DNA from: a virus
IMG/VR virus record: IMGVR_UViG_3300027810_000791
Location: 1 to 40,828 of that record
Length of the DNA stretch: 40,828 bases
Reading direction: 5' to 3' (one strand)
The translations under genes were made by a program, and so were the position numbers. The notes beneath the pieces were generated by a model. The model worked only from the letters and a program-made list of their open reading frames with translations, ran no database searches and was not told where the DNA came from. Positions 1 through 40,828 of this stretch are shown here, in pieces (position 1 is the stretch's first letter; each line of letters begins with the position of its first letter).

Positions 1-395
1 GGCCTATTTCGCAAATCTATCCAGAGACAACCCCTCCACAACAACCTATATAAGCAAATCCTCCAGAGGAGCCTAGAAGGGGAAGTTCTCCAGGGCAACC
101 TCCAGGGGCCAATCTAGGGCAACCCTGACAGACTGCTCCCAGGGCAACTCCAGGGGGCTTCCCAGGGGCAACCCTGGACAACTACCTGCCCGATGACCTC
201 CAGGCTAACCCTCCAGCAACACCTCAGGGCCAATAGTCTCTGGGTCTATATTCTATTGCAGCCCGCTGCCCGGAGTGACCTGGCTCTCCTAGACTAGCCG
301 ATTGCCCTAGAGCCCTATAGACAGCCGGCTAGTCCGAGACACTCCGAGGCTCTATAGTCCCCAGGGCTTGCCGGCAGCTCTAGGACAGCCCTGGT
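1..395. other. GC-rich, repeat-rich region without a supported gene
   Basis: Composition differs sharply from the rest: 39 of 60 bases at 121-180 are G or C, against 20 of 60 at 4141-4200. CCAGGG(G)CAAC recurs at 90-99, 139-148 and 162-172. Two perfect inverted repeats are visible: 292-300 with 326-334 (GACTAGCCG/CGGCTAGTC) and 361-368 with 387-394 (CCAGGGCT/AGCCCTGG). Frame 3 reads as Pro/Gly/Gln-rich peptide broken by several stops. Frame 1 is open from the left edge to a TAG at 115-117, so a gene tail of up to 38 codons is possible. It could be a decayed Pro/Gly-rich gene or structured RNA. Confidence 0.5.
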
Positions 396-451
396 AAAAT
401 AAACAGCCCAAAGTTTCCTCGGGTCAATTATTTTGCTTATATTAGTAATAT
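396..451 (+). promoter_or_regulatory. Promoter, phage family copy 1
   Basis: This is one of seven related intergenic blocks in the window. It carries AAAATAAACAGC, then AAAGTTT, GGGTCAATTATTTTGC and a -7 box TATATTAG at 438-445, close to the Bacteroidota TAnnTTTG. It differs from the others in having CCTC instead of a pure T run. It lies 19 bases upstream of the ATG at 465. Confidence 0.7.
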
Positions 452-464
452 AAATATATAAGTC

Positions 465-635
465 ATGAAAGAAACTATCCTATTAGCAGACTACACGGTC
501 GACAACATCAACGAGCTCAGAGCCCTAATCATTAGAATGAAACAAGATCATCCCAATGCGCGATTAGAGATTCAAAAGCTAAATCAACACTATGACAAGC
601 TTGTGTCCAGCACTAAGTCCTCACTGCGCAACTAA
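465..635 (+). CDS. Small hypothetical protein, 56 aa
   Basis: Not a recognised family. The reading frame begins at the first ATG after promoter copy 1 and ends in TAA. It encodes a charged, probably helical protein; the middle (about residues 14-46) is rich in Leu, Ile, Arg, Lys and Gln. Codons are noticeably richer in G and C (GTC GAC AAC ATC AAC GAG CTC) than in genes further right, matching the odd composition around it. Its place directly behind a strong promoter suggests an early-expressed accessory protein, which is inference. No Shine-Dalgarno sequence is present, as elsewhere in the window. Confidence 0.6.
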   Translation: MKETILLADYTVDNINELRALIIRMKQDHPNARLEIQKLNQHYDKLVSSTKSSLRN

Positions 636-880
636 ACGCGAATTAAAAGACTCTCTCACTAGGAGGGGACCAAGGGCATGCAATAGAACTATTAATAATT
701 AGCTATTATCAAAAAGCACTTAGCTAGATGCCAACCACTTGTCTCGTGTGTGAATTACCTCCAAGTACTGTAATGCGTTAGAGTCAGTATAATACTAGAG
801 AAAAGCAATGTAGCCAGAATGAAAATATTCCCGAGCGTGTAAAACTCTAGTAAATACCCTTTGCGTGATATATAGCTTAT
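636..880. other. Gap between small genes
   Basis: No convincing gene or RNA is seen here. The sequence is stop-dense in all frames. It ends with TTGCGTGATATATAGCTTAT directly before the ATG at 881; the GATATATA (867-874) sits only six bases from that start codon, the same spacing seen before the lipoprotein start at 2226. Confidence 0.4.
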
Positions 881-1426
881 ATGTTTGATAGCAATCCCAT
901 GAATAAGTTACGATCAGTGTTTCAGACACCGCCTCCTGTAACACCTGACACTACTAAAGATACGTCTAAAGTAAGTACAGATGTAAAGAAGAATCAAGAC
1001 GCTGACAGCACTCAAAACAGTAAGCTAGATTCAAATACCGCTAAGCAGCAGAATCAAGATCGCAATATTCCAAAGAATGATCTTAAAAATCAAAAACCTA
1101 AGAACACAGACCCTAGTGTTAAAGCAACTGATGCAGAAGAAGATTCATTCAGTATTTCAAACTACTTTACTAATTTAGCTCAAAAGAAAGTAATGTCTCA
1201 GACCTCTGCTTCACAGAGTAGCGAAGAGAAGAAGACAGATGCTAATTCAGATGCTGTTAGTACTCCAAAGAATAAGAAGAACAATACGAAAAGTGCTCCA
1301 ACTCCAGAGAGTAACCTAGCGCAACCTCATCTTCCAAATCCAAAGCTATTTAAAAAGAGCCCAGCTCCAAGTAAAGCGATGAGCTCTATACCTAGAGTAA
1401 AGATGCCCCGAATTAGAAAATTCTAA
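881..1426 (+). CDS. Hypothetical disordered protein, 181 aa
   Basis: No family recognised. The protein is low-complexity and rich in Lys, Ser, Thr, Asn, Asp, Gln and Pro, with almost no hydrophobic core, so it is probably intrinsically disordered. A short more ordered stretch around residues 90-105 (SISNYFTNLAQKK) stands out, and the last 15 residues are strongly basic (PRVKMPRIRKF). An ATG start follows a GATATATA element by six bases. Length and clean framing in a stop-dense region support real coding, but function is unknown. A nucleic-acid-binding or scaffold role is possible from the basic tail; this is only a guess. Confidence 0.65.
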   Translation: MFDSNPMNKLRSVFQTPPPVTPDTTKDTSKVSTDVKKNQDADSTQNSKLDSNTAKQQNQDRNIPKNDLKNQKPKNTDPSVKATDAEEDSFSISNYFTNLAQKKVMSQTSASQSSEEKKTDANSDAVSTPKNKKNNTKSAPTPESNLAQPHLPNPKLFKKSPAPSKAMSSIPRVKMPRIRKF

Positions 1427-2207
1427 GACGCGTCGTACCCCCTTTAAGCCCTTCATACCTCAAACAACTCAGACTGCAAATAGTATTTGAAAATAAAGTC
1501 GAGTCTAGATGAAACTTTTCTGTGCCGCTAGAGTATAACTTAAGTCTTTAAGCCTCAGTGGTAAATCTATTCCACAGTGACACCTTTAAAGGAGGATTCA
1601 CACTACTTAGAGGTGTCAATGGCTCCAAGGCCTCAGACTAACGACGAACGTTACTCCACTACCCCTTAATAACCCGAAAAAGAGAGCCGTCAATGGCGCT
1701 ATCCTCAGAGGGGTGAGACGGACTGCGGCGGCTGTTTGAGACTTAGAGGTCTTAGACTAATAAAATACTCTTAATATTAACAGAGATACGTTATTCTTTA
1801 CTAGGAGACAATGGGGGTATGGGAAGTATTGGAGGCTTAGAGTCCAGTTGACGGAGGGAACTTACATATCATCTAAATAGGTGAAGTCTATTAAAAGAGG
1901 CTCTATGGACTATGACCCATTGGGCGGCACGAGGAGAGGGCCTTAGAAGGGCCCTGCCACCCCCACCGGTATTCAATGCGGAGCACCGGTCTAGGTGACC
2001 TGGACTATATTAGACTGAATTAGAGAAGAGCGAACGGAATAAGTTAGTATTTTAAAGAATTAAGAAATTGAAAAAATACGTTTTTTTAAAAGGCAATTCC
2101 AAATTTTCCCCTAGCTTAGAGGGAGTATAGAATAACGGCGACACTTTCTAAAAATTTCCTAACTAAAAAATTCCGACACTTAGAGATCTTATGAAACTTT
2201 TAGCATT
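1427..2207. other. Long region without genes, with inverted repeats
   Basis: About 780 bases with stops in every frame and no supported gene. Inverted repeats: TGACACCT/AGGTGTCA at 1578-1585 and 1611-1618; a nested structure at 1922-1962 (outer GGGCGGC/GCCACCC with one mismatch, inner AGGGCC/GGCCCT with loop TTAGAAG); and ACCGGT at 1965-1970 and 1985-1990. CTTAGAG or close variants recur (around 1607, 1740, 1848, 2115 and 2179). The middle is GC-rich and the last 170 bases AT-rich. It may encode structured RNA; no known RNA family was recognised. Confidence 0.45.
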
Positions 2208-2225
2208 TTGAGATATATAAGGTAT

Positions 2226-3128
2226 ATGAAACAAATAACCACTTTAATTCTAATTCTAGGAGGTTTACTCTTAGGATCTTGTAGCGCTCAATTCAGATTG
2301 ATGGGTTACGATCAAACAAACCAAGTTTCGGCGCACTCGATGCAGTCGTCATTTGAAAACTATCAAGATGCTATTAAGATAGACACTTTAAATGAATTTC
2401 AATTTAGAAATAGACTACGCACAGACATTAACTTTAGATTAGACTTTGCAAAATACGCATTAAGTCAACCCCAATCCTTTGATTGGAATAACAGACTCCT
2501 AGGAAGATCACATAATCCTAGATGGAATTCATACTATTGGAATAGAACTCAAGCATGGAATGATTGGGCATGGGGTTATACAGGATGGGATTCATGGGGA
2601 TCACCACATAGATGGTCTCCTTTCGGATATGATCGATGGGGTTATGGCATTTATAATGGTTGGAATAATCATGGATGGGGTTATGGTTGGAACAATTATT
2701 ATGGCCACTACAATAATGGATGGCCCTATTATGGAAACAACGTATATAACTCTCCTTATTGGGGAAGATCTAACGTATATTATGGTCGTAGAACAACTAC
2801 AAGGAATGGAAGAGCACAATCTTCTATGATAGAAGCTAGCAAGCGTAAGAGAAGAGCTACTAATACTAGGGTAAACACCAGGGTAAGAAATACTAATAAT
2901 AGTAATAATACATTACAAAATAATACAACTCCTAGAAATAACAATACGAAAATAAAACCAATCAGAAATACTCCTAGCACGAGAATTCCAACGGTACGAC
3001 CTTCTAATAATAGAGTAATTAAAAACAACCCTCCTCGAAGAACACCTCCTGTCATTAGAAATAATAACAGCACTCCGAGAAGAAGCACTACTCCATCGAG
3101 AACTACTACTAGAAAAAGGAACAACTAA
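2226..3128 (+). CDS. Lipoprotein with W/Y/N/G-rich region
   Basis: A signal peptide with a lipobox is clear: MKQITTLILILGG followed by LLGSC, so the mature protein should begin at the lipidated Cys. I use the ATG at 2226; a TTG at 2208 in frame would add six residues ahead of the signal and is unlikely. After about 80 ordinary residues comes a region extremely rich in Trp, Tyr, Asn and Gly, then a long basic tail of Arg, Asn, Thr and Pro (about residues 185-300). Similar lipoproteins occur in flavobacteria, sometimes under the misleading name vitellogenin-like. In a phage it could alter the host envelope, for example superinfection exclusion, but nothing here proves that. GATATATA ends six bases before the start. 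Confidence 0.75.
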   Translation: MKQITTLILILGGLLLGSCSAQFRLMGYDQTNQVSAHSMQSSFENYQDAIKIDTLNEFQFRNRLRTDINFRLDFAKYALSQPQSFDWNNRLLGRSHNPRWNSYYWNRTQAWNDWAWGYTGWDSWGSPHRWSPFGYDRWGYGIYNGWNNHGWGYGWNNYYGHYNNGWPYYGNNVYNSPYWGRSNVYYGRRTTTRNGRAQSSMIEASKRKRRATNTRVNTRVRNTNNSNNTLQNNTTPRNNNTKIKPIRNTPSTRIPTVRPSNNRVIKNNPPRRTPPVIRNNNSTPRRSTTPSRTTTRKRNN

Positions 3129-3187
3129 TTTGAAACTAAATAGTATTATTAGTGTATAAGACTACAATACTATCTTAATAATATATT

Positions 3188-3400
3188 ATGTCTAAGAAAA
3201 ACACAACAATTTGGAAAACTAAACAAGTAGGTAATAAGAAGATGATGATTTGTCAAAATTCTAATCCTGCTCTAAGTAAATATTCAGAATACGTACCCGA
3301 AGAAGGTGTATGTGAATCTTGGTCTGAAGTTGGAACAGATACCTCTGCAGTTCTATGTTGGCAGTGTACATCAAGATCAGTTAATAATATCAGAGTATAA
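3188..3400 (+). CDS. Small Cys-containing hypothetical protein, 70 aa
   Basis: No family recognised. The protein has a basic N-terminus (SKKNTTIWKTKQVGNKK) and four cysteines: C22, C42, C57 and C60, the last two in a CWQC pair near the C-terminus. Four cysteines including a CxxC pair could bind zinc, but spacing does not match a ribbon I know. It begins with ATG 59 bases after the lipoprotein stop and could be on the same transcript. Its TAA stop lies in the first unit of a 16-bp tandem duplication. Confidence 0.65.
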   Translation: MSKKNTTIWKTKQVGNKKMMICQNSNPALSKYSEYVPEEGVCESWSEVGTDTSAVLCWQCTSRSVNNIRV

Positions 3401-3427
3401 TATTCTTAAATTATAATATTCTTAAAT
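3396..3427. repeat. 16-bp perfect tandem duplication
   Basis: TATAATATTCTTAAAT occurs twice head to tail at 3396-3411 and 3412-3427. The first copy contains the stop codon of the preceding gene. The rest of 3428-3560 is AT-rich with nothing recognisable. Confidence 0.8.
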
Positions 3428-3561
3428 TATGATAATACCATAATATGAGAATAACGTATTATTATGATCTTCTTGTAAAATTACTAAAATTTCACTAATA
3501 TATAATTAAATGAGTCTAGAGACTTGAACGAAAGGCTGACAATACTTTATAATTTATTAAG

Positions 3562-3592
3562 AAAAACCGATGCAAATGTGTCGGTTTTTTTA
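3562..3592 (+). terminator. Intrinsic terminator
   Basis: AAAAACCGA at 3562-3570 pairs with TCGGTTTTT at 3581-3589, a 9-bp stem with a 10-base loop, followed by more T. The A-run on the left means it may also work on the other strand. It separates the lipoprotein unit from the LOG/Clp unit. Confidence 0.8.
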
Positions 3593-3658
3593 TGCTTAAA
3601 CCTTTCTGCTATTTTAGGTATAATATAAGTTAACCGACATACTACCCTATTAAGATAT

Positions 3659-3715
3659 GAAAATAAACGAATAAAAGTTTTTTCGGGTCAATTATTTTGA
3701 TTATATTTGGTAAAT
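3659..3715 (+). promoter_or_regulatory. Promoter, phage family copy 2
   Basis: GAAAATAAAC, AAAAGTTTTTT, CGGGTCAATTATTTTG and then TATATTTG at 3702-3709. The last is an exact match to the Bacteroidota -7 consensus TAnnTTTG and indicates which part of this repeated block is the -7 box. It lies 19 bases upstream of the LOG gene start and should drive the Clp/nucleotide operon. Confidence 0.8.
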
Positions 3716-3734
3716 ACTATAAAAAATAACACAG

Positions 3735-4403
3735 ATGAGGAATAAAAGTGAAGATGCATGGCAAATCCTAAGAATCCAAGGAGAATTTACAAAGGGATTT
3801 GATACTTTTAGCGAATTAGGACCTTGTGTTTCTGTTTTCGGAAGCGCTAGGACTCTTTCGACAAACCCGGTATATAAAGAAGCAGAAAAGATTGGTAGAT
3901 TATTGGTTGAAGCTGGATATGGAGTTATTACAGGTGGAGGTCCAGGAATTATGGAAGCTGCTAACAAAGGAGCACATGAAGCTGGTGGAAAATCTATCGG
4001 AGTAGGTATTGAATTACCGTTCGAAGCAAGTATGAATGAATATGTAGACTTGGGAGTCGAGAATAGATATTTTTTTACTCGTAAAGTGATGTTCCTTAAA
4101 TATTCGCAAGCATTTGTTATATTTCCAGGAGGAGTTGGTACATTGGATGAATTATTTGAAGCAATTACACTTGCACAATGTGGTCACAACGTAAAATATC
4201 CAATTATACTAATAGGAGTTGATTTTTGGACAGGATTATTCGAATGGATGAAAAATACCCTAATAAATGAAGGAACAATCAGCGAAAAAGACTTTGATCT
4301 ATTTAGAATAGTAGATAGTGCAGAAGAAGCAAGTGATAAAATAAAGGAATTCCATAACAGATACATAAACCAAGTAGAATTATCAGATAAAACTAATTTT
4401 TAA
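3735..4403 (+). CDS. LOG-family nucleotide phosphoribohydrolase
   Basis: LOG-family (TIGR00730, formerly 'lysine decarboxylase-like') enzyme. The family has a Rossmann fold and usually cleaves the N-glycosidic bond of nucleoside 5'-monophosphates to give a base and ribose 5-phosphate. The two signature motifs are intact: GGGPGIMEAANKGA at residues 67-80 and PGGVGTLDEL at 131-140, with Arg116 in TRKVMF between them. Length (222 aa) is normal. It is the first gene after promoter copy 2 and is followed 49 bases later by the ClpC-like gene. In a phage it might adjust nucleotide pools or destroy a nucleotide signal; neither is shown by the sequence. Confidence 0.88.
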   Translation: MRNKSEDAWQILRIQGEFTKGFDTFSELGPCVSVFGSARTLSTNPVYKEAEKIGRLLVEAGYGVITGGGPGIMEAANKGAHEAGGKSIGVGIELPFEASMNEYVDLGVENRYFFTRKVMFLKYSQAFVIFPGGVGTLDELFEAITLAQCGHNVKYPIILIGVDFWTGLFEWMKNTLINEGTISEKDFDLFRIVDSAEEASDKIKEFHNRYINQVELSDKTNF

Positions 4404-4452
4404 TAAACTAATTTAAAAATAGTGGTAATATACTTATAAATAAAGAAATACA

Positions 4453-6453
4453 ATGGCAGATAAATTTGAAAGTCCTAAAGGAGGAAAGAAGAAAACACCT
4501 TATGTTGATCAGTACGGAGAAGATCTAACAGCTGAAGCTAGAGAAGGAAATCTTGATCCTATAATTGGAAGAGAAAAGGAAGTTTATAGAATATGTCAAA
4601 TTCTATCAAGACGTAAGAAAAATAATCCTATTATATTAGGAGATCCTGGTGTTGGTAAAACTGCACTGGTAGAAGCAATAGCGCAAAGAATTGTTGATAA
4701 AAAAGTTGCACGAACTCTTTTAAATAAAAGAATAGTTTCAATTAATATTTCAAATATAGTAGCAGGTACTAAATACCGTGGTGAATTTGAAGAAAGAATG
4801 AAATTTATTGTAGATGAATTAAAAGGCAATAAAGACATTATCGTCTTCATAGATGAGTTACATACAATAGTAGGTGCAGGTGGTGTTAGCGGTTCTCTAG
4901 ATGCCTCCAACATTCTTAAACCAGCACTTGCAAGAGGACAGGTTCAATGTATAGGCGCAACTACACTTGATGAGTATAGAGAAAATATTGAAACTGATGG
5001 TGCTTTAACTCGTAGATTCCAGGAAGTATTTATAGATCCTCCAAGTGAAGAAGACACTATCGAAATACTGCAAAGAATAAAAGACAACTATGAAGAATAT
5101 CATGCAGTTGAATATACTGATGAAGCGCTGGAAGCATGTGTGACATTATCTACAAGATATATTACAACTAGAGAATTACCTGATAAAGCGATTGACTTAA
5201 TGGATGAAGCAGGTGCTAAAGTACATTTATCTGAAATCAAAGTACCTATTCATATTAAGAAAGCCGAAGACGAGGCAGACGCTATGAGTTTAGAAAAACT
5301 CAAGGCTGTCGAAGAACAAGATTACGAATTAGCTGCCTCATGTAGAGATAAAGAACTTCAACACAGAAAAAACATTGAAGGTAAAATCAAGGCATGGGAA
5401 AACTCTTTAAGAATCAAAAAGAAAAAAGTTACTTACGAAGACATTGCTGAAACTATTTCAAATGCAACTGGAATCCCTGTTACTAGAATGACAGGTGATG
5501 AAAGTAAAATCATAGTTGAAATGGAAAAAGAACTTAAGAAAATGATTATTGGACAAGATCAAGCAGTAGACGCACTCTCTAAGGTAATTAAAAGATCAAG
5601 AACTGGTGTATCATCTGGAAAGAAACCAATTGGCTCATTCATGTTCCTGGGCCCAACTGGTGTTGGTAAAACAGAAACAGTTAAGGCGATTACTAATTAC
5701 TATTTCGGATCAGAAGATCACTTAGTTAGAATTGATATGAGTGAATATATGGAAAAGTTCGCAGTATCAAGATTAATAGGTTCTCCTCCGGGATATGTTG
5801 GACATGAAGAAGGTGGTCAATTAACCGAAGCAGTGAGACGTAAACCTTATTCAGTTATTCTTTTTGATGAAATTGAAAAAGCCCATCCCGACGTATTCAA
5901 TACCCTGTTACAGGTTTTAGATGAGGGTAGATTAACTGATTCTCTAGGAAGAACTGTAGACTTCACTAATACTATTATTATTATGACATCGAATGTAGGT
6001 GCAAAGAAAATAAGTGAATTTGGAATGGGTATCGGATTTGAAACTAAAAGAGATGGAATTGCAAGTAGAAAGGCACATACTGAAGCTATTATTTCTAAAG
6101 AGCTTAAGAATAAATTTGCACCTGAATTTTTAAACAGACTTGATGATGTGGTTTTATTTGATCAACTTAAACATGAAGATATTTTACAAATAGTAGATAT
6201 CGAAATTAACCACCTAATCACAAGAATGACAGGTCAGAAATATAACATCAAAGTTACTAAAACTGCAAAGGAATTTTTAGCAGATGCTGGATATGATCCA
6301 GACTATGGTGCAAGGCCCTTGAAAAGAGCAGTTCAAACATATATTGAAGATCTGTTGGCAGATTCAATTATAACAGGAGATATTAAACAAGATGAAAAAA
6401 TACACACAATAACGCACTTAAAGAACGAAGATAAACTTTCTCTTAAAAGGTAG
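4453..6453 (+). CDS. ClpC/ClpA-like AAA+ unfoldase without N-domain
   Basis: A Hsp100 protein with two AAA+ modules. First module: Walker A GDPGVGKT (63-70), pore loop KYRG (107-110), Walker B IIVFIDE (129-135), arginine finger near R187-R188. A UVR-like helical hairpin (about 280-310, EEQDYELAASCRDKE) links it to the second module: Walker A GPTGVGKT (400-407), pore loop GYVG (447-450), Walker B VILFDE (468-473), and GARPLKR (619-625). IGF at 527-529 sits where ClpA and ClpC carry the loop that docks on ClpP; ClpB lacks this. The usual ~150-residue N-terminal Clp domain is missing, leaving about 25 residues. With ClpP encoded 2.1 kb downstream, it probably forms a phage protease. UVR points to ClpC rather than ClpA. 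Confidence 0.93.
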   Translation: MADKFESPKGGKKKTPYVDQYGEDLTAEAREGNLDPIIGREKEVYRICQILSRRKKNNPIILGDPGVGKTALVEAIAQRIVDKKVARTLLNKRIVSINISNIVAGTKYRGEFEERMKFIVDELKGNKDIIVFIDELHTIVGAGGVSGSLDASNILKPALARGQVQCIGATTLDEYRENIETDGALTRRFQEVFIDPPSEEDTIEILQRIKDNYEEYHAVEYTDEALEACVTLSTRYITTRELPDKAIDLMDEAGAKVHLSEIKVPIHIKKAEDEADAMSLEKLKAVEEQDYELAASCRDKELQHRKNIEGKIKAWENSLRIKKKKVTYEDIAETISNATGIPVTRMTGDESKIIVEMEKELKKMIIGQDQAVDALSKVIKRSRTGVSSGKKPIGSFMFLGPTGVGKTETVKAITNYYFGSEDHLVRIDMSEYMEKFAVSRLIGSPPGYVGHEEGGQLTEAVRRKPYSVILFDEIEKAHPDVFNTLLQVLDEGRLTDSLGRTVDFTNTIIIMTSNVGAKKISEFGMGIGFETKRDGIASRKAHTEAIISKELKNKFAPEFLNRLDDVVLFDQLKHEDILQIVDIEINHLITRMTGQKYNIKVTKTAKEFLADAGYDPDYGARPLKRAVQTYIEDLLADSIITGDIKQDEKIHTITHLKNEDKLSLKR

Positions 6454-6479
6454 TATAATATTAAAGTAATACAAGCAAT

Positions 6480-7382
6480 ATGAATTTTTCAAATCAATTT
6501 CAAAAAGTAATTTCAAATATAGAAGAAATAGGAAGTGTTTCACAACCACGTGACATGGAAGTTAAAGAGCTTACACTGACTACACTTCCAATAGATTCTG
6601 TAAATCCATTTGCAAATTTCGAAAATAGAAAGTTTAACTGGAAATACTTTGCTGGAGAATTAGCATGGTATTTGAAAAAAGATAATGATGTAGATTACAT
6701 TGGTCAATTTTCAGGAATGTGGTCAACATTAACTAATCCTAATTCTAATGAGATAAATTCTAACTATGGCTCACTTTTATTTAATGAGCAATTAGAATGG
6801 GTAGTAGATTCATTAAAGGCTGATAAGAATTCAAGACAAGCTATCGCTTTTCTTAATCAACCTAAGTTTCAATTTGAAGGAAACAAAGATTTTGTATGTA
6901 CAATGTACCTTAACTTTTTTATTAGAAATGACGCTTTACATATGAAAGTGCAAATGAGATCCAATGATGTATTTTATGGTCTTACGTTTGATGCGCCTTT
7001 CTTTGCATTCGTACATCAACATGTTTTTCTTTGGTTAAAGGACACATATCCTGATTTAGATCTAGGAGTATACTATCACTGTGCAGATAATACTCATTTT
7101 TACGAAAGACACTTTGAGTTAGCTAAATCTATTTCTAAAGAAAACACAGAAAATACACCACAATATTCAATGATATTACCTCAACCCTTCTTCACTATAG
7201 AAGCAGGCAAGATATATTATACAGACCATGGTCTAGAATTCATCGAAGAGGTTAATGATTTAATAGAAACCGAAAAACCAAAACAATTACAATTCAAATC
7301 TATCCTCGAAAAATACATCGGCGTGATAGATGCAAACGAATTAAATCAAGATGTACCTGAACATGAAACATCCGCTGTTTAA
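6480..7382 (+). CDS. Thymidylate synthase family, probably dCMP hydroxymethylase
   Basis: Thymidylate synthase fold. Conserved parts: GELAWYL with Glu60, SRQA with Arg119 (phosphate binding from the partner subunit), nucleophile Cys140, RSND at 160-163, and YHCADNTHFYERH (199-211) matching the HxYxxH region. In thymidylate synthase the motif after RSxD reads G-x-P-F-N; here it is GLTFD, with Asp171 replacing the Asn that selects dUMP. Asp at this site is the hallmark of dCMP-using relatives such as T4 gp42. The His after the catalytic Cys is Thr. The product is therefore more likely 5-hydroxymethyl-dCMP (or another 5-modified dCMP) than dTMP, implying modified cytosine in phage DNA. Folate-dependent, cytosolic. 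It starts 26 bases after the Clp gene. Confidence 0.85.
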   Translation: MNFSNQFQKVISNIEEIGSVSQPRDMEVKELTLTTLPIDSVNPFANFENRKFNWKYFAGELAWYLKKDNDVDYIGQFSGMWSTLTNPNSNEINSNYGSLLFNEQLEWVVDSLKADKNSRQAIAFLNQPKFQFEGNKDFVCTMYLNFFIRNDALHMKVQMRSNDVFYGLTFDAPFFAFVHQHVFLWLKDTYPDLDLGVYYHCADNTHFYERHFELAKSISKENTENTPQYSMILPQPFFTIEAGKIYYTDHGLEFIEEVNDLIETEKPKQLQFKSILEKYIGVIDANELNQDVPEHETSAV

Positions 7383-7389
7383 AATAAAC

Positions 7390-7662
7390 ATGAGAGCTAT
7401 GGAATTTGGCTCAGTTGAAGAAGGTATTGAAGATATCTCAGGCTTTCATGCTAATATTATCGATCATGTCGAAAATAGCATTGACGGAGTTTCTTCTGGA
7501 AATATATTATGCATACTCATAGACGAAGAGGGAACTGAGTTCGAATCGTTGTTAGACGAGGAACAATATGAAAAGTCACTTAAAAAATCATTAGAATTTT
7601 TCAAAAAGACTGAAAACTACGAAAAATGCCAACGAGTAATAGATCTCATCGACAGACTATAA
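7390..7662 (+). CDS. YEKC-motif small protein (UVR-like helix), copy 1
   Basis: One of four small proteins in the window that end in the same motif: a hydrophobic helix, then (E/N)YEKC and another helix (here FFKKTENYEKCQRVIDLI). The motif resembles the UVR helical hairpin of UvrB, UvrC and ClpC, with KC in place of AA. The rest differs between copies. I place the start at 7390, where AAATAAACATG matches neighbouring starts; in-frame ATGs at 7351 and 7363 would overlap the previous gene. The resulting 90 aa fits the 85-100 aa of the paralogues. Function unknown; UVR motifs usually mediate protein contacts. Confidence 0.75.
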   Translation: MRAMEFGSVEEGIEDISGFHANIIDHVENSIDGVSSGNILCILIDEEGTEFESLLDEEQYEKSLKKSLEFFKKTENYEKCQRVIDLIDRL

Positions 7663-7672
7663 TATATGACAC

Positions 7673-8503
7673 ATGAATTACGGATTTACAAATTTCTCTA
7701 GAAAATCAAGATTAGCATCTAAAAGAATAAAGCGACTAATTAATTTTTTTGAAATACAAAAAAGAATTAATTGGAAAAAATACATACAGAAAACGTATGT
7801 AATACATCTTCCTTCTAGACAAGATAGGCTCTCTAAAATTAAAAAAAGAGCAAAAGCACAAAAACTTTCCGGTGGCAAAACTCTATTAGATATTATTAGT
7901 TTATTTGAAGGGATCAATGGAAAGATGATCAAATACTTTAATAAGAAAATTCATGTCGATAAATATAATTTTGATTATCATTGGTCTATAGACCCTAACC
8001 CATGGATGAAAAATCTATTAAAGGATAATCCTACGGTTCAATGCTCATCTGCCGAAACAGGCATCGCGTTCTCACACTACAGAATATGGAAAGAGATAGT
8101 AGAAAACAAAACACCAGTATCCCTCATAATGGAGGATGATTTTGAATTTTGTTATAATTTCCAAGGAAAGATCGAATCTATTTTTGAAAAAGAATTACCT
8201 AAAAAATGGGATCTATTATATTTATCGAGCCTACCCGGGCATACCGGTTTCACATGGGATCTTCATTCTGATAACCTACTTAAATTATATAATGGAGTAT
8301 GGTGGTTATCTGGATACGTATTAACATATGAAGGAGCAAAGACTTTATTAAATAATCTTCCAATCGTTGGACCTGTTGATGTATGGATTAATCATCAATT
8401 TAAAGATTTAGAAGTATATATGACTAAAGAAAATTTAATAGAACAAGCAGACGACACCCAATCTGATAATACATATTCGTTTGTTGAAACATTCGGACAC
8501 TAA
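7673..8503 (+). CDS. Glycosyltransferase family 25
   Basis: GT25-type glycosyltransferase, the family that includes lipooligosaccharide galactosyltransferases and the animal collagen galactosyltransferases. Family landmarks: YVIHLPSRQDR at residues 42-52, the S-x-E-x-G-x-A-x-S-H segment ending SHYRIW (126-139), and the acidic IMEDD (152-156) that should hold metal and sugar nucleotide. A Gly/Tyr-rich block (WWLSGYVLTYEGAK) and PVDVWI follow as expected. The first 35 residues are very basic. At 276 aa it is of normal length. It starts 10 bases after the YEKC gene. Substrate is unknown: host surface glycan, modified cytosine or the phage's own collagen-like fibre are all possible. Confidence 0.85.
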   Translation: MNYGFTNFSRKSRLASKRIKRLINFFEIQKRINWKKYIQKTYVIHLPSRQDRLSKIKKRAKAQKLSGGKTLLDIISLFEGINGKMIKYFNKKIHVDKYNFDYHWSIDPNPWMKNLLKDNPTVQCSSAETGIAFSHYRIWKEIVENKTPVSLIMEDDFEFCYNFQGKIESIFEKELPKKWDLLYLSSLPGHTGFTWDLHSDNLLKLYNGVWWLSGYVLTYEGAKTLLNNLPIVGPVDVWINHQFKDLEVYMTKENLIEQADDTQSDNTYSFVETFGH

Positions 8504-8569
8504 TCTGTATAATAACAGAATAACAAATTATAAGAATAACTTATTATAATAATATAGTAATACAATAAT

Positions 8570-9238
8570 ATGAACTACGGAAAAGAATTTGAAAAGTACG
8601 CAAAGAGTGATCATGGAGTATCGGGTTTAAATATGCATTATGCAAAGAAACAACTTGAAAACTCGTTGACTCCTTATATTTTAGAAGAAAGAGAATTAAG
8701 AGCCACTCAGATGGACATATTTTCTAGATTGATGATGGATAGATTACTATGGGTTGCGGGACCTGTTAATGACAATATGTCTACAATAGTTCAAGCTCAA
8801 TTAATGTTTTTAGATTCAAATGGAGGAACAGATATTACAATGCATATTGATTCTCCAGGAGGTTCTGTTAAATCTGGACTTTCAATGGTCGATGTAATGG
8901 ATTACATTAAATCAGATATTAAAACGGTGAACACTGGAATGGCCGCTTCGATGGGATCAGTATTATTAGGTGCAGGAACTAAAGGTAAGAGAAGTTCATT
9001 GAAACACTCTACTACGATGCTACACCAATCCTCCGGAGGATTCAGTGGAAATATACAAGATGCTGAAATAGATTGGAAAAACTGGCAAGATGTGAACAAA
9101 GAATTATTCGTATTGTTAGCAGAGTACTGTGGTAAAAAACCAGAAGAAGTAATGAAAGATGCTACTAGAGATTTCTGGTTAAATGCAGAAGAAGCTAAGG
9201 CATATGGAATTATTGACGAAATAATCGGAAGACCTTAA
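8570..9238 (+). CDS. ClpP-like serine protease
   Basis: A ClpP (peptidase S14) homologue. The catalytic triad is intact: Ser127 in GMAASMGSVLL, His152 in TMLHQSSGG, and Asp201 in RDFWLNAEEA. The SPGGSV loop (95-100) and oligomer helix are also present. The N-terminus is about 30 residues longer than in bacterial ClpP and shows no obvious propeptide site. Some phages use S14 proteases for head maturation, but this protein resembles housekeeping ClpP, and a ClpC-like partner with an IGF loop lies upstream, so a regulated cytosolic protease is the better reading. Start chosen at the only upstream ATG, after AATACAATAAT. Confidence 0.92.
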   Translation: MNYGKEFEKYAKSDHGVSGLNMHYAKKQLENSLTPYILEERELRATQMDIFSRLMMDRLLWVAGPVNDNMSTIVQAQLMFLDSNGGTDITMHIDSPGGSVKSGLSMVDVMDYIKSDIKTVNTGMAASMGSVLLGAGTKGKRSSLKHSTTMLHQSSGGFSGNIQDAEIDWKNWQDVNKELFVLLAEYCGKKPEEVMKDATRDFWLNAEEAKAYGIIDEIIGRP

Positions 9239-9251
9239 TATATACAATATC

Positions 9252-9443
9252 ATGAAAATACACATATACGTAAAAACATCAGATCTAGAAAAACTTAATA
9301 CTATATTAAGTGATCCTTTTTCGGTAACAATAGATGAGTTTGTATTTTCAAATACTCAATTTAAATCTTCTACCATGATATCACTTTCATATGACGAGTG
9401 GGTTAGGTTAAACGATAACGAATCACTAATTACATTTCTATAA
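9252..9443 (+). CDS. Small hypothetical protein, 63 aa
   Basis: Not recognised. It encodes a compact alpha/beta-looking protein beginning MKIHIYVKTSDLEKL and ending in a hydrophobic ITFL. It starts 13 bases after ClpP and ends one base before the next ATG, so translational coupling is likely. Its position directly between ClpP and further small genes makes a Clp adaptor conceivable, with no motif to support it. Confidence 0.7.
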   Translation: MKIHIYVKTSDLEKLNTILSDPFSVTIDEFVFSNTQFKSSTMISLSYDEWVRLNDNESLITFL

Positions 9444-9444
9444 T

Positions 9445-9756
9445 ATGAGAAACAGAGAAACAGAAAAGGAACTATTCGTTGAGCTTATAAACTACCAGCT
9501 CAAGGATCATAATGTAACATATGAAGATGTTAAAGATAATCCACAATGGTATATGGAATACACTACTACTCCCGAAAAGGAAGAATTATTTCACAAACAT
9601 ATCATTAAAAGATCTAGAGAAGTTCTAAAGATAACTAAAAAACGAGCAGAGCAAGAAGCTAGCTGGTTTATACTACAATGGGGATTAACTACAAAATACC
9701 CTACAACAAAAAAGAGAGCATATACCGACAAAAGTGCTTCATCTGCCAAAAACTAG
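9445..9756 (+). CDS. Hypothetical protein, 103 aa
   Basis: Not a named family. It is mostly helical and highly charged, with an acidic first half and a strongly basic second half (HKHIIKRSREVLKITKKR, about 49-66), then SWFILQWGLTTKYPTTKKR. The WFILQWGL stretch is probably the ordered core. It starts one base after the preceding stop. Small proteins of this look are common in large marine phages, but I cannot assign a function. Confidence 0.7.
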   Translation: MRNRETEKELFVELINYQLKDHNVTYEDVKDNPQWYMEYTTTPEKEELFHKHIIKRSREVLKITKKRAEQEASWFILQWGLTTKYPTTKKRAYTDKSASSAKN

Positions 9757-9788
9757 ATTATTCTCCTAGGAAATGAGATACATATCTC

Positions 9789-10472
9789 ATGAATGTGTTA
9801 GATCCTAATTGGCTCGTAAACGAGCCACACGACTTTGAATTAAAATACTATAAATTATTAGGCGCTAAGAAAACCTTAAAATCTAATTTAAGGAATGGTA
9901 TGCTATTAAGTATTTTAGATGAGGTAGAAGAACATCTCTTAGAAATGTATAAGTTAAAGCACGGTAAAGAAGAAATTGATGTAAACCTCCGAATTTTAAA
10001 AGGTATAAACATAGATACTATGTCCATAGATTATGAATATCCCGAAGGAGATAAACATGTCAATGAAATGTATACCCTATGTGACAAGGCTATTGAAATA
10101 TTTGAAGAAATACACAAAGATGTTAGAATGGTTTTTAGAATGGTAGAGCGTGGAATTAATGTCACCGAAATACCAGATACTAAACCTACTAAGAAACTTG
10201 CATATGCACTCGTAAAGATGAGTGATGATAAATTAGGAATATATTCATTTAAAGTTCCATCTCTTCTCACCCAAAACTGGAAAGATTTAAAACTTAATTT
10301 TGAAGGAGAATCTATCTACAACTTAAGGGCAATAACATTATTCATAGCAAATATTGAAGATAACAGCGAAGATTATCGTTTTTTTAGATGCAGTGTCAAT
10401 GGAGAATTTGACTTAGATGAGATGATACTTCCCGTTCTAGCTTTTAAATTGTATAATCAGCTTAGGAAATAA
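9789..10472 (+). CDS. Hypothetical protein, 227 aa
   Basis: Not recognised. The first 120 residues look helical and acidic (KYYKLLGAKKTLKSNLRNGM, then VEEHLLEMYKLKHGKEE); the C-terminal 90 residues alternate in a way that suggests beta strands (KLGIYSFKVPSLL, RFFRCSVNGEFDLDEM). No signal peptide or membrane segment. The start ATG directly follows a short inverted repeat, ATGAGAT/ATCTCAT. It is the last gene before the fibre region, so a structural or assembly role is possible. Confidence 0.7.
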   Translation: MNVLDPNWLVNEPHDFELKYYKLLGAKKTLKSNLRNGMLLSILDEVEEHLLEMYKLKHGKEEIDVNLRILKGINIDTMSIDYEYPEGDKHVNEMYTLCDKAIEIFEEIHKDVRMVFRMVERGINVTEIPDTKPTKKLAYALVKMSDDKLGIYSFKVPSLLTQNWKDLKLNFEGESIYNLRAITLFIANIEDNSEDYRFFRCSVNGEFDLDEMILPVLAFKLYNQLRK

Positions 10473-10481
10473 TCTTAAAGA

Positions 10482-10489
10482 GATATATA
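10482..10489 (+). promoter_or_regulatory. Candidate late promoter motif GATATATA
   Basis: AAAGAGATATATAG lies 24 bases upstream of the first fibre gene. The same RATATATA core follows the terminators at 11772, 13861 and 22794. It resembles the TATAAATA late promoters of T4-like phages but could also be chance in AT-rich DNA. Confidence 0.4.
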
Positions 10490-10513
10490 GATTAATAAAA
10501 ATATACAAAACAA

Positions 10514-11737
10514 ATGGCACACGTAGTTTTCGAAGATATCATAGGTTACATTGACAATCCATTGGATGCGATCCAAGGTGATTCTCAAGTATACACTATT
10601 AAATTATATAAAGACAATATAGGATTTAATTTAAATGCTTCTGCATATTCTAGTTTTACAATAAACTTATATGATGCAGGAACTAATTTAATCGCACAAT
10701 ACGCATCTCCTAGAGTTCTTGGAGTATCTTCTGAATTAACAAAGATAAACACGGATCCAGACACAGATGCAGTGTTTCAGTTTGAATTAAGTAGATTTAC
10801 TACTTTAAATTTAGCACCTGGTAAAATATATGCGAATATAGTGGTAGTGAACGAAAATGTTTCACCTACTAAAATACAATCTTTACCTTTATTAGAAATA
10901 GGAACTATTATTTTTAATGAAAATAAACACGATCCTAGTCAACCCGGAACTACTCCATCTTTTGCAGAATATCTTTCAGGTGGAATGGAACCACTTTTCC
11001 ATATTCAACATCTTAACGGAGCACAGCCTATAGGACAGGGAAATATGTCATTAGATTCAGGAAGCCCCGGATTAGTTTCTAAAATGACATTTATGAATAG
11101 TGATTATAGAGGAATTAGAATATCTGTTCTTGAAAATTTCTTAATTAATAGAATCGACAAAGACGGAATCGAAGGTACTATAACCTTAGTAAATAGAAAT
11201 GATACTGCACAATATTCCATATTTAATGTAATAGATTGGTATAGAATTAATTGTAGTTCAGGTAATTGCGTCGACGATATAGATGACGCTGTTCAGGTAG
11301 TGGTAGCCCATGAATCCTCATCAGAAGGACCTGGCGTTCACAAGAACAACTGGCTAGTTGGTGATGAAATAGGATTTAAATTGGATGTATATGGTTCTGC
11401 CCTTTCTTCATCAGATCTTAATAGAAAATCCAGTACTTCACAAGATAAAGAATTAATCCCTCTTACTACTAATGGAAATGTATCTAGAACAGGATGCTTC
11501 TTATCATCCACCCCAGAAGATAATCAATATATTGATGTAGAAATAAATGGAATTTCACTGTCTATAGGAAATGGTACCAAGAATTTATCAGGTTACTTTT
11601 CACCAGATGGAGGAACAACTTCAAGAAACTTCAGAGATCTTAGGGTTGGTGATGAATTAATACTAAATGCTACTGTTGCAGGTTATAATATAAATGAAGA
11701 AGATAGAGTTTCTTTCTTCTATGAAACATACGTATAA
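10514..11737 (+). CDS. Beta-rich tail fibre or baseplate protein
   Basis: Probably a virion fibre or baseplate component. The 407-residue protein is beta-rich and low in charge. The N-terminal ~130 residues (GDSQVYTIKLYKDN, FTINLYDAGTNLIAQY) look like an immunoglobulin-type attachment domain. The C-terminal ~70 residues (VEINGISLSIGNG ... YFSPDGGTT ... LRVGDELILN) form a module that recurs at the ends of the next two fibre proteins, at 11895 and 16015. A terminator follows directly. The assignment rests on composition, the shared module and neighbours, not on a named family. Confidence 0.7.
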   Translation: MAHVVFEDIIGYIDNPLDAIQGDSQVYTIKLYKDNIGFNLNASAYSSFTINLYDAGTNLIAQYASPRVLGVSSELTKINTDPDTDAVFQFELSRFTTLNLAPGKIYANIVVVNENVSPTKIQSLPLLEIGTIIFNENKHDPSQPGTTPSFAEYLSGGMEPLFHIQHLNGAQPIGQGNMSLDSGSPGLVSKMTFMNSDYRGIRISVLENFLINRIDKDGIEGTITLVNRNDTAQYSIFNVIDWYRINCSSGNCVDDIDDAVQVVVAHESSSEGPGVHKNNWLVGDEIGFKLDVYGSALSSSDLNRKSSTSQDKELIPLTTNGNVSRTGCFLSSTPEDNQYIDVEINGISLSIGNGTKNLSGYFSPDGGTTSRNFRDLRVGDELILNATVAGYNINEEDRVSFFYETYV

Positions 11738-11771
11738 ATATTTACGTAAAAACGTAAAAACATAAATTCTT

Positions 11772-11813
11772 AAAAAGACCACATTTTATTACTATAATCT
11801 GTGGTCTTTTTCC
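11772..11813 (+). terminator. Intrinsic terminator after first fibre gene
   Basis: AAAAAGACCACA at 11772-11783 pairs perfectly with TGTGGTCTTTTT at 11800-11811, a 12-bp stem with a 16-base loop, followed by a pyrimidine-rich tail. Confidence 0.88.
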
Positions 11814-11832
11814 TTTTCATGGTAACTGTCTG

Positions 11833-11841
11833 TAATATATA
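11833..11841 (+). promoter_or_regulatory. Candidate late promoter motif TAATATATA
   Basis: TAATATATA lies 21 bases behind the terminator and 53 bases before the ATG at 11895. The fibre gene at 16015 has the same motif at exactly the same 53-base distance. Confidence 0.4.
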
Positions 11842-11894
11842 AACAGATTCCGCAATAATGTGGAGTTGTGCAAAAAAAATTATATTTAAATAAT

Positions 11895-13814
11895 ATGGCA
11901 CAAATTCGTTCAAAACAAATTTCTGACTTTTTAAGTTCAATTCAATGGGCTAATGTAGTACAAGCAGACAACGTTAAAATTGCAAACGTTTATGACGTAA
12001 AGCAACAATTTGACGTAGTTGACGCTTCGGTAAATTCTTTAGAATCTTATATCTCAACTGAGGTAGTTTCTTTAGAAGTTATTGATGCTGGTTTAGCTGC
12101 AGACATTCAAACTGAAAAAGACAGAATTGACGCAATGTTATCTTTATCTACTACAGATTCAGATTCATTCAAAGAAATCGTAGACTTAATTGCTTCGGTT
12201 GACACAGAAAACGATCAGGCATTTGCTGGTCACGTTCTAGAAATTAACGCTTCTGTTGATTCTTTAGAAGCACAAATCTCTACTGAGATTTCAACTACTA
12301 ATACAGAAGTTACTGCTTTACAAGGGAAATCAGCTAATACTGATTCTGCTTTAGAAGATGAAATCGCAAGAGCTACTGGTAGAGAAAATGAAATTGAAGC
12401 TGCTTTACAAGCTGAGATCAATACTACTAATTTAGAAGTAGATGCTTTAGATGCATCTGTAAACTCTTTAGAGCTTATTGACGCTGATTTACAATCTCAG
12501 TTAAACTCTGAAATTGCTACTACTAACGCTGAACAAGATGCTCAAGACGCATCTATCGATTCTTTAGAAGGAAATGTTTCTTCTATCGATGTAAGATTAG
12601 GTAATGTATCTGGTGACTTAGTTGGATCTGTTGATTCTTTAGAAGTTGCTTTAGCTGCTGAAATTTCTGCAACTAATGTAGATGTTAATGACCTAGGTGA
12701 AGCTATCAATGCTGAAGCTACAAGAGCTGGACAATCTGAGGATGCTATCGCTGAAGCTTTAGCTGCTGAGATTTCTGCTACTAACGCTGATTTCGTATCT
12801 ATTGACACGAGAGTATCTTTAGACGAAAATGCTTTAGCTGCTGAAATTGCTGAAACTGCAATAGAACAAGCTGCTCAAGACGCATCTATTAATTCTTTAG
12901 AAGTTGTTGATGGTACTTTATCTGCTAGAATTGAATCTGAAAAAGATAGAATTGACGCAATGTTATCTTTATCTACTGCAGATGCAGATTCATTTAAAGA
13001 AATCGTAGATTTAATTGGTTCAGTTGATACAACAAACGATCAAGCATTTGCTGGTCACGTTCTAGAAATTAACTCTTCTGTTGATTCTTTAGAAGGAAAT
13101 GTTTCTTCTATCGACGTAAGATTAGGAGAAGTATCTGGTGACTTAGTTGGATCTGTTGATTCTTTAGAAGTTGCTTTAACTGCTGAAGTTTCTGCAACTA
13201 ACGCTGATGTTCTTGCTTTAGAAAATGCTTTATCTGCTGAAATCGCTGCTACTAACACTGATGTTACATCTATTGACACGAGAGTATCTTTAGACGAAAA
13301 TGCTTTAGCTGCTGAAATTGCTGCAACTGACGCTGATTTCGTACTTGATAGAGCTTCTATCGATTCTTTAGAAGTTGCTTTAGCTGCTGAGATTTCTGCT
13401 ACTAACGCTGATTTCACATCTATTGACACGAGAGTATCTTTAGACGAAAATGCTTTAACTGCTGAAATCACTAGAGCTGGTTCTGTTGAAGCTGTTTTAT
13501 CTGCTGCACTTTCTGCTGAGATAGCAACTACTGGTACTGAGCAAGTTGCACAGGATGCTAAAATAGTTTCTTTAGAATCTGTTGTTGCTGCCGGAGCAAG
13601 ATACCAAACTCAAACAGCTGCTTTCGTATCTAATGATATATTCCAAGTTTCTCAAGGATTCCTCTTTGGTCAAGCTGACGATTTATCTGTATACGTTAAC
13701 GGTGTATTTGTAGATTTCATCTCTCCTGACGGTATGACTTTTGACTTTACTGGTTTATTACAGTATAGAGTTGAAGCTTCTGACAAGGTGACTGTTCAAG
13801 GTATATTAGCATAA
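11895..13814 (+). CDS. Coiled-coil tail fibre protein
   Basis: A long fibrous virion protein of 639 residues. The first 45 residues (MAQIRSKQISDFLSSIQWAN) look like the attachment head seen in phage fibres. From about residue 50 to 560 there are near-perfect repeats built on SLEVALAAEISATNAD and SIDTRVSLDENALAAEI, a heptad pattern expected to form a trimeric coiled coil. A longer unit (SEKDRIDAMLSLST ... DSFKEIVDLI) occurs twice, about 276 residues apart. The C-terminal ~70 residues (DLSVYVNGVFVDFIS) form the beta module shared with neighbouring fibres. I use the ATG at 11895; an in-frame GTG at 11868 would add nine unlikely residues. Confidence 0.82.
   Translation: MAQIRSKQISDFLSSIQWANVVQADNVKIANVYDVKQQFDVVDASVNSLESYISTEVVSLEVIDAGLAADIQTEKDRIDAMLSLSTTDSDSFKEIVDLIASVDTENDQAFAGHVLEINASVDSLEAQISTEISTTNTEVTALQGKSANTDSALEDEIARATGRENEIEAALQAEINTTNLEVDALDASVNSLELIDADLQSQLNSEIATTNAEQDAQDASIDSLEGNVSSIDVRLGNVSGDLVGSVDSLEVALAAEISATNVDVNDLGEAINAEATRAGQSEDAIAEALAAEISATNADFVSIDTRVSLDENALAAEIAETAIEQAAQDASINSLEVVDGTLSARIESEKDRIDAMLSLSTADADSFKEIVDLIGSVDTTNDQAFAGHVLEINSSVDSLEGNVSSIDVRLGEVSGDLVGSVDSLEVALTAEVSATNADVLALENALSAEIAATNTDVTSIDTRVSLDENALAAEIAATDADFVLDRASIDSLEVALAAEISATNADFTSIDTRVSLDENALTAEITRAGSVEAVLSAALSAEIATTGTEQVAQDAKIVSLESVVAAGARYQTQTAAFVSNDIFQVSQGFLFGQADDLSVYVNGVFVDFISPDGMTFDFTGLLQYRVEASDKVTVQGILA
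12030..13530 (+). repeat. Tandem coding repeats of the coiled-coil fibre
   Basis: DNA-level repeats within the fibre gene, for example TTCTTTAGAAGTTGCTTTAG and ATTGACACGAGAGTATCTTT in several copies. They also create spurious long frames on the opposite strand. Confidence 0.8.
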
Positions 13815-13860
13815 TTTTATTATATCTTTTGATATAGTATATTAGCTTAATGCTTAATTT

Positions 13861-13891
13861 AAAGGCTCCTCGAAAGAGGAGCCTTTTTTAT
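13861..13891 (+). terminator. Intrinsic terminator after coiled-coil fibre
   Basis: AAAGGCTCCTC at 13861-13871 and GAGGAGCCTTT at 13876-13886 enclose a GAAA tetraloop, followed by TTTTA. It is built like the terminator at 22794. Confidence 0.93.
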
Positions 13892-13894
13892 TAG

Positions 13895-13903
13895 AAATAT
13901 ATA
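13895..13903 (+). promoter_or_regulatory. Candidate late promoter motif AAATATATA
   Basis: The motif follows four bases behind the terminator T run and lies 25 bases before the ATG at 13929. Confidence 0.4.
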
Positions 13904-13928
13904 GTAAAACAAATATATCCCGGCTTTA

Positions 13929-15119
13929 ATGAACATAGGAATAACAATAGGACTACAGGCAGAATACGAATCTCTTTGGGTAAATGGAATAAAATTAAAC
14001 GTATTAAATTTAATAGAAGCTCTTTCGTTCATAGATGGATATAACGTATATGCATTAGATACTAGTAGAAAGGTAGATGATTTATCTAAAGTAGTATGGG
14101 ACACTAAAAAATACCCAATCCATAAATATACAGATAAAGTTGCAACGACTGATTTATTAATATTATTAGGCACATCTTTTAATAGTGAACAGACATTGCA
14201 ATGTAAAAGGGATTTTCCAAATATAAAAATTATTAAATATCACTGTGGCAATAACTATGTAATTGATATGGAAAGAATTCTTTTCCCTAAAGATAAAGAT
14301 ATCAAATCTGCATGGACATACGGTCACGATGAAACATGGTATATACCTCAACAAGAACTTCATAATAAATCATACTATAAAACTATAGGAAGATTAACAG
14401 AGGACAAAGTAAAGGTAGTTCCTTTCGTATGGAGCCCTAATTTTATCAAAGAGTTTGAAGATATTGCGGTTAGCAAAGGACTTCCATCTGCATACTATGT
14501 TCCCGGTAAATTAGCAAAAAATAAAAACATAGGTTCGATGGAACCTAATATGAATGTAGTTAAATTTGTGATGCCACTATTGATGATAGCTGAAGATGCA
14601 TACCGAATTCATGGTAAAGATGCATTTAATGAATTTTGGGTAGGAAGCGGAAAAGGATTATTAGGCAGTAAATATTTTATAGACTGTATTAAAGAATTAG
14701 ATGTGACGACTAGTGGTAAATTAAAATTATGTTCAAGATATCCTGTTCATACTTTCTTAGCTGAAAAATGCGATCTAATATTATCCAGCCAATGGGACAA
14801 TCCACTCAACTATGCATATTTAGACGTATTATACTTTGGATATCCGTTGATACATAATGCTCACATGATAAAGGATGCTGGATATTATTATGAAAACTTT
14901 GACACTACTAGAGGATCTTCTCTTATGATGGATGCAATAAGGTTTCATGATGAAATCCTAGAAACATATAATAAAAGAACAGAGCAAGTTTTATTTAGAT
15001 ACCAATCTAATAATCCTGAAATAATAAATACATATAAGAAACTAATAGAGAATGTGTTCGAACCAGGAAAACACACCCTATCAAATGAATATAACTGGAA
15101 AACAAACCTATATAAATAA
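13929..15119 (+). CDS. DUF2827-type putative glycosyltransferase
   Basis: Resembles the DUF2827 family, GT-B-like proteins usually found in phage or surface-polysaccharide loci. Supporting features are the N-terminal VNGIKLNVLNLIEAL segment and the C-terminal block SQWDNPLNYAYLDVLYFGYP followed by LIHNAHMIKDAGYYY, which looks like a nucleotide-sugar-binding half with a conserved acidic site. Length (396 aa) is normal. It begins after a terminator, and its TAA stop overlaps the next ATG by one base (TAATG), so the two glycosyltransferases are co-expressed. Its place between two fibre genes suggests modification of the fibres; a role on host glycans is equally possible. Confidence 0.75.
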   Translation: MNIGITIGLQAEYESLWVNGIKLNVLNLIEALSFIDGYNVYALDTSRKVDDLSKVVWDTKKYPIHKYTDKVATTDLLILLGTSFNSEQTLQCKRDFPNIKIIKYHCGNNYVIDMERILFPKDKDIKSAWTYGHDETWYIPQQELHNKSYYKTIGRLTEDKVKVVPFVWSPNFIKEFEDIAVSKGLPSAYYVPGKLAKNKNIGSMEPNMNVVKFVMPLLMIAEDAYRIHGKDAFNEFWVGSGKGLLGSKYFIDCIKELDVTTSGKLKLCSRYPVHTFLAEKCDLILSSQWDNPLNYAYLDVLYFGYPLIHNAHMIKDAGYYYENFDTTRGSSLMMDAIRFHDEILETYNKRTEQVLFRYQSNNPEIINTYKKLIENVFEPGKHTLSNEYNWKTNLYK

Positions 15120-15904
15120 TGGAACTAAAGTTAAAAGAAGTGCTCGAGAACGTTGCAAAACCAAAGATAAGTATTATAATGCAATCTTATTTAGGTAATT
15201 ATCCAGGCTCTAGAAAAGACCCTGCTGTTAAATTCATGAGAGCAGTTAAGAGTTTTCAAGAACAACTATACAAAAATTGTGAATTAATAATAGTAGCAGA
15301 TAATTGCGAACAAACAAAACAAATATATCAAATACACTATCAACATGAATCTAATATTAGATTAGTATATGTTTCAAGACAGCCTAATGAAAGAAACACA
15401 TATGTGAAGGATAGAGAAGGAATGAAATATTTTAGAGGATATCCTCGAAAAGTCGGAGTTGGTGCAGCTACTGGTGATATTATCACATATATGGATTCAG
15501 ATGATTATTTAATGCCCGAATTTACAATCAGTATAATGTTAGAATATAACATTGCTCCTGATGCAATGTGGTGGATTAACCAAGCATGGTATGATCACAG
15601 TAGTATGGAATTTAAAAATGATGAAACGTTTGAAGATACTTTAGTCTCTGAAAAAAAAGTAATACCTGAAATTAACGAAAAAGAAAGATGGAACGCCTCT
15701 AGAGTAAAGCCTGGTTTAGTAGTAATGAGCCCGTGGTTGTTAGTACATAGACCTACTGATAAAGTTCAATGGAGAGATACATGGGGATCTACGTCAGAAG
15801 ATGCTGACTTTAACTCAAGATTAAGAAAAGAATATAAAGCTGGTTCGGTATTCTCTAGACCAATATACGTAAGGTGTCACTTTACTGATAAATGGGACAT
15901 ATAA
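15119..15904 (+). CDS. Family 2 (GT-A) glycosyltransferase
   Basis: A GT2-like enzyme of 261 residues. It opens with the typical beta strand KISIIMQSY (16-24), has NCELIIVADNC (53-63) as the nucleotide-binding strand, and GAATGDIITYMDSDD (115-129) ending in a DxDD metal site. Region WGSTSEDADFNSRL (about 222-235) provides the likely catalytic acidic residues. No membrane segments, so a cytosolic enzyme. Translationally coupled to the DUF2827 gene through TAATG. Acceptor and sugar unknown. Confidence 0.85.
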   Translation: MELKLKEVLENVAKPKISIIMQSYLGNYPGSRKDPAVKFMRAVKSFQEQLYKNCELIIVADNCEQTKQIYQIHYQHESNIRLVYVSRQPNERNTYVKDREGMKYFRGYPRKVGVGAATGDIITYMDSDDYLMPEFTISIMLEYNIAPDAMWWINQAWYDHSSMEFKNDETFEDTLVSEKKVIPEINEKERWNASRVKPGLVVMSPWLLVHRPTDKVQWRDTWGSTSEDADFNSRLRKEYKAGSVFSRPIYVRCHFTDKWDI

Positions 15905-15952
15905 AAATAATACTATATCCCAGCTTAAAATTACATATTAGGTCTCGATATC

Positions 15953-15961
15953 TAATATATA
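15953..15961 (+). promoter_or_regulatory. Candidate late promoter motif TAATATATA
   Basis: The motif lies 53 bases before the ATG at 16015, the same spacing as the copy before 11895. No terminator hairpin was found between 15905 and 15953. Confidence 0.35.
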
Positions 15962-16014
15962 CCAATAGTGGAACTAAACTCCGCTTATTAATAAATTAAA
16001 AAAAGTAACTATTC

Positions 16015-16791
16015 ATGTCACTAATTAAAATCAAGCAAATCGACGGCTTACAGGCTGCGCTTGATCTGATTAACCAACACGTGGAAGCAGGTTCGTTAAA
16101 ATCATCATATACTCAAGTCGGTCACGGCTTTGCAGCGGGTGTTGTTATAACTTACGTGGATTCAAGTTGGATACTAGCAGATTCAAGCAACTCTAATAAG
16201 TTGGGAAGATTGATCATTGAAAGTATTACTGATGCAGACAATTTTGTAGCCGTACAAATTGGAACTATTAACGTTTCAGCATGGCCTAAATTATCATCAT
16301 TAGTTCCTGGAGCATTCTACGTTGTAGATAACACAGGGAACGGTACACTAGAAGATCATGTTAATACTGGAGATCCAGGTTTTGCGTACAGCAATCCTGT
16401 TTTACAGGCATTAACTACAACAACAGGTCACGTACTTCCGTGGAGACCATCTCAGTCGCCAACCGACCTAATTCAACCAGAAGAATTTACTCAAATGGGC
16501 TATTCAGCCATAACTACGGGTAATTATTCTACGACAGAAATCTCGTTAACGTTTACGCCTTTCCAAGATTCAACTGTACAAGTATTCTTAAATGGTATAG
16601 CTCTTGAAGAGTCATACAATGATAGAGCTGGTGATGTTTATTTCTCTAGAGATGGAGGATTAACAGCAGTAGCAGCAAAAGACTTAGATGCCGGAGATAT
16701 ACTATATTGGAACGGACAATCGGCTGGCTATGAATTAGCAGCAGATGATCAATTCGAAATAGTGTATGATAAAAGTAACTTAGACGAATAA
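16015..16791 (+). CDS. Tail fibre-associated protein, 258 aa
   Basis: Probably a virion fibre protein. It begins MSLIKIKQIDGLQAALDLIN, a helical head similar to phage fibre N-termini. A beta-rich central domain follows (YTQVGHGFAAGVVITYVDS, LVPGAFYVVDNTGNGTL, GHVLPWRPSQ). The C-terminal ~75 residues (VQVFLNGIALEE ... YFSRDGGLTA ... LDAGDILYWNG) match the module at the end of the fibres at 10514 and 11895. It is 28 bases upstream of the collagen-like gene and probably co-transcribed with it. Confidence 0.75.
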   Translation: MSLIKIKQIDGLQAALDLINQHVEAGSLKSSYTQVGHGFAAGVVITYVDSSWILADSSNSNKLGRLIIESITDADNFVAVQIGTINVSAWPKLSSLVPGAFYVVDNTGNGTLEDHVNTGDPGFAYSNPVLQALTTTTGHVLPWRPSQSPTDLIQPEEFTQMGYSAITTGNYSTTEISLTFTPFQDSTVQVFLNGIALEESYNDRAGDVYFSRDGGLTAVAAKDLDAGDILYWNGQSAGYELAADDQFEIVYDKSNLDE

Positions 16792-16819
16792 CAAATAAAA
16801 AATAAAAATTAATAAAAAC

Positions 16820-22768
<5,949 letters not shown>

Positions 22769-22793
22769 TTTAAACCTATCAAGATAATTTTAG

Positions 22794-22823
22794 AAAGGGT
22801 CCTCGAAAGAGGACCCTTTTTTT
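22794..22823 (+). terminator. Intrinsic terminator after collagen-like fibre
   Basis: AAAGGGTCCTC at 22794-22804 and GAGGACCCTTT at 22809-22819 enclose a GAAA tetraloop, followed by a T run. Same architecture as the terminator at 13861. Confidence 0.94.
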
Positions 22824-22825
22824 AT

Positions 22826-22836
22826 GAGATATATAA
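22826..22836 (+). promoter_or_regulatory. Candidate late promoter motif GAGATATATAA
   Basis: The motif directly follows the terminator and lies 65 bases before the ATG at 22902. It shares GAGATATATA with the element before 10514. Confidence 0.4.
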
Positions 22837-22901
22837 TACATAATATATTAATATAATATTAACTAATAAACTATTATCGAAATAAAGGTATAATTATAGA
22901 T

Positions 22902-23834
22902 ATGGATATACTAACACACGATACACCGCATCCGGGTATTAAACTCTACGTCGAAGACGTTCATAGGACTAAAACTCATTACATCTTACGTGGATGGATT
23001 GGATCCTCGTTTGGCGAAGTTTTAGGATTTTCAATAAATGAAGATAAAGCTACAGTAAAATTTCTAGGAATCAGAGAAGATGTACAGGAATTCTATGACA
23101 ATATTCTTTTAAATAAAAATATGCAATTTAAGATGCATATACCTTTGAAAGATATAAACTCTATAATAAGCGTAGATATGCATAAGGGACCATCTATTCA
23201 AATAGGTTCAGTTTCAAAATGGATTGTATGTTATTCTGGATTCGCAAATGAAGATAAGGGAATTATAGTTGTAGACAATTTTTACAAAGATCCAGATCTG
23301 GTTAGATCATGGGCAATGAATGATCTTACTTACTCTCCTTCAAATTATCATAAGGGAGAAAGAGCTACTTCTAGGTTTATATTAGATGGAACAAAGGAAA
23401 AGTTAGAAGAAATAATAGGTAAACCAATCTATAATTGGAACCATGAACAATATGCAAACGGAATATTTCAATTCTGTACAGCAGATCAACCCATAGTTTA
23501 TCATGTAGATAATCAGACATATGCTGGAATGGTGTATTTAACGCCTGAAGCTCCGCCAAGAACAGGTACTGCATTTTATAGAAGTAAAGTAACAAAGGAT
23601 TATAAATTCAACGATGCAAAGAGAAGTACACAATCATATGTTGATGCATTTAAGGGAAATAGTAAAGAGATGAATTTTTACGATGGCACTAATTTTGAAA
23701 AAATAGATGAAGTAGGAAATGTATATAATAGACTTGTTTTATTTGATGCAAAAAATATACATGCTGCTACTGAGTATTTTGGAGATGCAATAGATAACGC
23801 AAGATTTTTCCACATGTTCTTCTTTGACGTATAA
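22902..23834 (+). CDS. 2OG-Fe(II) oxygenase-like protein
   Basis: The C-terminal two thirds look like a 2-oxoglutarate/Fe(II) oxygenase of the DUF6445 kind. IIVVDNFYKDPDLVRSWA (121-138) is a typical start; YHVDNQTYAGMVYL (200-213) gives the H-x-D iron motif at His201 and Asp203; NRLVLFDAKNIHAATEYFG (276-294) gives the distal His287; Arg301 is placed to bind 2-oxoglutarate. The first ~110 residues form a separate beta-rich domain. The gene follows the collagen-like fibre across a terminator. It may hydroxylate a protein, sugar or nucleotide; the neighbouring fibre is an attractive but unproven substrate. Confidence 0.75.
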   Translation: MDILTHDTPHPGIKLYVEDVHRTKTHYILRGWIGSSFGEVLGFSINEDKATVKFLGIREDVQEFYDNILLNKNMQFKMHIPLKDINSIISVDMHKGPSIQIGSVSKWIVCYSGFANEDKGIIVVDNFYKDPDLVRSWAMNDLTYSPSNYHKGERATSRFILDGTKEKLEEIIGKPIYNWNHEQYANGIFQFCTADQPIVYHVDNQTYAGMVYLTPEAPPRTGTAFYRSKVTKDYKFNDAKRSTQSYVDAFKGNSKEMNFYDGTNFEKIDEVGNVYNRLVLFDAKNIHAATEYFGDAIDNARFFHMFFFDV

Positions 23835-23853
23835 CAATAAACAATAAAATAAT

Positions 23854-24354
23854 ATGACCTTTATGATCACTAATTCGCTTTGGCTAATTATAGCTGCACT
23901 TGCAATTTACAAACACATTAAACTTGAAAAAGAATTTATGTCAGAAATCAAAGATTTAAATGACGAAATAAATTTCTTAGAAGGTAAGGTTTTTGAACTA
24001 TCTCCACAAGGATATGCAAGAGAAGAGTTGTGTGATAGGAAAAATCCATGGCACTCACAGATACACTGGTATCTTAAATCAATTGAAGAAAATACTAGAG
24101 AATTTTCAGAACAAGAAGTAAAACATTATGAAGATCTTATTGAATTAAATAAATGGTATCTCATATATAAAAAGAAACCATTACAGGGCTTCAGAAATAA
24201 TTCAGTTATTTGGAAAAAATCATGGTGCCATAAATGGATGGATGGATTAGGATCTTTAGGATCATATGGAATTGGACATGACCACTGGATTGCACATGAA
24301 TTTGAATATCATTTCAAAACCAATAAAGAATTCGCAGAATGGTTAACAAAATAA
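23854..24354 (+). CDS. Hypothetical membrane-anchored protein, 166 aa
   Basis: Not recognised. An N-terminal hydrophobic helix (SLWLIIAALAIYKHI, about 8-22) probably spans the membrane. A coiled-coil segment (LEKEFMSEIKDLNDEINFLEG, read in part) and a Trp/His-rich C-terminal domain (KSWCHKWMDGLGS, GIGHDHWIAHEFEYHF) follow. The clustered His and Trp are unusual but match no metal site I know. A second in-frame ATG three codons later is an equally good start. It sits between the oxygenase and a glycosyltransferase. Confidence 0.65.
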   Translation: MTFMITNSLWLIIAALAIYKHIKLEKEFMSEIKDLNDEINFLEGKVFELSPQGYAREELCDRKNPWHSQIHWYLKSIEENTREFSEQEVKHYEDLIELNKWYLIYKKKPLQGFRNNSVIWKKSWCHKWMDGLGSLGSYGIGHDHWIAHEFEYHFKTNKEFAEWLTK

Positions 24355-24378
24355 ACAATAAACACCATACTAAAATTT

Positions 24379-26223
24379 ATGAAAATTAACATTATTACAA
24401 GATGTACTCGAACGAGTAATTTATTAACTATCAAGGAAAATGTATTTAGTTCTCCTAAAGGAGTCAACTCTACATGGCATATCATATTTGATACAGGTGC
24501 TCTTAAAGATATTGACGCAGAAACACTTTCACAAATCAGTGGTAAAAATACTAAGCTACATTTCGTCGATGGAAAAAAAGGAGGAATGTTATATCCCGAA
24601 ACATCTGCCCTAATCGAAACATTCAAAGATGGATGGATATACTTATTAGATGACGATAATATTCTTCATGAAGATTTCTATGCATCTATCAAGGGAAGTA
24701 TTAAAGAAAACCCAGACGCATATGTACATTTAGTATCACAGCAGGTCGATGGTAAGGATTTTACAAATTTAGATGTAAGAATAGCTTCACCTAAAAACAC
24801 AGCATATCAAAGAATAGACATAGCACAGATGGTGTTAAATAGAAGGGTATTCGATACTCAAAGTTTTTCAGCAGATTACGCGGCAGATGGATTCTTTATT
24901 GAAAAGGTATATAATGAACATCCTGATAAATTCGTATGGATAAACAACGTGCTATCACACTATAACTATTTACAGAAAGATGCTACTGCAAAAATACCAA
25001 AAATACTTTATATTGGAGATTCTGAACCAGATCTTAAATCTAGAAAGTTTTTGTCATATGAAGCAGATGAGCTGGATGTAAAGTATTTGAAGAATGATAA
25101 TGATGTATATGATATCATTAATGAATTTAAACCCGATGCAATAGTAACAGACGGTGTCTCTTGGGAAGAATTTCCTACACTAGCCTCGCTACCCCTTCAA
25201 TTCAGAAAAATATGGTATAATACGAATAAAGAAACAGAAGACGTAGGCGACGCAGCATACTTAGTATCTATGAACTCTATGTTATCTCCGTCTAACCTTG
25301 AAGATGACCAGATGATATCATTCTTTACACCTATATATAATACTGGTCAGAAATTATGGAACACATATGCATCCATAAGAGATCAGACATACTCTAATTG
25401 GGAATGGGTTATTGTTAATGATTCAACAGATGGAGGAAAAACATTAAAAATAGCCGAAGAAATTCAAAAGTTAGATCCTAGGGTTAAAGTATATGATTTT
25501 AGAGAGAAGAGTGGAGGATGTATTGGAGAATCTAAGTATAGATGCTGTGCACTTGCTAAGGGATATATCTTAGCTGAATTAGATCATGATGATTTATTAG
25601 TTAAAACAAGTGCAGAAGATTTACATAAAGCTGCACAAGCTCATCCTGATTGTGGATTTTTCTACGGAGACACGGCTGAAGTAAATGAAAATTGGGTAAA
25701 TAATAAATATGAGGCTGGATTTGCATTAGGCTACGGAAACTACAGAGATGAAGAGTATGAAGGTAGAATGCTAGCACCTGCAAACCAACAGAATATAAAT
25801 CCTAAAACTATTAGACATATTGTTGGTGTTCCTAATCATATTAGAGCATGGAGAAGATCTACTTATTTTGAAATAGGTGGACATAATAGGAGTTTAACAA
25901 TTGCTGACGATTTTGAATTAGTAATTAGAAGTTTCTTGAAATCTAAGATTTGTAGAATTCCAAAATTAAGTTATATTCAATTCTTATATAATAATGAAGG
26001 TGGAAGAAACACTCACGATTTATCACGAGCAGATATCCAAAGAAGAGTGAGAACAATAGCCTCTCATTATAACGAACAAATAAATGCAAGATTCTTAGAA
26101 CTTGGATTGGAAGACTGGGCATACGATGAGAATCCTGAATATCCTATTGCAGCAGAATCTAGATATGGAGATGCAGAAGGATATGCTAATGTAATATACA
26201 AAGAGGATTTAAATAATAAATAG
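24379..26223 (+). CDS. Multidomain glycosyltransferase, 614 aa
   Basis: Two GT-A-like units and a linker. Residues 1-200 form a first GT-A-like domain with the acidic site YLLDDDN (88-94). Residues 205-300 resemble a Rossmann-type half (KILYIGDSEPD, PDAIVTDGVSW). Residues 311-560 are a clear family 2 glycosyltransferase: MISFFTPIYNTG (312-323), WEWVIVNDSTDGG (341-353), and AELDHDD (399-405) as the metal site, with ADDFELVIRSF as a likely catalytic region. Two active sites could add two sugars in turn. No membrane segments. It ends 28 bases before the ATP-grasp gene. Acceptor unknown; fibre or host-surface glycan are candidates. Confidence 0.82.
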   Translation: MKINIITRCTRTSNLLTIKENVFSSPKGVNSTWHIIFDTGALKDIDAETLSQISGKNTKLHFVDGKKGGMLYPETSALIETFKDGWIYLLDDDNILHEDFYASIKGSIKENPDAYVHLVSQQVDGKDFTNLDVRIASPKNTAYQRIDIAQMVLNRRVFDTQSFSADYAADGFFIEKVYNEHPDKFVWINNVLSHYNYLQKDATAKIPKILYIGDSEPDLKSRKFLSYEADELDVKYLKNDNDVYDIINEFKPDAIVTDGVSWEEFPTLASLPLQFRKIWYNTNKETEDVGDAAYLVSMNSMLSPSNLEDDQMISFFTPIYNTGQKLWNTYASIRDQTYSNWEWVIVNDSTDGGKTLKIAEEIQKLDPRVKVYDFREKSGGCIGESKYRCCALAKGYILAELDHDDLLVKTSAEDLHKAAQAHPDCGFFYGDTAEVNENWVNNKYEAGFALGYGNYRDEEYEGRMLAPANQQNINPKTIRHIVGVPNHIRAWRRSTYFEIGGHNRSLTIADDFELVIRSFLKSKICRIPKLSYIQFLYNNEGGRNTHDLSRADIQRRVRTIASHYNEQINARFLELGLEDWAYDENPEYPIAAESRYGDAEGYANVIYKEDLNNK

Positions 26224-26251
26224 ATCTTCAAATAATACAGATAGATATAGT

Positions 26252-27205
26252 ATGAATACTCCAATTAAATCATTTACACAGTTTATTAGCGAAAAGCTTA
26301 ATGAGCAAACAGATCTATTCAAAGTATATTTAGCAATAGATCCTGACAGTGGACACAGATGGTGGAGTTATAAAGGTTTCGCAGCAGACAATTTCTTTAT
26401 TCAAATCACACTTGATAATTATAAAGATATTGACATCAATAAAGACTATCCTATTCTTACATATAACTCAGCTGTAGTTGAAAAATTAATAGAGGAGAAG
26501 TTAGTCAAAAAAGAGAATGTATATAATAGACCTGAATTTATCAAACAATCTGGCTCAAAAGCAGAATTTCACAAGATAGTAGATGGAGATGAAAACATAC
26601 CTAAAACATTCCACTCCGAGAAAGAAGCTCTAGATATAGGATTTCCTATAATTGCAAAACCAGCAGAAGGTCATTCAGGTATAGGTATACAGATATTTAA
26701 GAATAAAGAAGAATGGGATAAAGCAGATCATTCTAAATTTGATGTTTATTCTGAATTCATAGATAAAAAATCCGAACATAGGCTTATTAATTTTAAAGGA
26801 ACTCCTTTCTTTTGGATGGAAAGAGAACCTATGAATGATAAGGCAAAATCAGGTAAAGGTAAAGGAGATGAAGAAATGAGTTTCAAATACATCAAGCATG
26901 ATATTTCAAAGTTACCTTCTAAATTCAATACGCTTGTTGAGAAGTTTTGTAAAATGTTCAGCGATCTACCATACATATGCTTTGACATAATGGAAGACAT
27001 GGATGGAAAGCTTTATATTATTGAAAGCAATTCACAGCCCGGAGTTCCCTATGATTCTACCGTACAGATATACAGACAGTTGTTTAATGATTTCTATGGA
27101 AGAGAAGTAGACAAAGATACTAATACTAAATTAATAAAACTTTCAAAGGATCTAGATGCTAAAACATTAGACACTGATAGTAAAAGATTCGAAATAAGAA
27201 AATAA
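26252..27205 (+). CDS. ATP-grasp enzyme with capsid-targeting-like N-terminus
   Basis: An ATP-grasp ligase. FPIIAKPAEGHSGIGI (131-146) supplies the ATP-binding Lys136 and glycine loop; YICFDIMEDMDGKLYIIESN (241-260) supplies Asp245, Glu258 and Asn260 for Mg-ATP; SQPGVPYDST follows. The family joins an acid to an amine or thiol through an acyl phosphate; the substrate cannot be told. The first 18 residues (MNTPIKSFTQFISEKLNE) look like the T4 capsid-targeting peptide (MKTYQEFIAEA) with I-x-E and L-x-E protease sites, so the enzyme may be packaged in the head and injected. The C-terminal 40 residues are charged and probably flexible. Confidence 0.82.
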   Translation: MNTPIKSFTQFISEKLNEQTDLFKVYLAIDPDSGHRWWSYKGFAADNFFIQITLDNYKDIDINKDYPILTYNSAVVEKLIEEKLVKKENVYNRPEFIKQSGSKAEFHKIVDGDENIPKTFHSEKEALDIGFPIIAKPAEGHSGIGIQIFKNKEEWDKADHSKFDVYSEFIDKKSEHRLINFKGTPFFWMEREPMNDKAKSGKGKGDEEMSFKYIKHDISKLPSKFNTLVEKFCKMFSDLPYICFDIMEDMDGKLYIIESNSQPGVPYDSTVQIYRQLFNDFYGREVDKDTNTKLIKLSKDLDAKTLDTDSKRFEIRK

Positions 27206-27206
27206 T

Positions 27207-27437
27207 ATGGGATATCCAGATATGCAATGTTTACATGTGAACCTATGGGTTCATCATTTAGAAATTGATACACTATTCGACTTCATTAATAAGAGAACTG
27301 ATAAAGTTCCAGTATATTGGTTAGCAAAGGAACAATGTCCTCCATCAATAACAGGAGGCTATGCTGAAATATCGGTTTCTTATAATACATACTCTGTAAT
27401 TAGAAGAGTAAGATTACACGGAACTTTTAATTCATAA
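27207..27437 (+). CDS. Small hypothetical protein, 76 aa
   Basis: Not recognised. It begins MGYPDMQCLHVNLWVHHLEI and looks alpha/beta with a basic C-terminal strand (YSVIRRVRLHGTF). It starts one base after the ATP-grasp stop codon, so the two are almost certainly co-translated. It could be a partner of that enzyme, an inference from position only. Confidence 0.68.
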   Translation: MGYPDMQCLHVNLWVHHLEIDTLFDFINKRTDKVPVYWLAKEQCPPSITGGYAEISVSYNTYSVIRRVRLHGTFNS

Positions 27438-27458
27438 TAATAAATCACCCCAATAAGA

Positions 27459-27926
27459 ATGAATAAACTATGGCTAAGATTAGCCTTATGTGTATATGCG
27501 TTGATATACACTGTAATGTTACCTCTGATACTAGGAATAGAGAATAGCTATAGCGACTATCATGAAATAAAACCATTCTTATTTCCAATAATAACAATTG
27601 CCGTTTCTTCTGGATTATGGTTACATAAAAAGATAGAATGGAAAGTAGCAGCTTCATTCCTAATAATAGTTGCATGTTTTAATCATGTCAATTGGCCTAT
27701 CATACACAATTCAGCAGCTATCATATTCTTTATAATATCTACGTTCATCATGATCATGGATAAAAGGTTTAGCCTCTTCGGAATATTATCTACAATTGCG
27801 TATGTTCTTCTCTTTATTGATATAGATCAAAATCTATTTTTATTTGAAGTCGTACAGATACCTTTAATATCACTTTACCACGCATCGAGGGTTATTTACC
27901 TAATAAGGTTAAAGAACAAACATTAA
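27459..27926 (+). CDS. Small integral membrane protein, 155 aa
   Basis: Hydrophobicity shows about five membrane helices: LALCVYALIYTVMLPLIL, FLFPIITIAVSSGLWL, AASFLIIVACFNHV, SAAIIFFIISTFIMIM and FGILSTIAYVLLFIDI. Loops are short, and the tail (RLKNKH) is basic. No family or catalytic motif recognised. In a phage such a protein may act at the inner membrane (lysis timing, exclusion), but it does not look like a classical holin, which is usually shorter. Confidence 0.7.
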   Translation: MNKLWLRLALCVYALIYTVMLPLILGIENSYSDYHEIKPFLFPIITIAVSSGLWLHKKIEWKVAASFLIIVACFNHVNWPIIHNSAAIIFFIISTFIMIMDKRFSLFGILSTIAYVLLFIDIDQNLFLFEVVQIPLISLYHASRVIYLIRLKNKH

Positions 27927-27933
27927 CTTTATT

Positions 27934-27995
27934 AAAAATAAACTGCTAAAAGTTTTTTCGGGTCAATTATTTTGCTTATATTAGCTATATAATAA
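27934..27995 (+). promoter_or_regulatory. Promoter, phage family copy 3
   Basis: AAAAATAAACTGC, TAAAAGTTTTTT, CGGGTCAATTATTTTGC, then TATATTAG at 27977-27984. The downstream leader (CTATATAATAATTAATCAATC) is nearly identical to that of copy 6. It precedes the ATG at 28013. Confidence 0.85.
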
Positions 27996-28012
27996 TTAAT
28001 CAATCAAAAAAC

Positions 28013-28333
28013 ATGTCACATATATTAACATTCGTATTACGAAATGCCTTAGGAGATTCAACTGCTAATGGCCTAACTTCGAGAGAAGATTCCATTATTT
28101 TACATCACGGTCATGATATTGATCTAGCAGATTTAACGTTGATTCCAGACGATGAGCTAGTTTTAGTAGAAAGAGAACTATTCGGTAAACCTGCATGGTA
28201 TGCTAAACCTGCAGGATTATTAAAATCAAACAAACACTCTATGTTCGGTGGAAACTTCATCTACACATCAGATTCAAGATTCCCATCAATCGCACCTATA
28301 CAGGTTCACGATAGAGTTGAAAACAACTATTAA
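28013..28333 (+). CDS. Hypothetical protein, 106 aa
   Basis: Not recognised. The protein is alpha/beta-looking (MSHILTFVLRNALGDST, DELVLVERELFGKPAWYAKP). It has a monocistronic setting: promoter copy 3 before it and promoter copy 4 directly after. That arrangement suggests strong, independently timed expression, as for early host-takeover proteins. No known motif. Confidence 0.72.
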   Translation: MSHILTFVLRNALGDSTANGLTSREDSIILHHGHDIDLADLTLIPDDELVLVERELFGKPAWYAKPAGLLKSNKHSMFGGNFIYTSDSRFPSIAPIQVHDRVENNY

Positions 28334-28343
28334 TAACTTTTTT

Positions 28344-28404
28344 GAAAATAAACAGCTAAAAGTTTTTTTATCTCAGATAAATTTCTTATATTAGCTATAT
28401 AATA
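28344..28404 (+). promoter_or_regulatory. Promoter, phage family copy 4
   Basis: GAAAATAAACAGC, TAAAAGTTTTTTT, then ATCTCAGATAAATTTC where copies 1-3 have CGGGTCAATTATTTTG, and TATATTAG at 28387-28394. Copy 5 shares the ATCTCAGA variant, so two subtypes exist. Confidence 0.85.
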
Positions 28405-28420
28405 ATTAACTAAATTAAAA

Positions 28421-28600
28421 ATGATGCAATTAACAGAATTGAAAATCTACGCAGAAAAACTATCTAAAGAAAATCCGGATCATGACACAGAAATCAGAGA
28501 TCTTTACTTTTTAGCACATGACGAAGTAGAATCCGGAGAATCAGAACAACATGAGTGTCAACTTGCACTTTCAGATATGGATCAACTTATATCTCAATAA
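28421..28600 (+). CDS. Small acidic hypothetical protein, 59 aa
   Basis: Not recognised. It begins MMQLTELKIYAEKLSKENPD and is strongly acidic, mostly helical, with one Cys (HECQLAL). It follows promoter copy 4 and ends two bases before the next ATG. Acidic small proteins of this type in phages often bind host proteins or mimic DNA, but nothing here proves it. Confidence 0.65.
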   Translation: MMQLTELKIYAEKLSKENPDHDTEIRDLYFLAHDEVESGESEQHECQLALSDMDQLISQ

Positions 28601-28602
28601 AC

Positions 28603-28827
28603 ATGATTAGAAAGAAACTACACAAACACCAAGATATGCCAATCGTTATAGATTTAACGGGGCCAGATGGCAATGCATTTGCACTACTTGCCTATGCTAA
28701 AAAGTTTTCAAAAGACTTAGATAAACCGTATGATCAGCTACTTAAGCAAATGCAAAGTGGAGATTACGAGAATTTAATCAGGGTTTTTGATGATGCATTC
28801 GGAGACTTCGTTATTCTAGAGAGATAA
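28603..28827 (+). CDS. Small conserved-looking phage protein, 74 aa
   Basis: Unknown function. It contains MPIVIDLTGPDGNAFALLAY, KQMQSGDYENLIRVFDDAFG and a C-terminal DFVILER. This pattern resembles small proteins I associate with large marine phages, but I know no function. I start at ATG 28603 (CAATAAACATG); a longer frame from 28555 would overlap the previous gene by 46 bases and is unlikely. It is in one unit with the preceding acidic protein. Confidence 0.72.
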   Translation: MIRKKLHKHQDMPIVIDLTGPDGNAFALLAYAKKFSKDLDKPYDQLLKQMQSGDYENLIRVFDDAFGDFVILER

Positions 28828-28859
28828 GAAACATTTAATAAAAGTCAAGTATAATATAT

Positions 28860-29117
28860 ATGACACGAAAGAAAAAGGAAATAAAAGTTATTCACGTTAA
28901 AAAACCTAAAATAGGAGAGACGTACTTTTTCTATTTTGCGGGTTCTATTAATTCAGGAGTAATTACAAGAATTGACGAAAAGCTGACTAAACATTATGGA
29001 TATGACTATTTCATAATAGAAGCAGAATCTCATGGTTCTAAAGGAGATTCTCAGATTTTTAAATACCCTGTGTCAATATATGACATTAGAAAAACTAATC
29101 CTTATAAAAACAAATAA
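28860..29117 (+). CDS. Small hypothetical beta-rich protein, 85 aa
   Basis: Not recognised. It has a basic N-terminus (MTRKKKEIKVIHVKKPK) followed by strands suggesting an SH3-like barrel (GETYFFYFAGSINSGVITRI, DYFIIEAESHG). SH3-like folds commonly bind nucleic acid or protein. It lies two bases upstream of the exonuclease gene and may act with it. Confidence 0.65.
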   Translation: MTRKKKEIKVIHVKKPKIGETYFFYFAGSINSGVITRIDEKLTKHYGYDYFIIEAESHGSKGDSQIFKYPVSIYDIRKTNPYKNK

Positions 29118-29119
29118 AC

Positions 29120-29869
29120 ATGTATAGTATATCAGACTTAAAGAATATGTTATTTATTGACATTGAAACTTCAACGGCAGCTGCGGACCTTGACGGTTAT
29201 GCAGAAATTATCGGAGACAATGCATACTCTCATTGGGAAAAGAAAGCAAAGTACGGTAGACAGAGTAAATCAGAGTATGAAGGAGTTTCAGATGCTGAGA
29301 TGTATATCAAGGATGCTGCTCTTTATCCTGAATTTGGACGAGTAGTAGTAATTACAATCGGACAGATCACCTTTCCAGATGGCATTACACCAACTCCTAA
29401 AGTAAAGTCTTTTTATGGAGATGATGAAAAAGAATTACTTAAAGAATTCATGCATACTATGGGTCTTATATTTAATAAGAATCCTAAGATCCAAATAGTA
29501 GGACATAATATTAAAGGATTCGATATGCCATACCTTATTAAAAGATCTATTATAAAGAGAGTTGAAATCCCACAGCAATTACATTTACAAAAATTAAAGC
29601 CATGGGAAAACTGTCTAGTAGATACTAATGACATTTGGAAATTCGGCGGATGGAACGGTGCATCACTCTCTATGATATGTGATCTTTTAGAAATTCCATC
29701 ACCTAAGCAGAATATGTACGGCGGTGAAGTATCAGAAGCTTATTATGCAGGAAGATTAGAAGAGATTAAAGACTATTGTGAAGATGACGTAGTAGGAACA
29801 ATGAACGTTCTTTTAAGAATGTCTGACATGGAATTAGTATTTAATGATCGAGTAGAAGTTCCGTTTTAA
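29120..29869 (+). CDS. DnaQ-like 3'-5' exonuclease
   Basis: An RNase H-fold 3'-5' exonuclease, closest in look to the stand-alone PolB-type proofreading domains. Exo I is FIDIET with Asp14 and Glu16; Exo II is GHNIKGFDMPYL with Asp135; Exo III is YCEDDVVGT with Asp223. All metal-binding acids are present. Residues 160-200 (VDTNDIWKFGGW, SLSMICDLLEIPSPK) fit the family. At 249 aa it has no polymerase domain. Likely roles are trimming or proofreading of phage DNA, or degradation of host DNA. It starts two bases after the basic small protein gene and is followed by promoter copy 5. Confidence 0.87.
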   Translation: MYSISDLKNMLFIDIETSTAAADLDGYAEIIGDNAYSHWEKKAKYGRQSKSEYEGVSDAEMYIKDAALYPEFGRVVVITIGQITFPDGITPTPKVKSFYGDDEKELLKEFMHTMGLIFNKNPKIQIVGHNIKGFDMPYLIKRSIIKRVEIPQQLHLQKLKPWENCLVDTNDIWKFGGWNGASLSMICDLLEIPSPKQNMYGGEVSEAYYAGRLEEIKDYCEDDVVGTMNVLLRMSDMELVFNDRVEVPF

Positions 29870-29882
29870 TTTAAACTTTTTT

Positions 29883-29940
29883 GAAAATAAACAGCTAAAA
29901 GTTTTTTTATCTCAGAAAATTTGCTTATATTAGACCTATA
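29883..29940 (+). promoter_or_regulatory. Promoter, phage family copy 5
   Basis: GAAAATAAACAGC, TAAAAGTTTTTTT, ATCTCAGAAAATTTGC and TATATTAG at 29926-29933. Same ATCTCAGA subtype as copy 4. It precedes the YEKC gene at 29957 and the DnaJ/bS21 cluster. Confidence 0.85.
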
Positions 29941-29956
29941 ATTAAAAAAGATAAAT

Positions 29957-30241
29957 ATGTTTGAAGATTCAGAAGATCAACATGGAGAAGAACGCGATGA
30001 AATCGCACAGATAAAATTAAATGCAGAAATGGAAGAAAACCTCTACGACCTAAAGGATAAGCTAGTTAGAAATAATTGGATATTGCTTCTAGAAAAAGGA
30101 GTAGATTTCAAATCAATGAAGGAAAACGAACTCGATACTGTACCTATTATAAGAACACTTAATCAAATGATAGAATGGTTTCAGGAAGTTGAAGAGTATG
30201 AAAAGTGCGCCCACATTAAAAAGATTATAGATTCTCAATAA
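29957..30241 (+). CDS. YEKC-motif small protein, copy 2
   Basis: Second of four proteins with the UVR-like C-terminal motif; here IEWFQEVEEYEKCAHIKKII. The N-terminal 40 residues are very acidic (MFEDSEDQHGEERDEIAQ). 94 aa. It is the first gene after promoter copy 5. Helical throughout. Function unknown; the motif suggests docking to a partner protein. Confidence 0.78.
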   Translation: MFEDSEDQHGEERDEIAQIKLNAEMEENLYDLKDKLVRNNWILLLEKGVDFKSMKENELDTVPIIRTLNQMIEWFQEVEEYEKCAHIKKIIDSQ

Positions 30242-30249
30242 ATCACAGC

Positions 30250-30262
30250 GCCGAGTATCGGC
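30250..30262. other. Short hairpin between genes
   Basis: GCCGA, loop GTA, TCGGC. No T run follows, so it is not a classical terminator. It could shield or set off the next start at 30308. Confidence 0.35.
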
Positions 30263-30307
30263 CTTAATGGAATGAAACATACTCATACGAAGAAGTATAA
30301 ATAATAT

Positions 30308-30529
30308 ATGGAAGATAATATACACATTGCTAGGATTGCAACTGCCCTTGAGAAAATTGCAAACTTGATGGAAAATCAAGAGAAAAGAGATATCGTTCAA
30401 AAGAAAACAAATATCAAAGGACTTAAGGAGGCTGTTAAAACACGAAAGAATGAATTATTACAACACGCTGCAAATAGAAAAAACAGCAACGCAGGAGGAA
30501 GTAAAAAGAGCTTACCGAAAACTAGCTAA
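30308..30529 (+). CDS. Small coiled-coil protein overlapping DnaJ
   Basis: Not a named family. The protein (73 aa) begins MEDNIHIARIATALEKIANL, a regular amphipathic helix, and ends in a basic Ser/Asn/Lys tail. It starts with ATG after ATAAATAAT, the usual start context here. Its last 80 bases overlap the DnaJ gene in another frame, a long overlap, so the C-terminal part may be constrained by the J domain coding. The IARIATALEKIANL pattern is typical of small phage helical proteins, which supports real coding. Confidence 0.6.
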   Translation: MEDNIHIARIATALEKIANLMENQEKRDIVQKKTNIKGLKEAVKTRKNELLQHAANRKNSNAGGSKKSLPKTS

Positions 30530-31232
30530 AGAATATCATCCTGATAAAAATAAAGGAGATGATAGTCTATTCAAGAACATTGCCAATGCATATGAAACGC
30601 TAGGAGATGTAGATCGCAGAAGAGAATACGACATTAAAACGTATGGTGGTAATAATCCATTCGGAAATTGGACAGGTTCATTTCAGGATATGTTCGATGA
30701 CATATATGGAGGTTCCGCTAAGGGAGAAGATGTTACAATTACAATGCTTCTTTCTTATGAGGATGCATATTATGGAACTTCTAAATATATAGATTTAGGA
30801 TATAACGCACTTAACGTCAATATACCAAAGGGAGTATATAGCGGCATGAAGTTGAAGATTTCAGGCAAAGGTCGACCACATCATCTGAATAGCACAAGTC
30901 CTCCTGGAGATTTAATAATAATAATTCAACTAAATCCTAGGGCAGATCTAATATTAAACGGAAGTGACATATACATTGATGCATTCGTACCATTCTTCGA
31001 TATGATTCTCGGAACTGAAATCGAAGTATCTACTCCGTTTGATACTCTCAAGATAAATGTACCACCCGCCTCTCAAAATAATAAGATATTAAGAATTTCA
31101 GGCAAAGGGTTTCCGATATATAGAAAGAACAGCAACGGTAACCTTATGGTAAAATTGCATTCGACACAGTCTAATCTTAGTGATAAGCAATTAGACTTAA
31201 TACAAAAGATAAAAAAATTAGCGCATGAATAA
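30450..31232 (+). CDS. DnaJ/CbpA-type J-domain co-chaperone
   Basis: A J-domain protein of 260 residues. The J domain is clear: MNYYNTLQIEKTATQEEVKR, then AYRKLAKEYHPDKN with HPD at 30-32, and ANAYETLGD. A short Gly/Phe region (GGNNPFGNWTGSF) leads directly to two C-terminal substrate-binding domains (GVYSGMKLKISGKG, ILRISGKGFPIY). The cysteine zinc finger of DnaJ is absent, so it is a type II (CbpA/DnaJB-like) protein. It would recruit host DnaK and stimulate its ATPase, directing the chaperone to phage proteins. Its first 80 bases overlap the preceding gene and its last 8 overlap the next. Confidence 0.92.
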   Translation: MNYYNTLQIEKTATQEEVKRAYRKLAKEYHPDKNKGDDSLFKNIANAYETLGDVDRRREYDIKTYGGNNPFGNWTGSFQDMFDDIYGGSAKGEDVTITMLLSYEDAYYGTSKYIDLGYNALNVNIPKGVYSGMKLKISGKGRPHHLNSTSPPGDLIIIIQLNPRADLILNGSDIYIDAFVPFFDMILGTEIEVSTPFDTLKINVPPASQNNKILRISGKGFPIYRKNSNGNLMVKLHSTQSNLSDKQLDLIQKIKKLAHE

Positions 31233-31527
31233 CTTAGGAGATTTTGACGAAACACCCGGTTCAAAAAGGAACAAAATAGATGAATTTGAAATCAACAACA
31301 GTGTTGAATCCATTGCATTTATAGAACAGCTTAAAACCTCATCTAAGGATATTATGATGGAACTAATATATAAGGCAATAATAGAAAACGAAATGGGTGC
31401 ATTACAGAACGATGTACCTGTATCTGAGAAAATTGAAGCATTGCAAACAGTTATCCGATACTTTAGTGAAAAAGAAGAATATGAGAAATGTTCTGATCTT
31501 AAACAAATAATAAATAAAATATGCTAA
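31225..31527 (+). CDS. YEKC-motif small protein, copy 3
   Basis: Third protein of the YEKC group; its C-terminus reads VIRYFSEKEEYEKCSDLKQI. 100 aa, mainly helical. It overlaps the DnaJ stop by 8 bases and the bS21 start by 7, so the three are translationally coupled. That places it beside a chaperone and a ribosomal protein. Function unknown. Confidence 0.78.
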   Translation: MNNLGDFDETPGSKRNKIDEFEINNSVESIAFIEQLKTSSKDIMMELIYKAIIENEMGALQNDVPVSEKIEALQTVIRYFSEKEEYEKCSDLKQIINKIC

Positions 31528-31718
31528 TAATCAAAGTAGAGAATGGTAAAATAGAAAAGGCACTCAAAACCTTAAAAAGAAAAACTATTAAAACTAAGCA
31601 AAATAAAAGACTTAGAGCTAATAAACATTTTTCAAAACCATCTGCTGTTAAAAGATTAGAAATGCAAAAGGCAATATATCGTCAGAATAAATCTAATTCC
31701 GATAGCCAAAATACCTAA
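31521..31718 (+). CDS. rpsU: Ribosomal protein bS21 homologue
   Basis: A bS21-like protein of 65 residues with the Bacteroidota pattern: MLIIKVENGKIEKALKTLKR at the start, then RLRANKHFSKPSAVKR and LEMQKAIYRQ. bS21 sits on the 30S platform near the anti-Shine-Dalgarno end of 16S rRNA. In flavobacteria, ribosomes hide that end with help from a Tyr near position 54 of bS21; Tyr53 here sits in the matching KAxY context. The phage copy could replace the host protein on ribosomes and bias initiation to phage mRNAs. It overlaps the preceding gene by 7 bases. The last dozen residues are polar and unlike bS21. Confidence 0.85.
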   Translation: MLIIKVENGKIEKALKTLKRKTIKTKQNKRLRANKHFSKPSAVKRLEMQKAIYRQNKSNSDSQNT

Positions 31719-31779
31719 ATTATAATAACATATCATTTTACCATAAAATACAACAATACCGTGTTAAAATGAATATATA

Positions 31780-31804
31780 AATTGACATTAATTAAGTGTC
31801 AATT
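31780..31804. promoter_or_regulatory. Inverted repeat upstream of YEKC copy 4
   Basis: AATTGACA at 31780-31787 and TGTCAATT at 31797-31804, with a 9-base spacer, lie 21 bases before the ATG at 31825. No T run follows on the + strand. It could be an operator or an RNA hairpin. The surrounding 31719-31824 gap is AT-rich and otherwise empty. Confidence 0.4.
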
Positions 31805-31824
31805 AAAAACTGAATCTACAAGAA

Positions 31825-32082
31825 ATGGAGGAATCCTTTGGAGATGATAGAGATTCGCTAATGCGATCTAGTTATTACACTATCACTAGAAATTTTACTA
31901 AAACCATTAATAGATTTATCGTATTCAGCGAAGGCAAAGATACGATAGAGATACCCCACGGAGAGGGTCAAAGAAGTAGATTCATAGAAATATTAATTGA
32001 ATACTTTGAAGAACTAGAAGAGTATGAAAAATGTGACACTCTTTTACAGTTAAAGAAAACTGTCATAATGGCAGGTGACTAA
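31825..32082 (+). CDS. YEKC-motif small protein, copy 4
   Basis: Fourth YEKC protein; its motif is LIEYFEELEEYEKCDTLLQL. 85 aa. The N-terminal half (TITRNFTKTINRFIVFSEG) differs from the other copies and looks more beta-like. It is 14 bases upstream of PhoH. An 8-bp inverted repeat precedes it, so it may have its own control. Function unknown. Confidence 0.77.
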   Translation: MEESFGDDRDSLMRSSYYTITRNFTKTINRFIVFSEGKDTIEIPHGEGQRSRFIEILIEYFEELEEYEKCDTLLQLKKTVIMAGD

Positions 32083-32096
32083 AAATATAAAACTTA

Positions 32097-32825
32097 ATGA
32101 GCAAATCCAATTCAAACAGAAATGAAAATAATACCTCTGATAATAACAAGAAGAAGTATGGAATTAAAGAGGAGAATTTAAAAGGAGTACAGTTAAGACA
32201 ATCACAAAAGCGATACGTAAACACAATATTAGAGAATGAAATAACGCTATGTTCGGGTCCAGCCGGAACATCAAAAACATTCACAGCATGTTATACTGGA
32301 TTGTTGCTTCTAGCAAGAAAAGAAATAACACAAATAGTATTATGTAAACCCATTCAGGAAGCGGGTGAAAGATTAGGATTTTTGCCAGGAGACATTGCTG
32401 ATAAAATAGATCCATTTATGCAATCTTATATTTCAAATATTTCGAAAATAGTTGGACATGAAATAGCACAGAGTTTAGTAGAAAAAGAAGTTATCGTTTT
32501 TAGGCCAATGGCATATATGAGAGGTGATACATTCGATGATTCTTTGATGGTTTTAGATGAAGCGCAAAATGCAACGTTTAAACAACTTATGTTATTCGTT
32601 ACTAGAATGGGAAAGAAATCTAAAGTTATAATTACAGGTGACGTCAGTCAACATGATATCAATAGAAGAGACGTTGGTCTTCCTTCTTTTACAAACTTAA
32701 TGAAAGGTATTAAAGGAATAGGAGAGCATGCCTTTACAGAAAAGGACATTGTTAGAGCTAAAATTCTTCAAGAAGTTGTAAAAAGATATGACAGATGGAA
32801 AGAGGAAAACGAACCTAATTCATAG
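32097..32825 (+). CDS. phoH: PhoH-like ATPase
   Basis: A PhoH-family P-loop ATPase, common in large marine phages. Walker A is GPAGTSKT (54-61), Walker B is MVLDEAQN (151-158), and ITGDVSQHD (179-187) follows as the sensor region. KPIQEAGERLGFLPGD (84-99) is the family signature. The N-terminal 30 residues are polar and disordered. The biochemical role of phage PhoH is not settled; related PhoH2 proteins are RNA helicases, and its neighbours here (bS21, RNase HII) fit RNA metabolism. Expression under phosphate limitation is often assumed but nothing in this sequence shows it. Confidence 0.93.
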   Translation: MSKSNSNRNENNTSDNNKKKYGIKEENLKGVQLRQSQKRYVNTILENEITLCSGPAGTSKTFTACYTGLLLLARKEITQIVLCKPIQEAGERLGFLPGDIADKIDPFMQSYISNISKIVGHEIAQSLVEKEVIVFRPMAYMRGDTFDDSLMVLDEAQNATFKQLMLFVTRMGKKSKVIITGDVSQHDINRRDVGLPSFTNLMKGIKGIGEHAFTEKDIVRAKILQEVVKRYDRWKEENEPNS

Positions 32826-32888
32826 TCTTTTTGTAATACCGTAAACAATATACGTTATGTTGGTATAACTTCTATATACAATACAAAC

Positions 32889-33524
32889 ATGGAAGCAAAA
32901 TACATTTCACTTAAGGGTAGTTTTAATGATGATAGAAATATTACAGAAGTAGGCCTCGATGAAGCAGGGAGAGGTGCTTTAGCAGGTCCAGTGACCGTCT
33001 CTGCATGTGTAATGCCATACGGTTTTAGCCATCCCTTGATTAAAGATTCAAAACTTCTCAACGAATCTCAGCGAAAAGAAGCTAGAGAAATAGTAATTGA
33101 TAATGCAATATCGTATACCGTACAGCATTGTTTTCCTGAAGAGATAGAATCTACTAACATACTTCGAGCTACATTAAATGGCATGCATAAGTGTCTATCT
33201 GCATTGGAAGAAAATAAAGATAATTTCGATTTTATACTAGTAGATGGCGATCAATTTCACGGATTTAACGGAATTCCATTTGAAACCATTGTCGGAGGAG
33301 ATAATAAATATACATCAATAGCAGCAGCTTCAATATTAGCTAAAACCGAAAGAGATATGTTAATGAAAGAAATGGACGAAAAGACGCCCGGATATGGATG
33401 GAATTCTAACAAAGGATATGGAACTAAGCAACATATTTCTGCTATTAAGGAAATAGGACCATCTGATCATCATAGAGATTCTTTTATCTCACATCTACTA
33501 ACTACTACAACATCTTTATTCTAA
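32889..33524 (+). CDS. rnhB: Ribonuclease HII
   Basis: RNase HII removes RNA from RNA-DNA hybrids, such as primers and misplaced ribonucleotides. Signature GLDEAGRGALAGPV (22-35) gives catalytic Asp24 and Glu25; VDGD (118-121) gives Asp119; GGDNKYTSIAAASILAKTERD (136-156, read in part) supplies a further Asp138 and the conserved SIAAASILAK. The C-terminal GYGWNSNKGYGTKQHISAI is also typical. 211 aa is normal. The first 20 residues are an extra extension. Its stop overlaps the next ATG (TAATG). Probably supports phage DNA replication. Confidence 0.94.
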   Translation: MEAKYISLKGSFNDDRNITEVGLDEAGRGALAGPVTVSACVMPYGFSHPLIKDSKLLNESQRKEAREIVIDNAISYTVQHCFPEEIESTNILRATLNGMHKCLSALEENKDNFDFILVDGDQFHGFNGIPFETIVGGDNKYTSIAAASILAKTERDMLMKEMDEKTPGYGWNSNKGYGTKQHISAIKEIGPSDHHRDSFISHLLTTTTSLF

Positions 33525-33868
33525 TGAGAGGACTTCTAACAGGAATGTTATTGTTCTTAACGGGACAGACAATGATATGGTTTCAAAGCAATGGACAGTT
33601 TATTTCCCCATGGGCAAAGAAAAATCCATGGATTATATCAATGATAGGAGGTACGGTTATAAGCTATATGTTTATTAGAGCAACTGCATTCATTGCAGCC
33701 TACTATGATGGAGCCTTATGGCCAGGAAGATTTATTGGATTTTCTATGGGAATATGTTCCTTCGCTTTCTTGACATGGTATTTTATGAATGAAGGAATTA
33801 ACGCAAAAACAATGGTTTCATTAGGCCTTGCGTTTGCACTAATATGCGTACAACTTTTATGGAAATAA
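33524..33868 (+). CDS. Small membrane protein, 114 aa
   Basis: Four membrane helices are visible: LLTGMLLFLTGQTMIWF, IISMIGGTVISYMFI, FIGFSMGICSFAFLTWYF and MVSLGLAFALICVQLLW. Loops are short and contain AAYYDGALWPGRF. No family recognised. Translationally coupled to RNase HII by TAATG, and its own end overlaps the next gene. Holin-like size and four helices are compatible with a role at the inner membrane, but there is no lysis enzyme in the window to support that. Confidence 0.7.
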   Translation: MRGLLTGMLLFLTGQTMIWFQSNGQFISPWAKKNPWIISMIGGTVISYMFIRATAFIAAYYDGALWPGRFIGFSMGICSFAFLTWYFMNEGINAKTMVSLGLAFALICVQLLWK

Positions 33869-34584
33869 ATAGCGTAACCCTAGTCCTTACTTCATGTGGA
33901 AGAATGGATCTCTTAGAAAAAACACTAGATTCTTTTTTTAAATTTAATACATACCCTATAGATAGATTTCTAATAACTGAAGATTCGGAAGATCCTGTTA
34001 TATTTGAACAATGTAATGAGCTAAACAAGAAGTATGGAAATATATTAGAATTTATATTTAATGAAAAAAAACTAGGTCAATCTAAATCAATAGACAAGGC
34101 ATACCAAACAGTTACTACTAAATACGTTTTTCATTGTGAAGAAGACTGGGAATTTTACAGATCTGGATTTATAGAAGATTCTATTAGAGTATTATCAGGA
34201 TCTCCTAAAATATTACAAGCATGGATTAGACCTAAGAATGATAGAATATTAAATAAGATTTCGGAAAAGATATTTGAAATTAATAGGATGAAGATACGTG
34301 CAGTACTACCTGCTAGCTTTTCAACGGGAGATGTTAATGAAGACGGAACCCCTATGTTTGTAAAAAATTATATGGGATTTAGCTGGAATCCAGGTTTAAA
34401 AAGAATCTCAGATTATAGACTATTAACAAACGGGTACACGGGAATGGTTAGAGAACATCTAATAGATCATTGGTATAGAGACAATGGATATTTAGTAGTA
34501 AGCCTATCATCTAGCGATGGAGAAGGATATGTTAAACACATAGGATGGGACAGAAGAGCAGGAGATCCTGGGTTTGTAGGATAA
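33859..34584 (+). CDS. GT-A fold glycosyltransferase, 241 aa
   Basis: A GT-A-like glycosyltransferase. The N-terminus INSVTLVLTSCGRMDLLEKT (3-22) is typical of family 2 enzymes; KYVFHCEEDWEFY (88-100) provides an acidic EED in place of the usual DxD. Later, NGYTGMVREHLI and GYVKHIGWDRRAGDP are probably acceptor-side. I start at ATG 33859, overlapping the membrane protein by 10 bases; an in-frame ATG at 33844 adds five residues and a larger overlap. A UUCG-loop terminator follows. Acceptor unknown. Confidence 0.77.
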   Translation: MEINSVTLVLTSCGRMDLLEKTLDSFFKFNTYPIDRFLITEDSEDPVIFEQCNELNKKYGNILEFIFNEKKLGQSKSIDKAYQTVTTKYVFHCEEDWEFYRSGFIEDSIRVLSGSPKILQAWIRPKNDRILNKISEKIFEINRMKIRAVLPASFSTGDVNEDGTPMFVKNYMGFSWNPGLKRISDYRLLTNGYTGMVREHLIDHWYRDNGYLVVSLSSSDGEGYVKHIGWDRRAGDPGFVG

Positions 34585-34609
34585 TATAAAGTATGTTTAA
34601 ATAATATTG

Positions 34610-34635
34610 AGCCTGGATTCGTCCGGGTTTTTTTA
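34610..34635 (+). terminator. Intrinsic terminator with UUCG loop
   Basis: AGCCTGGA at 34610-34617 and TCCGGGTT at 34622-34629 pair (with two G-T wobbles) around a TTCG tetraloop, followed by a T run. Confidence 0.88.
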
Positions 34636-34636
34636 T

Positions 34637-34700
34637 GTAAAATAAACAGCTAAAAGTTTTTTTTATTCAATTAAATTGTTTATATTAGCTATATACTAAT
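34637..34700 (+). promoter_or_regulatory. Promoter, phage family copy 6
   Basis: TAAAATAAACAGC, TAAAAGTTTTTTTT, ATTCAATTAAATTG and TATATTAG at 34681-34688. The leader after it (CTATATACTAATTAATCAATC) nearly equals that of copy 3. It starts directly after the terminator. Confidence 0.85.
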
Positions 34701-34712
34701 TAATCAATCAAA

Positions 34713-34850
34713 ATGGAAGATAAGAATAAAAAACTAAAGGAGGTAAGTTTGACACTTCAAGAATGGCTTGACGCTCTCAAGGTTCCTACTCCACATCGTA
34801 ATAAAAAGAAATACCTAAGAAGAAAGAAACATAAGGGAAAAGAAGACTAA
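34713..34850 (+). CDS. Very small basic protein, 45 aa
   Basis: Not recognised. It begins MEDKNKKLKEVSLTLQEWLD, has a short amphipathic helix (LQEWLDALKV), and ends in a strongly basic stretch (HRNKKKYLRRKKHKGK). It is alone between promoter copies 6 and 7. Placement of a tiny protein under its own strong promoter suggests an early effector that binds nucleic acid or a host protein, which is inference. The ATG follows AATCAATCAAA. Confidence 0.62.
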   Translation: MEDKNKKLKEVSLTLQEWLDALKVPTPHRNKKKYLRRKKHKGKED

Positions 34851-34854
34851 TTTT

Positions 34855-34913
34855 GAAAATAAACACCTTAAAGTTTTTTTTATTCAACTATTTTGCTTAT
34901 ATTAGCTATATAA
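34855..34913 (+). promoter_or_regulatory. Promoter, phage family copy 7
   Basis: GAAAATAAACACC, TTAAAGTTTTTTTT, ATTCAACTATTTTGC and TATATTAG at 34898-34905. It lies only about 217 bases from copy 6 and precedes the ATG at 34943. Confidence 0.85.
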
Positions 34914-34942
34914 TAATAAACAAGTATAAACTCAAATAAATT

Positions 34943-35323
34943 ATGAAAGTATCAAACATCAAATCTAACGGATCAGGAAACAATGCAGCCGCTAGATCTT
35001 CATTCCCTACAATCTTAACAGCAATATCTTTATACAAAATGAGATTTAGCGAAGAAGATATTATTTCTAAATTCCCCGAAGATTCCGAATATCACATCGG
35101 CACTCGATTTAATGATAACGAAACAATAGCATACAGAATAGGATCTGCTCTTGTTCGAGAAGCCATTGTAGAACTCAGGACAGAAGATCCTATAATACTA
35201 GAAGGATATATTAAAGCATTTGTAGATTCTTTAAGCGGATCAGAAATGGATGTTATAATAACAGACGGATTAAGAGATTGTGCAGGAGCCGATCACTGGT
35301 ATACTTTTGAGAAAGAATGGTAA
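34943..35323 (+). CDS. Hypothetical protein, 126 aa
   Basis: Not recognised. It begins MKVSNIKSNGSGNNAAARSS, and the middle is acidic and helical (SEEDIISKFPEDSEYHIG, ALVREAIVELRTEDPIIL). Its second half contains DVIITDGLRDCAGADHWY. It follows promoter copy 7 with a 29-base leader. Its TAA overlaps the next ATG by one base (TAATG). Confidence 0.72.
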   Translation: MKVSNIKSNGSGNNAAARSSFPTILTAISLYKMRFSEEDIISKFPEDSEYHIGTRFNDNETIAYRIGSALVREAIVELRTEDPIILEGYIKAFVDSLSGSEMDVIITDGLRDCAGADHWYTFEKEW

Positions 35324-35553
35324 TGGATATCCACGAACGCATATCAAGAATCGAGTCAACTACACATATTGTTAGAATCGAAGACAGTGTAGTATATCGA
35401 CAGAATGGATGGGAATTATTAGGAGATAATTTATTCGTGCATACTGAAGATCGATTGCTATTCATGGACTTAGATGTAATGACTCTCGAAGAAGCATGTG
35501 ATGCTGAAAGAATGCTCTTCAAAATAAAAAAGAAACTAAATATAAATAACTAA
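35323..35553 (+). CDS. Small hypothetical protein, 76 aa
   Basis: Not recognised. It begins MDIHERISRIESTTHIVRIE; then come beta-like strands (YRQNGWELLGDNLFVHTEDR) and a C-terminal acidic helix with a basic tail (LEEACDAERMLFKIKKKL). I use ATG 35323 in TAATG coupling; an in-frame ATG at 35317 would overlap the preceding frame by two more codons. It lies 10 bases upstream of the UV endonuclease. Confidence 0.7.
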   Translation: MDIHERISRIESTTHIVRIEDSVVYRQNGWELLGDNLFVHTEDRLLFMDLDVMTLEEACDAERMLFKIKKKLNINN

Positions 35554-35563
35554 TATAAAATAC

Positions 35564-36490
35564 ATGGCAGCAGATTACGGATATTGTTGTATAAATATGA
35601 CTCTCAAAGAACAGTCTAATATATACGTTGGTAGAAAAATGATTAAAAGAACCTTCGAGGCAAAGGGTATTAAATACGCTTCAGAACTCGCAGTTCTTAA
35701 TATCAAGGACATGATAGAAATTATCAAGTGGAATTACAAAAACAACATAACAATGTATCGTATGTCAAGCAATCTATTTCCATGGATGTCGGAATATGAA
35801 TTATCTGAACTTCCAGATTATGACAAAGTATGTAATCTAATGAAAGGTGCCGGCAAACTCGCTAAACAATATGGCCAAAGATTGACATTCCATCCAGGTC
35901 CATTCAATGTACTTGCTTCTCCTAACGAACGTATAGTTCTTAAAGCTATTAAAGATCTAAGGCAGCATGGCGAAATCATGGATATGCTAGATTTGCCACA
36001 AACTCCTTATGCAGCTATCAATATTCATATTGGTGGAACCTATGACGACAAAGAAGCTACTAAGAAAAGGTTTGCTGAAAACTTTAAACGCCTTACTCAA
36101 GGTGCAGCAAACCGCCTAGTTATAGAAAACGACGACAAAACAGCACAATATTCTGTACAGGATTTATATGATATACATCTTCTTACACAGAAGACGCCTA
36201 TTACGTTCGATTATCACCATCACTGGTGTTACGAAGATCCAATGCCAGAAAAAGAAGCTCTAGAGCTTGCAGCTAAGTCATGGCCAAAGGGAATTCGTCA
36301 ACTTTGCCACTATTCTTCATGTAAACAAATACACGAAGATGCTACGCAAGGTAACAAACGTGCTCATGCTGATTATGTATATGATTTTATCGAAACATAC
36401 GGAATGGATTTAGATATTGAACTAGAAGCAAAGGCTAAAGAACTTGCACTCACAAGATACAAGAAGCAGTTTCTAGAAGCATTAGTATAA
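35564..36490 (+). CDS. uvsE: UV damage endonuclease (UVDE)
   Basis: A UvdE/UvsE family endonuclease (TIM barrel), which nicks DNA directly 5' to pyrimidine dimers. Landmarks: YRMSSNLFPW (65-74), LTFHPGPFNVLASP (107-120, metal His110), INIHIGGTYDDK (152-163, His155), RLVIENDDK (184-192, Glu188), and FDYHHHWC (215-222). Motif order and 308-residue length match the family. It likely lets the phage repair UV damage, as expected for sunlit water. It is the last gene of the unit that starts at promoter copy 7. Confidence 0.93.
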   Translation: MAADYGYCCINMTLKEQSNIYVGRKMIKRTFEAKGIKYASELAVLNIKDMIEIIKWNYKNNITMYRMSSNLFPWMSEYELSELPDYDKVCNLMKGAGKLAKQYGQRLTFHPGPFNVLASPNERIVLKAIKDLRQHGEIMDMLDLPQTPYAAINIHIGGTYDDKEATKKRFAENFKRLTQGAANRLVIENDDKTAQYSVQDLYDIHLLTQKTPITFDYHHHWCYEDPMPEKEALELAAKSWPKGIRQLCHYSSCKQIHEDATQGNKRAHADYVYDFIETYGMDLDIELEAKAKELALTRYKKQFLEALV

Positions 36491-36494
36491 ATTA

Positions 36495-36502
36495 GATATA
36501 TA
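36495..36502 (+). promoter_or_regulatory. Candidate late promoter motif GATATATA
   Basis: TTAGATATATACT lies 25 bases before the ATG at 36528, the same distance as the copy before 13929. Confidence 0.35.
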
Positions 36503-36527
36503 CTAAATAAATATAATATTGTCACAC

Positions 36528-37067
36528 ATGAAATTTGTACATACATTTGAAGAGTGGAACGAAGTTTCACCCGAGTTAACGGCACATATTGCCGAAGGAT
36601 TAAATTTAACTAATTCATTCTTTAGATTAGGATCAGATGCATACTCTGCATTATTTGAGGAAGTAAAGCAATATTGGGATAAGAACAATATTATTTTAAA
36701 AGGACCTTCAGGATGGATGGCTAAAAACCTAGAAATAGGAAAAGCAGCAGTATACACTCCAAGGGGAGGTAATCAAATTAAAGTAAAGCTAGATTCTCCC
36801 GACAGAGGAGGAAAGAAAAAGTTTATAGTTTATCGCAATTCCGGAAGAACTGATAAAGAAGGAAACATCGTTGCAAAAAAAGTAGAATGGGGAGATCCTA
36901 GTTCAACCATAAAGAATGACGATCCCGGAAGAGCAGCTAATTTCTGGGCAAGGCATGGATGTGACAAGGCAGCGAAGATGGATCCTATGAAACCTGGATT
37001 TTGGGCATGTTACTCGAGCGTGATGTTTTCAAAACAATTAGGTCTTAAATCTGATCAACCTTGGTAA
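36528..37067 (+). CDS. Phage protein with capsid-targeting-like N-terminus, 179 aa
   Basis: Function unknown. The N-terminus MKFVHTFEEWNEVSPE resembles the capsid-targeting peptide of T4 internal proteins. The central part has a helix (FRLGSDAYSALFEEVKQYW) and PSGWMAKNLEIGKAAVYTPR. The C-terminal domain has a distinctive pattern: VEWGDPSSTIKNDDPGRAANF, then WARHGCDKAAKMDP and GFWACY. I associate a G-D-P ... D-P-x-R ... ARHxCD ... W-x-C pattern with packaged phage proteins. I start at ATG 36528; a TTG at 36519 would mask the targeting-like end. It may be a head-internal protein. Confidence 0.73.
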   Translation: MKFVHTFEEWNEVSPELTAHIAEGLNLTNSFFRLGSDAYSALFEEVKQYWDKNNIILKGPSGWMAKNLEIGKAAVYTPRGGNQIKVKLDSPDRGGKKKFIVYRNSGRTDKEGNIVAKKVEWGDPSSTIKNDDPGRAANFWARHGCDKAAKMDPMKPGFWACYSSVMFSKQLGLKSDQPW

Positions 37068-37126
37068 ATTAAAATGGACCTACTCTATTTAAAGAAACTC
37101 ATGAGATTTACGATGATATATACTGT

Positions 37127-37966
37127 ATGGTAGTGTATAAAACAACAAATAAATTAAATGGTAAAATCTATATAGGTAAAGATGAGTCAAATAACCCATC
37201 GTATATAGGTTCCGGCGTCATTCTTAAAAAAGCAATCAATAAATACGGTAAAGATAATTTTATAAAGGAAATACTTGAGGAGTGCAATTCTCGTGAATTG
37301 TTGAATGATAGAGAAATATATTGGATTGATAAATATAAATCAACTGATCACACTATAGGATATAATATAGCAGAAGGAGGAAATGGAGGTAACACATACT
37401 TTGGCAAAACTGATTCTGAATTAATAGAAATTAAATTAAAGATTAGCAATTCACTTAAAAACAGGGTATTTACTGAAGATCATCGTAATAAATTATCAGA
37501 GTCTGCATCTAAAAGAAAAGGAAATAAACCATGTAAGTTTAAAGGCCAAAAAATGGAAGATTATTTGGGTGATGAATATTCAAATGAAATAAAGAATAAG
37601 ATTAGAAATAGCCTTAAATCGTACTATAAAGAGGGCATGCCCGAAGAGCATAGATTAAAAATATCAGCCTCACTGAAAGGTAATAAATTAGGACCTATGA
37701 GTGACGAACATAAAAACAACTTAGCCAAATCATTTAAGAAAAGAGATGATATTAAGAGAGAGAAAACAATACAAGGGTATATTAGATCTCTTGATTCTTT
37801 CTTAAACGAAGGAATTGATAAATCTAATTATGACGAAGCAAAAAAGATATATAGGCGTGCTAAATATAAAGGATTAGACTTATCTAAATACGAAGAGATG
37901 GTTAAACAATTTAAAATAATTTCAAGTGAAAGAAGATCAGAAGCAAACAGAAATAGATATAAGTGA
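37127..37966 (+). CDS. GIY-YIG homing endonuclease
   Basis: A free-standing homing endonuclease. The GIY-YIG nuclease domain covers residues 1-85: VVYKTTNKLNGKIYIGKD (2-19), NKYGKDNFIKEILEE (38-52), and NDREIYWIDKY (60-70) with catalytic Glu63. Repeated NUMOD3-type DNA-binding motifs follow (FGKTDSELIEIKLKISNSLK, DHRNKLSESASKRKGNKP, EEHRLKISASLKGNK, DEHKNNLAKSFKKR). It sits between two putative packaged-protein genes and disrupts neither visibly. GATATATA at 37115-37122 lies just four bases before the ATG. Typical mobile gene. Confidence 0.93.
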   Translation: MVVYKTTNKLNGKIYIGKDESNNPSYIGSGVILKKAINKYGKDNFIKEILEECNSRELLNDREIYWIDKYKSTDHTIGYNIAEGGNGGNTYFGKTDSELIEIKLKISNSLKNRVFTEDHRNKLSESASKRKGNKPCKFKGQKMEDYLGDEYSNEIKNKIRNSLKSYYKEGMPEEHRLKISASLKGNKLGPMSDEHKNNLAKSFKKRDDIKREKTIQGYIRSLDSFLNEGIDKSNYDEAKKIYRRAKYKGLDLSKYEEMVKQFKIISSERRSEANRNRYK

Positions 37967-37970
37967 ATTA

Positions 37971-38315
37971 ATGGTAAATAAAGACTGTAAATGCGAAACA
38001 TGTAAATGTGGCAAAGAATCTTTCGATGAAATGATTCAGCATATAGATGATCAAACTAAGCCATTTAAAGAGACTATTATATCTGATAATGAAATTATTA
38101 GAGAATTTATCCCGGGCCAACCTCCTCATCTTTTCAAATGGCACTTCGACGGAGAAGACAGGGTGATAGAATCTATCGAGGAAAATGATTGGAAATTCCA
38201 ATTCGACAATAAGATACCCATTCCATTAAAGGGATATATAGAAATAGAAGCCGGAGAATATCATAGAATCATTCAAGGTACCACTCCTCTAAAATTAAAG
38301 ATAACATTAAAATAA
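37971..38315 (+). CDS. Cys-cluster hypothetical protein, 114 aa
   Basis: Not recognised. A compact cysteine cluster, CKCETCKCG (residues 6-14), stands at the N-terminus and could bind zinc or another metal. The rest is beta-rich (PHLFKWHFDGEDRVIESI, GYIEIEAGEYHRII). I start at ATG 37971, four bases after the endonuclease stop; a longer frame from 37926 would overlap that gene by 41 bases. Its TAA overlaps the next ATG (TAATG). Confidence 0.7.
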   Translation: MVNKDCKCETCKCGKESFDEMIQHIDDQTKPFKETIISDNEIIREFIPGQPPHLFKWHFDGEDRVIESIEENDWKFQFDNKIPIPLKGYIEIEAGEYHRIIQGTTPLKLKITLK

Positions 38316-38965
38316 TGAAAGATACTCAAACATTTGAAGAATTCCTTAACGAAAATATTTCGTTTGATAAAAAAGGTATTCAAGCTAAATTAGAAGACAA
38401 GCTTAGAATTGCTAAGATCGCGATCAAGAAGTGGGGAAAGATGTACAAGCCACATAAAAAGGATGTTAAAAAAGCAATAGAATCTGGTAAATTACCTAGT
38501 TATAAAAAACCTTTAATGGTTCAAGGTGATGAAAAGCAAGACAGCTACGATATATTCGAAGGAAGAAATGCTGTTAAATTAGCAGAGAAGATTTCTAAAG
38601 TTATTAAGAAATATAAGAAATATGAAGTTGATCAATCTTCAACTGGTGCAGCTGCCGGATGGTCTGGAACAATGAGATCTACGATAGGTGGTACTATCGA
38701 AGGAAGATCAAATTTTAATCCAGGTGGTGGTAGAAGTTTCTTAATCGCTGTAACATGTGGTAGTGGAATAGATTCTAAGATTAAAGATAAAATGTTCCAA
38801 GAAATATATGAACTTATGTTTGTATTAGATCAGTATAACTCATCAGATGGTGGAGTAATGTTTGATTATAGCGAAGGTACAAACTATGACACAATTGGAT
38901 TAACTAATAGCTCTTACTCATTGAGTAACTCGCGACAATTAATAGATATAATGAACAACCATTAA
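38315..38965 (+). CDS. Probable packaged phage protein, 216 aa
   Basis: Function unknown. The first residues MKDTQTFEEFLNENISFD closely match the capsid-targeting peptide layout (F-x-x-F with L-x-E at 11-13). A very basic region follows (KIAIKKWGKMYKPHKKDVKK, about 33-52), then a Gly/Ser-rich centre (STGAAAGWSGTMRSTIGG) and an ordered C-terminal domain (FQEIYELMFVLDQYNSSDGG). A basic protein with such a leader fits an internal head protein that coats or follows DNA. Coupled to the previous gene by TAATG and followed one base after its stop by the large polyprotein-like gene. Confidence 0.75.
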   Translation: MKDTQTFEEFLNENISFDKKGIQAKLEDKLRIAKIAIKKWGKMYKPHKKDVKKAIESGKLPSYKKPLMVQGDEKQDSYDIFEGRNAVKLAEKISKVIKKYKKYEVDQSSTGAAAGWSGTMRSTIGGTIEGRSNFNPGGGRSFLIAVTCGSGIDSKIKDKMFQEIYELMFVLDQYNSSDGGVMFDYSEGTNYDTIGLTNSSYSLSNSRQLIDIMNNH

Positions 38966-38966
38966 T

Positions 38967-40828
38967 ATGAAAAATCAAGAACAAACCAACGAAGGAAGTA
39001 GAAGAGATCCTGAATCAATTAGAAAGGAATACAAGGAACTTAAAAAAGCATCAATCAGTTATTTAAGAACTGAATGGAGTAGAAGCTTTAGAGTAGGAGA
39101 TCCTAAGGGTACAGACAAAACTGGACTTATAAGTGATATATTAAGAGCAAGGCATGGTAATAAACATGTTGACGCTGCCTTTGAATCAGAGATCACCGAA
39201 ATTAGACGTTCTAGTGTATCAGGTACCATGTCAGGTTCTGTTTATTCTTTGGAAGATAGAAAATATGAATTAAAGAAAGATGTAAAGGGTGCTAGGATTG
39301 GAGACTTTATAAATGTAACTCTTCCGAAGGGAACAATCATCTATAATTTACCAGGTGGTCTTTTCGCAGATCACTTCTCATTAAAATCTAGATATACTAC
39401 ACCATACGGCAATGGACCTAAGTGGTTAAGTCAGTCATGGGGTCAAGGAGTAAGCATTCGACAAATGCCAGAAACACTATCATCTATTGAAAAGAATTCT
39501 AAAGTACTAGAATCAGCAATCACTGAAAAGAGAGAAGATGTTGGTAAATACAACACTGTTAAAAAAGTAATTGCTAAATTAGGTAGAAGACCCTCAGAAC
39601 AAGATCTTGCATCATTTATTAATAAAAACTATTATGATGTTACAGAAGTAGAACGAGGAGATAATGATCCAAGTGCCGATGACAAGATTGCAGACTTAGT
39701 AGGATTTTACAAGTTTGATATTGATGATTGGGAAACTGCATGGGAAGATGCTCAAAATGAATCAGCAGTTATTGAAAGTGGAATGTCAGATATTCACATG
39801 TTTGCAAATGATGCTAAGAACATTAATGATTTTATCAAAATGTTCTTTAAAGAATTTGGTGATAAAGTTAAAAAAACAGCAGATACTATTGACTTAGCAA
39901 AAGAATTGTATACTAGCATGATCGATGAATCAGCAGTTACTGAAGAAGTTGTATATAATAGTAGTAATACAAAACCAGAGGCTGCTAAAAAAGCAACAAA
40001 GGAATTTGGAAAACTATTACCTAAAGCAAATAAAGGAGTTGAACCTTATGTATTTGCAGTAATTAAAACTAAAGCTAGAAATTATAGATTAGCTATTAAG
40101 TCTGGATCTTACGTTGCACATGAATTTATGTCAGGTCTTAAGGAAGATGGTATATTAACAGCAGATATAGTAAAGAAAGCAGTTGCTAATGTTATTAAAT
40201 TAAATCCAGAGGAATTCAATGAATCAGTAGTTACTGAAGCTAAATTTAAGGCAGGTGATAAATGGCAATGGAAAACAAAGTCTGACTCCAAGGTTGTAAA
40301 AATAATAAGAGTCGAATCAAACGGAGATATTATTGCAAAAGAAGATGGAAAATCACAAAAATTCATTGTCAGAGATGCTGATAAGTATTTAACTAAAATA
40401 ATTACTGAAGCAGCTAAGATTGAAACTGAAAGATATGTAAGATCTCATGGTAAGAAACCAAGAGGATATGGTGGATGGATGTTTTCATACAATCGAGATG
40501 GATCTGATGAGTGGCAAATTCCAAAAGGAATGGAATGGCCGGATGCTCAGAAATGGGCTAAGAAGAAAGCAAAGGAAGATGGCGAAGATTATGTTTATGT
40601 AATGGAATCAGTAGTTACTGAAGCATTAGCATCTGGTTCTAAAATAGAAAAGAATTTAAACAAGGCGTTAAAGTCAAATATTAATATGTTTGGAGATAAT
40701 AATGAAACTATTAAGGTTTTAGATACTCCAGTTAGAATTGAACGTAGCCAATACGATAAAGAAATGAATGGAAGATCTAAGAATTTTGGAGCTTCTATTA
40801 TGTATATGTATGGATCTGTAACTAACGA
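38967..40828 (+). CDS. Large polyprotein-like phage protein, 3' end beyond window
   Basis: Open from ATG 38967 to the right edge, at least 620 residues and no stop. It begins MKNQEQTNEGSRRDPESIRK. Five copies of an ES(A/V)(V/I)(T/I)E linker divide it: LESAITE (ends 39527), NESAVIE (39776), DESAVTE (39944), NESVVTE (40238) and MESVVTE (40622), with a weaker IITEA ending 40409. Each fits the (hydrophobic)-x-E site of T4-type prohead proteases. Between them are distinct modules, including GRRPSEQDLASFINKNYYDV, the SH3-like KFKAGDKWQWKTKSDSKVVK and GYGGWMFSYNRDGSDEWQIP. It may be a head-packaged polyprotein cut during maturation. No enzymatic motif recognised. Confidence 0.82.
   Translation, partial: MKNQEQTNEGSRRDPESIRKEYKELKKASISYLRTEWSRSFRVGDPKGTDKTGLISDILRARHGNKHVDAAFESEITEIRRSSVSGTMSGSVYSLEDRKYELKKDVKGARIGDFINVTLPKGTIIYNLPGGLFADHFSLKSRYTTPYGNGPKWLSQSWGQGVSIRQMPETLSSIEKNSKVLESAITEKREDVGKYNTVKKVIAKLGRRPSEQDLASFINKNYYDVTEVERGDNDPSADDKIADLVGFYKFDIDDWETAWEDAQNESAVIESGMSDIHMFANDAKNINDFIKMFFKEFGDKVKKTADTIDLAKELYTSMIDESAVTEEVVYNSSNTKPEAAKKATKEFGKLLPKANKGVEPYVFAVIKTKARNYRLAIKSGSYVAHEFMSGLKEDGILTADIVKKAVANVIKLNPEEFNESVVTEAKFKAGDKWQWKTKSDSKVVKIIRVESNGDIIAKEDGKSQKFIVRDADKYLTKIITEAAKIETERYVRSHGKKPRGYGGWMFSYNRDGSDEWQIPKGMEWPDAQKWAKKKAKEDGEDYVYVMESVVTEALASGSKIEKNLNKALKSNINMFGDNNETIKVLDTPVRIERSQYDKEMNGRSKNFGASIMYMYGSVTN

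Follow-up and report, generated by a model that had tools for sequence, protein, structure and literature searches.

A phage gene of linker-separated modules: a probable polyprotein of internal head proteins

Introduction

The DNA analysed here (the window: 40 828 nucleotides, positions 1 to 40,828 of IMG/VR virus record IMGVR_UViG_3300027810_000791) ends in a gene in which near-identical hexapeptides separate stretches of differing length and sequence. Is its product a single protein held together by spacers, or a chain made to be cut, and if it is cut, where do the pieces go? Precedents exist for each part of the second answer. The head proteases of T4 and of phiKZ-type phages cleave after Glu (PMC5694885, PMC9026906), and the T4 capsid-targeting leader, after whose Glu gp21 cuts, can by itself direct foreign proteins into the head (PMC9026906, PMC5694885). 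The internal proteins so delivered in T4 are diverse defence proteins that share nothing but the capsid-targeting sequence; they stay with the DNA and are injected, and one of them, IPI, blocks a restriction enzyme (PMC3012670).

Results

The gene and its linkers

The open reading frame (ORF) at 38967-40826 (+; 620 aa) lies last in the window, whose end cuts it off. Its complete form was found in the 94-kb contig IMGVR_UViG_3300002154_000004 (L002), in which 11.8 kb differ from the window only by two N's; judged by this identity, L002 and the window are the same phage, of whose larger genome the window forms one end. The complete polyprotein has 1163 aa and contains the linker ES-x-[VI]-x-E 12 times. 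L128, from another assembly, matches L002 to 99.9% over 8 kb, so the gene is not an assembly artefact.

Six linkers, ES[AVE][VI][TI]E, lie in the window ORF (residues 73-78, 182-187, 265-270, 321-326, 419-424 and 547-552), with distances of 109, 83, 56, 98 and 128 between their ends; shuffles of the protein gave a mean of 0.05 such motifs and a maximum of 2 (20,000 trials). The first-pass annotation, made from the letters of the window, had reported near-identical linkers at spacings of 83, 56, 98 and 128 between unrelated modules. These spacings are exact, one further linker (ESEITE) lies upstream, and no similarity among the window modules was detected. A weaker site, KIITE (residues 477-481), divides the 128-residue interval. 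Another linker-bearing ORF of the same phage (L117) lies elsewhere on its contig. The gene and its modules are as follows.

38967..40826 (+), polyprotein gene, 5' 620 codons; continues about 1.6 kb past the window
38967..39200 (+), M1, residues 1-78, linker ESEITE at 39183-39200; relative in L058 with 59% identity
39201..39527 (+), M2, residues 79-187, linker ESAITE at 39510-39527; right after a leader in L004/L076, internal in L068
39528..39776 (+), M3, residues 188-270, linker ESAVIE at 39759-39776; the most reused module, with eight differing upstream contexts, every one ending in Glu
39777..39944 (+), M4, residues 271-326, linker ESAVTE at 39927-39944; after M3 in L003 too, elsewhere behind other sites
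39945..40238 (+), M5, residues 327-424, linker ESVVTE at 40221-40238; no relative outside the window phage among the compared loci
40239..40409 (+), M6, residues 425-481, ends in the weaker KIITE at 40395-40409; 58% identical to a module of L081 bounded by KLNE and KKVTE
40410..40622 (+), M7, residues 482-552, linker ESVVTE at 40605-40622; no relative outside the window phage among the compared loci
40623..40826 (+), M8, first half; whole in L002 (residues 553-696)

No function could be assigned to the window modules from Pfam, PHROGs or NCBIfam; matches to AvrL567-A, Mer2 and Redoxin were under the cut-offs and were taken as chance. When 54 polyproteins and their relatives were compared with the same collections, only DUF5824, DUF6329, phrog_3041, phrog_1987 and phrog_5922 were found, besides some weak matches. 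A module of 43 aa in the L002 polyprotein (residues 825-867) carries two C-x-x-C pairs (CLECDE...CPSC) and has the look of a zinc ribbon. The AlphaFold model of the window polyprotein is poor (mean pLDDT 39.8); its confidence falls at the first linkers, as spacers would give, a weak sign in a poor model. The model of M14, a module past the window end, is also poor, and the fold search gave no significant match.

Neighbouring genes

Three genes upstream of the polyprotein gene were compared with known phages and with the related loci.

36519..37067 (+), phrog_7595; related to a gene of the Kyanoviridae cytidyltransferase cluster (HTVC008M, Melnitz)
37926..38315 (+), related to Melnitz 13005-13274 of the same cluster (E 2e-12, pairwise)
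38315..38965 (+), with the leader MKDTQTFEEFLNE; its relatives are stand-alone leader genes in L074, L044 and L113 and an internal module in L041

That the preceding genes carry capsid-targeting-like leaders, as had been claimed, is true in part: such starts were seen at 38315 and at 26252. The latter gene (26252-27205, +; first residues MNTPIKSFTQFISE, leader-like) encodes an ATP-grasp type enzyme, possibly a packaged protein ligase. The gene next downstream of the polyprotein in L002 also has a capsid-targeting-like leader, MAKLKSFEQFLSE.

Elsewhere in the window, a GIY-YIG homing endonuclease gene (37127-37966, +) lies between two neighbours of the polyprotein gene, and the 1982-aa product of the ORF at 16820-22768 (+), which is rich in collagen-type repeats and has an S74 endosialidase chaperone at its C terminus, is probably a tail fibre. 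An ATP-dependent protease gene (4453-6453, +) lies near a ClpP gene (8570-9238, +). The ClpP-like product was weighed as a candidate for the processing protease and rejected, as it is a Clp protease (PF00574) encoded near the ATP-dependent protease gene.

Reuse of modules in related phages

A scan of IMG/VR with the window protein gave 11 further loci. A degenerate DNA pattern for ESVVTEA, in which third codon positions were left free, then gave many more; at least 55 distinct ORFs with two or more linkers were collected in all, a count biased, like the preference for the residue after the cut, by the Ala-type codon that the pattern demands after the linker. The 45 linkers from loci found by module homology are free of this bias.

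Window modules recur in these relatives in other orders, and such reuse extends over dozens of related uncultured phages. Of 28 distinct contexts in which homology places a module start, 26 have Glu as the preceding residue (background 9.5%, p ~1e-24) and 26 have a hydrophobic residue at position -3; because the bounds of the window modules were first drawn from the linkers, this test is only partly independent of the motif. In 22.8% of cases a BLAST match begins no more than 8 residues from a linker in each of the two partners, versus 0.7% for random positions. As far as these sequences allow a judgement, the modules move between phages along with their linkers.

Among annotated phages no relative of the window polyprotein was found at E<0.01, and none of the polyproteins of L012 and L003. 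The huge phages LR756500, LR745206 and LR756501, a Lak phage and Tenacibaculum phage PTm1, whose gp23 is closest, have leaders in some cases, and their head regions contain no such polyprotein near gp23.

The folded part of M3 also contains a V-T-E (DVTE, residues 224-227), conserved in every copy. It is presumably left uncut, so that the short motif alone would be insufficient as a cut signal.

Leaders in the place of linkers

In the relatives the leader takes the T4-type capsid-targeting form F-x-x-F-[IVL]-x-E, and reused modules were found to have either a linker or such a leader upstream. M2 comes after the leader FEEFIAE in L004 and L076; M3 is preceded by FSGFLNE, AVELVNE or YIKTIEE in some proteins and by linkers in others; M14 is a single gene in L074, with the leader FEQFIQEVKLELNE. 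The relative of M1 in L058 has FEQFVSE on both flanks, and the second copy occupies the place of ESEITE in the window. M1, M2, M3 and M14 were thus seen across leader, linker or single-leader-gene settings, and by this evidence leader and linker are interchangeable forms of the same signal.

The strict leader pattern was present in 18 of 42 complete polyproteins; its frequency was 13% among the remaining ORFs of those loci and 1.3% among shuffled sequences. Looser forms occur in many more polyproteins. The window polyprotein starts with MKNQEQTNEGSRRD and lacks the usual kind of N-terminal leader. Internal or C-terminal leader-like motifs, its linkers, or the leader-bearing product of the gene directly upstream could bring it into the head. 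Its C terminus in L002 (13405-13489, ~1.6 kb past the window end) is a leader-type motif, ITDFNAFIIE-SKIYSK.

These exchanges bear on a plainer account, by which the modules are one multidomain protein acting in the cell and ES-x-[VI]-x-E is a spacer or binding motif that is never cut. Multidomain phage proteins that need no cutting are known. A plain spacer, however, need not hold a final Glu with a hydrophobic residue two positions before it; a T4-type leader motif would not be expected to replace the linker at the same position, as FEQFVSE does for ESEITE; and modules also stand alone behind leaders. An uncut protein is accordingly rated as quite improbable.

Codon usage of the linkers

The two Val codons of the linker are unusually uniform: GTA-GTT was used in 87 of the 101 ESVV[TN]E linkers listed, whereas among 132 Val-Val pairs in other parts of these proteins it was used in 57 (Fisher p ~1e-11). 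Since the third positions of the DNA pattern were free, this uniformity is not an artefact of the search. A DNA dyad, TCAGTA-GT-TACTGA, was dropped as the cause, as the codons stay fixed though a change of Thr to Asn breaks the dyad. Sequences of the T4 late promoter type (TATAAATA) were not above chance, and none lies at the polyprotein gene.

The fixed synonymous codons could mean that the repeat is mainly a DNA-level element, such as a site of recombination or cassette insertion, with only secondary meaning in the protein. Against this, the same boundaries are marked by FEEFIAE, KLNE, LVIE and TVSE, which differ in sequence; the persistence of the codon pattern through the Thr to Asn change is better read as copying of linkers with modules; and no recombinase or flanking repeat was linked to the repeat. 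A mainly DNA-level role is scarcely credible. The fixed codons point to copying of linkers together with modules, or to recombination at linkers.

Linkage to head assembly

The order of genes in L005 is portal (PF07230), a leader-bearing polyprotein with M3, an S77 prohead protease fused to a scaffold-like part, and Gp23; L012 shares it as far as the protease. In both, the last module of the M3 polyprotein is acidic. In eight other genomes this module is a stand-alone gene with a leader-like start, between portal and protease (E 1e-11 to 1e-35), and in position and acidity it corresponds to T4 gp67. S77 and Gp23 were present in 10 of 11 linker-bearing records longer than 65 kb, among the matches listed; any T4-like phage is expected to carry them. 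The major capsid proteins of the group mostly start with MANLINE-[AS]EIR, possibly a further cut site.

The prohead protease, portal-region and capsid genes of the window phage itself were not found in its 94-kb contig, which is incomplete. The proposed search for its protease outside the window had no success on this contig; S77 is present in the relatives.

Association with core and protease genes also suits a different fate for the pieces: the polyprotein would be a scaffold or core component, cut into small peptides that leave the head, and its modules structural filler and not cargo. The T4 core proteins, such as gp22, gp67 and gp68, are cut to fragments that exit the head (PMC5694885). 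The chains of L005 and L012 end in the acidic core-position module and adjoin the protease/scaffold gene, and the polyprotein of L007 (4774-6744; G005) has three copies of an acidic stretch shared with the scaffold part of the S77 protein that its genome encodes, a weak match obtained with composition correction off. However, the module sets differ greatly among relatives, and pieces of 5-18 kDa are big for escape; many modules, among them M3, M14 and DUF5824, have conserved cores and the look of domains that fold separately, and conservation and shuffling of whole units is not what one would expect of filler. Removal of the pieces as filler is held to be unlikely.

Discussion

Proposed mechanism

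The gene is likely to encode a head-cargo polyprotein that is cut after its linkers by a gp21-type (S77) protease, with release of small internal head proteins. The first-pass annotation had read it as a polyprotein with the linkers as cut sites, and comparison supports both well, through the module boundaries, the equivalence of leader and linker, and the fusion in relatives to the core-position gene beside S77. Under this mechanism the linker consensus E-S-V-[VI]-[TN]-E would be the cleavage signal of the T4 gp21-type (S77) prohead protease. Modules, mostly of 5-18 kDa, would be strung in one precursor that is built into the prohead core, which in most relatives it would enter by an N-terminal T4-type leader. 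During head maturation the protease would cut after the Glu of the leader and of each linker, and each freed module would remain in the head as an internal protein of its own, packaged alongside the DNA and probably injected. Delivery of the modules into the head is strongly suggested by the sequence comparisons; we infer cleavage, packaging and injection of the pieces. By likeness to the T4 internal proteins, the modules are probably early effectors.

A wider proposal, to which slightly less than an even chance is given, is that of a cassette system in T4-like phages: an exchangeable library of small head-delivered effectors kept as protease-cleaved modules, in which the linker would be both cut site and recombination seam. 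A single in-frame recombination would then be enough to add an effector to the injected payload, with no need of a further promoter or leader.

If the mechanism holds, a large group of uncultured phages has made T4-like internal proteins modular, with one gene, often one leader, many cargoes and a tag between them. The linker would then be a search handle for hundreds of small proteins that are probable head-delivered early factors, likely to be rich in counter-defence and host-takeover functions, and the arrangement would suggest how a single gene could supply a phage head with several proteins.

Comparison with known systems

Each component has a precedent, namely T4 targeting leaders, gp21-type cleavage or multidomain polyvalent proteins. 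Their combination in a shuffled chain, with small modules joined by a standard head-protease linker, was not met in the open-access papers searched.

One parallel, which gives indirect support from cultured phages, is the Kyanoviridae cytidyltransferase cluster (HTVC008M, Melnitz, cyanophages), which holds relatives of two window neighbours and of the DUF5824 module (L008, L050, L068). It consists mostly of separate genes or short fusions, without a standard ESVVTE linker; these clusters were considered as an earlier description of the polyprotein and rejected, as the genes are related but the standard linker is absent. The cytidyltransferase has been detected in virions of cyanophages S-CREM2 and S-SCSM1, in S-CREM2 together with nearby hypothetical proteins, and the authors of the S-CREM2 study remarked that such virion proteins could be carry-over (PMC10665884, PMC9602691).

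Polyvalent proteins of phages and conjugative elements (Iyer et al. 2017, PMC5512222) resemble the chains described here in being very variable and multidomain, in being predicted to be packaged and injected, and in that processing has been proposed for them; several unrelated domains per polypeptide, varying between relatives, were found here also. They carry known enzymatic domains, often with a peptidase of their own, and no standard head-protease linker has been described for them (PMC5512222), whereas the modules here match almost no known family: the described repertoire (ADP-ribosyltransferase, methylase-helicase, zincin peptidase, ArdC-N etc.) was absent from the 54 polyproteins and relatives scanned.

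The inner-body and ejection proteins of phiKZ and SPN3US are similar in being cut after Glu by an S77-like protease, some of their propeptides at multiple sites (PMC5694885, PMC9026906). Those sites lie inside propeptides that are removed, whereas the sites here would lie between modules that are retained.

The closest likeness, together with that to the polyvalent proteins, is to T4 IPI, IPII, IPIII and Alt (PMC3012670, PMC9026906), small proteins with varied bodies whose short N-terminal leader is removed after hydrophobic-x-Glu; the leader form is the same here. T4 internal proteins have a gene and a leader each and give one mature protein per gene, whereas the complete gene described here holds at least 12 linker-separated stretches, many modules in one chain with copies of the putative cut site inside it.
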